Positions 1 to 64,000 of a DNA stretch of 64,000 nt are shown here, in pieces. Source of the stretch: Cenococcum geophilum 1.58 (taxonomy: Eukaryota > Ascomycota > Dothideomycetes > Gloniales > Gloniaceae). Positions within the stretch are counted from its first letter, which is position 1. Each line of letters starts with the position of its first letter. A program made the position numbers and the translations under genes. Location of the stretch: positions 310,001 to 374,000 of the forward strand of contig KV748271.1 in assembly GCA_001692895.1 (NCBI GenBank), in the 5' to 3' direction. Under the pieces are notes generated by a model. The model was not told the origin of the DNA and did no database searches. It worked only from the letters and a program-made list of their open reading frames with translations.

Positions 1-119
1 GTTTTAAGACATTTAAGTATTTATAGGTATATACTTTTTTATATACCCACTCTATAACTAGGTAGGGAGTAAGGTAGTATTACCTATACCTATCTAACCC
101 GTTATAGGCCCTATATTTT

Positions 120-1330
120 ACTAACGAGAGCGGTAGAGAATAGTGGAAAGGTCATCCCTATATTACTTCTAAAGAGGTAGAATATAGTAGATTCTATAGT
201 ACGGTGGAGGGCAGTAGATAGTGGTGGAAAGAGTATCCTTATATTATATCTGAAGAAGTAGAATATAGTAAATTCTACAGTGCGGTAGAAGGGAGTAGAG
301 GACGGTAGAAAGGGTATCCCGTATTACGTCTAAAGAGGTAGAATATAGTAGATTCTACACTGTGGTAGAGGGGAGTAGAGGGTAGTAGAAAGAGCATCCC
401 TGTGTTACTTCTAAAGAGGTGGAATATAGTAGATTCTATAGTACGGTAGAGGGTAGTAGAGGGTGGTGGAAAGAGTATTACCGTGTTACGTCTAAAGAAG
501 TAGAATCCAGTGGATTCTATACTACGGTAGAAGGGAGTAGAGGACGGTAGAAAGGGTATCCCTATATTACTTTTAAAGAGGTAGAATCTAATAGATTCTA
601 TAGTGCGGTAGAGGGCAGTAGATAGTAGTAGAAAGAGTATCCTTATATTATATCTAAAGAAGTAGAATATAGTAGATTCTGCGGTACGGTGAAAGGGAGT
701 AGAGGACGGTGGAAAGGGTATCCCCGTGTTACTTCTAAAGAGGTAAAATCTAGTAGATTCTATAGTGCGGTAGAGGGTAGTAGATAGTAGTGGAAAGAGT
801 ATCCTTATATTATATCTGAAGAAGTAGAATATAGTAGATTCTGCGGTGCGGTAGAAGGGAGTAGAGGATAGTAGAAAGGGTATCCCCACGTTACGTCTAA
901 AGAGGTAGAGTGTAGTAGATTCTACAGTACGGTAGAGGGTAGTAGGAAGCGATAGAAAGCGCACTATCCCCTTACGTCCGAAGATGTGGAACATAGTAGA
1001 TTCTATGGTGCGGTAGATACTAGTAGAGAGCAATAGAAAGTAGATTATCCTCCTACCTCTATAGACATAGAATATAGTAGATTCTGCGGTATAGTAGATG
1101 CTAGTAGAAAGTAATAGAAAGTAAATTATCCTCTTACCTCTAGGAATATAGAATATAGTAGATTCTATAGTCCGGTGGATGCTAGTAGAGAGTAATAGAA
1201 AGTAGATTATCCTCCTACCTCTAGGTATATAGAATATGGTGGATTTACGGTACGGTGGATGCTAGTAGATACTAGGGTATTACTATCCTACCTCTAAGAA
1301 TATGGAATATGGTAACTTCTATAGGATAGT
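120..1330. repeat. 81-bp minisatellite, about 14 units
   Basis: A tandem array of a diverged unit. The core 'gattcta' recurs at 190, 271, 351, 432, 513, 594, 675, 756, 837, 918, 999 and 1080, a period of 80-81 bp. Units differ mostly by A/G and C/T changes, and the last ones (after about 1000) are more diverged. The period is divisible by three, so one minus-strand frame stays open through much of the array. No flanking gene is recognised. The unit is rich in GTAGA/AGTAGA steps, like the repeats around 5.9-6.2 kb and, inverted, at 9.65-9.77 kb. Confidence 0.9.
275..1033 (-). CDS. 27-residue repeat open frame, doubtful gene
   Basis: This is the longest uninterrupted frame in the window (252 codons, ATG to stop), read entirely from the 81-bp minisatellite. 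The product is a 27-residue repeat with a core like TLYRTIEST followed by FYLFRRN and a proline/serine-rich tail. No signal peptide, known domain or catalytic motif is visible. The surrounding DNA is saturated with RIP-type stops, so 252 open codons stand out. But a stop-free repeat unit of length 3n gives this for free. No introns, promoter or homologous intact gene can be seen. More likely a by-product of the repeat than a gene. Confidence 0.2.
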   Translation of the reverse strand: MLSTSIYRTIESTMFHIFGRKGIVRFLSLPTTLYRTVESTTLYLFRRNVGIPFLLSSTPFYRTAESTIFYFFRYNIRILFPLLSTTLYRTIESTRFYLFRSNTGIPFPPSSTPFHRTAESTIFYFFRYNIRILFLLLSTALYRTIESIRFYLFKSNIGIPFLPSSTPFYRSIESTGFYFFRRNTVILFPPPSTTLYRTIESTIFHLFRSNTGMLFLLPSTPLYHSVESTIFYLFRRNTGYPFYRPLLPSTAL

Positions 1331-1379
1331 AGATATAAGCAGGAAGTTTTTTAATAAAATCCGTATCTAAATATAGAAC

Positions 1380-3610
1380 TTAACCGCTTAGACTAAACTA
1401 TAATAATAGTTCCGCTAAGTAGTAGTCCTAATATTAGAAGGAGTAATTTATTAATAATAAGATAGACGCTACTTTTTTATTCGTCTTCTACCTTTATATA
1501 TATATAGATAGGACTTAAGCCTAGCTTAACTATCTAAACCTAAATAGGGCTTTTACTATTATATTACTAATAGTAGCTATACCAGCGTTTAAATAATCTT
1601 ATCTTCTTATAACGCTTAGTAGATCTTTCCTTCCTTATATCCGCAGCCTAAGCCCTCCTAACTAAGTACTCCTTTTCCTTAATCCTATTAATAAAATAGC
1701 CGTATTCTCTTTATTATCAGCATTTTAAGGCTATATAATACTAGCAATTAATTATCTTAACTTAGCCTTATTGCTAAGTATAGCCTCTAATAGTATGCCC
1801 TTATTAATAAGGCGCTATATAAATACTTTACGGTATTATCCTAGACAATGGTTAGCTTTATAGCTTAGAGTTTATATATTAGTAAGGGCTAAGTCTTAAG
1901 AAGTATAACTTATTTACCTTAATATAAAGTATAGCTAGTCCTAAGTAATCCTATTGTTCTAATAATAATTTCTATATAGGACGGAACAACGTAAATAGGT
2001 TTGCCCTTGCTATTATAGGATATTATCTCTTAGTGGCTATAAATAATTATCTGCTGTGGCTTTGCCCTTAAGTAAGACCTATATAGTGCAACACTAAAAT
2101 CTAGATAGGCCTTTTACGGTTATTTATATACAATTAATATGCATATAGGAAGATAGATATAATGTTAATTTTTCTATATTGCGCATTTTAGAGTCCTTAT
2201 CTATAGGGTTTGCCCTAATTTCCTAGTTAAGTTTACGGAACTCTTCTATAAATCCGTTAATATAATAGAGCTTTACGCTGGCGTTTTATAATATATTAAT
2301 ACTTCTCTAAACTAGTAAGTTACGGTAGTTACTATAAAGCCAGCCCTTCTTAGTTAAGTTGTTAAGGTTCTAGCCTCCATTAAAATTTAAAAGTTAGCTT
2401 AATTTTGGCTAGAGCTGGAAAACTAATATTATAGCGCTTTAAACTAACCTAAAGCCTACCTAATTGGACAAACCTGGCCTAGGTGGCTTTATCCCTATCC
2501 TTATTTCCGTCTTTTATATTCTAATTATAGTACTAACCGGAGATTTTTAATAAAGGCTGCGATATTATTAATAATCTTAGCTTGTAGAACCGGGTTAGAT
2601 AGGACGTAGTTTATATTACTATTATAGTAGAGTGGTGGCAGCTTAATAAATGGTATCCTATCTAGCTAAAGGGGATCTATAGTCTATAGAATTATAATAA
2701 CCTTAAGGATCTGACCGAATTTATTAATAGAAGCTTGGACCTTTTCTAGTTATATATCTTTTAAACTAAACTCCTTCGCCTTTACTATCTAGTGTTTCTA
2801 AAGGGTGTTAAACGCGGACTAGATAGATTTACTATTTAAGTCTAAGCAAAGGTTATAAGTAGCTTAAATTTATTTAGGAGGGTTATTCTTCTTCTCCTAT
2901 ATCTATCGTAGAAATATAATATATAAAGCTAAGTGGGCTAGACCTTTTTCAAACGGAGTTCCGGATATAGCCTATACTATTAGTTATCCGCGAAGCCTAT
3001 AAAGAGTGGTCTTAATAAAATAAGACCTTTTGTTCTTAGTTAATTAAAGTTTATTAATAACCACTATTATCTAACAACGGTTAGGTCTAGCATAATTAAT
3101 GTCTTAATCTTAACTTTCCAACTTCTAGGCCGTTTGAACTTTCTCTAACCTTATGGAAATACTTAACTATATTAACAACCTGGCCTTTAACGGATCTGTA
3201 TATAGTTAGAATAATATATTACGTTTAATTAGAGTGCCCTAAGTAGATATCCTTATCACCTTTACGGTGGTAGTTTTTATAGCTCTTAGCTTAGTTATAT
3301 TATTTCCGTAACCGGGCCTTTGCAGAGGTATGTCCTATTAGTAAAATTATTACTAGACGAGGCCCTATTAGATTACCGTTAGAGAGACTACTAAACTCTT
3401 CCGTCTAATTTGGTAGTAGCGGTATAGGAGTAAAGATAAGACTAGGGCCTAGATAGAACGGCGGCTTTATGGTACTACTACCTACTTTATACCGGCATTA
3501 GATAGGCCAATACTCTATAGACGGGCAAGGGCTAGGATCCCCATCTACGCGATGCCTGTGCTATAGTGCATTACCCTTTCTATTATTATTAATGTCGCAG
3601 TTATTCTACG
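1380..3610 (-). pseudogene. Unrecognised decayed minus-strand gene
   Basis: Two minus-strand frames read as protein once TAG/TAA are treated as former Gln codons. From about 3600 to 3090 a basic stretch includes GHTSAKARLRK and KGDKDIYLGHSN. From about 3080 down to 1500 another frame gives helical, Leu/Lys-rich sequence such as GTPFEKGLAHLALYIIFLR and QFREVLIYYKTPA. The switch near 3090 suggests an indel or a second gene. TGA stops are rare, as expected if stops come from CAG/CAA/TGG. I do not recognise the family. It could be the non-enzymatic half of a mobile element. Confidence 0.4.
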
Positions 3611-3915
3611 CTAGTATGTGACTAAAGATAATAAAAAGAGGCCTAGAATAGATTTTGCTAAAGCCTTGTTTACCGCTAATAACCCTACTATAAAAATCCT
3701 AATACCGCGTAAAGTATAAAGTAACGGGCAAGACTATATAGAGATAAAATGCGCACTTAAACTAGATAAGCAAAGACAAGTCTAGAATATGATTTTTATC
3801 TAGATTAATTAGCGCGCATTAATAACCAATTTTCTTTTATTAAATTTTCTATTTTAGTAGTTTTTACATTTACTATTTTAAATAGTGTAACTAGCAACTA
3901 GGTTAACGACCTAAA

Positions 3916-4216
3916 AGTATAACCTATCTTTACCTTCTTCTACTATAGTAGCAAGGTTTATATATTCTTCTACAGTAGTAGGCGTATTAAAGGTATTATC
4001 CTTTAGTTTAGCGGCGTTATTATCCTTCTCTTCTTTATTATCTTTCTCCAGAACGGTATTAAGCTTAGTATCGCGGGCTCTATCTCCGGGTAAAGGGACA
4101 GTAGTACCCTTATATACTAAGCGCTCTATAAAAGCTTCTAATAAAGTAGTATTTCTACTAAGCCTTATAGCTGCTGTTTCTTTATTAATAAACGGCTTAG
4201 TACTAAGTTTGCCCGC
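3916..4216 (-). pseudogene. Relic frame of about 100 codons, Lys/Glu-rich
   Basis: About 100 consecutive sense codons on the minus strand, bounded by two TAGs and lacking a start. The predicted piece is charged and low in complexity (for example LEKDNKEEKDNNAAKLKD). The frame continues on both sides through TAG/TAA only. It may be the C-terminal part of a gene that begins near 4.5 kb. No domain is recognised. It lies just upstream, in minus-strand sense, of the 1.4-3.6 kb relic and may belong to the same element. Confidence 0.3.
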
Positions 4217-4229
4217 CTAACTATGCCGC

Positions 4230-5850
4230 ACTACATCGCTAGCATTGTCGTTATTACTAGTAAAGTAATTAGTACCATTAGCTAAAGGATTTAAAACCGC
4301 TAAGCGCTTTTCCTACTTAAGGTACAGGGCTAGTATAACTTTAAAAATAATAGGGTGTTCCCTTTTATTATACGCCGCTATTAAGAATTAGGAAATTTAG
4401 GGCTATATACTTGCCGCTAAATATAGACCTACTATTTCTAAGTGCTAAGGTTTCCGGCTTAAGATTAATGATGCTATTAGCGCACAGACGAATAAGAAGT
4501 TTATTATGTTAAACTGTACGGAAGTTATAGGTTCTATAGTACTATTGCGCTAGAATTAATAACTTAGCAAATATGCCAACTGCCTACCCATTCTTATATA
4601 TAGCTATAATTACATAATGTTTGTTATACTTCGGTCGGCTAATAGGGATAGAGGGACTTAGTTATAACAGGGTTATAGCTATAGAGTAGTGGCCTAACGC
4701 ATCTCTCTATGCTATAGGCTTGCGTAATAATCGGCGTCTAACGTAAGCGCTTAACTCTAGGTTAGTAAGGTAGGACTGTAATTAGTATTATCTAAATTAA
4801 GCATTGGTGTGTTAAGAGAAGGGTTTAAAAGGTTAACTAGTTTGCGTAAGGGTTGGGGGGACAGCGTTAACAGATTCGATTTCTTAGGCGTTGGTTTAAG
4901 GGAACGCTATCCTTAGTCTTAATTTTAGCAATAGCTTACTTAATATTAAGTTTAATAAGGCTATAGAGAAGGTTAAAGGAGTTAGGGTAATAAGTTGGTA
5001 TATTAAAAGCTAGTTCCTATTTAGTAATAACCGGCATAAGAATTTGTCTATACTAACGCTTCTTAGTCGTAGAAGCTTTTATAGGCTATTATTTATTAGG
5101 AAAATAATATATAAAGTATATCGCCATATCTACTTTTAGGGCAAGAAAGTTCTCCGGTTCTCGTTCTATATCCAGTATTTCTTAGATCTAATTTTTATAC
5201 CATTCCTTCTTACCTCCTCTATTAGGGGCCTAATAATCCCTCTATTCCGCGCCCTATTACTTCTTTAGATCTAGTTTAGGGATATAGCTTAGTAGTTCTA
5301 GACCTATAGTTATAAATACGAAATAGTTATAAAAACGGCTACGGCCTAAAGGGATAAGTTAGTAGACCTAATAGGAATAAGTAAGTTAGTTATTAAGCAT
5401 ATACTTAAAGGAATAACACGTTAGGGATTCTGTATATATATACCTACTTAGCTTAATCTAAATTACTTTTTTACTAAGATTACGGGATAAGTATAAAGAA
5501 GAGAATATTAGATAAGGTATAGAGCTTGGCGAGCGAAGCAGAAAACTATTTTATTATTAGAATTTAGCAGAATATAGTAGATATAAGGCTAACCTATATA
5601 AAAAATAAAATTAAAAGCTTTAAGCGGATATAAACTTATAAATTTTATAGGATAGTATAGTAAGGTAGATATTAGTGGATAATAGGGTAGAATTTAATAG
5701 AAAATATAAGGTTAAGTAAGACCTAATAGAACAAATAGAACTTGTTAGGATATATAGGGTAAGTGTAAAGTGTTAGGCACCTAGTATAAACAAATTAGTA
5801 AGGCGAAATAAGATGGAAATTGGTTAAAAGTTAATAGGAGCTAGTAGGTA
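4230..5850. other. AT-rich stretch without recognisable gene
   Basis: Dense in TA dinucleotides, with stops in every frame. A purine-rich patch near 4850-4880 (a run of six G) and an AGTAGA-rich approach to the next minisatellite (5560-5850) are the only features noted. No terminal repeats or conserved protein motifs were found. Confidence 0.4.
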
Positions 5851-5859
5851 CTATAAAGG

Positions 5860-6200
5860 TAGGTGCAATAGAAGCTAGTATAGGACTAGTAGAATATGGT
5901 AGAAAATATAATAAGAGATAGAGACTGGTAGAGTACTAATAGAATCTAGCAGAGAATAATATAAGAGGTTAAGACTAATAGAGGGTTAGTGGAATCTAGC
6001 AGAGAGTAAGATAAGAAGTTAAGACGGGTAGAGTACCCGTGGGGTCTAGTAGGAAGTAAGATAAGAGATAGAAACTAGTAGAAAGCTGGTGGAATCGGAT
6101 AGAAAATAGGATAAGGAGTAAAAACTAGTGGGCGCTAGTAGAATCTAGTAGTAAATATAATAAGAAGAGAAGACTAGAGGCTACTAGGTAGTGCTTAGTG
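5860..6200. repeat. 50-bp minisatellite, about 6 units
   Basis: The core 'gaatctagcagag' and variants recur at 5942, 5992, 6042, 6092 and 6141, a period of 49-50 bp. The unit alternates AGTAGAA/CTAGTAGA steps with 'ataagaggttaagac'. It lies just left of the Plavaka-type transposase relic. A related AGTAGAAAG motif appears in the opposite orientation to the right of that gene (9640-9775), so these may be subterminal repeats of one transposon. Confidence 0.8.
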
Positions 6201-6959
6201 GAAATAGATTATAGTAGGTTATCTTAGCTATAATAATAGCTATTAACCCTTTATAGTATATATTAAGGATAGTAAATCTAGAATTAAAAATATATATTAC
6301 TCTATATTAGGAAGCTATAAATATAGTTTATATATAATTTATATTATTATATAAAGGGGTTAAGAAGTTAATATATTTTTATTTTAGTAGAGTAGAAAAG
6401 TATATATAAGGTATATCCGTATATAAGATAGCCCAAATGCCTAGCTAGAAAACTACTTTACTAAGACTAGTTTTCCTTATTAAAACACTATCTTATTAAT
6501 ATAAACCGCGGATATAGATGGTGTAGCTTTATTCCTAAGAATGACTAAGGCCTATTGCTCTATTTACGCTGCTATAAATTATAACCCGAAGCCCAAGCCT
6601 AGATTTTACGCGACGACACCAACGTAAACGCGCCTCTATATGCCTACTTTGACCTATAAGCGGAGCCTAATATAGGGATATACTAATATTTAGCCGGTAG
6701 AGGTAGCAAGTTTAAGGGTTTTAGCGCGTCTAGATACCAAGAGGAGTGCACTCTAGATAATAGGAATAATATACTATGTAGCGGAGACAGTAATTGGACC
6801 GGACTACTGTCTATATTATCGTCGCTACACGTTAAAACTTTTAAGGAGCGGATAAATAAATAAGCCGGTATCCTAATTGCAAGCATTAAGGATTAGGTAG
6901 ATAAGTAATAAGTAGCAACGCTGTCTAAGGTAATCCTACTAATCTAAGCCGCAGACCGC

Positions 6960-9590
6960 CATTTTTATTCTACCCCTTTACTAGTAAATTCGACTATACC
7001 TTTATAGTATAGCTATATAGTATATAAAGTATATAGGGCGATATTAAGCGGTTGTTAAATAACACCCGGCTTAACCAACTAACATCCTACCTTAGTTTTA
7101 AATTAGCGGATAATTAGGAGGAGAAGTTACACGGACTACTACTAGGTATAGTTAACAAAGAATAGACAAAAACTTGCTATAAACCTATTATACGTATATA
7201 AGGCATCTACCGGCCTTTATATTACTACGTATACTAAGATATTATAAAGGCAATTAAGTTTCTTATTAGTTATAGACCCTTTAAAGATGCCCTTATATAC
7301 GCCCTAACGAGAGTATATAATACTAGTAATTAGAGGGTCTATAATAAACTCTATACTGCTAATTAGTAGTAGGAAACCTAGGCACGGCTACTAGACGGCG
7401 CGACCATTATACTAGTACTACTCGCCATAGATAAAACGTAGCTAATAACATATTACGGCAATAAGTCCTTATGGCTAGTATTTATTACTATTAGTAATCT
7501 TAATTAAAAAACGCGCAGGAAACAGAACTTACCCGCTAACCTACTACTTAGGTTTATTCCTAATATAAAGAGCATAAACTATAATACGCGGAGTGCTTAT
7601 TATTATAAAGCTATAGAGGAGATATTAAAACGTAAGTGCTTAATATATAATAAGTAGGAACCCCATCTAATAAGTCTTATAGCGCTTAAAAGTCTCTAGT
7701 ATAGAGGCATTAATATAGAATGTGCAGATAGGAGAATCCGCTAATATTACCCCATTATATATGGAATAATAGCAGACTATAAGGAGCAGGTTCTTATTAC
7801 TAGTATAAAAAGCTAGCAACACTATATAATATACTAAGTACCACTAAATAGACGCAAAAACCTTTTAGAACGTCACCCGCTTAGGATACACGAGTTAACT
7901 AAAAAGTAGATTGCAGCCTAATAAGTAAATAATATACCTTAAACGGATCTAGATTGGGTGTACCCCATACTATACTTTATATAGAAACACGGCCTAATTA
8001 ATATATACAACGCAATAATAGTAGATATTCTCTATTAACTGCTAAAAGGTATTATTATACGTCTTATTAAATAGATATAAAAGGTAATAAGTAAAGTTAT
8101 TCCCGCTGGTAAGAAACGAAAACGTTATAGGAGAACTGTTTAAGACATTTTAGCAGACAGTTAGATTAATTAGCGTTTTATAGAAATACCTTAATATCCT
8201 AGCTTAAAAGTATTTTATAATACTCCATTTAGTTAAATATTATAGTAGACTGGTAACGAGTAAAAGTTAATCCTAAAGTAACTAATTCCCGCCCTAGCTC
8301 CACTTCTTACTAGCAAGGCACCATATACAATACACTTTACTTAGGCGACACTAGATTTTATTACTATAGTATAATACCAAACTTATAATAAAGAGACACT
8401 CCAGTATATGGAGCATGCGCTATATCGGATTGACAAACTAAAAGGCGTATTTTAAGGTTTCCGACCTAAGATAAGGGATTCGGATAAGGGGCATTTTAAC
8501 TTCCCAAAGTTTTATGCTATAACCCATTTTATAGATTATATCCGCTAGTTTAGCGCCGCTAACGGTTATAATATATTAAACGGAGAAGCTGCCTATAAGT
8601 ACGCTATAAAGGCGTATTAGCATTAAATAAATAAATAGAGTAATTTTAAGTTATAGATCTGCCTCTATAACACCCGGCGCATATCTATACTAGCGACGGA
8701 GAGTTAGTTGTTATATTACAATTCTAGAACTATATCTACCGCAGAATATAGTATGGCACTACAATTAACTAAACTAACGCGTTATATTAATATATAATTA
8801 ACCCCTTAGGGTCTAGATACGGATTAGTACGCCTATATATACTAATACGGTTTTAGTCTTATAAAATAGCGGACAGTAGGGATATTAGCCGATAGTCTTA
8901 AAATATCTAATTTTGAGGACGCGCTTACAGTATTTCTTTATAAATATAGAAGGAAGGTTATTAGCTAGAATTCTATATAAGCTAATATAGACCGCCGTAA
9001 CTTAGACCCTTCTTAGATTAGGCCATACTTTATTTAAGTACACCCCTCCTTAAAATACTAGAAGTGTACGGGCGCGGATCTAAACAACCTTAACCAAGTA
9101 GCTAAGGAAATTATACACTGCGTACCGAATTGGCGAAAGTTAAGTAATTGGAGGCGCGACTATATATAGGTGCAGGAATATACGGCCGACGATAGAGATA
9201 GGAGAGGGAAGACTAGGCCTATAGGTGGAAGAATAGTAGGACAACTCCAGATTATTATTACTATATTAGATTATTCTACTTTAGGGGACAACGGCCTCCC
9301 TCTTTAATTTACCAGGGTAATAGTAAACCTTATACAGTACTAAAACAATAGTAGGCCTTACCCCGTCTATAGTATAATTAAGGTTAAACACTAGTATCTA
9401 ACTACTACTAAAAACCTACGCTCCCTAGCCGATGGTAGATTTTACTTTATACAGTCTATACTATAAAGTGCTTATATAGTTCTAGCTGGTTATAGTTACC
9501 CTAACCTATTCTATATTAATAACTATATTAACTAGAACCAGTATAATATAATATATTTACCAGATTTCTTAGAAGAAGGGTCTCGAGTTA
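6960..9590 (+). pseudogene. Plavaka-type (CACTA-like) transposase, RIP-degraded
   Basis: Once TAG/TAA are read as lost Gln/Trp codons, the plus strand follows the fungal Plavaka transposase layout from about 7200 to 9590. Landmarks in order: FLISYRPFKDALIYA; DGATIILVLLAIDKT, the block carrying the 'DKT' motif (7430-7438), followed by YGNKSLW; a WVYPILYFI-KHGLINI block near 7960; HALYRIDKLKG (about 8410-8450); GHFNFPKFYAITHFIDYIR; an EAAYKY..N.R block; and a C-terminal block with FYINNYINW-like and YLPDFLEEGSRV (about 9510-9590). The N-terminal zinc-finger region upstream of 6960 is not readable with confidence. The element would cut and paste DNA. Dozens of stops make it inactive. Confidence 0.8.
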
Positions 9591-9639
9591 TATTAGTATA
9601 TTAATAGGCTGCCGCTAAAAGGCCATTTTTACTATAAGT

Positions 9640-9775
9640 TTTAACTCTATATTCCGTTTACTATTTTCTACTACTTTCTACTGCTTTCCACTATCTTATT
9701 GCTTTTACTACTTTCTACTACTTTCCATTGCTTTCTACTAATTTCCACTACTTTTAATTTTATTATCTTCTAATT
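9640..9775. repeat. ACTTTCTACT motif cluster right of Plavaka relic
   Basis: About ten degenerate copies of 'tactttctactgctttccac' in 130 bp. The reverse complement (AGTAGAAAG) resembles the 50-bp repeats on the left of the transposase (5.86-6.2 kb). Inverted subterminal repeats of this sort are typical of CACTA-like elements, where transposase binds them. The exact termini and target duplication could not be fixed. Confidence 0.6.
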
Positions 9776-9789
9776 AGAGGTCCTGACCT

Positions 9790-10900
9790 CCGCTAAAATA
9801 CTTAATATATATAATAAGGGCTAGAATATTATTAGCGAAAACGGAGATACTCTACTACAAGTTAATAAGATCTTAGGTCCATATAGCTCGACGGAGGAGT
9901 ATCTAAGCTCTTAGTACAATTTTTTTAGGAGGTTATAGGTTCATTCCTATACGTGGCACGTTAAAAAAAAAGGTAGTTTTTATTAAATTAAGTATTAGCG
10001 AGGCTCCAAATTAATCCTATAATTCTCTACGTCTCGTAAGGCCTAGAAAATTATAACGCCCTTTTTTCTATATAATATTTCGGTATATATAGCTCCTTAA
10101 TCCTATTAGGCTAGATTTAAAATTAAGAGAACTAAAAGGGCTTACTATTACGCCACGAGGACTTTATATTATAATTTCCTAAATTTAATTAAAATATAAC
10201 CCCTTTCCTAAACCTTATAATTAAGCCTTATATATTTAATTGCAAGGGTAACGTGTAGGCAGATTAGTAGCAGAATGTATTAATTTAGTGACTATACGTA
10301 TAATACACGTACGGCTTGCGCCCAATATACTACCCTAAATTAACACTAAAAATCGACTTAAGATGCATTAAAATCTACCTATAAAATGCGCCAGCTATAT
10401 ACTATAGGGAGTGTCAGGAACCGTGTCAGACGTCGCTACTATTGCCGTACTACCTCCTCCTAAGGGGGTTTCTCGACATTTATATATATTCTCTTCTTGC
10501 AGGAGTATTATACGGTATTAAATTGGGGGATAGGGCACTTTCTTTAATTCCACTACACCGTACGGCGATTTGGTTATCAGGTAACTAGGAAAATTTAATA
10601 TATAATTAAGGCCTTAAAGTAAAATCGCAATTAATCTCTATACTAGATAATAAGTAAAGAGCTCTATATTAAAGATCTATAGCCTAAATATACACCAAAA
10701 TTGTAATTAATATAATATGTATTAGCTACCGAAAGAACATCTATTTACTACCGAAAGAGTCTCTAAAACCACCCAAATTAGATCCAAATTATGGGGTTTT
10801 TTCCTATAACTGACTGTCAAAATAAGACACTTATTTTAACTAATTAATTATCCTGTCAGAAGCCTGCCGGGAGCCTATCGGTACTATTAGGAAATACTAG
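9790..10900. other. No recognisable gene; possible degraded terminal repeat
   Basis: AT-rich with stops in all frames. TGTCA-type ends occur at 10407 and 10421 and CTGTCA near 10816 and 10853. These could mark a degraded solo LTR or MITE, but no second copy is present to test this. Short homopurine runs (10-A near 9964) are the only other structure. Confidence 0.3.
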
Positions 10901-10909
10901 GTTCCTATT

Positions 10910-11065
10910 AGGAGCCTATTAGGACGATTAGGGCGATTAGGGCGATTAGGACGATCAGGACGATCAAGACGATCAGGACGATCAGGACGATTAGGAAAAT
11001 TAAAATCCTGCCAGGAGCCTGTCAGGGCGGTTAGGACGATCGGGAAAATCAAAATCCTGCCAGGA
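10910..11065. repeat. 9-bp GATYAGGAC repeat and flanking CCTGCCAGGAG copies
   Basis: Between about 10920 and 11000 the unit GATTAGGGC / GATCAGGAC repeats eight or more times with a strict 9-bp period. Two copies of 'aaaatcctgccaggag' follow (about 11005 and 11050). On the minus strand the 9-mer encodes Arg-Pro-Asp/Asn triplets, which explains a 62-codon open frame (11085-10897) that I do not regard as a gene. Confidence 0.85.
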
Positions 11066-11089
11066 GGCCTCCAGGATCTTAGCACCCCA

Positions 11090-12185
11090 ACAAAATGCTA
11101 ATACTAACATTTCTCTCGCAACTAAGAAATCTAGTCCCTATACTCTATATATAAGAACCGTCGCCGAAGAAGTGCGCTTAATTATTATTAATTCTTATTT
11201 AACGTCTAATACGGTCCTCCTTAGAGTCTATGCAGACTTATACTGCTAAGTAGGTATACTGTATAAAAAACCTCTAGGGGAGACGTAAGAGGTAATACTT
11301 CTAGATAGTATCTATACTACATTAACGGGAGGAAAAATACCATTAGTTCGCTGCTCTAAGACTTAGTCCTATAGGTAAGAGAGAGTGTCTAAAATGCTAT
11401 CTTGCCCTATCTACCGTTCGTAATATACTTCTATACCTTTGTAGATTACCGTAAAAGTATTATATACCTACCCCTAGCTCCTACTACTACCTATATATAT
11501 ATATACGCGCCGCCTACGGTCCCCCTACTTCTAGCGTAATCTAGCCCTATATAGCCTTCTACGTAGTATAACCTAGTCCTATATAACCTTCTACCCTAGA
11601 GTAGTAGTGGGATAAACTAGGTATCTTATCCTAGGGCCCTAACCTAGGTCCCCTATCTCCCGCCTAGTAGGATATAGAGGAAGACAAAATACCGCGCGTA
11701 GTAAGTCTAGGCTGTTAGATAGTTTAGAAGGCGGGTAGATAAGAGGCTTATTATAGCCGCCTACGAGGTATATATAGCTCGGTTGCCACGTATAGATGCT
11801 GTATAGTATAATACCGTGTAGGAGGGGGGGATGCCGAAGGTAGATACCGTGATTAGAATGGACCGAATGCGTACGTTAAGTCGTAATAGTCCTGCTCCCG
11901 AACCCCTGCTAGGGCTCATCCCCCTAGTAAAAAATTCTTTACATCACCACCACGCCTTAGCGCCGGCACTGCGTAGCCGTACGCACGTCTCTGCGTTTAC
12001 TCTAGTAGTCTATTAGCACAATCCTAACGGAAGACCGATAGTAGCTGCTAAGTTCCCGGGCTCCACTATATAGAGGTACAGAGGCCGATTTTATGGAGCC
12101 TATATAAGGTATAAATAATAGTAGTCTATAGGAGATAGTGTGTAATAAGGGACAGCTAAGATATGAGAAACTCCTCTTCTTAAAT
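11090..12185. other. Less RIP-affected intergenic stretch, nothing recognised
   Basis: Richer in C and G than its surroundings, especially 11640-12060. It holds two copies of a 30-bp segment (CTAGYCCTATATARCCTTCTA) near 11540-11600 and a palindromic CCTAGGGCCC...CCTAGG patch near 11630-11650. A 61-codon plus frame (11831-12016) is open but has no recognisable motif. It may be a small preserved fragment of single-copy sequence. Confidence 0.35.
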
Positions 12186-12189
12186 TATT

Positions 12190-12564
12190 ACTAAATTTTC
12201 TAGACTAAACCGTTAAGGAAACTAATAGATAGCTTCCGCGTATAGCTTGCTAAAAAGCAAGCGCCTTTTATTAACCCTATATATATATTGCTCTAGAAAT
12301 ATATATACTAGCTAATTAAAGCCAGCGAGACTATTACTATTAGGTAAATCAAGATAGGTATTAAGTAACCTCTTTAGAAAGGATTAACGAGGCGGTAGGG
12401 GAAAGCAAAGTGCTTTATACTAACTTAGAAAGTATACGTAGTAGAGATACGTAAAGTACGGTTGCGATTAATTAGGTCACGTCTAATTAGGATTTTAGAG
12501 GCAGTAGGCCTCTATATTGTAGAAGTTAATTAAATAGATAGTAATTTTAGATAGTAGCATATAA
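12190..12564 (+). pseudogene. Unrecognised decayed C-terminal fragment
   Basis: A plus-strand frame reads as a basic, Gln/Leu-rich protein if TAG/TAA are former Gln (for example LLLLGKSR and QRYVKYGCD). It ends in TAA at 12562-12564. No domain is recognised and no start is visible. The region 12570-13200 that follows holds no further readable frame. Low confidence that it is one gene. Confidence 0.3.
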
Positions 12565-13240
12565 TGTAAACCTAACGATTATATTTATAATTACTATAAT
12601 ATTACATATAATAGCTATACTAAAGGAATATTTATTAGAATATTATACCTAAGTAGTTTTTAGTATATAAATATGCCAAAACAACTATTTTCTGACTCTA
12701 GTTTTGGCAAGGCTATATACGGTTATACTTAGTATAGTAAGCTGGTCTATATTGATTACTAGCTTTTATATAAACGCATCTATTTAAACAGCAACCTAAT
12801 TAGTAATTACATCCCTATAGTCTGTCTAGCTTACTATTCCACTCCTTAACGTTATATTAGAATATTTATAGATTATATAAAATAAATAAAAAGGGATAGA
12901 GATATTAGGAAATAAGGGCTATATTAAATATACCTCTAATAAGGCCGAGAACTTAACTAGCTCCTCTATAGATCCCTATAGCTAAGCTTAGTGCTATAAA
13001 CTCCATAGCCGTTTAACGTTTTAAAGTTTTACCTCAAACTCTTTTACTAGATCTTTATTTGTTATCTTTAGATAATATAATTTAAGAATTAATTAACGTA
13101 TAACCTATACTATGTTTCTAGAATCCTAGCTTATAGTGCCTAATATAAGTATATTACTAATAGAGTACAGAGCATAAATAACCCCCGCGGGTTGTACTAT
13201 ATTATTACTATTAGGAGTTAGGTACGTGGTCATCACGTGC

Positions 13241-13280
13241 CACCACGGCACTAGCGTGGTGAGGAGCCTTAAAGCTCCTC
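13241..13280. other. Two adjoining perfect hairpins
   Basis: CACCACG (13241-13247) pairs with CGTGGTG (13255-13261). Immediately after, GAGGAGC (13261-13267) pairs with GCTCCTC (13274-13280). The two seven-base stems share one base and sit in a GC-rich island, with CACGTG at 13234 just upstream. Perfect pairing in DNA otherwise heavily mutated is unusual. No gene or terminal repeat is attached to it. Confidence 0.6.
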
Positions 13281-13289
13281 CACCCCCTT

Positions 13290-13896
13290 TCCTTCTTAGG
13301 AACAATAAGCTTTATAACTAATATCACTATATCTACTCGAGTAGCATTAGTAATTTCCCCTATATCACTAATACTAATTAGTAGTTAAACACATAGTCAA
13401 CTATAGAACAGCTAGGGTTTTAATAAAAGAGACAATCTTATATAGGGGTGCTATATGCGCTTATATGGAATAGATCCCGGCAATACTATGCTCCCTTAGA
13501 CTTGCGGAAAACTAGTAATAGAAGTTTCACTAAGTACTAGGAGATACTAAGTTATATCTATTACGCAGAACAACTACGTTTACGAAGATTTAGTCGAGTA
13601 CTTTAGGTCAGAAGTTTCACTAAACCTAGAGTCCTAAGTTAACGTCCAAAACGCGTTAAATAACATCCTTAACTCTCTACTATAATCCTAGCAGCTCTAC
13701 CACGTTAAAATTACGTTAATAACGCGCTCTCTGGCCCTCCTACTTATCTGCGGCAGTTGCTAACACGTCCTTATCTTATAACAAATTTTAGCTCTACTAG
13801 AATCTTAAAGTTCTACTAGCACGTTATTCCTATATTCTTAACACTACTATAACCCTAACGGCTCTACACGTCAAATAACTTTCACTATCTACTATT
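13290..13896. other. Leader upstream of gag relic, no LTR found
   Basis: No open frame. Two copies of 'agaagtttcacta' (about 13521 and 13609) are the only repeats seen. If the downstream gag belongs to an LTR element, its 5' LTR should lie here, but no matching second copy exists in the window. Confidence 0.35.
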
Positions 13897-15480
13897 ATGG
13901 CGTTAACCTACCTAAAGAAGTACGAGGGAGATATTAATCCGGAGACATGGAATAAAGCCATTAACCCTATAAACGCCAAGCAGCAGGACCTAAACGGATT
14001 CTTATTATACCGTATAGTATAATACGAAGACAGCAAATATAATAATACTATACTATAGTATTGTATAAAGGAGGACTTTATTAGATAGATAAAGGAAATA
14101 TAGACTTCTCTAAATAGGGATATTGTATAGGAATTCTATAACTTCTTTTAGGAATATAGAGTATTTATCCCTATAGATAGGGGACTTATTAGATATAATA
14201 TTTAAGAGCATATTATTAAAGTAAAAGAAGAATATAAATAGACTCTATAAGAGGTTAAGCACTAATTATACACTATAAAGAAGCTTAACATATAATAGAA
14301 TCTAAGTAATATACTACTAGAGATATATTCTAATTCCACTACTCTAGGCATAAGTTCTAATATTCTACATCCATCGCCTCCACCTATATCTTTAGTTCCC
14401 TAGTATCCACTAAGTTAACCTACAACTTTAACTACTGCCCTCAACCTAAGCAAGCGCAAGAGCCCCTTGCTTTACAATTTAACAACCTTTAAACTCTATT
14501 ATAGTAAGATTAAGTACCACGCCCTATTCCATTAAGCTCTATATCCCTACTATAACCTCTAATATAATCTTAAAGTGGCCCAGCGCCACTTAGAGGTATT
14601 TTAAAGTTGCTTACGGAGCTTATAAAGCTCTATTTGGACTAGAAGAAGAAGTTTAGCAGGGAACTGTATAACATCCTTAATTTAAAGCTATATATCTTCT
14701 ATAACTATTACTAGAAGGTTAGACTAGAACCTAACCAATATTATAACACCTATTCTATTATACTTAAAGGCCGTGCCAGTACCTTCTATTATAATTATTT
14801 GGCAGGAAAAGGATATAATTTTAACCATATAATATATAAGTTAAGATACTACTTTAAAATAGAAGAGAATAAGTAATAGTATATATTGAAATAGAGGGAG
14901 ATTACCTTTCTAAGAATTATTACTACAAACCCAGGTACTTCTTGACTCGATTATCTTTAAAAGCTCTTTAATTAACTTTAGACAATTTAGTATAGTTTAT
15001 CCAAATTATAGTAAGAGGACTTTAGCCTACGCGATTAAGTTATTAGCGTATACTAAGGTATTAAAGAATATAACCTTACTCTTTTTAATCTTGCTAATAC
15101 TTATAAAGGAGTATATGCTTAATTAAGATCCTCTATTAGCACCGCTCTACGCTTTTAAGAAGTATAGTAATTTAACGCCTAACTCTAACCTACCTTAATT
15201 AACCCGGCCGACCAATATAATTATAACTAGACTAATTAAATATATAGTGGCCGTGGTAGGGGATAGAGTAAAGGGTACGATTAATAATAACTATAAGGTA
15301 ATCGTAGAGGTCCTTATAGAGGTTTGTTTCAAAATAATTTCTAGAAGTAGTGCTACGTTTATAAGAAGCTAAATTACTAGTTAACTAGGCACCCTCTTAA
15401 TAGACGAAAAGAGGTATATAATAAGTTTTACTAGAGTATAAGAAACGTAATACGTAGGGGTAGGACTAGCTACCTATATC
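13897..15480 (+). pseudogene. gag: Retrotransposon Gag with zinc knuckle, degraded
   Basis: Begins at ATG 13897 (MALTYLKKYEGDIN). It reads as fungal retrotransposon Gag in one frame to about 14550 and in another from about 14600, implying a frameshift. The capsid-like part contains KGRASTFYYNYLAGKGYNF, then EITFLRIITTNPGTS. A basic RGRGRG segment leads to a zinc knuckle at 15351-15402 (CYVYKKLNY...TRH, original pattern probably CxxCxxxxCxxxxH with two Cys lost to Tyr). Gln codons have become TAG/TAA. Gag packages element RNA. No protease, RT or integrase follows; a LINE fragment abuts it, so the element is truncated. Confidence 0.75.
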
Positions 15481-15559
15481 CTATAGGTCTGCTTAGCCCG
15501 CGCCTAGAAAGAACCTCTCTACTAGTATTTTAATTTTTCCCTTATTATTGTTTATATAC

Positions 15560-17118
15560 TAGTCCTATTCTCTCTAGCGGAGTATAGGTAGATAGGGGTT
15601 ACCTGGCGTCTCTTTAGCGGCTTACCTACTCTACTTTAATATGTGCTAAAGTCCCTAATTATATAGTTAGGAAGCTATATAACTAAATAGCTAATAGTAA
15701 GGTTTATATACCTACTTATTTAGGCCCTTACCCTAGTTTACGCTTATAGCGATACGACTCTTAGGGTGGACTAGACCCCTTACGCCTGGGTAACTCCTAT
15801 TTACTCCTTAAGTATATCTTACTAGTATACCATCCTATCGAACGGTTCTATCTGTTAACGTACCGATACGCGTATCTGTTCTCTTAAGCCATATAGTAGT
15901 CTCTCTAGCTAGGATGTAATCCTGCCTACCTATTAGGTGCACTAGGGGTTAAAGCCTAGCTAAGGGGTAAGGTCCTTAGAGCTAGTAGTAGCTACTATAC
16001 ACTACGCCCTATAGGAGGCTAGTAGTAATATAGGGGCGCGATACCCTATATATACGACTAGTTCCTATTTCGCGTTACCTATAAAAGTCTCCTTATAATA
16101 GGCCAACCGTATCTTATAGGAGGGGGCTATAGACTAGGTCCTATGCTAGGTAACCTACTCCCTCCTCTTTTACTAACTAAGCTTATATCCCTCCCTTTTA
16201 TAAGCTAGCCTATATCTCTAACTATTAAGACCTTATCTAACTGGCCTATGTTTCCCCTATAGCCTCCCCTATATATATAAGCATATACAATACTTATACA
16301 TTAGGTTGCGTACACTACGCCTATTGAGACCCTCCTATAAGTCACCTATAGGTTAACCGTAGGTCAAACGCTATAGGGCCGTTAAAGCTGGCCTGTGTTT
16401 CCGCTACCTAGAGCTTTACCCGTGTTTCCACTTCGTTGAACCGTCTGGTCGCTGTCGCGTCGCCGTTATATCGCTGTTGTGTCGCTATCGCGTTACTATC
16501 TCTATCTAGGTTGCGCGTACTACGCCTATTAAGACCCTTTTCTAAGTCTCCTCGGTACTAGATAGGCTCTCGTAGAGGGGCCTTAACAAGTTCTCTAGGT
16601 AGGGCCTTAACAAGTTCTTTATAGTAGCCTTAGGGCCTTAACAAGTTTCGTATAAGGTATCTATAAGGGGTTAACCTTAATAAGTTCTTATAAAAAGAGG
16701 ATCCCTATACCCTTATCGTATTCCCTTTGCAATCTTAGAGCTAGTGTAAGCCTAAGGATGTCCTATTATACGCCTAGGACGCGTTTACATTAACTAGCTA
16801 GATAAGGCTAGTTTTAGGCCTAGCTATAAGCTAGGTAGTTATATATTAGGTGGTTTTTATATCCTAGTTTCCCTTAATAGGCCTCCCTAAATAGTAAGAT
16901 AAGAGCTCTAAGTAGAGGTAGTAAGGCTCCTAGTATTGCTAAGGGTAATATATACGTCGCGAGCTTAATACCATAGAGTCGCCACAATAGCGCGCTGCAC
17001 GCGCTGCGACGGCTCTCTACCATTGCCTCTGCACTTGGCCATTAGGAGGAACGGATTCCAGGTAATATTTCCACCTACGGTGACGTAGACGCGTATAGTA
17101 GGGCTTTGTGGGCAAAAT
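15560..17118 (-). mobile_element. LINE 5' fragment, minus strand
   Basis: The reverse complement matches 62253-63800 over nearly its full length: same order of short repeats, same 'gcctattaagaccct' modules, same CGACAG-rich patch, same 'ttgcccacaaagccctact' 5' end (17118 here, 62253 there). The right-hand copy runs into a LINE reverse transcriptase at the window end, so this fragment is a 5' piece of the same family. It lacks the RT here. Loss of the 3' part is unusual, since LINE insertions are typically 5'-truncated; a later deletion or insertion next to the gag relic is likely. Confidence 0.7.
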
Positions 17119-17119
17119 A

Positions 17120-17860
17120 AGAATATATAAAGAGATTATAATTTATAAGGAAATATTAGTATAACTATAAAGAAAGCATAGCCTTAAAAAAAATATAAAT
17201 AATTTCTTTAGGTAAGATAAAGGAGAAACGATATAGTTTCTTAAAGAATTTAATATAAAGGATATTAATCCTCTAAGAATTTACCTATACTATATAAATA
17301 ATCTTTAAAAATACTAAAAGATACCTTTACTTTTTAGTCCTTCTAAAACCTACTCTTATACTCTCTTAGTCTCTAAGAATTTCTTTAATATATCTTAGCT
17401 ATATTAAGAAAGAGACTATACTTTACCTCTTTAAGTAGAGATTACTATTTAAAGGTTGAATTTATTTAATTTTAACTTAAATATTAAGACTACTAAAGAT
17501 TTTATTTTAGTATAGTAAGGTCTTTAGAAAACCTTCTTAGAACTTATATAATATCTATCTTAGTCTAATATTTAGTACCTTAACTAACCTTAAATATTAA
17601 CCTTAATTTTCTAATTAAATACCTTAGAATCTTTACTACTACTCTAAGAAAGCCACTACCTATTTAGGGAAATTACTATAAATAAAACACTACTAAAGTT
17701 CTTAAATAAGGATATTCTACAGCTATATAGAATTATTAGTGATACTAATAATATTTTTTAATTATTTTGTAATTAGTACTACTCTTTAATTATAAAAATA
17801 AAAGGTATTCTAATTCCATTAAAATATTAGGCTTAATTATACTATAGTATAGTAAAAAAG
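17120..17860 (-). pseudogene. Possible pogo/Tc1-like DDE transposase relic
   Basis: Extremely AT-rich. One minus-strand frame stays readable with only TAG/TAA stops and has the order expected of a pogo-type DDE core: a KVFNQKIK stretch, then LRYQILDQDRYYISS (compare the family block around LILDGHGSH), then PYYTKIKSLVVLIFK (compare the PPHTTHLLQPLDVGIFxPL block). Many positions need several transitions, and one or two transversions, to match, so the family call is tentative. It lies between two LINE pieces. The alternative is unrelated low-complexity coding sequence. Confidence 0.35.
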
Positions 17861-18019
17861 TCTTATAAAGTCTTAAAAAAGGGTTATTTAAAGTAAAAGG
17901 TATTAATATATCTATTTTATTTTAAAGTCTTAATTATATTTACTAATTATACTTTATTTTATAAATTATTATTATTACTTCTATTTACCGCCTATTTTAG
18001 TCCCTTTTAGGTCTATATA

Positions 18020-20570
18020 GGCTACTACCTTTTATAAAAAAAACCCTATAAGGGGGAAAACCCTAAATATTTCCTTTTCGCTAGTCTTACGCGTTCTGCC
18101 TTCGTCTAGCTAGCCTATTTCTATATCTATTTATATATCTACCTTATATACTATACTTCCTAGGTATATTAGAAGATTAAGGGGGTTTATAGGAGGGTCT
18201 AGTGACGTACCAGCGTACTATTTATAGCTAGGTAAGTATCTAGTCCCTAAGGGGTTAAAAGGGGATATAGCCTTCTATGTCCTCTTATTAGATCTTATAT
18301 ATAGTTTAGAACTACTAAAGGACTCCTTAATTTATAAGCTATTTTACTACTATATATAGGCCTCTATTTATAGAGAGTATATAGGTAATATTATTTATAC
18401 TTATATTAGTAAATAGTTAGTTTTTTACTAAGTAGTAGCTATAGAAAAGTAGTATATAATAGTGTAGTATTTAGTATATAGATACTTAATAGCTATATAT
18501 TTAGGCCTATAATCTCTATCTATAGTAGGAAGGTGGCTATAGATTTTACCTTTATTATTCCTTTATATAAAAAGAGTATTAGTATTATCTATAGGGTATT
18601 CTAAGTAGCTGCGTCTTATATCTTTACTACCTCTTTTTAGTGTCGTTTCTATTTAAGATCTACCTATTTTATATTAAATATAGTAGATTTCTATCTATAT
18701 TAGTAACTCCCTATCTCCTATTACTATAGCGGTATTCTATTAGTATAGCGCTAGGCCTCTACCTAATACGCTAGAAATTCCTATATTTTATTTTCTCTCT
18801 CTATTACCTATAGGTAAAGGGCTTCCTAGCTAGTATATTTAGGTGCGATACTCCTTTAGGAGGCCGTCCCTCCTTATATACATTTAGTATTTAGCGTATA
18901 TTTTTCTCTACTAGATAGCCCTATACTATAACTGCTTTTTATATAATAATTATATTAATATATAAGTCTAGTAGGGGAACAGCTATTTTATATTCTAGTA
19001 TAGCGCGTAGTATCCTTTTATAGGCTCCTATAGTTCTATATAAATACTAGTTTTATAGTTTTACTTTATAGCTCTAGATATTTACTATTAAAACTAGATC
19101 GCTACTAGCCTACCTTTTCTTTATAAAGTAGATAAGCTAGTACTTATCTAGTATAAACCTAGTATTGTATTATTTTACCTATATAATATATATATTATAT
19201 ATCTAGTTTAGTCTAGTATAGTTATATACTACTATATTACCCTATATAATTAGGTTTATATTATTTGTAAATCCTAATACTATTATATTTTAGTTACTAT
19301 TAAATATTTTTAGGAGTTTAGATATAAAAAATAGTAATAGGATTAGTAATAGGGGTAACCCCTATAGGATACCTATAGGTATTAGTATTAAGACGCTCTT
19401 ATAGCCCTTAATTCCTATTTTAGTAATATATTCTATTAAAAAGGCTTAGGTAAACTTAATTATCTAGTTAGATAGACTCTTCTTTTTTAGGATTTATAAA
19501 AGTCTTTTATATAATATATTATTAAAGGCTCTACTTAGGTCTAGATTTAGTATAGATATAGTATAGCTTAAATAAGCTTACTATACTATTTACATACTAG
19601 ATATAGTTAAAGAGAGGACTAAGAGGAGTAACCGTTTCTTTTTTACACCTATTTATATCTATAGTAGCAGCTTATATACCTCTACTGCGTCTTATATATA
19701 CTCTATGACTATCTTTTCTAGAAGTTCTCCTAGGGTATTTTCTAAGGCAATTAGTTAGTAGCTCCCTAAAAAGGAGTAGTCTTTTTTCTTAGCCTTTTAT
19801 AGGTAAGTAGTTATATAATAAAGTTTAATATACCTACTTATCTAGGGCTCTACTCTAGTTTTTTAGTAGCTTTCCCTTATTTAGGCCTAAAAGCCTAAGG
19901 CTTTCTATAAGTAGTTAGCTGCTACTACTAATAATATAGAGAATTTTACTAGTTCTTTTAGGTATCTTATAATAAGTTATTAGCCTAAGTATTAGTCCGC
20001 CCCTTAGTAGTCTATATAAGAGTCTCCTTTTGGAGTTAGTACGCCTTTATATAGCTTAGGAGCCTTCTATAGCTATCTCTTTTTATTATTTCTATTAATA
20101 TAGATATAAGCTACTATTTCTAGAGGTTATAACTTCTATTTTACACGCCTACTAGCGTAATCTTATAAGGGCGTTATTGCTATATCCTATAATATAGAAG
20201 CCTTAGGTACTTTCTATAGTTAAGGCCTAGCTAAAACCTCTCCTACCTAAGTAACTCCTATTTACTCCTTAAGTATACCTTACTAATATACTACTCTAGT
20301 AAATAGTCCTATCTATTAGTATACTAATATATATATCTATTCTTTTAAGCCGTATAGTAGTCTCTTTAGCTAGTATATAATCCTACTTACTAGGTGCGCT
20401 AGGAGTTAGAATCTAGCTAAGGGTTAAAGTCTCTAAAGCTAGTAGTAACTATTATATATTATATTTTATAGGAGACTAGTAGTAGTATAGGGGTATAATA
20501 TCCTATAATACTACTAGTTTCTATTTTATATTATCTATAAAAGTCTCCTTATTATTATAAAGTGGTAGTA
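18020..20570 (-). mobile_element. LINE (Tad1-like non-LTR retrotransposon), degraded
   Basis: Minus-strand reverse transcriptase. The block GIPQGSPLSPILFLF is recognisable at 19351-19374 as GIL*GLPLLLILLLF. The catalytic FADD box near 19261-19275 now reads FTNN, the G-to-A result expected of RIP. Upstream (19380-19500) the KFT.AFL...TGI-type approach is present. Toward 18540-18620 an LYKGIIKVKS...IEIIGLN C-terminal block follows. The 5' portion (20240-20560) is homologous to 15780-16100 and to 63290-63570. Such elements copy themselves through RNA by target-primed reverse transcription. Inactive here: many stops and a lost catalytic centre. Confidence 0.75.
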
Positions 20571-20767
20571 GAGAAATTTAAAGGTGAAAAGGGTAAGTTT
20601 TGGTGTAATTTTGCAAATGTCGGGAAACTAGTGTCTAGGCACTGTAAGTACTATATTATAACTACTAAGAGAGGAGTTAGAAGTAACCCGTTAGATTATT
20701 AAGGCATAGTTTAGGATAGAACCAGTGGAGCTATATAATAAGGAATAGTAACTAAGATTATATAATC

Positions 20768-20815
20768 AGCTCTATAAGCTCTATAAGCTCTATAAGCTCT
20801 ATAAGCTCTATAAGT
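20768..20815. repeat. 9-bp CTCTATAAG microsatellite, 5 units
   Basis: AGCTCTATA repeated five times without interruption, immediately left of a putative degraded LTR. Confidence 0.85.
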
Positions 20816-20817
20816 AA

Positions 20818-21107
20818 TGTCTTATATACTTTATATACCTTACGTACCTTCTTAGAGGATTTCTTAGGAGTATAGTTGTGTATTTAAAGGACTATAGTCC
20901 CTACTTAGATAGTTCCTTCCTTATAGTAAAATTTAGAATATAATTAGAGATAATATATTAGGCAACCTTCTCTACTAGTTATAATTATTTACTTATTATA
21001 TCTATACCTATATACCTAGCCTATTAACGAGCCTACCGTAGTATTTACTACAAGGTTCCATTATATATTTACTAGTAAGGTTATAGTAGAAGATAATAAG
21101 TTAATAC
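20818..21107 (+). repeat. Putative 5' LTR of the old Gypsy-2
   Basis: A 290-bp segment with TG...CA-type ends (TGTCTTATA ... TTAATACA) precedes the point where Gypsy-1 interrupts the sequence. Its position fits the missing 5' LTR of Gypsy-2, whose gag resumes at 27127 and 33233. There is no 3' copy to prove it because Gypsy-2 is truncated at 44463. Confidence 0.3.
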
Positions 21108-21159
21108 AATGCTATCTAAAGTAGTAGTTACAACGCTATTAATAGAAGTAACAATAAGT

Positions 21160-21560
21160 TAATATAAGGGCGCGAAGAGACTTTGGGGAAGATTTAAAGG
21201 AACAATATAAATTCTATCTAAATCTAAGGGTATATAGCTCTTGCTATAAATAAGACGTTGCGTAAAGAAGAGAAAGAAATAACGAGAGAATTATATAATT
21301 AAATAGTCAGGGGCTTGGTGGTCGATGCGTGCGTACGTACGCACGCGGTCTTCGACGGACTTTAGTAGAATTTAATTAATCTAGTAGAACTTGGCAGAAG
21401 TTAATTAAACTAGCAGAATTCGGCAGAATTTGGTTAAAGCGTCGGTTTTACTAAAATGTTTATTTAGCAGAATTTGGCAGAATTTAATTAAGTTAGCGGA
21501 ATTTATCTATTAAGTGTTTTACTAAGACATTCTTACTATAACTAGGCTAGTCCCATTATA
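21160..21560 (-). repeat. Gypsy-1 3' LTR
   Basis: About 400 bp, matching 26745-27126. On the minus strand it begins TATAATGGGAC, versus TGTAACGGGAC in the other copy, so the terminal TG has been lost by G-to-A change. It holds a perfect 20-bp palindrome of alternating GCGT/ACGC steps at 21327-21346. Confidence 0.85.
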
Positions 21561-21563
21561 CTA

Positions 21564-21580
21564 CCCCCCCCCCCCCTTTA
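21564..21580 (-). other. Polypurine tract of Gypsy-1
   Basis: On the minus strand TAAAG followed by 13 G's, directly before the 3' LTR. This is the site expected to prime plus-strand DNA synthesis. It fixes the element's orientation. Confidence 0.75.
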
Positions 21581-21699
21581 GCCGGAGGCTTAAATAATTT
21601 AATATCTTAAGCATTTTAGTTTCACCGTGTTACGAGTATTATAATTTATTTTAAGTTCTTTTCAATTTTAAACTTCCTACTATCATTTTTCGTGTATTT

Positions 21700-24600
21700 A
21701 TATTGGGTAGTAGTTATTTACCTTTATATCGTGTCTATCTAGCTAGAGCAGGCCGTAAAGGATGGTCTTTATGGAATTCTTTTACTAGGGAAGGCGCGTT
21801 AGCCTTAACTTGCTCATAAGGCTCCTAGGTTCGTATTTTATATCCTTCCTACTTAATAAGAAGTTTAAATTGTTTAGATCGTGTCTTCTATTATATATTA
21901 TTAATTAAGTTAATAAAGTAAGAACTGTTACCGTTGTTAACAATTATAGGAGGCGGTAGCGGCACTTCGCGAGTTATAGGATTATCTTTTAAGGTTATAA
22001 TAAGCTTATATAGAACGTCGGGTATATTTTTATTTTAGTTAGCAGTTTAAGCTTATAGGCGTACGGGCTTAGTTTCTTCTTAATTCGGTACGGGCATACA
22101 AACTTCTAGTTAAGTTTCTTTAAGAGTCATTAAGTCTTTATATTTTATATATTTAGGTAAGCTATATTACCTTCCTTAAAGTCCTATACGGGGGCACGTC
22201 CTTTATTTATATGCCATTCCTATACTATTTAAGCGTACGTTAATTCGCTTTGTAGTAGTTCCGTTAAGTACTTTATTTAATTAGCGAAGTTATATACGTT
22301 AATTAACTAAATCCGTTTAATTATGGGTCCTATTGTATCAATTTTAGGTTATAGTTTAAATCTAAGTTAAGGGTCTTATCCGTAGATCGCGTAGAATAGC
22401 GTCACGCCTATTAATACGTTTATTATATTATTCGTAGTAAACTTAGCTAAAGGCGGCTATTTTTCCCAGTTGTCTTATAGGTAGAAGTAGTACATTTATA
22501 GGTATTATTCTATAATCGCGGTTGTAATTTTAGTTTAACTATCTATCTCTAGATAAAATGTAGTTAAAAGTTATATTTAAATACTTAATTATTTATATAG
22601 AGCTTACTAGAAGTCTAAAATAAACTGGCTTCTATAGTTAGATATTATTAAGTTAGAAAGTCCGTATAGCTTAAAGACGTACTTAATAAAACATTTAGCT
22701 ACTAATATTGCATTAATTAAGTCTATAGGAATTATATATTGCATTTTTATAAGGTAGTTAACAACTACTATAATATTTATAAACCTATTACTACTAGGTA
22801 AGTCGACTATAAAGTTAATTAAGATGTCGCGCTATCTTTATATTGGAATTGGTAGCGGTTAGAGTACTCCTTACTTCTTTACGTAAGAGGTTTTTCTACG
22901 TACGCATATTCTATATACTCGAACATATTTTTATATATAGTTGTGCATTATAGGACAGTAATATACTTGTTAAATAATCTTATAGGTCTTTATACGGCTA
23001 GGATACCCTACTATAGAGGAGTTGTGTATAAAGTTAAGTATCTTAAATTATAAAGGTTTAGAATTTGGAACTACTATCTTCTATTAATAATACAGTTAAT
23101 CGTCTTAAATTTCGCATTTAGCGAATATAATATCCTTATACTATTATTTTCCTATTTAAATCGCTTTTATTATATCTATTATCCATATATTATTCTTATA
23201 TTTATATTCTATTAGCTTATTAATTTCTATTTCCTATTTATTAACTTCTAATTTATTTCTATTAAGTTCCACATCTAGGAATATAGGACGTAGTTTTTTA
23301 AAGCGTTTAGGAGGCAATAAGATCTATAATTAATTTGTAATCCGTTCGTCTATAGCGTTTATAGGTAAGTCCTATAATTATTGTATTAATATATTAGGCT
23401 TCTAATTAAGCTTACCTAGTTAGTACGTAATCTTAAAGTCGAATCGTAAGAGGTATTTAGCCCAACAAATTTAGTGCTACGTTAATTGCTTTATAGTTAT
23501 AAAGTACTATAGGTTCTTATAGTCCGTTAACACGCGTATTAGGAATAATAATCCTTTAAGCTTAGGACGCCATTATTTAAAATATCTAACAATTACGAGT
23601 AGTTCCTTATTTTATATCTCGTAGTTTAATTTAGTAGGGGCAAGTTTCTAGGAGAGAAAGGCTACAAGATATAGTTCGCTGTTCTTATTATATTGTAATA
23701 ATACTCCCCCTAGCGTATAATTGGACGAGTCTGTCTTAATAATATATTTAAGGTTAGGGTTAAAGTAGGTAAGAATTAGAGCAGTTATAAAGCGATATTT
23801 TAAGTTATTAAAAGCTCGTTCGCATCTAGCGGTCCATTTAAATTTTATATTCTTTCTTATTAGGTTTACTAACGGCTAAGCAGTTTCTAAGAAGTGGTTA
23901 ATAAATTAATAATAGAAATTTGCGAATCTTATACGTTACTAGGGCTTTCCTAGTTTATAATTACGGCAACTTTCTTAGGGTCTATTTTAATTCTGTTGCG
24001 GGATATAATTAAGCCTAAGTATATAACCTTAGACGCGTGGAACTTATATTTCTTAATATCGCATTATAGGCCTCTATCTTATAAGCGTTTAAGGACTATT
24101 CTAACGTATTTCTAATATTTAGAAAGTAAGGATAAGTAGATTAAGATATTATTAATATACGCGGTAATAAATATATTAACGAATTTATAAAGCGTATTAT
24201 TAACATATTGCTAAAATATACTGGGACCGTTCTTTACGCTAAATGGCATTACTAGGTATTTAAAGAGTCTCTATTATATACGAAAAGCGGTATACTTCTT
24301 ATCTCCTTTATATATACGGATTTTATTAAAGGCGGCAACTATATTAAGCTTCGTAAAGTACCGTACCTTTACTAAATAGTTAAGCGTCTCTTAAATTAGG
24401 GGAATTAGATATTAGTTTTAAATTATAATTACGTTTAGAGCTTAATAATTAATATAGAATCTTAAGCCTTCTTCTAGCTTTTTAATAAATAGTACAGGTA
24501 AGGCAAATAGAGATTAACTAAGGCGAATAAATCCTTTTTCTAAATACTCGTTAAGGTATTATCGCATTATAAGCAATTTATCTTATAATATACCATATAG

Positions 24601-25520
24601 CGGACCGAACTTTAGTGTTATACTAGGCTTAAGTTCTATTTTAAAATCGTGCTTATCTTAGTACGGGGCTAGTTAGTATATAAATTGTTTTTCAAACCTG
24701 TACATTAAATTATAGTACTCTTTAGGTATAAGAGGTTAAGGATTAATATATTATTTCGGTTCTAGTACCTTCTTAATATCTTCTATAGTTATAGTAAAGA
24801 TTTTATAGTCTTATCTTTTTACTAATAAGATAAAGGGCGCGGCCTATATTATACGAATTTAAAGAGGTTTTAATGTAAAATCTTCGTATTCTTTACCGTG
24901 ATCGGCGGTTATAGCTTTAATATTTTGGGTTAAGGCTTATAGTAAGGGTAATTCGTATTATATTGAATTCGAATAGTCGTATACGTATTTATAGGGCAAA
25001 TGGTTTTTTAAGTAATGGCTTTAATAGTAGGTTATATGGAACCTTAGTATTTCTTTAACCCAGCTAATTAAAGGGTTATATTACTTTAGCTACCTATATC
25101 TAAGTATTATCTTATATTACTTTAGGGGTGTAATAAATAGGGAGACGTGTTTAAGGTATTTGCCTATTTGTATTTTTACTAGGGCGTAGTACGTTATTTT
25201 ACTATATATTAAGGGTTTACTATTAAAGCCTTATAGACCTTAGGGCTTATTAAGTTTCTTTAATTTTAGGCGTTAAGTTTTTATATAGTTTATATTAACG
25301 AAGCCTATACTAGTAGCTCCGCTATCTATTAGGATTTATACCTCCTTCTATTTTCTAAGTATTGAAATTTTACTAAGTATATTAAGGAAGTTATACCGTA
25401 TATTAGCGCTAGAAGAGCCTAAATACTTATACTCTTCTACTTTTTATCCTAAGGCGCGACTTAGCCTTAGGACAATTTATTCTCCAAGTTAACTAAAGGC
25501 AAGATACTTTATAGCGACCG
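21700..25520 (-). pseudogene. pol: Gypsy-1 pol: protease, RT, RNase H, integrase
   Basis: Minus-strand landmarks, right to left: RT active-site YIDD box at about 24145-24175 now reads AYINNILIY, both Asp mutated to Asn. RNase H at about 23775-23585 retains TDSSNYTLGGVLLQYNK and NYEI.NKELL. The integrase core at about 22850-22350 shows ATS.LTL.STYLVV (family: DFIVDLP), then FIKYVFKLYGLSN-like and LIISDYRSQF-like segments. In-frame TAG/TAA replace Gln and Trp throughout. The tail (22300-21700) is too degraded to decide whether a chromodomain was present. Reverse transcriptase and integrase would have copied and inserted the element; both are dead. Confidence 0.75.
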
Positions 25521-25559
25521 AATATAATTTATAGAGCGGGTATAATTTAAGGAATAAGT

Positions 25560-26715
25560 ATAACTTAAAGAACGGGTATAGTTTGGGGATCGTATATAGT
25601 TTAAGGAATGGGTATAATTCGTAGACTAGGAGGAACTACGGCGAACCTTTTTAAAAGGATAAGTTTGGCAATCCTTTTAAATATATCCCTTTTTACTATA
25701 TCTAAAGTATTCTCTATTTATAGCTTATATTCTTTATTTATTGGTTCCTAAGGGTATATAGAATTAGGTGGTATTAAGGTCCATAGGGTTGTATATAGGG
25801 CTTTTAGGTCTTAGAGAAGGGTCGCGCTTTAAAGCATATACCGGTTTCGTAGAGTTTTAAACGCGAGGTATAGTTAACTTTAGAGAATGCGTCTGTTTGT
25901 TATATTAAAGGTCTTTATTAATTTATTAATATATTATAGCAAACTTAGCTAAGTCTTTTAGTAGATCCCTACCTACTAACTAAACTCTAATTTCGTCCGA
26001 AATAGCTTATTAAAGAGTAGCAACTCTAGCGGCTTTATTCTAATCTAGTTTACTAATAAGGCCTAAAAATTCTAAAAAGAAGCTGGTAAATTCTTAGTTC
26101 CGTTATTATAGGGTTTTAAGCTTAGTAATAGGTATATATTCGCGGCTGGCGTTATTATACGTTTGTTCTAGTAGAGAGGTAAAGGTTTTAAAATTAATAA
26201 AGGTGCCATTACGGAAGAATAGATCTGTAGTTTATGTAGTATCTTTACTTAAATAAGATATTCTATAGCTAACCTTGCTAGCTTTAGTAGGGTATTGGTT
26301 ATAGTTTATTAAAGGTTTAAGGCGGAGCTTAGTTATAAAGGGACGTAAGTTATTTTAATTTCTATTAAACATTAGAGGATTAGGGAGCTTTTTAGATTTT
26401 ATAATAGGTACTAGGTTTATTATATATATATGTTAAGCTACTATTACTAGTTTAGTATTTATATTTAACGGGCCAGGTTTAGATATAGTTATTTTAATCT
26501 TAATTAGAGGTATTACTGTTAGGGTCTCTAACGTAAGTACTTTAGCGTTACGGAGTTCTTCGCGGAGTTCTTCTATTAATCGCTAATACTAGGCCTCTAG
26601 TGTAGCCCGCTATTAAGCTAAAGTATCTATAAAGGACTATTGCATTATAGTTAACTATTCCCTAACTAGGGCTATAATACTTATAGTTAACGCGGGGGAT
26701 TTAAGTTCGTTTGCT
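25560..26715 (-). pseudogene. gag: Gypsy-1 gag
   Basis: Reads from about 26715 (original start probably ATG, now ATA: IANELKSPALTISII) leftward. After a Glu/Arg-rich coiled stretch (LIEELREELRN) comes the capsid signature KKLPNPLMFNRN and LRPFITKLRLKPLINYNQYP, close to the typical fungal Gypsy Gag (LPDPPMFDG...LRPFVTKLRLKL). The C-terminal side carries a tandem of about 18-20 bp (GGGTATAATTTAAGGA, 25540-25620). Stops are TAG/TAA only in the readable part. Upstream of pol in the same element. Confidence 0.75.
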
Positions 26716-26744
26716 ATTTTAATAGTAGTTATTTTAATATAATA

Positions 26745-27126
26745 TAATATAAGGGCGCGAAGAGACTTTAGGGAAGATTTAAAGGAATAATATAAATTCT
26801 ATCTAAATCTAAGGGTATATAGCTCTTGCTATAAATAAGATGTTGCGTAAAGAAGAGAAAGAAATAATAAGAGAATTATATAATTAAATAGTTAGGGGCT
26901 TAGTAGTTAATACGTGCGCACGTACGCACGCGGTCTTTAACGGACTTCGGTAGAATTCAATTAATCTAGTAGAACTTAGCAGAAGTTAATTAAGCTGGTA
27001 GAATTCGGCAGAATTTGATCAAAGCGTCGGTTTTACTAAAATGTTTATTTGGCAGAATTTGGCAGAATTTATCTCTCAAGTGTTTTACCAAGACATTCTT
27101 GCTATAACTGGGCTAGTCCCGTTACA
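26745..27126 (-). repeat. Gypsy-1 5' LTR
   Basis: About 382 bp. It begins TGTAACGGGAC on the minus strand and ends next to the gag leader. It differs from the 3' LTR mainly by C/T and G/A transitions and a 20-bp length difference. Confidence 0.85.
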
Positions 27127-27267
27127 GTTTAGGAGGAGATACTAGTGTATAAGATAATAACTTATAGGTAGTTATAATATTATAACTTAAGGCATTTATA
27201 AAATAGGTAGATAATAACTACCTATTACTAATAGAGTAACTATAGGATATAAAGTAAGAAAAGATAA
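27127..27267 (+). mobile_element. Gypsy-2 fragment between Gypsy-1 and Copia-1
   Basis: A 141-bp AT-rich remnant. It ends in GATAA (27263-27267), the same five bases that follow Copia-1 at 33233-33237. So it is the left half of Copia-1's target, joined originally to the Gypsy-2 gag region at 33233. Confidence 0.55.
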
Positions 27268-27493
27268 TGTCTAATTATAGCACCTGGTGTACCAAACGCG
27301 TACATACGCGTTTGGTGCACCGACCACTTGTCTATAAGTGCTAACTAATTAGGGGGAGGACGCGTTAGAATATAGACCACGTAGTCTACTTTAATAGAAT
27401 CGACAGCCATTATTATCCAAAAGAGCATACAATACTATACGTATTTCATCCCACTGGATCTAACTTACTTATACCATTAAATTGGTACAAACA
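27268..27493 (+). repeat. Copia-1 5' LTR
   Basis: 226 bp. Contains a 36-bp near-perfect palindrome at 27286-27321 (GGTGTACCAAACGCGTA and its complement), interrupted by one RIP-type G-to-A at its centre. Confidence 0.92.
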
Positions 27494-27887
27494 CTGATTA
27501 GTAAGCGCGCACAGATCAGCAATCACTTACCACCTCCCCCCGAGCGATACTCGACAGCGACCACCCGTTTATATCCTAGTACGACCTGCTAGAAGGTCGG
27601 AAGTTAGGGATTACGGACCTATTACTAACTCCGTATACTTATTTAAGTCTTAGTATGGTTTACCGGAAGTATAATAGACGCGAATACAGACCTATACAGA
27701 ACCCCTCTCCTTAACCTACCTTTAAACCTCGAACCCCTATCCCTACTATACCCTCCTTTAACACCTCCGACCTCTTTTTAGATACCTTACGGAGACCCCT
27801 TACCCTTCTACGAACCGTTGCGGACATTAACCGCCTTTACGGAACACTATAAGACCCTTTTACCCGCTACGCACTATACTATATAGT

Positions 27888-30800
27888 ATGGCAGATATTA
27901 GCAAGCAAGTCAGCGAAGGTTAAAAGAAGTAGAGTTAAGGAGTCGACCTTACGTCTATAAACGACGTTAACGACTATATTTAATTTAAACTCCTTAAATA
28001 CGGATACTTTAAGCCTATAAATAATAATATGTGGGAGCAATATAAAGAAGACTTTACGGACTTTACGGAAGCTACTTTTAAGGCTTACAGCCTTATAACC
28101 ATCCGTAACCTATAAACCCTCCTCCGTAACTATGGTGTATGGGTTAAAAAAGATAAACAAGTTACTATTACACGGTCCTTATATAATATACTATATAAGG
28201 AAGACCTAATAGAATGGACTAAAGAGCAGATCTTAGATCACATTAAATTTCACGGACTCTTTACTTCTTTTAAACTTAACAGGATCTCTGGCCTTATACC
28301 TAACCTATTTAACTAAATTCGTCCTATAGACCCCAGTGGCTTTAGAATTAATCTTACTGGCCAAAGTATACCTAATACTTAAGTTACGGACTATAATACC
28401 CCCGTAAACCAAAATACGGACTAAAATACTTCTGTTATTTAAGTTACAGATCCGTAAGCTACCTAAGTAAAGACCTATAGCAAGGAACTAGCTAACCTAG
28501 CCAAGCTCTATATTAATAAATCTAAGTATAGCGGTAAAAATAACAACTTTAACTTTAAACTAACCATTTTTACGGACCTTTATTAAAAGGCTAATATTCC
28601 TAAATAAGAGTTTAGCCAAGCCTACTCTACCATGCTGCGCGGCCTAGCACTTAACCACTACTACACCAACCTTAAGAGTAACCCTTAGTGTTCCCTTTAA
28701 TATGCTATACGAAGCTATACGTAACTACTTTAAAGGGCCGGAATATAAGCGTAATATCCTTACCTCATAGAATACGATTGGATTACGGACCGTAATTAAT
28801 AAGAATACCGAAAAATTGACTATAGAGTGCCTGTAAATTCTTATTAAAGACCTTCAGCACCTATAGCACGGCCTTAATATTAAGCTTTAAATAGACGACT
28901 TCCTATATAATAAACTTATTACGGCTTACTAGGAAGTGGAGCCCAATAAATATACTTATTATAAGCCTACGGACACCTTAGCTGGCCTTATTAATAATTT
29001 ACGATCCTCTATTATAACGTACGAAGTCTTAAACCTACTAGGCAGCACTTAAGCCTTTGTTACAGATACTTAATATCTATAAATAGACTTAGAAGCCTAC
29101 TTTACGGACCGCTGTTACCGCTAGCAGCACCCACACCGACTAAGTCCCACCCGTAACCCCCGCAGCAACCCCCGTATAAAAGTATACCCCTATAAGCAAA
29201 CTAGTTAGAAATGCTTTATATATAGTAAGGAAAGATGTTAGTCTATAAGGTATACCTAGGAAGAATGTAATAAGTCTAGGAAGAGATTAGATAACCGGAT
29301 TAACTAGTTTATTTTAGAATATAAAGGAGAGGAAGTAGAGGAACCTCTTAATAAGTTAATAGAAGCTCTTATAATTAACTTTAACTTAGATACTTAGGAA
29401 TAAGAGACCTTAGAGATATTCCTAACTACTTTTAGACCTTTTACAGACAGCCAAGCCTTTAATATTACGACCGTATTAGCCGACCGTTCCTTTATACACT
29501 TAATTACGCCTAAAAACTATTCCGTAAGTACCTCTATTATAGACGTTACAGATTATAAATAGGACCTATTTGTATATATTACTATAGAACGATATACCCC
29601 TAAGGAATTCTACAGTGTTATAATCGACATAGGTGCCTCTAAGAAGTCTACTATAGGCTACAGATAATACCTTATATATAAGACCACTATAAGTAATAAT
29701 ACGGACATTAATACTATGCAAACTGGGGCCGTAAACGTCTAATTCGGCATCGGCTTAACCGTATTAATTGGATTAGTTATAGTTAAGACTCTAATTGGCC
29801 CAGTTAACTTCTATATAGTAAAAGCGGACACCCCCTTCCTACTCTGCCTTACGGATATAGATAGGTTACACGTATACTACAATAATATTACGGACACCCT
29901 AATTGGCCCTATGACTACCCTAGGAAGCAAGCATATTACCTTGCCAATTACATATTAATTTGGACACCCGTTCCTTATATGGGGAGAGACTTTACAGACG
30001 TATATTTAGGAATCTTTTAACTATAACCCGTGCTACCTTACCAGTATAGAAATCCACCACCTATACCGCCGCTTCGGCTACCCGTTAGCTAAAAAGCTAT
30101 ATAGAGTCCTTAAATGCTCCGGATATAACGTTAATAGGAAGGCAATTAACCACCTAATCAAATACTACTCCTACTGCTAGAAATACGGACGTTCTCTAGG
30201 CCAATTTAAGTTTACCCTTTATAAGGATCTTATCTTTAACCACTTAGTATACGTAGATATTATATATATTAACGGCAGCTTAGTACTATATATAATTAAT
30301 AAGGCAACCCGCTACTAAGCCGCCCATTAGTTGCAAAATATATCCGCAAAGTATACTTAGGATATTTTACGGACCTGCTAGATTAACACGTACGTTGGAC
30401 CCCCTAAGTATATCACCTATAACGCCGGTAGGAACTTTATTAGCAAGGAATTCCAGTAGTACGCTACGGCTATAGCTATATTAATAAAAGCTGTTCTAGT
30501 TAAGGCGTATTAGTCCATTAGGCTTATTAAGCAAGCTTACCTAGCTTTACGGAGAGCTTACTAGATTATTACGGATAAATATAAGGATATTTAAAAGGAA
30601 CTAGCTCTACAGATGGCCATAAAAGTCGTTAACGACACTGCTAGCCCGGACGGACTAGTACCTACCCTCTTAGTCTACGGAGCCTACCTAAGGATAAGTA
30701 ACCTAGACCCTCCTACCCCGTCTATTACGGAACGAGCAGTTGTAATACGGAAGGCGATGGCCGAGATAGTTAAGCTACGGGCTAAACAAACTGTTAATAG

Positions 30801-32750
30801 CGCCCTGCACCGCCGTAACGGACCTAACACGACCTTAGTATACGACCTACCGCTTAATTCTAAAGTCCTTATATGGCGTAAAAGCGGCAATTGGAATAGA
30901 CCTTATTATTTACTGGCCGTAGAAAACGAGACGTGCTGCGTATAACTCCTTAGTGGACCGACTAGCTTTAGAAGCACGTCTGTAAAACCTTACTTTTAAT
31001 CTAAAAACACCTATAACGTTAAACTAGACGAACTATAAGCACCTCTGCTTACCCCAGAAGTCCCCTAAGAACCTACGGGACCTACTATAAAGCATGGTCG
31101 AGGACGCCCTTAAAAGTACCCCGTAACTAAGAACCCTATAACGGAGAATTACCTAACCTCCGCAGACACATCCATAAGGCAATCTCCGCCTGCGGATATA
31201 TTAGTTCTAGTATAGGAAATACCTTTTACGGCCTTATAACGCAAAGAGATTAATAGACTACTTAAAAAGGGTGTCTTTATAGTAATAGTAGAAAGAGACG
31301 TTCCGTAAGGTGTCCGTATATTTAACTTACGCTTTATTGACGAAATTAAGCACCCTAGTACTAATGAAGCCTTTAAAAAATTAAGGCTCGTTATATAAGC
31401 TTATAACGACCAAGGAAAGGACTTAGTCCTTATACAATCGCCTACAATTTAATAAGTTAGCCAACGGATTATACTTATACTTACGCCCGGACTATAGCAA
31501 ATTAAACCCGTAGCCTTATACTTACGGGATATCTTATAAGCCTATATATAGTCTAATACCCACCTAAGCAGGGATATCTTTATATAACTACCCTAGGAGC
31601 TTAACCTACAACTAGGAACAATTTTACGGGTCGTAAAACCCCTTTACGGAGTGCCGGAAGCTAGAAACTACTAGTTTAAGATATATCACCAGCACCACGT
31701 CCGTAAACTTAAGATGGAGCAGTCGACATATAACCCCTATCTCCTATACACCCTATTAAACGGCCTTAGTATTATTAGACTCTAAATAGATAATACCCTC
31801 TTCTTAGCGGACTAGACTTTTATGGACGCCGAAGAGACTAAACTGTAAGAAGCTAAGTTCCTAGCAAAGCCGTAAGAGCAGTTAACTAAGCAGACTCCAA
31901 TTAAGTTTAATAGAGGCTTAATTACATAAAAAGGCAATTTAATCTAGCTAACTTAGGAACGCCAAGCTTAAAACCTAAGGCTTATTATAGCAAAGCCTAT
32001 AGACCTTACTAGTTCCCGCGGAGAGACCTATAAGACCGTAAATACGAAGGACTAATACGTTGTATAGCGTGCAAGAGGCGCCTATATTACCATAGTCTGT
32101 TAACCCAAATCTACCTATAACTTATCCTTTGCGGCCTAGGCAATAGACCCGTAAGAAGAAAATATTAAGCAGCTTAAGAAGCGCATTTAGTAGCAAATTA
32201 ACAATACAGCAAGGGGACTTACCTTCGTACCACTAGACCTAAATTCCCTTAGCTTACTAGTATTTACAGACGCATCCTTTACCAATAATAAGGACCTATT
32301 ATCGCAAATTGGCTTTATAATTATACTTACGGACTATAATTAAGACGTAAATATTCTATACTGGTCCTTAATTAAATATAAACGAGTAACCCGCAGTATA
32401 CTGGCTTCTAAATTATACGCACTAGCTTATAGCTTTAATATAGCAGCCGCAATTAAATTAATAATCTAAAAGATTCTATAATTAGAACTGTTACCCCTAG
32501 TCTTATACACCAATTTAAAGTCCCTTTATAACTGCCTAGTTAAACTAGGTATAACACAGGAGAAGAGGCTTATAGTTAACTTAATGTGTTTACATCAGGC
32601 CTACGAACGACGCGAGATTACGGAGGTCAAATGGATCAGCGGTGGAAACAACCTAGTAGACGCTATAACTAAGGCAAGGCCGTGTTAAGCTCTTAAAACC
32701 CTAATTAATATAAATAAGCTTAACCTATAGGTCACAGAATGGGTGGAATA
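27888..32750 (+). pseudogene. Copia-1 gag-pol polyprotein, degraded
   Basis: ATG at 27888 (MADISKQVSEG). Gag ends in a zinc knuckle near 29210-29270 (CFIYSKERC...RYT.EEC; His and one Cys altered). An integrase-domain region follows (about 29980-30960). Its C-terminal part is still open for 110 codons (30613-30945) and reads NDTASPDGLVPTLLVYGAY ... RNGPNTTLVYDLPLNS ... GPTSFRSTSVKPYF, a block characteristic of fungal Copia polyproteins. RT (about 31200-32000) and RNase H (about 32250-32700) follow, with LYTNLKSLYNCLVKLG and EKRLIVNLMCLHQAYERRE, then EVKWISGGNNLVDAITKA. Gln and Trp codons are replaced by TAG/TAA throughout. It ends near 32750. Confidence 0.85.
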
Positions 32751-32760
32751 AGACTAGTAG

Positions 32761-32860
32761 AGCATCTACGGTTTATCTACGGTCTGTCGGAGGACTATAC
32801 GGTTCATTTGCGGCCTGTCGGAAGGCCGTACGGTTTATTTTACGGGCCGTAAGCAAGACT
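32761..32860 (+). repeat. Three imperfect 3'-UTR repeats in Copia-1
   Basis: A unit of about 35 bp, TACGGTTYATYTACGGYCTG plus TCGGA, occurs three times between the end of pol and the 3' LTR. CpG-rich and hardly mutated. Confidence 0.6.
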
Positions 32861-33006
32861 TACGGCCAGCTCGATGCACCGTTTGGAAGGTAGCCTAAAA
32901 GGCACCTCGGGAGGGAATTTCTTATGGATTTCTTTTGTGTTTCATAGTTCTATTAAAGCAACTACGGAGGCTATATACAAGTGGTTCTATTTTTAAGTGC
33001 CGCTAG

Positions 33007-33232
33007 TGTCTAATTATAGCACCTGGTGTACTAAACGCGTACGTACGCGTTTGGTGCACCGACCACTTATCTGTAAGTGCTGACTAATTAGGGGGAGGAC
33101 GCGTTAGTATATAGACCACGTAGTCTACTTTAATAGAATCGACAGCCATTATCATCCAAAAGAGCATACGATACTATACGTATTTCGTGCCCCTGGATCT
33201 AACTCACTTGTACCATTAAATTAGTACAAACA
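33007..33232 (+). repeat. Copia-1 3' LTR
   Basis: 226 bp, ending in CAAACA followed by the target duplicate GATAA. The 36-bp palindrome at 33025-33060 has an intact centre (ACGCGTACGTACGCGT). Confidence 0.92.
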
Positions 33233-33237
33233 GATAA

Positions 33238-36200
33238 AGATACTATTAATTAAAAGATTTTTAGGAGAGAAAAATAAGCTAAAGGGATTGCTAATATAAA
33301 TAAACTTAAAGATTTATTATAAAGGAATAAAGTTAAAAGAGCTATTAGATACAGTTGCGTATATAGGATTGTTCTTAATAGGTTAGGTACTAAAGTAGTT
33401 TAAATCCTATATTACGGAGATATAAGCTAATAGGTTAGCTACTACTAATTTAGAAGTATGGTATATATTCTTAAGCTAGATAGGATTTATAGTAAGACTA
33501 ATATAGATATACGGGGATCTAGAATTAAAGGCAACTATAGAGAGAAAGCTCTATTATCTAATATAGAAAGGATTAGTAATAGACTATACAACTTAGGTCT
33601 AGATACTAGTGGCGTAAACTAGATAGAATAAGGGAGCGTTAATGGCATAGTATAGGAGAGGCCTAAAAGCTAAAGTTTAGAATATAATAATATCTATAGA
33701 TAATTTAAATAATATAATAGAACTAATTAAATAAGCTATTAAGGTTAATAACCAGCTATATTAGAGTAAGAGGTTAGGAAGAATAATATAGACTAGTATA
33801 TATAAAGAAGACGTAATAGGTATTTAAACTATAGTATAGCGTAGACCTAATAGACCTAAGTAATACTAAAAAGTCTAAAGGATAAAAGAAATTATAGAAA
33901 CCTAGAGGATAAGGATTAAGTAATTAAAGGTCTAAGGAGCAGAGGCTAAACTAGGGATTTTAGCAGCAGAAGATATTTAGGCGGACTCTATAGTAAGAAA
34001 AGTAGTATAAAGAAGGAGCTTATATAAATTATAGGAAATAAGGTTATTTTATAAAGGACTACAAAAGTAGTTAAAACAACTACGTAGTAAAGGGAACTAG
34101 ACTAGTAGACAATATATATATATAGAGGGACAATAATACGCTATAAGGAATAAAAGAATAATTAATTAGAAGTTTCGCGTTTTATTATAATAATATATAC
34201 TAAATTTATAAGGACGCTAAGTATAGCGTAAGCTATTAGCTATAAGAGCCTAAGTTAAGAGGACTCTAGAGTATAAGAGAGTAAGATAAAGAATAGGATT
34301 AACTTTATAAATTAGATAAGGACAAAGACAATATATTTAGCTAGTAGTTAATAGAGAAGTTTCTTATACACTAATTTTAATAAAAGGTAATAGAATCTAA
34401 GGATTAAGATAATTAGACTATTAGTAGCAATAATAAGGCAATAAAGGTAGCTTACAAGGAGTATATAAACCTTAAGTATATAATAATAGAGGTAGAAGTT
34501 AAGTTAGAAATAGAGACTAAATTAGTAATAGGGATTAAGACTCTATTAGATATAATATCTATCGCTTTATAAGATAAAGGAAATATAACTAGAAATAGAA
34601 TAAGCAGATAGCTATTTACTAGTACTATTTTACTACTTAATAAAGGCAAGAGGCTAAAGGCTTAAGATTCCTAAGATAAAATAAGAGATTTTTAAGATTT
34701 TTAAGACGAGATAAGGATAGCTTAAGGACCTATAACGAACGAGAACTAATAAGTGAGAGTAGATGCTTAGTTTAAGGATATATAAATAAGCATAGGACTA
34801 AGATTTCCAAAGGACTAAGATTTTAAAGATTAAATAAGGACTATAATAATAGATAAATAAAGTATTTAGCCTAAGGGTCGAAATATTAACGCTAAAATTA
34901 TAAAGTTTAAGGATTTAGATAATTTAATAGCTAGATATAAACTAGGTAAAGACTAGGTAGGATTTAAGAGCTAAATTATAGTATAGTAAGAATAAAGCGG
35001 TTATTAGGGATTATTAAAGCTAGGTAGGCCTAGGGATAAAACACCTATATAAAAAATTACTAATAGGCCTATAATAGGAACGCCTAGGGTAAAGTAGTTA
35101 AATAAACTAGAAGAAGAAGCAAGTATAGAAATCTTAGCTAGATTTAGAGAAAGATATATAAAAGGATATTATAACGTAGTAATAATAAGATACTTTCTTA
35201 TAGATAAATTGTATATACTTATATAGTTATACTAAAAGTGCTATAGATAGCGATATAGCGATAATTAGAATAATTTCTACTTATAGTTAGATAAACGAGT
35301 TATTTAAGACTAGACTACTATAGAAAAATACATAAGTTATATTAAAGAAGTATTAATTATAATATTAAAGGATCTAGAAAGTAGATTAAGGGACTAAAGA
35401 CGTAAAAGATAAATCTTAGTACTAGTAACTAAAAGACTAATACTAGGTTTAGTTAAAAAGGGATTTAAACTTAAAGAAAATAATAAACTAAGAGTTAACC
35501 TAAAGTACCTGGCGTATTATATATTAGCGTAGATTATATATATAGATAACTAATACGAAATATTAAGGCGCTAAAGGTGAAAAATAGGAAGTACCTCACT
35601 AGGATATAGTAAGCACTTAATAAAAGATAGTATGGGAATACTAAGTATATATATAGCTGGTATCTAGTAGATATATAGGAAATAAATAATTTAATACTTT
35701 AGCTAGGAATATTCTTAATAGAAGAATACTTAGATAGATATTAGTAGTAGAAATACCTAGAGAATATATACCTATAGTATATTAAAGATAAGAAATAAAT
35801 AAGGTATTGGCTAAAAGATAAGCCAAGTATAGTAGGATTAAGCTAATTGTTAGGAAAAGGCGAGGCTTATAGGACTAGAGAGAGCTAGTAGTAGAGCCTT
35901 AGACCCTTAAAGGAATTTAAGGACAACACTTAAATTTATAAGTTAATTGGCAAATTAATAGTTTAAAGCGCTAGTAGATAGTGGAGTAATAAGGAACTAT
36001 ATTTTACTAGTAGTAGTAATAAGGATATGATTACTATATAGATAGAAACGGGATCTATATCTATTAGTAATAATTTTAGGAGATCTAATAGCCTATAGGA
36101 GAGATATTATTAATCTTAAAATAGGACTAGTTTAAGTAGCTATTATAGGAAGATAAATTATAATATTATTTAATATCTTACTATTAGGAAAAGATAAGGT

Positions 36201-37919
36201 AGTATTAGAAATACCTTAGTTAAAGGAATATAATCTAAAGATTAATTAGGTTATAGGTTAGGTCGATATTAGAAATACTTAATACTATAAGATATAATAA
36301 GGTACTAAAATAGTATAGTACTAGGCTGAAGTAATATATAAAGAGACTTAATAGGGTATAGACTATATACTAGAAAGATACTATATATGTAATAATAAAC
36401 TATAGGAACTAAATAGTAAAAGGCTAGTAAAGTATATAGTATAGGACTATAAGATAGAGTTGGAACTAAGAACTTATCTAAGGTTCTTCCTAATCTATAA
36501 GCTTATATAAGAGGAGCGGAAAGTATTAAAAGAGTTTATTTAAAAGAACCTGCAAAAGTACATATTAGACTATTGTAATTATTAGTAGGTTATCTAGTAT
36601 TATTTACACTAAAGAAGAACGGAAAGCCTAGATTGTGTATTAACTATAGATAGTTAAATAGTATTACTTAAAAGGATAGATATCCTTTCATGTTAATAAG
36701 CGAGATCTAAGATAGGATAGGTAATATATAAATCTTTATAAAGATAGATCTAAGATAGGCGTACTATTAGATTAGGATTAAGGAAGGTAATAAATAGAAA
36801 GTAGCTTTTAGATTATATAAAGGATTATATAAACTAATAGTTATATAATTTAGACTTATAAACGTACTGGTAATATTCTAGAAGAGGATTAATAGTATAT
36901 CTTAATAATATTATTATCTACTTAATAAGTAAGGAAGAATATAGAGAATACGTTAAATAGGTGTTAAAGAGACTATATAAAAAACAGATGCTAGTAGTAA
37001 TTAAGAAATATAAGTTCTTTATAAGGAAGATAGATTATATTAGATTTATTATTAAACTATTATATATTAGTATAGATCTAAAGAAAGTTAAGGCTATAGT
37101 AAATTAGTAAGAACTAGAGAACGTTATATAGGTAAGGTTGTTCCTAGGGTTTTATAATTACTATAGGAGAATTATTATATAGTAGTTAAAGATTATTAAG
37201 CTATTTATAAGACTTATAAAGAAGGAGGAAATAGGGATATAAGGATAGGGATATAAGCGGTTATTTGCTAAACTTAAGGAGTTATTTACCTAAGGGCTAA
37301 TCCTTAAAATCCATTAACTAGAGTTAGATATAGTCGTTAAAATAGATATATTAGACTTTGTACTAGGAGTATATTTACTATAGAGATATTAGAATATATA
37401 GCACCTAGTAGCATACTATATTTAGAAGATAATACTAAAACTAAACTATAATATCTATAATAAGGAGTTATTAGGTATACTTATAGCGCTTAAGGAATAG
37501 AGAGTATTGTTATAAGGTATAGAGAAACTATTTATAGTTAAGATAGATTATAAGAACCTAATGGGGTTCCTAATAATAAAGAAACTAAATTATAGATAAG
37601 TTAGATAGACGGAGATGCTTATAGAATACTATTTTAAAATTTAGTATACTAAGGATATAGACAATATAAGGGCGGACGTACTTAGTAGAAAGGCTAAATT
37701 GTAAAGTAATAAGAAACTATTAGGAGTAATACTATAGAAGGATAAGGATGGACTAATTAGATATAATTATCCTAAACTAGTATTATCTTAGGAGGACTTA
37801 GAGAAAGTATATAAGATACTAGAAAGCTTTTAGGTATAATAGATATTTAAAGTATAGCTATAGAAGTAGCTTAAAATTCGTAAAGAAGAAAGTTTATATA
37901 AAGACTAAGGGGTAATATA
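33238..37919 (+). pseudogene. Gypsy-2 gag-pol, left part, heavily degraded
   Basis: The oldest-looking element in the stack, visibly richer in A and T than Copia-1 or Gypsy-3. A zinc knuckle at about 34015-34075 reads AYINYRK*GYFIKDY (originally CYNCGKQGHFIKDC). A protease-like region lies at about 35900-36200. The RT active site at about 36890-36920 reads VYLNNIIIY (family YLDD). RNase H at about 37325-37700 gives DFVLGVYL, NYNIYNKELLGI and NIRADVLSRKA, a typical Gypsy RNase H end. The frame breaks at 37919, where Gypsy-3 is inserted, and resumes at 43830. The LTR candidate is at 20818. Confidence 0.75.
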
Positions 37920-38141
37920 TGTTACGGCGCTGGCAGAATATAGCAGAAAGCGGGCAGAATACGGCAGATTGCCGCAAGTTGCTATTACGTAACCAGAGGA
38001 TTGTATATAACCTCGAGCGGTGCTTCCGTTCTTCCCCTTTCCTTTCTCTAGCTTTAGATCCTCGTTTATAGACATTCCAATCATATAGGCTTGCGCGTCC
38101 CTCTTACCGTGCTCGTGCCTTAATTAACTAAGTCGCTAACA
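37920..38141 (+). repeat. Gypsy-3 5' LTR
   Basis: 222 bp, TGTTACGGCGCT ... CGCTAACA. GGCAGAATA occurs repeatedly in the first 60 bp. A TATATAA box lies near 37990 and a pyrimidine-rich stretch near 38035. Confidence 0.92.
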
Positions 38142-38368
38142 TTATCTAAAGCTTATTACTACTCTTTTTCCTAAGAAGGAACTTAAATATATCTACGGAC
38201 TACAAATAGGATAGGAATATAGGATAGGACCCTAAGGACATTACTAGGACTATAAGGACAGGATAGAACTAAAAGGATATATATAAAATAACCAAAAGGA
38301 CCCACAAGACACGCATAGACTAGAGCCCCTAAAGAAATTACCCGGAATTACCTAATACCCCTACCACC

Positions 38369-39560
38369 ATGCCACGAAATACAGCAGCAGGCAAAGCAGC
38401 TATAGGACCCGTAAACACCTTAGACAAAGAAACAATTAATGTTTTAACCCCCTAGGCGGAGCTCGCAGCAGCTAATACCGAAATTAAACGACTTTAAGAG
38501 CTGCTTAAAACTAGAGACACCCCTATACCTAATAAGGAGTTATTAAATACCCAGAGACTTGCTACGGTCCTTAAGGCCCAAGCCCAATATATAGCATTAG
38601 TATCGTTACGATGCGCGAAGGTTACAGACCCCCCGTTACTTACAGACGGAACTAACCCTACATTTAATAATTAAAAGCTTTAACTGCAAGATAAGCTTAA
38701 AGTTAATGCGGACTACCTCCCTACTACCCAAGCTAAAATGGCCTACGTCTTTAGCCGTACTGGCGGGGACGCATAGACGCATCTATGTCCGCGATATGCC
38801 CAGGACTTATTAGATCCCTTCCTCTCTAGAGAAGAGATAATTAACTACCTATCTTCTATTTATAAGGACCCCTTTAAGATATAGAACGCCCGCCTTAATT
38901 ATAAAGCCCTTAATATAAAAATAATAGAGACCTTCGCGGTCTTCTAGACCCGCTTTCTACACCTAGCCAGATAGGCTCAAATCCCCCAGGAAGATCTAAC
39001 GCCAGACCTCTTTAACAAACTTACCCTAGACCTACAGCGCGCCGTACTACCGGTTTATACTACCATATAGACGCTAAAGGAACTTACGGACTAGTGCCTA
39101 GCTATTAACCAGGGCCTCTATTAAATTAAGGTACGAGCTAAGTAGTATAAAGCTAGAAGCTCTTTAAACCAGTCTATAAGCACTACTAGATTAACCTATA
39201 GTGCCCCAGCACGGTCGGTAACTCCTATAGCACCCGCTATACAGCCCGCCGTTAATTTAGCCGCTAGCCGCGCAGCTAGTCCTGCCGCGGGTCCGGCGTA
39301 TACTCGACCTACCTATAGCAACCCCTATAGATAGGCCCTTAGCAATTAAGGAGCTTGCTTTTTATGCGACTAGAAAGACTACTTTATAAAGGACTGCCTA
39401 ATAGTAGTAAAGACGAATAAGGTCCTATTAATTTAGGAGGATAGTACAGAGTTAGAAAAAGAGGAACCCTAGAGGAAGACTCCTCTCTAGGGTTAAAAGG
39501 GATTAATATATTATATGTTAATCTAGGTCGGCTAGTTAGTAGAAGAAGCTATACTATCTC
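38369..39560 (+). pseudogene. gag: Gypsy-3 gag
   Basis: Starts at ATG 38369 (MPRNTAAGKAAIGPVNTLD). Capsid-like blocks include LPTTQAKMAYVFSRTGGDA, FLSREEIINYLSSIYKDPF, LNYKALNIKIIETF and FNKLTLDLQRAVLPVY, then a Ser/Ala/Pro-rich linker and a zinc knuckle near 39355-39405 (CFLCD*KDYFIKDC, with His now Tyr). This is the usual fungal Gypsy Gag layout at about 400 codons. Stops are TAG/TAA at Gln or Trp positions. The protease continues in another frame from about 39590. Confidence 0.82.
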
Positions 39561-39589
39561 TTATACTTTATTTCGTAATAGATATTAAG

Positions 39590-42500
39590 TTTTAACCTCT
39601 GCTTTAGCTAATTTAGGAGTAAATGCCTTTACCTTAATTAACATAAAGTGCGCTATAAAACTAGCGGACTTTCTAAATGCACCCCTTAAAGAACTGCCCA
39701 AACTAATTCCTATTTAAGGGTATAATGGACGGATAGGGCCACCTATTACAACTATCTTACAGATCCACCTCCGCGTTAACGGACGAAGGCAGTATAACGT
39801 CCCCTTTCTTATTATAGACCTAGGAAACTATAATATAATCTTAGGAAGGAAATAGCTAGCCTATTTAGGCTTACAGCTTAATATATAGAACTAACGGCTT
39901 ATCTAGCCCGAAACCCTACCCCTAACACCTTCTTTTATAAAGGAAATCAGCATTATAATAGAAAACCTCATGCGACTATAGGTAGACACTATTTACTAGG
40001 CCGATACTATATATAGGGACTAGGCTTTTAAGAAAGATATATAACTTAATCCGCAACGGGTCCGTATACTGCGACGCCCCTAGACTACTAATATTGTGCC
40101 GCTAACACTAGAAACCTAGGAAGTTAGTAATAAGCCAGCTAGCTTAGGCCCTATATAGCTATAAAGAACAGCAAGGAGTATTAGACGCCGTACTAAAAGT
40201 ATAGACTAGAAGGATAACTTACGGAAGATAGAATAGGAGCTAAGGAGGGCTATAAACCCTCTACCGCAGAATATAGCCTACGGAACGTCCGTAAAGAAAC
40301 CTATAGACCTCCCACTAGTTAATATCTACTGTATTAGCGCTATAGGATTCTACTAGAACTTAAAACAGCCTAATACTATTACCTTTATAACTAGCTTATA
40401 TAAAATCGATTAAATAATTAAGGAAAAGGAAAGCAAGCTTAGTAGATAGGAAAGTAAGCTTATAGATAAGGAGCTAGTAGAATAGAAACTGCCCTATTAG
40501 CACCAGAAATTTAAGGACGTATTCTCTAAGGCAGTATCTAATATACTCCCGCCTTATTAACCGTACAACTATAAGATTAAGATTAAGCCAGGTAAGGAAA
40601 ACACCCTTAGCTATAGCCCCCTTTATTAGTAATCTATTGCTAAATTACAGGCTATAAAGCAGTATCTTATTAATAATCTGGATAAGGGCTTTATTAAGCC
40701 TAGTAGTTAAGTCCCTTTTGCCTTACTAATCCTCTTTATAAAGAAGCCAAATAGAGAACTCCGTTTCTATATTAACTACTATAAGCTAAATAATATAACC
40801 CGCAAGGACCACTACCCGCTACCTCTACTTAATAAGATACTAGCCTAAATAGGTAGAGCTAAGGTTTTTATAAAGCTTAATATTTATTAGGCCTTTTACC
40901 GAATTAGGATAGACCCCGGATCTGTGGATCTTACTATATTTTAGACCTATTACGAATTATATAAATATAAAGTACTCCCTTTCAGACTAACTAACGGACT
41001 AGCTATATACTAGCGATATATAAACGATATACTCTTTAACTACCTTAATAACTTCTATATAGCCTACCTAGATAATATTATAATCTACTTTAAGAATAAG
41101 TTGGAATATAAGGAGCACGTCTATAAGGTCCTACAACAGCTCCGTAAGGCTAGCCTCTAGGCTAATATTTAGAAATTAGAATTTGGTATGGGGTGTATAA
41201 AGTACCTAGAGTTTATTGTTAGCACGGACGGAATTAAGGCAGATCCTAAGAAGACGGCTATAATTAAGTAGTTGGCACTACCAAGGACCGTAAAAGGGGT
41301 GCAGTCATTCTTAGGCTTCTGTAACTTCTATTAACGCTTTATTAAGAACTACAGTAGGATTGCTTATCCCCTTAGCCGCCTTACCCAAAAGGACTAGCCC
41401 TTCTACTTTAATGCCATATATAGGCAGGCCTTTAACGAGCTTAAGAAACGACTGGTCTCAGCTCCCTTACTCGCCCACTTTAACCTAGAACGGCCCTTAA
41501 TGCTAGAAACCAATACCTTAGACAGTATTATAGCTGGCGTTTATTTATAAAAGTAGGTAGATAGAGAATGGCACTCTATTATATACTATTTAAAGACTAT
41601 AATAGATACCGAGCTAAACTACTACATTTATAACAAGGAAATGCTAGCTATTATCTCTAGCTTTTAGTACTAGCGTATACAGCTAAAGGGGACCCCTAAA
41701 CCCGTCTAGGTAGTGTTAGATTATAAGGCCCTAGAATACTTTATAACAATAAAGGCCCTTACGGCCCGGCAGGCACGCTAGGCGGATATCCTATCTTAGT
41801 TTAACTTCTTAATTATATATAGACCGGGCGCTATAAACCGTGTGGACGCCCTTATAAGGCGTAAACAGGACCTAGATAACTAGACGGCTATAAAGATCTT
41901 ATTACGGACCTAGACTCTACTATAACTAGAGCACCTTAACCCCTAGATATAGGTAGAACTAAATATAAACCCTTTAGAGGCTAAGATATGTCCCATTAAC
42001 TCCACGGAACTTAACCTTATTAATAAACTACTACAAGCAAATTATACGGCCCTATTATTATAAGAGTACCGTAAAAAGATAAAGGACGCTATAAACCCAT
42101 GGTCCCTTAAAAACGGACTTCTTAAGTACTATAAACGGCTAGAAGTAGTAGAGGAGCAGAACTTACGGACGCGGCTTATTGCCAAAGCACATAGCCAGGT
42201 CTCTACGGCCTACCCTAGAAAAAATAAGACCCATAGAATTATTAGCGACCGCTACTACTGGCCCGGAATAGTTATAGATATTAACCGCTATATATAGAAC
42301 TGCGACGACTACTATAGGTCTACAATCCCACGAGATAAGACCCTAGGGCTATTAAAACCACTCCTAATACTAGAACGCCCCTAGCAGTATATCTCTATAG
42401 ACTTCCATAAGTTACCTATAGACCGCGACGGATATAATATAGTTATAATCCTAGTCGACCGCTTTAGCAAGCGCCCGTTCTTAATCCCCTGTTATAAGAA

Positions 42501-43500
42501 TATTAATACTAAAGAGGCGGCCTAACTATATATCTACTATATCTACTAAATCTACGGACTACTAAATACTATTATATCCGACTATAGACTATAGTTTATA
42601 TTAGCCTTCTAGAATAAGTTTACCCGGATTCTAGGTATTAGGCTAAAGCTCTCTATAGTATACTACCCTTAGATAGACAGTTAGACGGAGATTGTAAATC
42701 AATACCTAGACTAGAGACTCCGGCCCTTCGTTAACTACTTTTAGGATAACTAGAGTAAACTACTACCTATAATAGACTACGCCCAGGTAACCCTACCCTA
42801 TAACTCCACGGGGTTTATACCTATTTAGCTAGAAATAGGATACTTACCTTATACAAGCTTTAACTAGGAGAGGCCGGAAGGACTATAGACTATACGCGAA
42901 AAACTATCTTATAAGGAAGCATAGCAGTATACTAGACGCCTAGAAGAAGTATAGATAATAGCCCATAAGAACCTAGAGAATGCCTAGAAATTAATAGAAC
43001 AGCAGGTAAATAAGCATAGGCGCGAGCCCGACTTTACTATAGGCGATAAGATCTAGGTTATAATAAAGAACTAGAAGATAGAACGGCCTAGCTATAAGCT
43101 GGACTATAAGATGGTAGGACCGTATAAGATCCTTAATAAAGAAGGCAACTTATATAGAGTTAAACTCCTAGACTTAATTAAAGTCTATCCTATTTTCTTA
43201 CTAGATAAGCTATAGAAGGCTATAGATAACCTACTACCTAGACAAAAGAATAAGCCTCCACTACTAATCTAAGTTAATAGCGACGATAAATAGGAAGTTA
43301 ATAAAATACTAGTCTGTAAGCTAGTATAAGGAACGCTAAAATACCGTATATAATAGAAAGGTTACGATCTAGACCTAACCTGGTACCCCGCTTGGAACTT
43401 TATAGGTTGCCCCTAAAAGCTTAAAGAATTCTATAACTAGTACCCTAATAAGCTAGGACCCCTAAAGTATCTAGATAAGTAGATGGAGTGCTAGTATAGC
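39590..43500 (+). pseudogene. pol: Gypsy-3 pol with chromodomain-like C-terminus
   Basis: One long frame with TAG/TAA interruptions. Protease: ANLGVNAFTLINIKCA (family DSGA, catalytic Asp now Asn). RT: IKPSS..PFALLILFIKK, LPLLNKILA, then AYLDNIIIYF at 41062-41088 (YLDD, second Asp mutated). RNase H: NYYIYNKEMLAI (41610-41650) and AINRVDAL. Integrase: HRIISDRYYWPG zinc-binding start near 42230, ISIDFHKLPIDRDGYN, LVDRFSKRPFLIPC, TIISDYRL and YYP.IDS.TEIVNQYL. Near 43290-43470 a chromodomain-like block (EVNKILVCKLV.GTLKYR, then GYDLDLTWYPAWNF) would bind modified histone and guide insertion to heterochromatin. Confidence 0.85.
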
Positions 43501-43602
43501 GAAGATAATAAGCTACCTATTAAGTATATAGATAAGAACACTCTATGGATATAATACGGACATATAAAGCCTAAGGGCAGGCATTTTCGGAGGGGGGGGT
43601 AA

Positions 43603-43824
43603 TGTTATGGCGCTGGCAGAATATAGCAGAAAGTGGGCAGAATACGGCAGATTGCCGTAAGTTGCCATCACGTGACCAGAGGATTGTATATAACCTCGAG
43701 CGGTGCTTCTGTTCTTCCCCTTTCCTTTCTCTAGCTTTGGATCCTCGTTTATAGACATTCCAATCGTACAGGCTTGCGCGTCCCTCTTGCCGTGCTCGTG
43801 CCTCGATTGACTGAGTCGCTAATA
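43603..43824 (+). repeat. Gypsy-3 3' LTR
   Basis: 222 bp. It ends CGCTAATA, against CGCTAACA in the 5' copy (terminal CA lost by C-to-T), followed by the target duplicate ATATA. Confidence 0.92.
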
Positions 43825-43829
43825 ATATA

Positions 43830-44463
43830 TATCCTAAGAAGTATAGTAGAATATTTTATAGAAGACTTTTATAAAGGAATAACTTAAGGATATAATAGAG
43901 CTATAGGCTTAGTATTAAGACTCTAAGAGGAGTATATTATTAATAGAATTTAGGGTATAGTATAAAAGGTTATAAAGGAATATCTAGATTGCTAGAGAAA
44001 TAAGCTAACTAGGTATAAGCAGTATAGAGAGCTATAACTAGTTAAAATACTAGGAAGACTATATAGGAGGTTATATTATAGGACTTTATTATTAAGTTAC
44101 TAAAGTTAGAGATCCTATTACCGGATAAGATTATAATATAATCTTAGTAATAGTAAATAAACTTATAAAGTAGAGATACTATATAGTATATATAGAGGAA
44201 ATCTTAGTAGAATATATCGCTAAAATCTATATTAAGGAAGTATATATAAGATATAGAGTACTAGATAAGATTATATTAGATAGAGACCTAAGATTTATAG
44301 TAGTATTCTAGGAAGTATTTTTAGCGGAATAGGAAGTAAGAGTAGTAACTTCTACTATATATTATCTGTTAATGGATAGTTAAATAGAAAGATTAAATTA
44401 GACGCTAGAGTAGTATTTAAGGTATTATATTAATTATATGTAGAATAATTAGGTATTGCTATT
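43830..44463 (+). pseudogene. pol: Gypsy-2 integrase, right part
   Basis: Resumes the Gypsy-2 frame interrupted by Gypsy-3. The zinc-binding end reads YLDC.RNKLTRYKQYREL.LVKI (family CxxCQRNKxxRHKPYGxLxP). The DDE core follows with KIILDRDLRFIAVF-like and TSTIYYLLM-type segments and an NQTLEQYLRYYINY-like end. It stops abruptly near 44463 at a more GC-rich sequence, so the 3' LTR is missing. Confidence 0.7.
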
Positions 44464-45027
44464 ACTTCTAGAATCTTGTTGTTAGAGAAGACGCAGCCGG
44501 ATTTAGAGGTTCCTACCCCCCCCGTTTTAGGAGGTAGTTTCTCCTTGCTTAGACCTATGTCTATCGCCGCTTTTATAACGTGCTAAGCATGCTAAGGGCG
44601 GTAGGGTCTCCCTTACTAAACTTAGAAGCGCGCTGCAGCCCTACAACGCATCTCTTAAAGCCTTAAACGTCCCTTAGCGACTATTTAAGAAGTTATAGAC
44701 TGCCGCCTACCTGATCCTATCTCTACCTTTATCCTTATCCTCTGCTAAAAGCACTACCCTTATATAATAAAACCTCCTTTCTATACTACGCTCTTTTAAC
44801 CCTTTTCCTATAGTAGCTACGTATATATTTTCCCCTGCTATTATATTGTTTATCCCTAATACTCAATTTCTAGGTTTCTACTTATAGAGTTTTTTTGCCC
44901 TATCCTACTCTTAAGAACGCCTATCTCCTATAGAGCCTTTTTTAGCATTTCTATTAATAGTAGTCGCTCTTAAGCTAGGTAACTAATAGCTGCTAAAGTA
45001 TACTAAGACACCAGGCGTTTAACTACT
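44464..45027 (+). other. Upstream region of the DUF3435 gene
   Basis: More C/G-rich than the Gypsy-2 remnant it abuts, with an abrupt junction near 44463. Contains CCCCCCCC at 44515-44525 and pyrimidine-rich tracts (44700-44860). No open frame. This is where the 5' edge of a recombinase-mobilised element would be expected, but no short terminal or target repeat could be fixed. Confidence 0.35.
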
Positions 45028-47621
45028 ATGCCCTCTTAAAGTAAGAAATAGCAAAATATAGATTTAGCCTCTAGCTTAGACTTGGAACTAGGTAAGCCGT
45101 CTTTTTCTAAGCTAGCTTTAGACTTAGATTTTGGCTCTAACTCTAGAGCTAGGGAAGACGTCGATTTAAAGGGGGAATATTTATAGTAGAGGATTACATA
45201 TTATAAGGACTAAGGAAGAGCGAAGTTAAAACGGAAGCCCTGGTCTACTTCTCTTATTAAGCGTAAGTTCTAGAACTAGGAAAAGTTTATTTATATTTAA
45301 ACTAAGATTTACCTTATAATACTAACGATTTATATTTAGGTTCTACCTAAAAGTTAAGTCTAACCTAACCAAGGCCCTTTATTAGTGCACGGCCGATACG
45401 TTTAAAATATACCTTAAATAGTGCGTAAAGAATTCTTAAATTAAGAAGGAAAGCGCGATTAAGGCGTACTGGAGACGAATGCTGTGTAAATTTATAGATG
45501 TGGTAGGCTATAGTATAAATAATGGCGTAGAACTTAATATATAAGATATAGGGCGATCTTCGATTTTTTAAAAAAAAACTTAGCTAATTTGTTATAGTGG
45601 ATTCCAACCTACTTAACGCTAATATATAAGCTGGATATATTGGAGAAAGAAAAGGATGCAATGTATATGCAGGACTTATATGCAATTATTAATACTCATT
45701 AGATAATGGACGCGAAGCCTTGCTATAGTCGTTTTCGAGTGTAAATAGGAGCAATCCTCCTCCTCTTTAGTGCTACGGCAATAAGACCCTAAGCTCTTAT
45801 TAAAAGTTTAAGCGTAAGAGGCTCTACTAAAGTGCTTTTATATAAATATATTATAATTCTAAAAGTTTATAATGCGAAAAACTTTAATTAAACCACAACT
45901 GTCGCCTTTGTAAGTCTCGTGTATATTAAGAATTCTAAAGGTAAAGGTAGACAGTATATAGCGATGCCGATTAAAGACGGCGCGAATAGCGCTAATAGAC
46001 CTGTAGTAAGAGGTTTATTTTCCGTCTTAAAAGTATCCCAGCTTTTTATATTCTATCCCATCTTATAAGTCTTACTATTACGGATAATATATTTTAATGC
46101 TATTATACTTCGCCTAAAGAGATTTTTAGACTTAAAATCCTAGTAAACAAAGAGAGTCTTAAAGTGAAGTTTAAGAAGGAGATAGAGGAATAACCTATCT
46201 TTTAAGATATTAAGATAATAGCTGGTTATAGGGGAGTGTTAGATACTAAAGCATTCCCTTACCAGAAATGCCGCGAGTACTATATATAGTTAGGCCAAGT
46301 GGCTAGGTTTAAATAATTGCTTAAACTTTACTAGCTATAACGAGCGTCCGGAAGGAAATTAAATAGTAAGTGTTTAATTTAATATAAGTGTATCTATTAA
46401 CTAAGCTTTCTAGGCGCCCTTACTCTAGAAAAGCGAAATTAGATAATAGGTTATTACGGCAATACCTACTAATGGTTTTATTTACCTAATTTAATTAAGC
46501 GCGATTTCTAGTTAATCTACTTTAGGACTCTATTATAGGACGACCTTATCTAATATACTGCACGGATAGGGATCTTAAAGGATAAGCGGGCCCCTATAGG
46601 TCTAACTAATAAGTAGAAGCTTAAATTCTAGTTAGAACTTAATTAATACCCTAATATTCTATAGCTTTATAAGAAACGAGAGTAATATAAGCGAAAGATT
46701 AAGAGCCGGGGATATTACCCTATTGCCGCCGCGAAGGGAACGAAATTATATAACCATTATAATAAAGCTAGACGTAAACTTAATAGTGTTATAAACGTCC
46801 TGCGTAAATGAAAAGAGGACTAGGTTATTCTTAATTTTTATAACGCTATTAATAATTACAATATTAAAAAATAGCTTAGTGGTAGCGTTGGGACGGATAT
46901 TCCCACCCGTTTAGCTATACAGTATAAATTTTATAAATGTGCTGCTATTGCTAAACTGCTGTCTTATCCGCTAAACGAGCTCGAAGAAAGGTACGCTATA
47001 AAACTCCGTATAAAGTTTATCCACAATCTTATTAAGTATTATAATTAATAAGAGAGCCGGTAGATTGGGATCCTAAGCAAGGCTATTAGATTTCGACTTA
47101 GGTCTAAAGTAGACTAAAGTATAATAGGCGTGAAAAGAGGTGTAAGTAATACCAATATTAGTACCTATTAATAGGTAAAGTAGTAGAAAGAATAGATTAG
47201 CTTAGACTCGCCTTTCTAAGAAAACCTAGATAAGACGTGGAGCGCGGTCCTGATTAAGGAAGAGGGTGTTAAGATAATACAGCTACCGTATCCTATAACG
47301 TTTACTAATCTTATTTACCTTATCTATATTAGCGATAACTAACTCTTAATGCTAAGGCAGACCCGCCTATTTATAAAGAAGGATATACTATAGAAGTATC
47401 TTAATAATTACGTTGCAGTAGGAGTGTTTAGGTAGGGGTTCTACTGTAAGCATCCTTATTGTTTAGAGTAGATTAAAGGACTTAAGTATTTTAAAAATCA
47501 CGCAGCCCTTATACATGGCGTATAGTATCTAATTAAGAGGTACCGCTAGGTAAGTTATCTTACTTATATAAGAATCCTATACTAACTCTCTAGTACTAAT
47601 AGAAAGGCATATAACTGGTAA
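45028..47621 (+). pseudogene. DUF3435 tyrosine recombinase, Captain/Crypton type, degraded
   Basis: Starts at ATG 45028 (MPS*SKK*QNIDLASSLDLE). The N-terminal DNA-binding part includes KESAIKAYWRRMLCKFIDVV (about 45445-45500). The catalytic core shows LLLFSATAIRP*ALIKSLS with the conserved Arg codon at 45784-45786, then SVRGSTKVLLYKYI. After a degraded stretch with the expected His/Tyr region, the C-terminal helical domain reads VYLPNLIKRDF, RIGILKDKRAPIGLTNK, KREQYKRKIKSRGYYPI and KGTKLYNHYNKARRKLNSV. Near the end KHPYCLE...FKNHAALIHG resembles a C2H2-like finger. It ends in TAA at 47619-47621. Length (about 865 codons) fits the family. Members excise and integrate DNA, including giant Starship elements. 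Many CAG/TGG-derived stops make it inactive. Confidence 0.82.
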
Positions 47622-48190
47622 ATTTAGAATTATACGTTCCTTATATATAGGACCTTTTCCTAGTTATTACGCGCTTATCTTATTATTCTTTGTCGCTTTT
47701 TATTTTATTTTATTTTATTAGTCTATTATTATTTAATCCTATTCTAGTATTTAATAAAATAGATATAGTAACTAAGATTTTATAATTCGTCTAGGGGGGT
47801 AAGGGGTAAGGTAAGGGTGGCTGCTAGGGATATAGAACGCAAGGTCCTTCCTAAGACTCCTTTATATTTCTTTAGTCACGTATATATTAGTGCAAATCAT
47901 TTGCTAATGCCTTGCGATGGCCTGTATAAATCTAATAGCCCATATTATCTACTAACAGCTTATAACTAGACTAGCGCAAGTAGTAACGTAGATTCTCTAG
48001 TATTTACCGCTTATACTAAATACTAGATTGCGATGTGGTATATTTTTTCTAAGTGCCATTAGATTATAATTACTCCGCTCCTAACCTTGCCTTAGAATCT
48101 TAATTTAGAGCGGATTATTTTTAGTCTTATTGTTATTAGAGCCTATTTTAGACTTAGTAGTTAATATTAATATTTAGGTCCCGTTTTTAG
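47622..48190. other. Intergenic, no recognisable gene
   Basis: Stops in all frames. A TTTTA-rich tract (47690-47730) and a G-rich patch (GGGGGGTAAGGGGTAAGG, about 47796) follow the recombinase. No promoter or terminal repeat recognised. Confidence 0.35.
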
Positions 48191-48194
48191 TACC

Positions 48195-48420
48195 TATAGG
48201 ACTAGTACGTAACGCGGACTAGTATTACCTAGCTAGAGCTCTAGGACTAGTACGAATAATAGAATAATACACTACTATATATAAATTAGACTAGTTTAGA
48301 GAGTCTACTAGTATAAAGTATATACTAGTATAGGTAGGTAAGGATAAGGGACTAATATAGTAAATATACTAGTAAACGAGGTGTAAGGCCTATTACTATG
48401 TACTAGTCTACTAATTAGAC
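48195..48420. repeat. Cluster of ACTAGT palindromes
   Basis: Eight ACTAGT sites, several as GGACTAGTACG or TATACTAGTA, in about 215 bp (48201, 48218, 48255, 48289, 48307, 48324, about 48379 and 48411). The spacing is irregular, so this is not a simple tandem repeat. Confidence 0.6.
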
Positions 48421-48544
48421 TATTCCACTTTTTCCCTACCTATATATTAATATATCTTATATACTATAAGTACCCACTTTAACGTTGCGCGTAGCTTATA
48501 CTATCTAGTTACTTATTTAATTATTTTCCGGAACTTAGATAACC

Positions 48545-48725
48545 TGCCTAAACTACCCCAGTTACACGATCACCTAGCTTATATTATTACCTAGCTCTTA
48601 CGATCGCCCAGCTCGCACGATCGCCCGGGCTTACAGCTCGGCGTGGTCCGGAAAAAGCTTGGCGTGGTCCGAAAGTTCAACGTGGTCCAAACTTGCGGAC
48701 TAGCTTTTAAACCACGATCAGCTTC
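48545..48725. repeat. Left terminal repeat block of the 6.7-kb unit
   Basis: Contains CACGATCGCCCAGCTC-type modules (about 48562, 48596, 48616) and three GGCGTGGTCCGGAA-type modules. The segment 48633-48670 is an inverted match (about 29 of 37 bases by eye) to 55129-55165. GC-rich and little mutated compared with its surroundings. Confidence 0.7.
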
Positions 48726-48959
48726 AGACCACGCCTAGCCTGCGCATATGCAATGCATATGTAATTTAAAGTGAAATAGAAAATGTACGGTTGTTAATTC
48801 GTAAATTGCAAATATCTAAGTTTGTTAATGGCGTATATACCGCGTATATACCCGAATATGGCTATATACGGTAGTGAAAGTTAGTTATTAAAACATAGCC
48901 CGTGCACACGCGTAGCATATCTATAACAACAGTTGCACCATAACTTCTTCTTATAACAT

Positions 48960-51003
48960 CATAGCGTATGCCATAAGTATGTACAACGTAATATAAGCAT
49001 AAGTCTTATATATGCTAATAAAAAGACTAGGGCGAATTCTTAATACCAAATTTTACTATTGTATACGCTACGTATACGCTTACTATAAGCAATTTAACAA
49101 TTACAGACTTTAACAACCCGCAGGTGGCCTCCGCTACTAACCCCTCCGTCTTCAGCTATTACTACGGTAGGTATATGCTCCGTATATACATATACTATAC
49201 TTATAAAGCCTTATAGGCCCCATCCTAAATCCTAATCCTAATTAGGTAACTCCCGGTTAGTTTTATAATTGGATATACACGGTATATGCTTATAATAACT
49301 ATAGTACGCGCCGCTGCAGCAGCTACCGGAGGAAGACGTAAGTGCATATGGAGTTGCATATCTATTGCATATACTAACTATATATAGCTCCGGCTGTTAC
49401 GGTCTAAGATAACGCAAGTATGTAGTGCAACGGCCCTATACACTGCGCATGTATATACTAAGCCTATACTAGACCTACCTAACCCCGCCTCTATACTCTC
49501 CTCGGTAAACAGTATAGTATATATTGCTTATCTATACCCTATACGTAGCATATACTAAGTAGAAATTTAAGTGCGACATAGCCGTCAATAGCACGTAGAT
49601 ATGCGGCCGTGTCTTTACCGCCTAGCCTAGCGTAAGTTTTGCATATATATAGCACCTGCGTATATACTAATACGGCTATAGTATCGCCGGCATGTCCGCA
49701 ATAAGCACAGCGGTACCTATATGTACTACTCTATTATTATAGCCTGGCATATACTTACCATATATAGTAACTAACCCAACTACTAACAACACGCCAATTG
49801 GGGAGCTAGTCGCAGGAGAGAAGTATATGCTACGCATATACAGCGTATATACGAGGCTAATGCAGAATAGCTCCCTAAAGCTCTTCGTTCTCTCTAGTAC
49901 CTAGCGGGATGTAAGATATCTATATAAGCCCGGGTATATCTATACCTATACTCTGTATATACATCGCTAATAGTATATAGCCGTGGCCCTTCGGGGTCTA
50001 GGATCTTAGAGTATACAGATACCTACACGCTTTTCGCGTATATCTACTCTATGCTACGTATATACATTATATAAGCTAACTATATATAGTACCGCAGACC
50101 AAGCGTTTACTGCCCGCTTTAGTCGGCAATTCCATTAAGAGGTAAGACTACTAGTGCTGCTCCCGTATATGCACGGCATACATATATTTATATCTACATC
50201 TATATCTATATCTATATCTATATCTATATCTATATTTATATCTATATCTATATACTTATCCCCCCTAAGTTTAACTCTAGGCCTAAAGGTACTTAAATAT
50301 TTAAGGCTAGTATATACAAAGCATAAGCACGCCCGCCACTTGGGCTACTACCCAATTCTAAAACCAACGCCTAACTCTATATTTAGGAGACTAGTAACGT
50401 CCAACTTTATATATACCCTATATATATATCCCTAAAACTAGCACTTGGTTATATTACTAGTTCTTACGTATATATACTACGCATATACAAACCCCTAATA
50501 TCTTCTACTAACCATAGGTTAACACGCGCTTATACTAAGCGTATGCTAACTAGAGGGAAACAGCGCGTTGGCCCTACCACTCCCTTGACTGGCTTAAAAC
50601 GTAAGGTTAGTATTTTACCTGCATATATTTAGCATATGCTAACAATATATATAGCGCGGCCCGACCCCACCGGGCGACCGTAAGGAGTCGCCCTCCCCCT
50701 TACTATCCACTCGCCGCTAAACCGGTAAGTCTACCGTGCATATGCTCTATATATATATAGCTAATTTTAGGAATAGGCAGGAAAAGGATAACGGGCGTAC
50801 CCCGCCGCCGTGGTTGTGGTAGTAGTAAGAGCTCTAGCAAGTTTCGTCCCCCCCTATTACGTATATTATGCTTATACTCTATATAAGCCGCGGCTACTAT
50901 AGGCGGAACCTGTTGCTTGTCCCGCCTTACCTATAATTCTAAGCTATAAGTCCTAGTATATACTAGGCCTGCATACTATATATACAGCGTACAGTATATA
51001 TAG
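48960..51003 (+). pseudogene. Intron-dense gene A, function unknown
   Basis: Seventeen candidate introns with GTA..AG ends: 49061-49106, 49167-49208, 49246-49304, 49338-49387, 49418-49472, 49505-49562, 49632-49681, 49713-49767, 49823-49870, 49911-49980, 50038-50089, 50142-50280, 50468-50517, 50601-50654, 50725-50770, 50861-50902 and 50956-51003. Several have a clear branch site (ACTAAC, GCTAAC). Joining the exons gives frames interrupted only by TAG/TAA, with segments such as TRRCSSYRRKTSGCYGLR and WPYHSLDWLKTAARPHRA. From about 49770 two frames stay free of TGA, so the exact product is ambiguous. Exons are about 30-190 nt, very short for an ascomycete. The start was not fixed and no domain is recognised. 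It is tail-to-tail with gene B. Confidence 0.55.
50190..50255. repeat. (TATATC)n microsatellite inside an intron
   Basis: About eleven TATATC/TATATT units within the candidate intron 50142-50280. It accounts for that intron's unusual length and for an Ile/Ser-repeat shadow frame. Confidence 0.85.
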
Positions 51004-51159
51004 TTAGTGTTTTAGTGGAGTTTACTTAGTAGATAGGCTAGGCATATACCTAACGTAGGTATATATCAATTAATTCTTCATTTATGGTAATAGAACTCTA
51101 TATAACACTTGCTCTACATATACTATATATATACTCCCTATATACTAATACTATGATCC

Positions 51160-54100
51160 TATACCTACTTCTTAAGATCTACCAGTTCCTTTACCTTATC
51201 GTATACGTCTTTAGCCTGTTTTAATTTATTAATTCATTGCTCTATATTTTCTATACATAGTATATATACCTCCTTTTCTAGCTCCTCTATAGATAGGTAA
51301 GACCTATATCTTTTACCCGTGGTCTGGGGTGTTTAACTTCAAGATAGTAGTGGTATCTGCGCTGCATATACTATAGATACAAGCGACGTATCCGATACTG
51401 ATGCAATATTATTATCTGCTATACTTCTCTATAACATAATCTCCCTACTATATATAGTAGGCTTAGGAGTATTAAATGGGTTCTAGGGGTTCTAGGGAAG
51501 ATTTAGCTTAGGATTTCTAGCTTAATGTTTAGCTACTTTCCGCTATTTCTAGGCTCCTTAAGCTTAGTATATACTTTATATATATAGCGCATATATATAT
51601 ATTGTTTCTGTAGCTGTACTGCTATCCGCTTTAAGTTATAATAATTTCTCCATATATTATCTACTCCCGTCTCTTTATATAGCTCTTATATATTAAATAT
51701 TTCTTATATATAGAGTTTAAGCCTATAATAAAATATTAGTATATATAATACATATACAGAACATATACATATACCGTAGTACTGTAGTAAGTACGCATAG
51801 GTTTCGACCAGTAAAATTATTGTCTTAAAAGTGACTACTTTCACTAATTCTAGTATACTTCCGTATATATACCTACCACTTATAAGGGACCTTTAACTTT
51901 TCCTTTACAAGCCCGGCTAGTATCTATATTTTCTTCTTATTATTTATCTAGGACGTAAGCTCTAGATAAAGCGTGTATATGCTTTATATACGCTCAATCA
52001 GTTTCTACTCTATCTACGCTTCCTATATCTACTCTATAATATATCTTACTTTATAGATTAAAAAGCGCTTTACAAAGTTCCGTTTTATATATACTAGGTA
52101 GAATACAAGTATATACTAAAGGTGTTCATCCTATTTACGGGATGGGTTAATTATATATAGGAAATCTCTAAAGCCTATATATTGTTAGCATATATAAAGC
52201 GTATATAAAGCATATGCTGAGTATATACTTACCGCCAGCTTATTTCTTGCATATATTAACTATAGCCGTACGAAGTCCGATTCTATAAATATATGCAAAT
52301 TATATAGACGATTAGGCAGTATTGCCTAAAACCTTAAATATAAGCTAAAACATTTTTACGTACGCAGTACGTGTTTCTAGGTTAAGAAAGGCGTATACCT
52401 ATACCTTAATTCCTGTTATAGGTATTAGCTTATATATAGCATATACGTAGTATAGGGTATATATACGTTTAGAATTCTTATCCCACCCTACAATTAAGAA
52501 TAGATTCGTTTTACCTTAAACCATTTTAAATAATAGGTCCATTTCAATACATATTACGCGTTAGAATACCTTAGCTTATATATACGTATAGCATATAATA
52601 AGGAAATGTTATCGTCAAAGTTATAAATTTCCCAAATCCATTACTTGGTATTCTCTTTATATTAATTAATAGAGAATTCGCGTTATACACCTGCTACGCT
52701 TAGGCTCTATATATACTTAGCATATATCTAACCTATACTTACCTATATATGCTATTCCTTCTAGGAATTATAGCATCCTCTCCTTTTAAATTAAAGCAGT
52801 AATTCGATCCTTAATATTAAGACTACTATACACTACGCGTAGTATCTACGTCCTATACTTTCTATATAAAGCATAGTATTACGGGGATAGAATAAATCGA
52901 CCTATATTATAGTAAGCAGTTGCGTTTATATATACTATACATATGCGGAGTATACGTGTAGTAAGGCTTAGGACTTCCACCTGCTTTATTGCTTTAACTA
53001 CATCATTTATAAGGTTAATTAGTAGTTTTATTAGGTATAGTGGATAGTATATATAAGAATTCCGCGTAATAAGGCAAATATAAGGATACTATACTATATT
53101 AATAGGAATATAGCAATCTAATAATACACCACATATTCGGCCTACTACCCTACCTTAGCCTTACGGGTGGTCGAATCCTATATAGGGTTAGTATATGCGT
53201 TACGTATATAGTATGCATACATTACTTACCACAATATTTTCGCTTTAATGTTAAATATCCAATATAGGTATATTCTCGTTTAAGTTCCTAAACTCTATAT
53301 TTAACAAGTAGACAAAAGTACTAAATATCTACCCTAGCAGTCGTTGGTAATAAAGGCCAGGCAGTATACTATAGTTTAGTATTACTGCTACTAGAATAAC
53401 TAATAAACTCCGTCTGTATAATATAAGCATATATTGCGCATATACTAACTAACGTAATCTATAAGCCAGTGGTACCAACAAGCAAGTGGTACCACTCCAA
53501 AAACTCACCAAAAACCCCAAAAATCGTTCTTTTAATATCTTAACAACGGCTTAATAATAAATTATAAAAATTTAAAATGAGACTCTTCTACCTATTTTAA
53601 GACCTCTATTAAAGTTTTAAAGTAATTAGTTTCGCCATTATTAGTATATTAAGATTTAGCTTTTAAATTTAAGCCTAATTATTATATCTTAAGAATTACT
53701 TACTAAATTACTTTAAAACTTTAATAGAGGTCTTAAAATAGGTAGAAGAGTCTCATTTTAAATTTTTATAATTTATTATTAAGCCGTTGTTAAGATATTA
53801 AAAGAACGATTTTTGGGGTTTTTGGTGAGTTTTTGGAGTGGTACCACTCGCTTGTTGGTACTACTGGCTTATAGATTACGTTATATGTATACTCTATGCC
53901 GAAAAAACATTATTAGTCTACTTTTACTACATACACGTTCTTATATACTAGGGTAGATACACTACCGCCATAATTATAAAATACCGTGGTAATAGCTGTA
54001 TATTATAAGTATATACCTAATATATATAAATAATGCTTACTTCTCTATACTTTGCTTAAGCTTTTTATTAATCTCTACTGCCTTATATAGACGACTGCTA

Positions 54101-54670
54101 AGCTTTCATAGGTCGTTAATAGATTTAAGCTTAACCCTATTATATGCGGGGCATATATAGAGGACATCCGTATAGGCGTACTCGCAGTATCTAATACCGC
54201 TATATTTAAACGCTTAATAAAATACTTTTCTACTCTCCTAATTACTATTTTCTCCAAGGAGTTATAGTTATATAATTTTAGGGTCGCCGGTTTTATAGAA
54301 TAAGAATTAAATCTATAAAAGAGGCATAAATCTAGTATATGCCTAGCATGTGCATTGCTTACCTTAGACATATACCGCTTAATAACCTTATATACCGTTT
54401 CTTTATCTACATCTATAGATAGCAGAGGTATTACTTTATAGATAAAGTATGCAATTCCTTCTTTTCCAGTTGCTAGATATTCTAGTATTATAATATAGTC
54501 TACTACCTCTTAGACGACGATTTAATACTTGCCGCAGGAGCTAATAAGTGCTCCATAGTCTTAGAGTGTGCTCTAGCTATTATAAGTATATACATAGCCT
54601 ATGCATAGAGTCATACACAGTCTTACCCTTAAGAGACCCATATAAAATAGAAGCCGCCGTTATATACCAT
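51160..54670 (-). pseudogene. Intron-dense gene B, function unknown
   Basis: Minus strand, likely ATG at 54668-54670 (MVYNGGFYFIWVS). Candidate introns: 54577-54626, 54313-54362, 53996-54040, 53414-53892 (carrying a 430-bp MITE), 53178-53229, 52902-52955, 52707-52742 (only 36 nt), 52413-52466 and 52175-52232. Splicing keeps one frame through eight junctions with only TAG/TAA stops. Segments include LEYLATGKEGIAYFIYKVIP, YCEYAYTDVLYICPAYNRVK, LPGLYYQRLLGQIFSTF-like and QYVLKWTYYLKWFKVKRIYS-like. The C-terminal part (51330-51160) is a coiled coil (IEELEKEVYILCIENIE). A Cys pair in CEYAYTDVLYIC might be a zinc site. No family is recognised. Intron positions below about 52130 are unclear. Confidence 0.55.
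53452..53881. mobile_element. 430-bp foldback MITE with TA target duplication
   Basis: Two arms of about 170-175 bp are inverted copies: ACGTAATCTATAAGCCAGTG... at 53452 and its complement ending ...GATTACGT at 53881, around a spacer of roughly 80-90 bp. TA flanks both ends (53450-53451, 53882-53883), the Tc1/mariner/pogo target. The arms match almost perfectly, with a few transitions. It lies inside a candidate intron of gene B; removing it restores an intron of about 47 nt. No coding capacity, so mobilisation would need a transposase in trans. Confidence 0.88.
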
Positions 54671-54909
54671 CTTAACCCTTCTCTTCCTCCTCCTCCTCCT
54701 TATCTCCAATACTCTCTCTATTAATTATATCATCTTAAGAACTATCGTCTTCGTATTTAACGTTAGGTGCGATCTAGAGTACCTACGTATACTTAGCATA
54801 TACGCAGCATATGGTTGTAGACACTAACTAGTAGGCCGTTCAGCCACCCTACTATACTCTCGTTTACTTTAGTATAACTTTTACCTATTATTAGTATAGC
54901 GGGGCACGT

Positions 54910-55000
54910 ATAAATACGCGTATATATATATATATATATGTGTTTGTATATATATGTCTTTATATCTATATCTTCGTGTATATACATAGCATATACTCTA
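54910..55000. repeat. TA/TG dinucleotide tract and intron-type motifs
   Basis: (TA)n with TGTGTTTGTATATATATG (about 54917-54960), then GTGTATATACATAGCATATAC. It lies upstream of gene B's start and could be its promoter region or a further intron; no clear TATA or start signal is assigned. Confidence 0.4.
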
Positions 55001-55059
55001 GATATTTTGGTTTATGCGGTCGCTTAAGTCAAATGCGGCGCTCTGTATGGGTAAAAGTT

Positions 55060-55227
55060 AAGTACCGCCGACCTTTTTCCGGTGGCTCCATCGGTAACCA
55101 CGCTCAGCTTTCGCCGACCCCCATCGGCGACCACGTTCAACTTTTTCTGGACCACGCTCAGCTGCACCCCGCGATCGCCCAGCTCTTACGATCGCCCAGC
55201 TCTCACGATTACCCAGCTCTCACGATC
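55060..55227. repeat. Right terminal repeat block of the 6.7-kb unit
   Basis: GC-rich. Holds GACCACGYTCAGCT-type modules (55096-55165) followed by a tandem of CACGATCGCCCAGCTCT (units at about 55172, 55188, 55205, 55221; 16-17 bp period). These are the same modules as at 48545-48725. The GTGGTCC part is inverted relative to the left block. The array is cut at 55227 by the LTR of the next element. Confidence 0.7.
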
Positions 55228-55422
55228 TGTCACGAAACTCGTATTGAGCTGTTCATTGATGAAATGGGTTGATTGATTGATGATCTTGTCTTGAGGTTGA
55301 TTGATGGTGTCCGTTTGGACCTGGGGCCCCTAGGGCTCTATGAAGAGATTTACGATGCACGTGCCCCGTGCACGTGACTCGTGCACGTGTCCCACGCCTT
55401 AGAGAATACCGATTATCTGACA
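55228..55422 (-). repeat. LTR of a minus-strand Copia remnant
   Basis: 195 bp with TGTCA...TGACA ends. The reverse complement matches the Copia-2 LTRs (56227-56392, 60021-60186). It differs by carrying three CACGTG sites at 13-bp spacing (55358, 55371, 55384), where the others have one or none. A polypurine tract (GCTAAGGGGGTG on the minus strand) lies just inside at 55423-55436, so this is a 3' LTR. Confidence 0.85.
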
Positions 55423-55503
55423 CACCCCCTTAGCTTCGAGCTCTTTGAGGTCAAAGCTAACCACCTTCTCGTGCCCGTTAATGTGTCAATTGAACCATTA
55501 ATC

Positions 55504-55690
55504 TCATTTGAATCCTTCCTTCTCCCTTAGGTCCTCCAGTTGCTTCTCCTCATCCAGCTGCTCCTTAATATCCACCATTCCGACTAGGTTGACGAAGTTC
55601 TAAAACCTCTGCTTGGGCAGGGCCTTCGTAAGTCCATCGGCGATCATCTTCGTTAGCGTAGATTTACCTTCTATTATCGCTTTTAAGGTA
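55504..55690 (-). pseudogene. C-terminal end of Copia polyprotein, minus strand
   Basis: Minus-strand frame MIADGLTKALPKQRF.NFVNL, then GMVDIKEQLDEEKQLEDL, ending in TGA at 55506-55504. This is the RNase H/C-terminal end of a fungal Copia polyprotein. It is notably clean, with one TAG only, versus its degraded counterpart at 59809-59940. The rest of this element is missing, so it is a 5'-truncated copy. Confidence 0.8.
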
Positions 55691-56226
55691 GTAAATAAAT
55701 TTATTAGAGTAAAAGCATAGATTATCGCGAATGCTTTATAGCTCGCTATAAGTTAAGCGGGCAGAGACTCTAGTAGGAATGGTAAAATATTATTTTATTT
55801 TACGATAGGCTAAATAAAAAGAGGCCAAAGTTTTAACCCTTTTATTAGCTTTTATTAGAAATCTTCTTTATATTTATATCCTATACTTATAGATTTAAGA
55901 CTATAAAGCTAAGGCCACTATATCTAACCGTCGCCTATATAGCCTCGTTGCTTAATATCTCTTTATTGCTATCTACCCCTATTTCTTAATCTTTAGTATT
56001 AAAGTTATCGTTATATATTATTTTTATATCCTATTCTTTATTCTTATTACTTAAGTTACTTTCCTAACTAGTCTATACCTCTACGTTACCGTTATTATAT
56101 CTAAAGTTAGTTTCTCTATCTATAAATACTTACTTACTAGCTAGTAATTTAGGGATAGTATACTTATAGGTACCCGGGGATTGCGGGATACTATTTAAGG
56201 AGTTATAGTTAATGCTATTGGGATAT
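55690..56226. other. Degraded target of Copia-2, coding strand unclear
   Basis: Very AT-rich, essentially free of TGA but rich in TAG/TAA on both strands. Read minus, it gives PNSINYNSLNSIPQSPGTYK, possibly Copia linker sequence. Read plus, it stays in frame across the Copia-2 target site (GATAT) into the frame at 60187-60522. I cannot decide between these readings. Confidence 0.3.
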
Positions 56227-56392
56227 TGTCAGATAATCTATATTCTCTAAAGGCGTAGGTCACGTGCACTATAAAGTCTCTTTATAGCTTAAAGCCCTAG
56301 GGCCTTAAGACATAATTAACTAACCTCAAGACAAGATTATCAATCAATCAACCCATTTCATTAATGAACAGCTTAATACAAGCTTCGTGATA
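56227..56392 (+). repeat. Copia-2 5' LTR
   Basis: 166 bp, TGTCAGATAATC ... CGTGATA; the terminal CA is changed to TA. Contains one CACGTG. Confidence 0.9.
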
Positions 56393-56471
56393 GTTATAAG
56401 CCCGGTCCGCCGACTTAAGAAGCTATTCAGCTATTACTTAATTATTTAAAGAAATTCTACCTTATCCTTAT

Positions 56472-56750
56472 AGGACGATCCTAATACGAATATTGGTTAT
56501 AGCACGACCTAACACGAATATCAGTCAAGGGACGATCCTAACACGAGCATCCTTATTGTTAAAGGACGATCCTAACGACAGGACGATCCTAACGACAAAA
56601 TTCTACCTTATCGTTAGACTCTAACACCTCATCATTAACGACGCAGACTCTAATAGAAATCCTACCTCAATTGTTACAGGATAAGATTCTATAAGATTCC
56701 ACCTTAATTGTTAAAGGACGATCCTAATAACTAGGACGATCCTAATAACA
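56472..56750 (+). repeat. Six AGGACGATCCTAA copies in Copia-2 leader
   Basis: The 13-mer occurs at about 56472, 56530, 56563, 56580, 56714 and 56733, between the 5' LTR and gag, interleaved with two AAATTCTACCTTATC-like segments. Possible protein-binding or packaging repeats; function unknown. Confidence 0.75.
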
Positions 56751-56829
56751 AAATACTATCTTAATTCCTCCTTTACCTATTAGTTAAATAACTCTACTAA
56801 CGAGTTTATTAACCACAATTATCCTTAAT

Positions 56830-57890
56830 AAGCTAGAAGACTGGGAACAATGGCTATAGCAACTCCAAGCCCTTGTAGATTAGCAAATTTGGGCCTATAT
56901 TAACCTAGCCATAAAAGCACCTTAAGAAGGTCTACTTGAAAAACCACCTCTTCTAAAGGTTATAGATTTTAATAAGAATGCAACCTTATATATATAGCTC
57001 TCGACAAATTAACAGAAAGCGTATAAGAATAGTAGATAATACTACGACTAGGATATAAAGTATTTCCTAAAATAGGAAGATTATCTTTAATAGATCCGTA
57101 TCTAAATTACGTCTATAGTATCGATTTAGAAGAAGCTACTACTTAACCCTTCCTTAACTATTAAAGAATAGCTAATTTAACTAAAAGAGAATATAGAACC
57201 TATATTATTATTTATTAGGAAGAAGGCATAATACTAGTATATAGAAGCCCTTAAGGGGTTCGAACACTTATTAAAATTAAATTAATAGCTAGATTAATAG
57301 GAGCATATAATAATACTAGGAGAGAAGTATAATATCCCTTAAATATCTAATAGAATCTAGCTTTAAGAATTAGCAGAAGTTATTTAACCTTTTAGCGATG
57401 CCTACTGTATAAAGTATACTACTAAGTCAAATAATTAGTAGAAGTTAAGATCTTCTAAATACCGTAGAGTAGTAAAGGAGCTGTAAGAAGGACTTAGAAG
57501 ACCCTTAGAGAAAGCTAATACTACTATAAGAGGGAGTACCTTTAATACAGACTTCGCAGAGTAAGCTATTAAGGATTACTCTAATACTACTAAAGGTTCA
57601 CGAAGAGGAAAGGCCTTAGTACGCAAGAGCCGCTTAAAGAGAGCTGGGTTACTGGTTAAGGAGACGTCCTAAAAGAAGCTAATACCTAAGTGCCTAGCGT
57701 GTGGAATATGAGGACACTCCCTTTGGGACTATTAGTGTTTATTTAAAGATAAGAGACCTATAGGGGTTATAATTAGAGATACTCGCATTAAAAAGGTACT
57801 AAGGAAGATAGAATAGAATAAAGATCTTACTAATCTAGTTACTAAAATTAGACTTAAATAAGAAGACGAAGCTTAATAATAATAGGATAA
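56830..57890 (+). pseudogene. gag: Copia-2 gag
   Basis: Frame KLEDWEQWL*QLQALVD ... EGLLEKPPLLKVIDFN-type start. It continues with KKLLLNPSLTIKE.LI.LKE, LGEKYNIP.ISN and PFSDAYCIKYTT. It ends in a zinc knuckle near 57690-57740 (CLACGI*GHSLWDYYCLF), then DKRPIGVIIRDTRIKKVLRK. This is a characteristic fungal Copia Gag. Gln and Trp codons have become TAG/TAA. Confidence 0.8.
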
Positions 57891-58199
57891 GAGTTAGGAG
57901 ACAGTTAAGAAGATTAAGGGAGTATATTTAAGCCTTTGGCGCTATAAACCCAAGCTTAGAACGGTACCGCTAAACGCTTAGGGGGTGACGAGATCGTTAA
58001 CTGCGCAGTCTACCTTTAAGACCTTAATACACACCCTTTATAAGACCACTTCTAAGAGCTTAATAAGCCTACCTCTAATATTATTATTAAATAAGATTAT
58101 ATTAAGAAACAGACTATCGACTAACTAGGAAGTCTATTAGCTTTTAATTTAAGCCGTCTACTACGCCGTAAATGGAAGCGCAGGATATCGTTAAGAGAC

Positions 58200-59940
58200 G
58201 CTCGTCTAGATTAAAAGGTAATGTATAACTATAGCATCTGCGTCTAAGACATCTAGGATATATAAACCTTTACTATCTAGGTATTAACGCCCTAGGAGTT
58301 AAACTTTAAGGCCCTAAAATAACGGAATGTTAACACTGCAGTCTCGCTAAGATTAAGCGTTAGGTCTTACGAAGGTTCTTAGATCGGAATATTAATAAAC
58401 CCTATCTTAACCTCTATATTAACTGGACTAACCTTAAGGAAGTATATATAGGAGCTATGCGTTATATTAAAAGGTAGAATAGTTATCTTCTTCTACGTTA
58501 ATAATATTATCTTCTACTACTAAAAGATAGAAAAGAAGAAAGCTTAAGAAGTAATTAAGGAGCTAAGCAAGGAATACCAGATAAGTACCCTTAGAGAGCT
58601 AAAATAGTTCCTAGGAATTAATATGCTACATAATTATAGCTAGAGGCTCCTATAGCTATCCTAGGAAGCCTATATTAAGAAGATAGCTAATTAGTATAAG
58701 ATAGATCTTAAAGGGCGTCTTCTAGACTCTCCTATAGCAGAATCGGAACTCCTCCCTACCGATTACCGATCGATCCGTCCGACGCTTCTATCCCCTAATA
58801 TCCGTCCTATATCCCTACTAAGAGACGTAGCTTCTACTATAGAGAAGATAAGGAATAAATAAATAGGAGAGATAGGAATAAGCGATAAAGGACGAGACGA
58901 TGGAAGAGACGGTAGAAGTGAAGCGCAATTATTTATCTATGCTAGCGATGTATTATTCGCGGATAACTCCGTTAATAGAAAGAGCTTATAAGGATATATT
59001 ATAAAGCTTTTTAGGGGACTGATCGCCTAGAGAGCAAATAAGTAGGGTACGGTTATAACGTCGAGCACAGAAGCCAAGTTGTTGGCCCTATTACAAACAG
59101 TAAAGGAAGCTATCTTTATTAGTAGGCTATTTAAAGCAATAATATTAAGGCTAAACGAGCCCTTAATTATTAAATACGATAATACCTAGACGCTCTAACT
59201 AATTATAGAAGATACGGTAAAGCTAATTACGAAGCTCTAATATATTAATATCTATCAATACTAGCTATATTAGGAATACGTAATAAGACGAGTATAATTT
59301 CAATAGATAGCGATAAAGGAGATAATCGCTAATAGACTTATAAAGGCCCTGCTATAAGAGTACATATATTAGATCCCGCAAGTGTTGCAATAGATTCGCG
59401 ATCACTCTCGTCTTTTTGGCTAGATGGCGACGTGGAGCGGGACACGTTACAATTGTGATCGCGAATCTACTGGAGCCAGGTGTGGAGGGCTGTCGGGGGG
59501 TCGTGGGTTCGACGCTCGATGGTCGCACTTCGCTTCGGTACAGTCTAACACGTGCCTACAGGGGTATGGTAGGCCATACTAGGCACGCATGAGGCGTCGG
59601 GTGGGTCCGATTGCTTACGTTACTGGAGACACTAATATATGCGACTCTTGGTGTGCGACCCCCTGCGGCTTGGCGTTTCGAGGGCGAAACGCGTAGAGGG
59701 GAGGGCAATTGTAAGAGTACATATATTAGATCCCGCAAGTGTCGCGATAGATTCGCGATCACTCTCGTCTTTTTGGCCAGATGGCGACGTGGAGCGGGAC
59801 ACGTTACACCTGCCCAAGTAGAGGTTTTAAAGCTTTGTTAATATAATTGGAATAGTGGATATTAAGGAGCGGCTAAATAAGGAGAAGCAATTAGAGGACC
59901 TAAGGGATAGTATTAGAGCAAGACGGAAGGGTTTAGATAA
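58200..59940 (+). pseudogene. pol: Copia-2 remnant RT and RNase H
   Basis: Late RT with VIFFYVNNIIFYY at about 58485-58520 (family VDDI; both Asp now Asn), KEYQISTLRELK.FLGINM and AYIKKIANQYKI. Then an RNase H part with SLQGYIIKLF-like, STEAKLLALLQTVKEAIF (about 59060-59120) and the end LIKALL, which is split by the TRIM at 59353-59808 and continues LPK.RF.SFVNIIG. Frames need TAG/TAA as former Gln/Trp. Confidence 0.75.
59353..59808 (+). mobile_element. 456-bp TRIM-like element (miniature LTR retrotransposon)
   Basis: Two 99-bp direct repeats (59353-59451 and 59710-59808) with TGTAAGAG...CGTTACA ends enclose about 258 bp. It is flanked by a perfect 5-bp target duplication CCTGC (59348-59352, 59809-59813). 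The insertion splits the Copia-2 codons that are contiguous in the copy at 55504-55690, so both boundaries are certain. A purine tract (AGAGGGGAGGGCAA, about 59694-59709) precedes the right repeat. It has no convincing protein: several overlapping frames of 60-76 codons are open merely because the DNA is GC-rich. The left repeat carries RIP-type C-to-T and G-to-A changes; the right repeat shows none. Confidence 0.85.
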
Positions 59941-60020
59941 GATTACAGTTCAATTAACTCATTGACGGACATGAGAAGGTGGTTAGCTTTGACCTCAAAG
60001 AGCTCGAAGCTAAGGGGGTG

Positions 60021-60186
60021 TGTTAGATAATCTGTATTCTCTAAAGGCGTGGGTTACGTACACTGTAAAGTCTCTTCGTAGCTCAAAGCCCTAGGGCCTT
60101 AAGACACGATCAACCAACCTCAAGACAAGATCATCAATCAATCAACCCATTTTATCAATAAACAGCTTAATACGAGCTTTGTAACA
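60021..60186 (+). repeat. Copia-2 3' LTR
   Basis: 166 bp, TGTTAGATAATC ... TTTGTAACA, preceded by the polypurine tract GCTAAGGGGG (60009-60018) and followed by the target duplicate GATAT. Confidence 0.9.
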
Positions 60187-60522
60187 GATATAGAATAAGT
60201 CTATAGACCTCTAAGTACTAGCTGCTCAGCGCCTTAAATAAAAGATCTCCCCTAACGTAAGGTAGATTAATAGGAGTTAGTATACCGCCTATATAAGGCA
60301 GAGCGCTTATAAAGGGCTTAGCTAGAATACTAATTAAACTACTTTAGAGGCACTAATAGCTCCTTTGCTATAGATAGGGAGTTAATATACAAGATTAACT
60401 GGCTAGGATAAGTCTACTACTTAGGTAGTGTCTTGCCCCGGGAAGGATAAGCGTTAGAAGTGGATTATATAATGCTATTCCTACTAAGGGAGGCGTTATT
60501 AGGGGTTATTGTTAACTTCTAA
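60187..60522 (+). pseudogene. Unrecognised C-terminal fragment interrupted by Copia-2
   Basis: A plus-strand frame with TAG/TAA but no TGA reads DIE*VYRPLSTSCSAP, RKVD**ELVYRLYKAERL, YFRGTNSSFAIDRELIYKIN and YYLGSVLPREG, then ends in TAA at 60520-60522. The first codon overlaps the Copia-2 target duplicate, so the frame probably continued to the left before that insertion (55690-56226). The helical Arg/Gln/Leu-rich style resembles C-terminal parts of DUF3435 recombinases, but I cannot confirm that. Confidence 0.4.
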
Positions 60523-60895
60523 TTCTAGTTTATAACTTTATGTAAACATCTCTAAACCTTACTAAGGCATACGGCGTCCGTTGGGGATCGTTAACTATTT
60601 AAATTTAGCAACAGCTTAGCTAATAGCTACTCTTAATAATGCCTTACTTGTAGATTACTCCAGGCACCTATAGTCTCGGGCGTAGACGATATATAAGCTA
60701 AGAGTAATTATAGCTACTAAATTTTATACTATAGATACTATATAAAGTGGAAAAGGGCGGCTGGTGTGCTCCGTCTTTCCCTTCTACCTTCTACCTTCTA
60801 TCCTAACTCCTTACTCTGCCCTAGAAGAGAAATGGAATATAAACGGCGTGCTCCTAGTCCTTATATACTATTAATTTAACTTACCTTCAAATCTA
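60523..60895. other. Intergenic, no recognisable gene
   Basis: Stops in all frames. Pyrimidine tract CCCTTCTACCTTCTACCTTCT near 60780 (three ACCTTCT units). Might be the promoter region of the following decayed frame. Confidence 0.3.
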
Positions 60896-60899
60896 ACCT

Positions 60900-61979
60900 C
60901 TTAACTATATATTCCTTACTATCTTTATAAGAATACTAGATATTATATATATTACCTTAACTAAGCTTAGATACGTTGCTAATATAACCTATAGGTCCTT
61001 AATTAGTGCTTATAAATATATTACTATATACTACTGCCTTAAAAGTAATATACCTAATTATTAACCTACTAGAAACCTTAAATTATCCCAAAATCGCATT
61101 GACGATAAAGATACGGTATCTACTAGTAGGGAGAAGAAATAATTATAGCTTTTTAACCCTATGCAGAAATAGATACCTTATACGCCTACTTAAACACCTA
61201 ATAAGGTTAATTCTTACGAATACAATTATAATATAAAGGGCGATATATAAGAGGATATGGAAATGTACCCTAATTACCTTAAGGGACTAAAAGGCTATAA
61301 TAAGGCGGAGGAAAGCTTATATAAGCTAATAGAGGACAATAGCGAGACTAAGATAAATTCGCCTTAACTAAAAGAGAACTATATTAAAGGTTTATCCTAG
61401 CTAACGGATATAGTTATAGGTCCTAAATATGTGTCGCCGGTACCTCTAGGTATATTTATAAAATACCTATATATTATTTAGCAATACTAATAGTTAAGTA
61501 GAAAACGGTTTAGCCGATTTAATAACCTCCCTTAGAGTTCTAGCTCCCCTATATAAAGTATTAATAATTTCCAATACTATAATTTTAGATGGATAACTAA
61601 AGTATCTCTTATTGTGGTTACTAACTTACTATATAATAAAGGATTAAAGCGTCTCTAAAACCCTAGATATAGATATATCGTATCTACGTTTGGTCCTATT
61701 ATAGTAGTATACTAGTATCCTACCTAGGTTTCACTCGCGGATATACCGCATAAGAGACTTATATTATTCTATACTAAGAATCCACGTCACCTCTATTATT
61801 ATACTAGAATATATAAACCACTTAAAGATGTTATAATAGAGATAGCTTGGAGAAGTAAGTAAAGAGACTAACTAGGAGAGGTGCTAGATGATTAATTAGA
61901 AGATCTATCAAGGAGAGGGACACGTAAGAGAAGGTTGGATTATACTGTAGATGGAGCCTCTAAGAAGCCAAAGAAATAA
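60900..61979 (+). pseudogene. Unrecognised decayed gene with basic C-terminus
   Basis: A single plus frame, with TAG/TAA as the only stops, runs from about 61010 to TAA at 61977-61979. Segments: NRIDDKDTVSTSREKK, EDMEMYPNYLKGLKGYNKAE, a WITKVSLIVVTNLLYNKGLK stretch (about 61590-61650), HKRLILFYTKNPRHLYYY and LEDLSRRGTRKRRLDYTVD, ending GASKKPKK, likely a nuclear localisation signal. About 320 codons. Family not recognised; possibly the accessory protein of a mobile element, since the LINE follows 270 bp downstream. A shadow frame of 76 codons (61006-61236) is open in another phase. Confidence 0.45.
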
Positions 61980-62252
61980 GAAATTTCTTATAAGAAAAGA
62001 CTTTTATAATCACGTTTTTGTTTTCTAGTATTAAGAATTAAGGCATTAGTTAGGATTTCCTTGGCTTGGTATTATTTTTCTATCTAGTTGCTTCTATATT
62101 AAGAGTATCTTATTATTATTTATATATACATTAGATTAAAGTTAAAAACTTATATTATAGTAAGCTTAATAAGTCCTCCACCTTTATATGCTTGGCAGCG
62201 ATAAGTTAGCTACCCCGTAACTTGCTTCTCGTATCTATATACCTAAGAGATT
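61980..62252. other. Intergenic, AT-rich, nothing seen
   Basis: No readable frame or repeat; it ends where homology to the LINE 5' end begins (62253). Confidence 0.35.
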
Positions 62253-64000
62253 GCCCGCAAAGCCCTACTGCACGTGTCTATATCGCCGCGGGTAGAAACA
62301 TTATCTAGAATCCGTTCCTCTTGATAGCTAAGTGTAGAGGCGAGAGTAGAGAGCCGTCGCAGCGCGTGCAGCGCTGTCGTTTAACCCTGTGGTGATGAGC
62401 ACGCGACGTATATATCGCCCTTAACAACACTAAGAGCCTTACTACCTCTACTTAGAGCTCCTGTTCTACTATCTAGGGAGGCCTATTAAGGGAAACTAGG
62501 ATATAAAAACCGCCTAATATATAACTACCTAGCTCGCAGCTAGGCCTAAAACTGGCCTTATCTAGCTAGTCGACGTAGATACGTCCTAGGCGTATAACAG
62601 GACACCCTTGGGCTTACACTAGCTCTAAGATTATAAAGTATGCGCGACTAGGGCGTAGGGATCCTCTTTTTATAAGAACTTGTTAAGGTTAACGCGTTAT
62701 AGATACTTTATACGAAACTTATTAAGGCCCTAAGGCCACCGCGAAGAACTTATTAAGGCCCTACCTAGAGAACTCGTTAAGGCCCCTTTATAAGGGCCTA
62801 TCTGGTATCTGGTATACCTAGGTAACTTAGAAGAGGGTCTTAATAGGCGTAGTGCGCGTGACCTAGTCGACAGCGACAGTGACGCAACAGCGACGTAATG
62901 GTGACGCGACGGTAACTAGACGGCTTAACGAGGTAGAAATATAGGTAAAGCCCTAGGCAGCGGAAATATAGGCTAGCTTCGACGGCCCTATAGCGTTAAA
63001 AGGTAACTTATAGGAGGGTCTTAATAGGCGTAGTATATGTAACCTAATATATATATATAAGGCGACTTACAGGAGGGTCTTAATAGGCGTAGTATACGCA
63101 ACCTAATATATATATATAGGGGAGGCTGTAGGGGAAATATAGGCTAGTTAAATAAGGACTTAATAGTTAGAGATATAGGCTAGCTTATAGGGAGAGGGGA
63201 TATAAGCTTGGTTAGTAGGAGAGGGGGGAGTAGGTTACCTAGCATGGGACCTATCTCTATAGCCCCCTCCTATAAGATACGGTCGGCCTATTATAAGGAG
63301 ACTCTTATAGGTAACGCGAAATGGGAACTAGTAGTAGTATATAGTGTTACGCCCCTATACTACTACTAGCCTCCTACGGGGTATAGTACGTAGCAGCTAC
63401 TGCTAGCTTTAAGGATCTTACCCCTTAGCTGGGCTCTAACCCTTAGTACACCTAGTAGGTAGGCAGGATTATATCCTAGCCGGAGAGACTGCTACGTGGC
63501 TTAAGAGAACGGATACGCGTGTTGGTATATTAATAGACGGAACTGTTCGCCTCTAGGGCGGTACGCTGGTAAGATATACTTAAGGAGTAAATAGAAGTTA
63601 CCTAGGCGTAAGGGGTCTAGTCTACCTTAAGAGTTGTATTATTATAGGCGTAAACTAGGGTAAGGGCCTAGATAAGTAGGTATATAAACCTTACTGTTAA
63701 CTATTAGGTTATATGGCTACCTGCTAAAGCGTACTGACCTATCTCCCTCCTCGCGACACTAGGGAAGAACTTAGAGGCGGTAGTAGTAGAAAGATTGTCC
63801 TTCTTAGTAGAAGCGTATTACCTACTCCTAAAAAGCCACTTCAGGGCAAGAAAGGGTAGGTTAACTACCTAAGCGTTAACTATACTCTAAGAAAGCGTCT
63901 TCTAAGCCTAGAGAGACAAAAGAACTCTAAGTTTAGTGAGCTTCGACATAAAGGGCGCCTATAACGGCGTTAATATTAAAATACTTATAAAAAGACTACG
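62253..64000 (+). mobile_element. LINE, 5' part, continues beyond the window
   Basis: Homologous, inverted, to 17118-15560. The first 850 bp hold tandem modules: four AACTTATTAAGGCCCTA copies (about 62665-62790), a CGACAG/GTGACG patch (62870-62925), and three 'GAGGGTCTTAATAGGCGTAGT' modules, the last two 58 bp apart (about 63013 and 63071). Such 5' monomers often act as LINE promoters. Near the end the RT start is clear: LTIL*ESVF..., then TLSLVSFDIKGAYNGVNIKI (about 63924-63985), a highly typical fungal LINE block retaining its catalytic Asp. It is truncated by the window edge, not necessarily in the genome. Confidence 0.8.
62660..63120 (+). repeat. Subrepeats in the LINE 5' region
   Basis: Two modules: GAACTTATTAAGGCCCTA (four copies, about 30-50 bp apart, 62665-62790), and a 58-bp unit with GAGGGTCTTAATAGGCGTAG (about 62833, 63013, 63071) followed by (TA)n. 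The same modules, inverted, lie at 16310-16680 in the minus-strand copy. Confidence 0.75.

What the first reader, a model, noticed from the sequence alone, without database searches (positions are those of the whole stretch)
49061..54626. Introner-like introns in two tail-to-tail genes
About 26 candidate spliceosomal introns, mostly 42-70 nt, on both strands share the half-sites GTATATGC / GCATATAC, and many have ACTAAC-type branch points. Removing them gives continuous frames in two unrelated, unrecognised genes. Exons are unusually short (often 30-190 nt). Unrelated introns should not share a motif, so a common, possibly mobile, origin is plausible. Known introner-like elements in Dothideomycetes are longer and more alike, so this could be a different or older family.
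Basis: partly seen in the sequence, partly recalled or inferred. Interest (0 to 1): 0.85.

Follow-up and report, generated by a model that had tools for sequence, protein, structure and literature searches.

The report
Transposon introns packed with spaced palindromes
A decayed fungal jumping gene carries about two dozen real introns whose shared motif is an eight-letter palindrome repeated every eleven base pairs in the element's non-coding DNA, probably a landing strip for a protein rather than a sign of mobile introns.

Summary
The region is one RIP-degraded copy of a roughly 6.5-kb DNA transposon (48627-55171) with imperfect TIRs and 9-bp target duplications, one of dozens of copies in its 177-Mb genome. 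It has two tail-to-tail genes. Gene 1 encodes a C2H2-finger-like protein: a contiguous 355-aa public ORF (P0003) skips 14 introns. Gene 2 matches a Candelina protein with ten intron gaps. The 'half-sites' are RIP variants of one palindrome, GCATATGC. It is about 11 times over shuffled expectation in introns, but it also lies in the element's other non-coding DNA and fills gene-less non-autonomous copies that share the TIRs. It sits in 11-bp phased arrays (26 pairs at 11 bp in the window copy, one mismatch allowed, against 0.13 in shuffles; 626 tandem pairs genome-wide against 7 for a control). The core is conserved between subfamilies, introns show little or no extra RNA folding, one intron changes length in 11-nt steps, and branch sites lie in register with the array. 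Best reading: phased binding sites for an element-encoded protein, as in Arabidopsis VANDAL/VANC, that double as intron building blocks. Binding and function are inferred.

The parts
48618..48626 (.). left 9-bp target site duplication CGATCGCCC
   Evidence: the site is a 17-bp tandem repeat, so clearer in other copies (GGAATTCGC in C1, AAATTTAAG in C57; TGCCTGTTC in L062, GTCAGAAGC in L064)
48627..48676 (+). left terminal inverted repeat with CGTGGTC repeats
   Evidence: 29 of 36 positions match the right end; 13 of 19 other gene-1 loci begin matching at 48626-48628
48744..48851 (.). left non-coding DNA with three strict GYATATRC sites, two of them 11 bp apart (48833, 48844)
49085..50910 (+). 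gene 1: C2H2-finger-like protein, 14 introns
   Evidence: P0003 spliced alignment, no frameshift
49167..49216 (+). gene 1 intron 1
49256..49304 (+). gene 1 intron 2
49338..49387 (+). gene 1 intron 3
49418..49472 (+). gene 1 intron 4
49517..49571 (+). gene 1 intron 5 (3 nt longer in the window than in the other copies)
49632..49681 (+). gene 1 intron 6
49719..49767 (+). gene 1 intron 7 (donor reads AT; border ambiguous)
49823..49870 (+). gene 1 intron 8: three motif copies at exact 11-bp spacing (49823, 49834, 49845)
49934..49980 (+). gene 1 intron 9
50038..50089 (+). gene 1 intron 10
50142..50269 (+). gene 1 intron 11, holds a CTATAT microsatellite
   Evidence: read through in P0005
50606..50654 (+). 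gene 1 intron 12
   Evidence: read through in P0005
50725..50776 (+). gene 1 intron 13
50825..50887 (+). gene 1 intron 14
51602..54872 (-). gene 2: transposase-like protein related to P0001 of Candelina submexicana; many RIP-type stops; limits approximate
51723..51774 (-). gene 2 intron
52175..52232 (-). gene 2 intron made of 11-nt units; 47, 58 or 69 nt in 15 copies
52413..52466 (-). gene 2 intron
52694..52742 (-). gene 2 intron
52902..52955 (-). gene 2 intron
53178..53229 (-). gene 2 intron
53414..53892 (-). gene 2 intron broken by a fold-back insertion (about 53448-53885); 47 nt in the 9 other copies where it was found
53996..54040 (-). gene 2 intron
54313..54362 (-). gene 2 intron
54573..54626 (-). 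gene 2 intron
55129..55171 (-). right terminal inverted repeat
55172..55180 (.). right 9-bp target site duplication CGATCGCCC

Best explanation
A RIP-degraded Mutator-type DNA transposon whose introns are genuine. Its non-coding DNA (ends, introns, gene-less derivatives) carries helically phased arrays of the palindrome GCATATGC every 11 bp. Most likely these are binding-site arrays for a DNA-binding protein encoded by the element (the gene-1 C2H2-like protein is the first candidate) that activates the element or counters its silencing, working like Arabidopsis VANC on VANDAL. Coding DNA can hold the sites only as introns, and the array unit GCATATGC-TNA itself supplies branch sites (CTNAY) and near-donors (GTNAG), so arrays can grow inside, or perhaps create, short introns. 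Shown: element, introns, palindrome, phasing, family-wide spread, conservation, register of branch sites. Inferred: protein binding, which protein, anti-silencing, intron birth from arrays.
For: Element: TIRs, 9-bp TSDs, dozens of copies. Introns: P0003 skips them while P0005, an ORF 97% identical to P0003 over the aligned third, reads through introns 11 and 12, so intron-bearing and intron-free forms both exist. Phasing: pairs (up to 1 mismatch) at distance 11 in the window element 26 against mean 0.13, maximum 2 in 100 shuffles; distances 10 and 12 give 0 and 1, 13 gives 5; peaks at 11, 22, 33 in introns and two non-autonomous copies, and at 11 in the 5' non-coding DNA. Genome-wide GYATATRC-N3-GYATATRC 626 sites against 7 for the reversed control; of 9 such places fetched (one of them already known), 7 match the element or its derivatives. 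Gene-less copies: 12 and 13 sites against 0.3-0.4 in shuffles. Core defined in one reference copy and measured elsewhere differs less by transversion or gap than the rest of the intron, 0.001-0.027 against 0.071-0.109 in four reference sets with strict sites (0.021-0.046 against 0.079-0.123 with one mismatch). Intron folding z-scores -0.81 to 0.07, exon pieces -0.53 to -0.06. Branch C in array register at 14 of 22 positions, 2 expected. VANC21 precedent: motif in introns, intergenic and terminal non-coding DNA of a MULE, in tandem repeats (PMC5735166, passages).
Against: No binding or expression data. Gene 1 has only a sub-threshold C2H2 match (E 0.09) and no structural match; nothing links it to GCATATGC, and it is not shown to be related to VANC. 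Two of 9 fetched pair sites match nothing in the family. Only 1 of 24 intron positions shows clean 11-nt length steps. Donor register is weak (7 of 24, p 0.004). The motif ends in C and the array spacer often begins with T, so part of the branch register is built in. Introns stay very slightly more alike than shuffles after the motif is masked, which a shared origin would also give.
Confidence: 0.6

Rival explanations
1. Introner-like elements: the introns are copies of a small mobile intron that invaded both genes and keep remnants of its terminal repeats.
For: Shared motif often overlapping donor or branch site; 14 introns in a 355-codon gene; slight similarity left after masking the motif; relatives P0006-P0012 align across ten intron sites as nearly continuous protein, and P0007, P0008 and P0009 come from anonymous contigs of 11,499, 994 and 8,108 bp, hinting at intron gain here.
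Against: Motif is as dense in gene-less derivatives and present in other non-coding DNA; most likeness between introns is the motif itself; the 12-mer GCATATGCTAAC occurs only 50 times genome-wide against 6 for a control, and of 10 such places fetched 3 belong to the family while 7 hold one or two sites and no 11-bp pair, so no spread of such introns into host genes was seen.
Confidence: 0.12
2. RIP-recognition link: RIP senses homology as short units spaced 11 or 12 bp (PMC4858203, passages); 11-bp arrays make unrelated non-coding pieces look alike to it, as decoy, by-product or target.
For: Exact 11-bp period; genome stretch strongly RIP-like; motif loses its CpA/TpG in step with the copy (rho 0.52 and 0.67).
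Against: Same paper reports that the period preference depends on context (10 bp strongest in one set-up); no reason for a conserved palindromic core; having RIP induced by one's own arrays would be costly.
Confidence: 0.1
3. Neutral 11-bp minisatellite slippage in AT-rich non-coding DNA.
For: 11-nt length steps in one intron.
Against: Core kept while 3-nt spacers vary, core conserved between subfamilies, sites at many separate places rather than one array, present on both gene strands.
Confidence: 0.1
4. RNA-level role: palindromes form hairpins that help splicing.
For: Motif fused to the branch site at 11 of 24 positions; the window gene-2 introns fold slightly better than exon pieces (mean z -0.81 against -0.09).
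Against: In the other four sets intron and exon z-scores overlap; motif equally dense in gene-less derivatives; an 11-bp period fits the DNA helix, not RNA stems.
Confidence: 0.05

Closest known systems
Arabidopsis VANDAL21 / VANC21 (and VANC6) sequence-specific anti-silencing
   Same: Mutator-type transposon; short motif dense in introns, intergenic and terminal non-coding DNA, mainly absent from coding parts and rare in other elements; tandem-repeat growth (PMC5735166, passages)
   Different: There YAGTATTAY in one orientation, bound by VANC; here a palindrome at strict 11-bp spacing; gene 1 is not shown to be VANC-like; host is a RIP-prone fungus; no binding data
Mutyl of Yarrowia lipolytica (fungal MULE)
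   Same: 9-bp TSD, short imperfect TIRs, transposase plus a second gene (MutB) in antisense, C2H2 type listed (PMC6446971, PMC5014426, passages)
   Different: No phased arrays mentioned in the passages seen; sequence relation not tested
Fungal introner-like elements (Fulvia, Dothistroma)
   Same: Short introns sharing sequence within a fungus
   Different: [quoted passage not shown] here mainly a phased core is shared, within one transposon family
Symmetrical sister stwintrons of Hypoxylaceae
   Same: Symmetrical intron sequence
   Different: 45-55-nt terminal inverted repeats and proliferation at novel gene positions there (PMC8469720, abstract and outline); here 8-bp palindromes

Membership tests
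Mutator-like element (MULE) | 8-11 bp target site duplication | tested here: met
   9 bp in window, C1, C57 and two non-autonomous copies; C29 9-10 bp with one-base ambiguity
Mutator-like element (MULE) | terminal inverted repeats | tested here: met
   29 of 36 positions
Mutator-like element (MULE) | MULE-type DDE transposase | tested here: inconclusive
   P0001 has D, D, CxxH, E in an order recalled as MULE-like, but no Pfam or NCBIfam match at E 10 or better and an unusable single-sequence model
VANDAL/VANC system | motif dense in non-coding DNA of the family and rare elsewhere | tested here: met
VANDAL/VANC system | VANC protein | tested here: inconclusive
   no Pfam match of P0003 beyond weak zf-C2H2; not compared with VANC directly
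VANDAL/VANC system | protein binds motif and removes silent marks | not testable with these tools
   needs ChIP, EMSA, methylome
Introner-like elements | near-identical introns in many unrelated genes | tested here: not met
Introner-like elements | recent gain at sites empty in relatives | tested here: inconclusive
   nearly continuous relatives at protein level only; no DNA at hand

The most novel reading that the evidence does not exclude
A fungal DNA transposon evolved its own sequence-specific anti-silencing (or RIP-evading) system in which 11-bp phased palindrome arrays are both the landing sites of its zinc-finger protein and, because each unit carries a branch site and near-donor, the raw material from which it has grown two dozen introns: introns made by binding-site arrays.
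Probability: 0.28. Interest if true: 0.9.

Novelty: new variant of a known kind. Interest (0 to 1): 0.72.

Why it matters
If true, sequence-specific transposon anti-silencing arose independently in fungi under RIP pressure, and tandem protein-binding sites become a concrete route to new spliceosomal introns. The 11-bp spacing, equal to a spacing reported for RIP homology sensing, also makes a link to that mechanism testable. Even on the modest reading it explains an apparent introner signal as element-wide non-coding architecture, a trap for introner surveys.

Tried and rejected
Reading the half-sites as two motifs: rejected, both are RIP forms of GCATATGC. Hairpin-assisted splicing: no consistent folding signal. 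Introner spread to host genes: not seen in the fetched places. A home-made multi-copy gene finder gave poor models and was replaced by spliced alignment to P0003 and P0001. Pfam on raw frames found only two meaningless weak hits. P0007 as a probe of the genome found nothing. Fold of P0001 unusable (pLDDT 34); fold of gene 1 gave no PDB match. A first conservation test picked its core columns from the same copies it measured and was replaced. Paper searches on this question; none of the titles and abstract starts listed showed this element or fungal phased arrays, and subscription papers are not held.

Full report
WHAT IT IS. The window belongs to a 177.19-Mb genome and shows strong RIP-type depletion of CpA/TpG. 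The finding lies inside one transposon copy. Of 19 other gene-1 loci, 13 begin matching at 48626-48628; of 19 other gene-2 loci, 15 end matching at 55171-55182. The ends are imperfect inverted repeats (29 of 36) flanked by 9-bp duplications: CGATCGCCC in the window, GGAATTCGC in C1, AAATTTAAG in C57, TGCCTGTTC and GTCAGAAGC in two non-autonomous copies. Two DNA probes gave 44 and 42 matches, the window included, with only 40 candidates scored each, so copy number is a lower bound. CGTGGTC occurs three times near the left end and twice, inverted, near the right (plus one inverted near the left and one inside); these are the likelier transposase sites (inference).

GENES. Gene 2 (minus strand) matches one exon to P0001, a 1021-aa protein of Candelina submexicana (E 4.6e-23, the only hit); tblastn then lines up residues 59-714 in exon blocks, and its exons are found in many copies. 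P0001 has no Pfam or NCBIfam match. Gene 1 (plus strand) found P0003 (E 1e-45, the only hit); P0003 in turn found nine further proteins (only the 7998 candidates sharing most words were scored), among them ones from Tricladium, Phialocephala, a Xylariaceae strain and Aspergillus tanneri. They share a finger-like block, CDIxVNGxxMCG...QPSxRRHxRNxHPGA; the best Pfam match is zf-C2H2 at E 0.09, below cut-off. AlphaFold gives a partly ordered N-half and a low-confidence C-half (mean pLDDT 56), with no PDB match.

INTRONS ARE REAL. P0003 is a contiguous 355-aa ORF from three contigs of at most 1291 bp. Aligned to the window it needs 14 introns and no frameshift over 338 residues. All 14 positions were found in 12 of 16 copies; the other four gave 12 or 13. 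P0004 is a second ORF that skips most of these introns (its 297 aa lack a stretch of about 77 residues that P0003 has). P0005, 97% identical to P0003 over the aligned third, is an ORF that runs through introns 11 and 12: genomic DNA and, most likely, cDNA of the same kind of gene. Gene 2 has ten introns by P0001; P0001 is itself a prediction, and the 15 copies gave 6 to 10 of the ten. One (53414-53892) is broken in the window by a fold-back insertion not seen in the other copies aligned.

THE MOTIF. GTATATGC, GCATATAC and GTATATAC are what RIP makes of GCATATGC. In less mutated DNA the palindrome is seen directly (L061 introns 1 and 3), and the share of unmutated forms follows the copy's CpA/TpG level (rho 0.52, n 16; 0.67, n 15). 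Window introns: 23 hits in 1265 nt, 18 per kb; shuffles 2.1. Across 24 intron positions, 17 carry a strict and 24 a one-mismatch site in at least half the copies. But in the window 10 of 38 strict sites lie in terminal or intergenic stretches and only 4 in exons. Over 16 gene-1 copies the densities are 14.7 (introns), 8.2 (5' non-coding and other) and 2.0 (exons) per kb; over 14 gene-2 copies 16.1, 4.0 and 2.5.

NON-AUTONOMOUS COPIES. Isolated hits of GCATATGCTAAC led to gene-less relatives with the same TIRs. Two delimited ones, of 819 and 869 nt, carry 12 and 13 sites (shuffle means 0.32 and 0.36; two of four loci could not be delimited automatically and were dropped). A third, L074, has 20 sites and 9 phased pairs between its TIRs.

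PHASING. Sites are spaced by 11 bp and its multiples: window element 26 pairs (up to one mismatch) at 11 against 0 at 10, 1 at 12 and 5 at 13, shuffle mean 0.13. With strict sites the window has 6 pairs at 11, 1 at 22 and none at other distances up to 48. The pair pattern occurs 626 times in the genome, the reversed control 7 times. Of nine such places fetched, eight not met before and one known, seven match the element or its derivatives and two match nothing. Intron 8 of gene 1 is GYATATRC-N3-GYATATRC-N3-GYATATRC. One gene-2 intron is 47, 58 or 69 nt in 2, 12 and 1 of 15 copies; a looser search also met 56 and 79, close to but not on the 11-nt steps.

CONSERVATION AND SPLICE REGISTER. With the core defined in one reference copy and differences counted outside its group (for most gene-2 references, in all other copies), transversions and gaps only and so blind to RIP, core against rest is 0.025/0.101, 0.008/0.071, 0.027/0.102 and 0.001/0.109 (strict sites). 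The branch C coincides with the last C of the palindrome at 14 of 22 positions (2 expected; partly built in), the donor at the GTAA-motif phase at 7 of 24. Folding of introns does not differ from exon pieces except slightly in the window gene-2 set. Introns of the window resemble each other mainly through the motif: mean local score 24.84 against 19.94 in shuffles, and 13.13 against 12.54 (maximum of 40: 13.09) once the motif is masked (22 introns, the 128-nt one left out).

MECHANISM. A palindrome at helical spacing, kept in non-coding parts including gene-less copies and avoided in exons, is what a protein that loads cooperatively on one face of DNA would need. The nearest worked example is VANC21 on VANDAL21, whose 9-base motif is concentrated in introns, intergenic and terminal non-coding DNA and evolves by tandem repeats (PMC5735166, passages; PMC10398659, abstract and outline only). 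Fungal transposons are also reported to encode TET/JBP enzymes thought to counter silencing (PMC12730594, abstract start and passages). I therefore propose binding-site arrays for an element protein; the unit's TNA spacer makes CTNAY branch sites, so arrays inside genes are easily tolerated as introns. Protein binding, anti-silencing and intron birth are inference.

LIMITS. No transcript or foreign DNA could be read. Whether relatives lack the introns rests on protein continuity (there are small gaps, and P0010 has an insertion beside one intron site), and anonymous contigs may be cDNA. The copies compared are RIP-damaged to different degrees. Mutator membership rests on ends and TSD, not on the transposase.

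Noticed in passing
53448-53885: Fold-back element (213-nt arms, 92% complementary, 8-nt loop) with apparent TA duplication, inserted inside a gene-2 intron and not seen in the other copies aligned.
   Followed up: partly
48573-48626 and 55172-55231: The transposon sits in a 17-bp tandem repeat (CGATCGCCCAGCTCTTA type), which blurs its target duplication.
   Followed up: no
55227-55311 and 56309-56393: 85-nt inverted repeat, 87% complementary, about 1 kb apart, right beside the element: possibly another small element.
   Followed up: no
50270-50605: A 112-codon exon of gene 1 present in P0003, mostly missing from P0004 and from relatives in other fungi; in-frame variant or lineage-specific insertion.
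   Followed up: partly
L061, about 6240-7100 (minus strand): Little-mutated fragment of the same subfamily with introns 1-3 and the start of intron 4, cut by another insertion.
   Followed up: partly
L009/L029 ends (C57 copy): The C57 copy is nested in another element with related ends and its own GCATATAY sites.
   Followed up: no
L053, L059: Two places share an unrelated repeat with a single GCATATGCTAAC site and no array.
   Followed up: no
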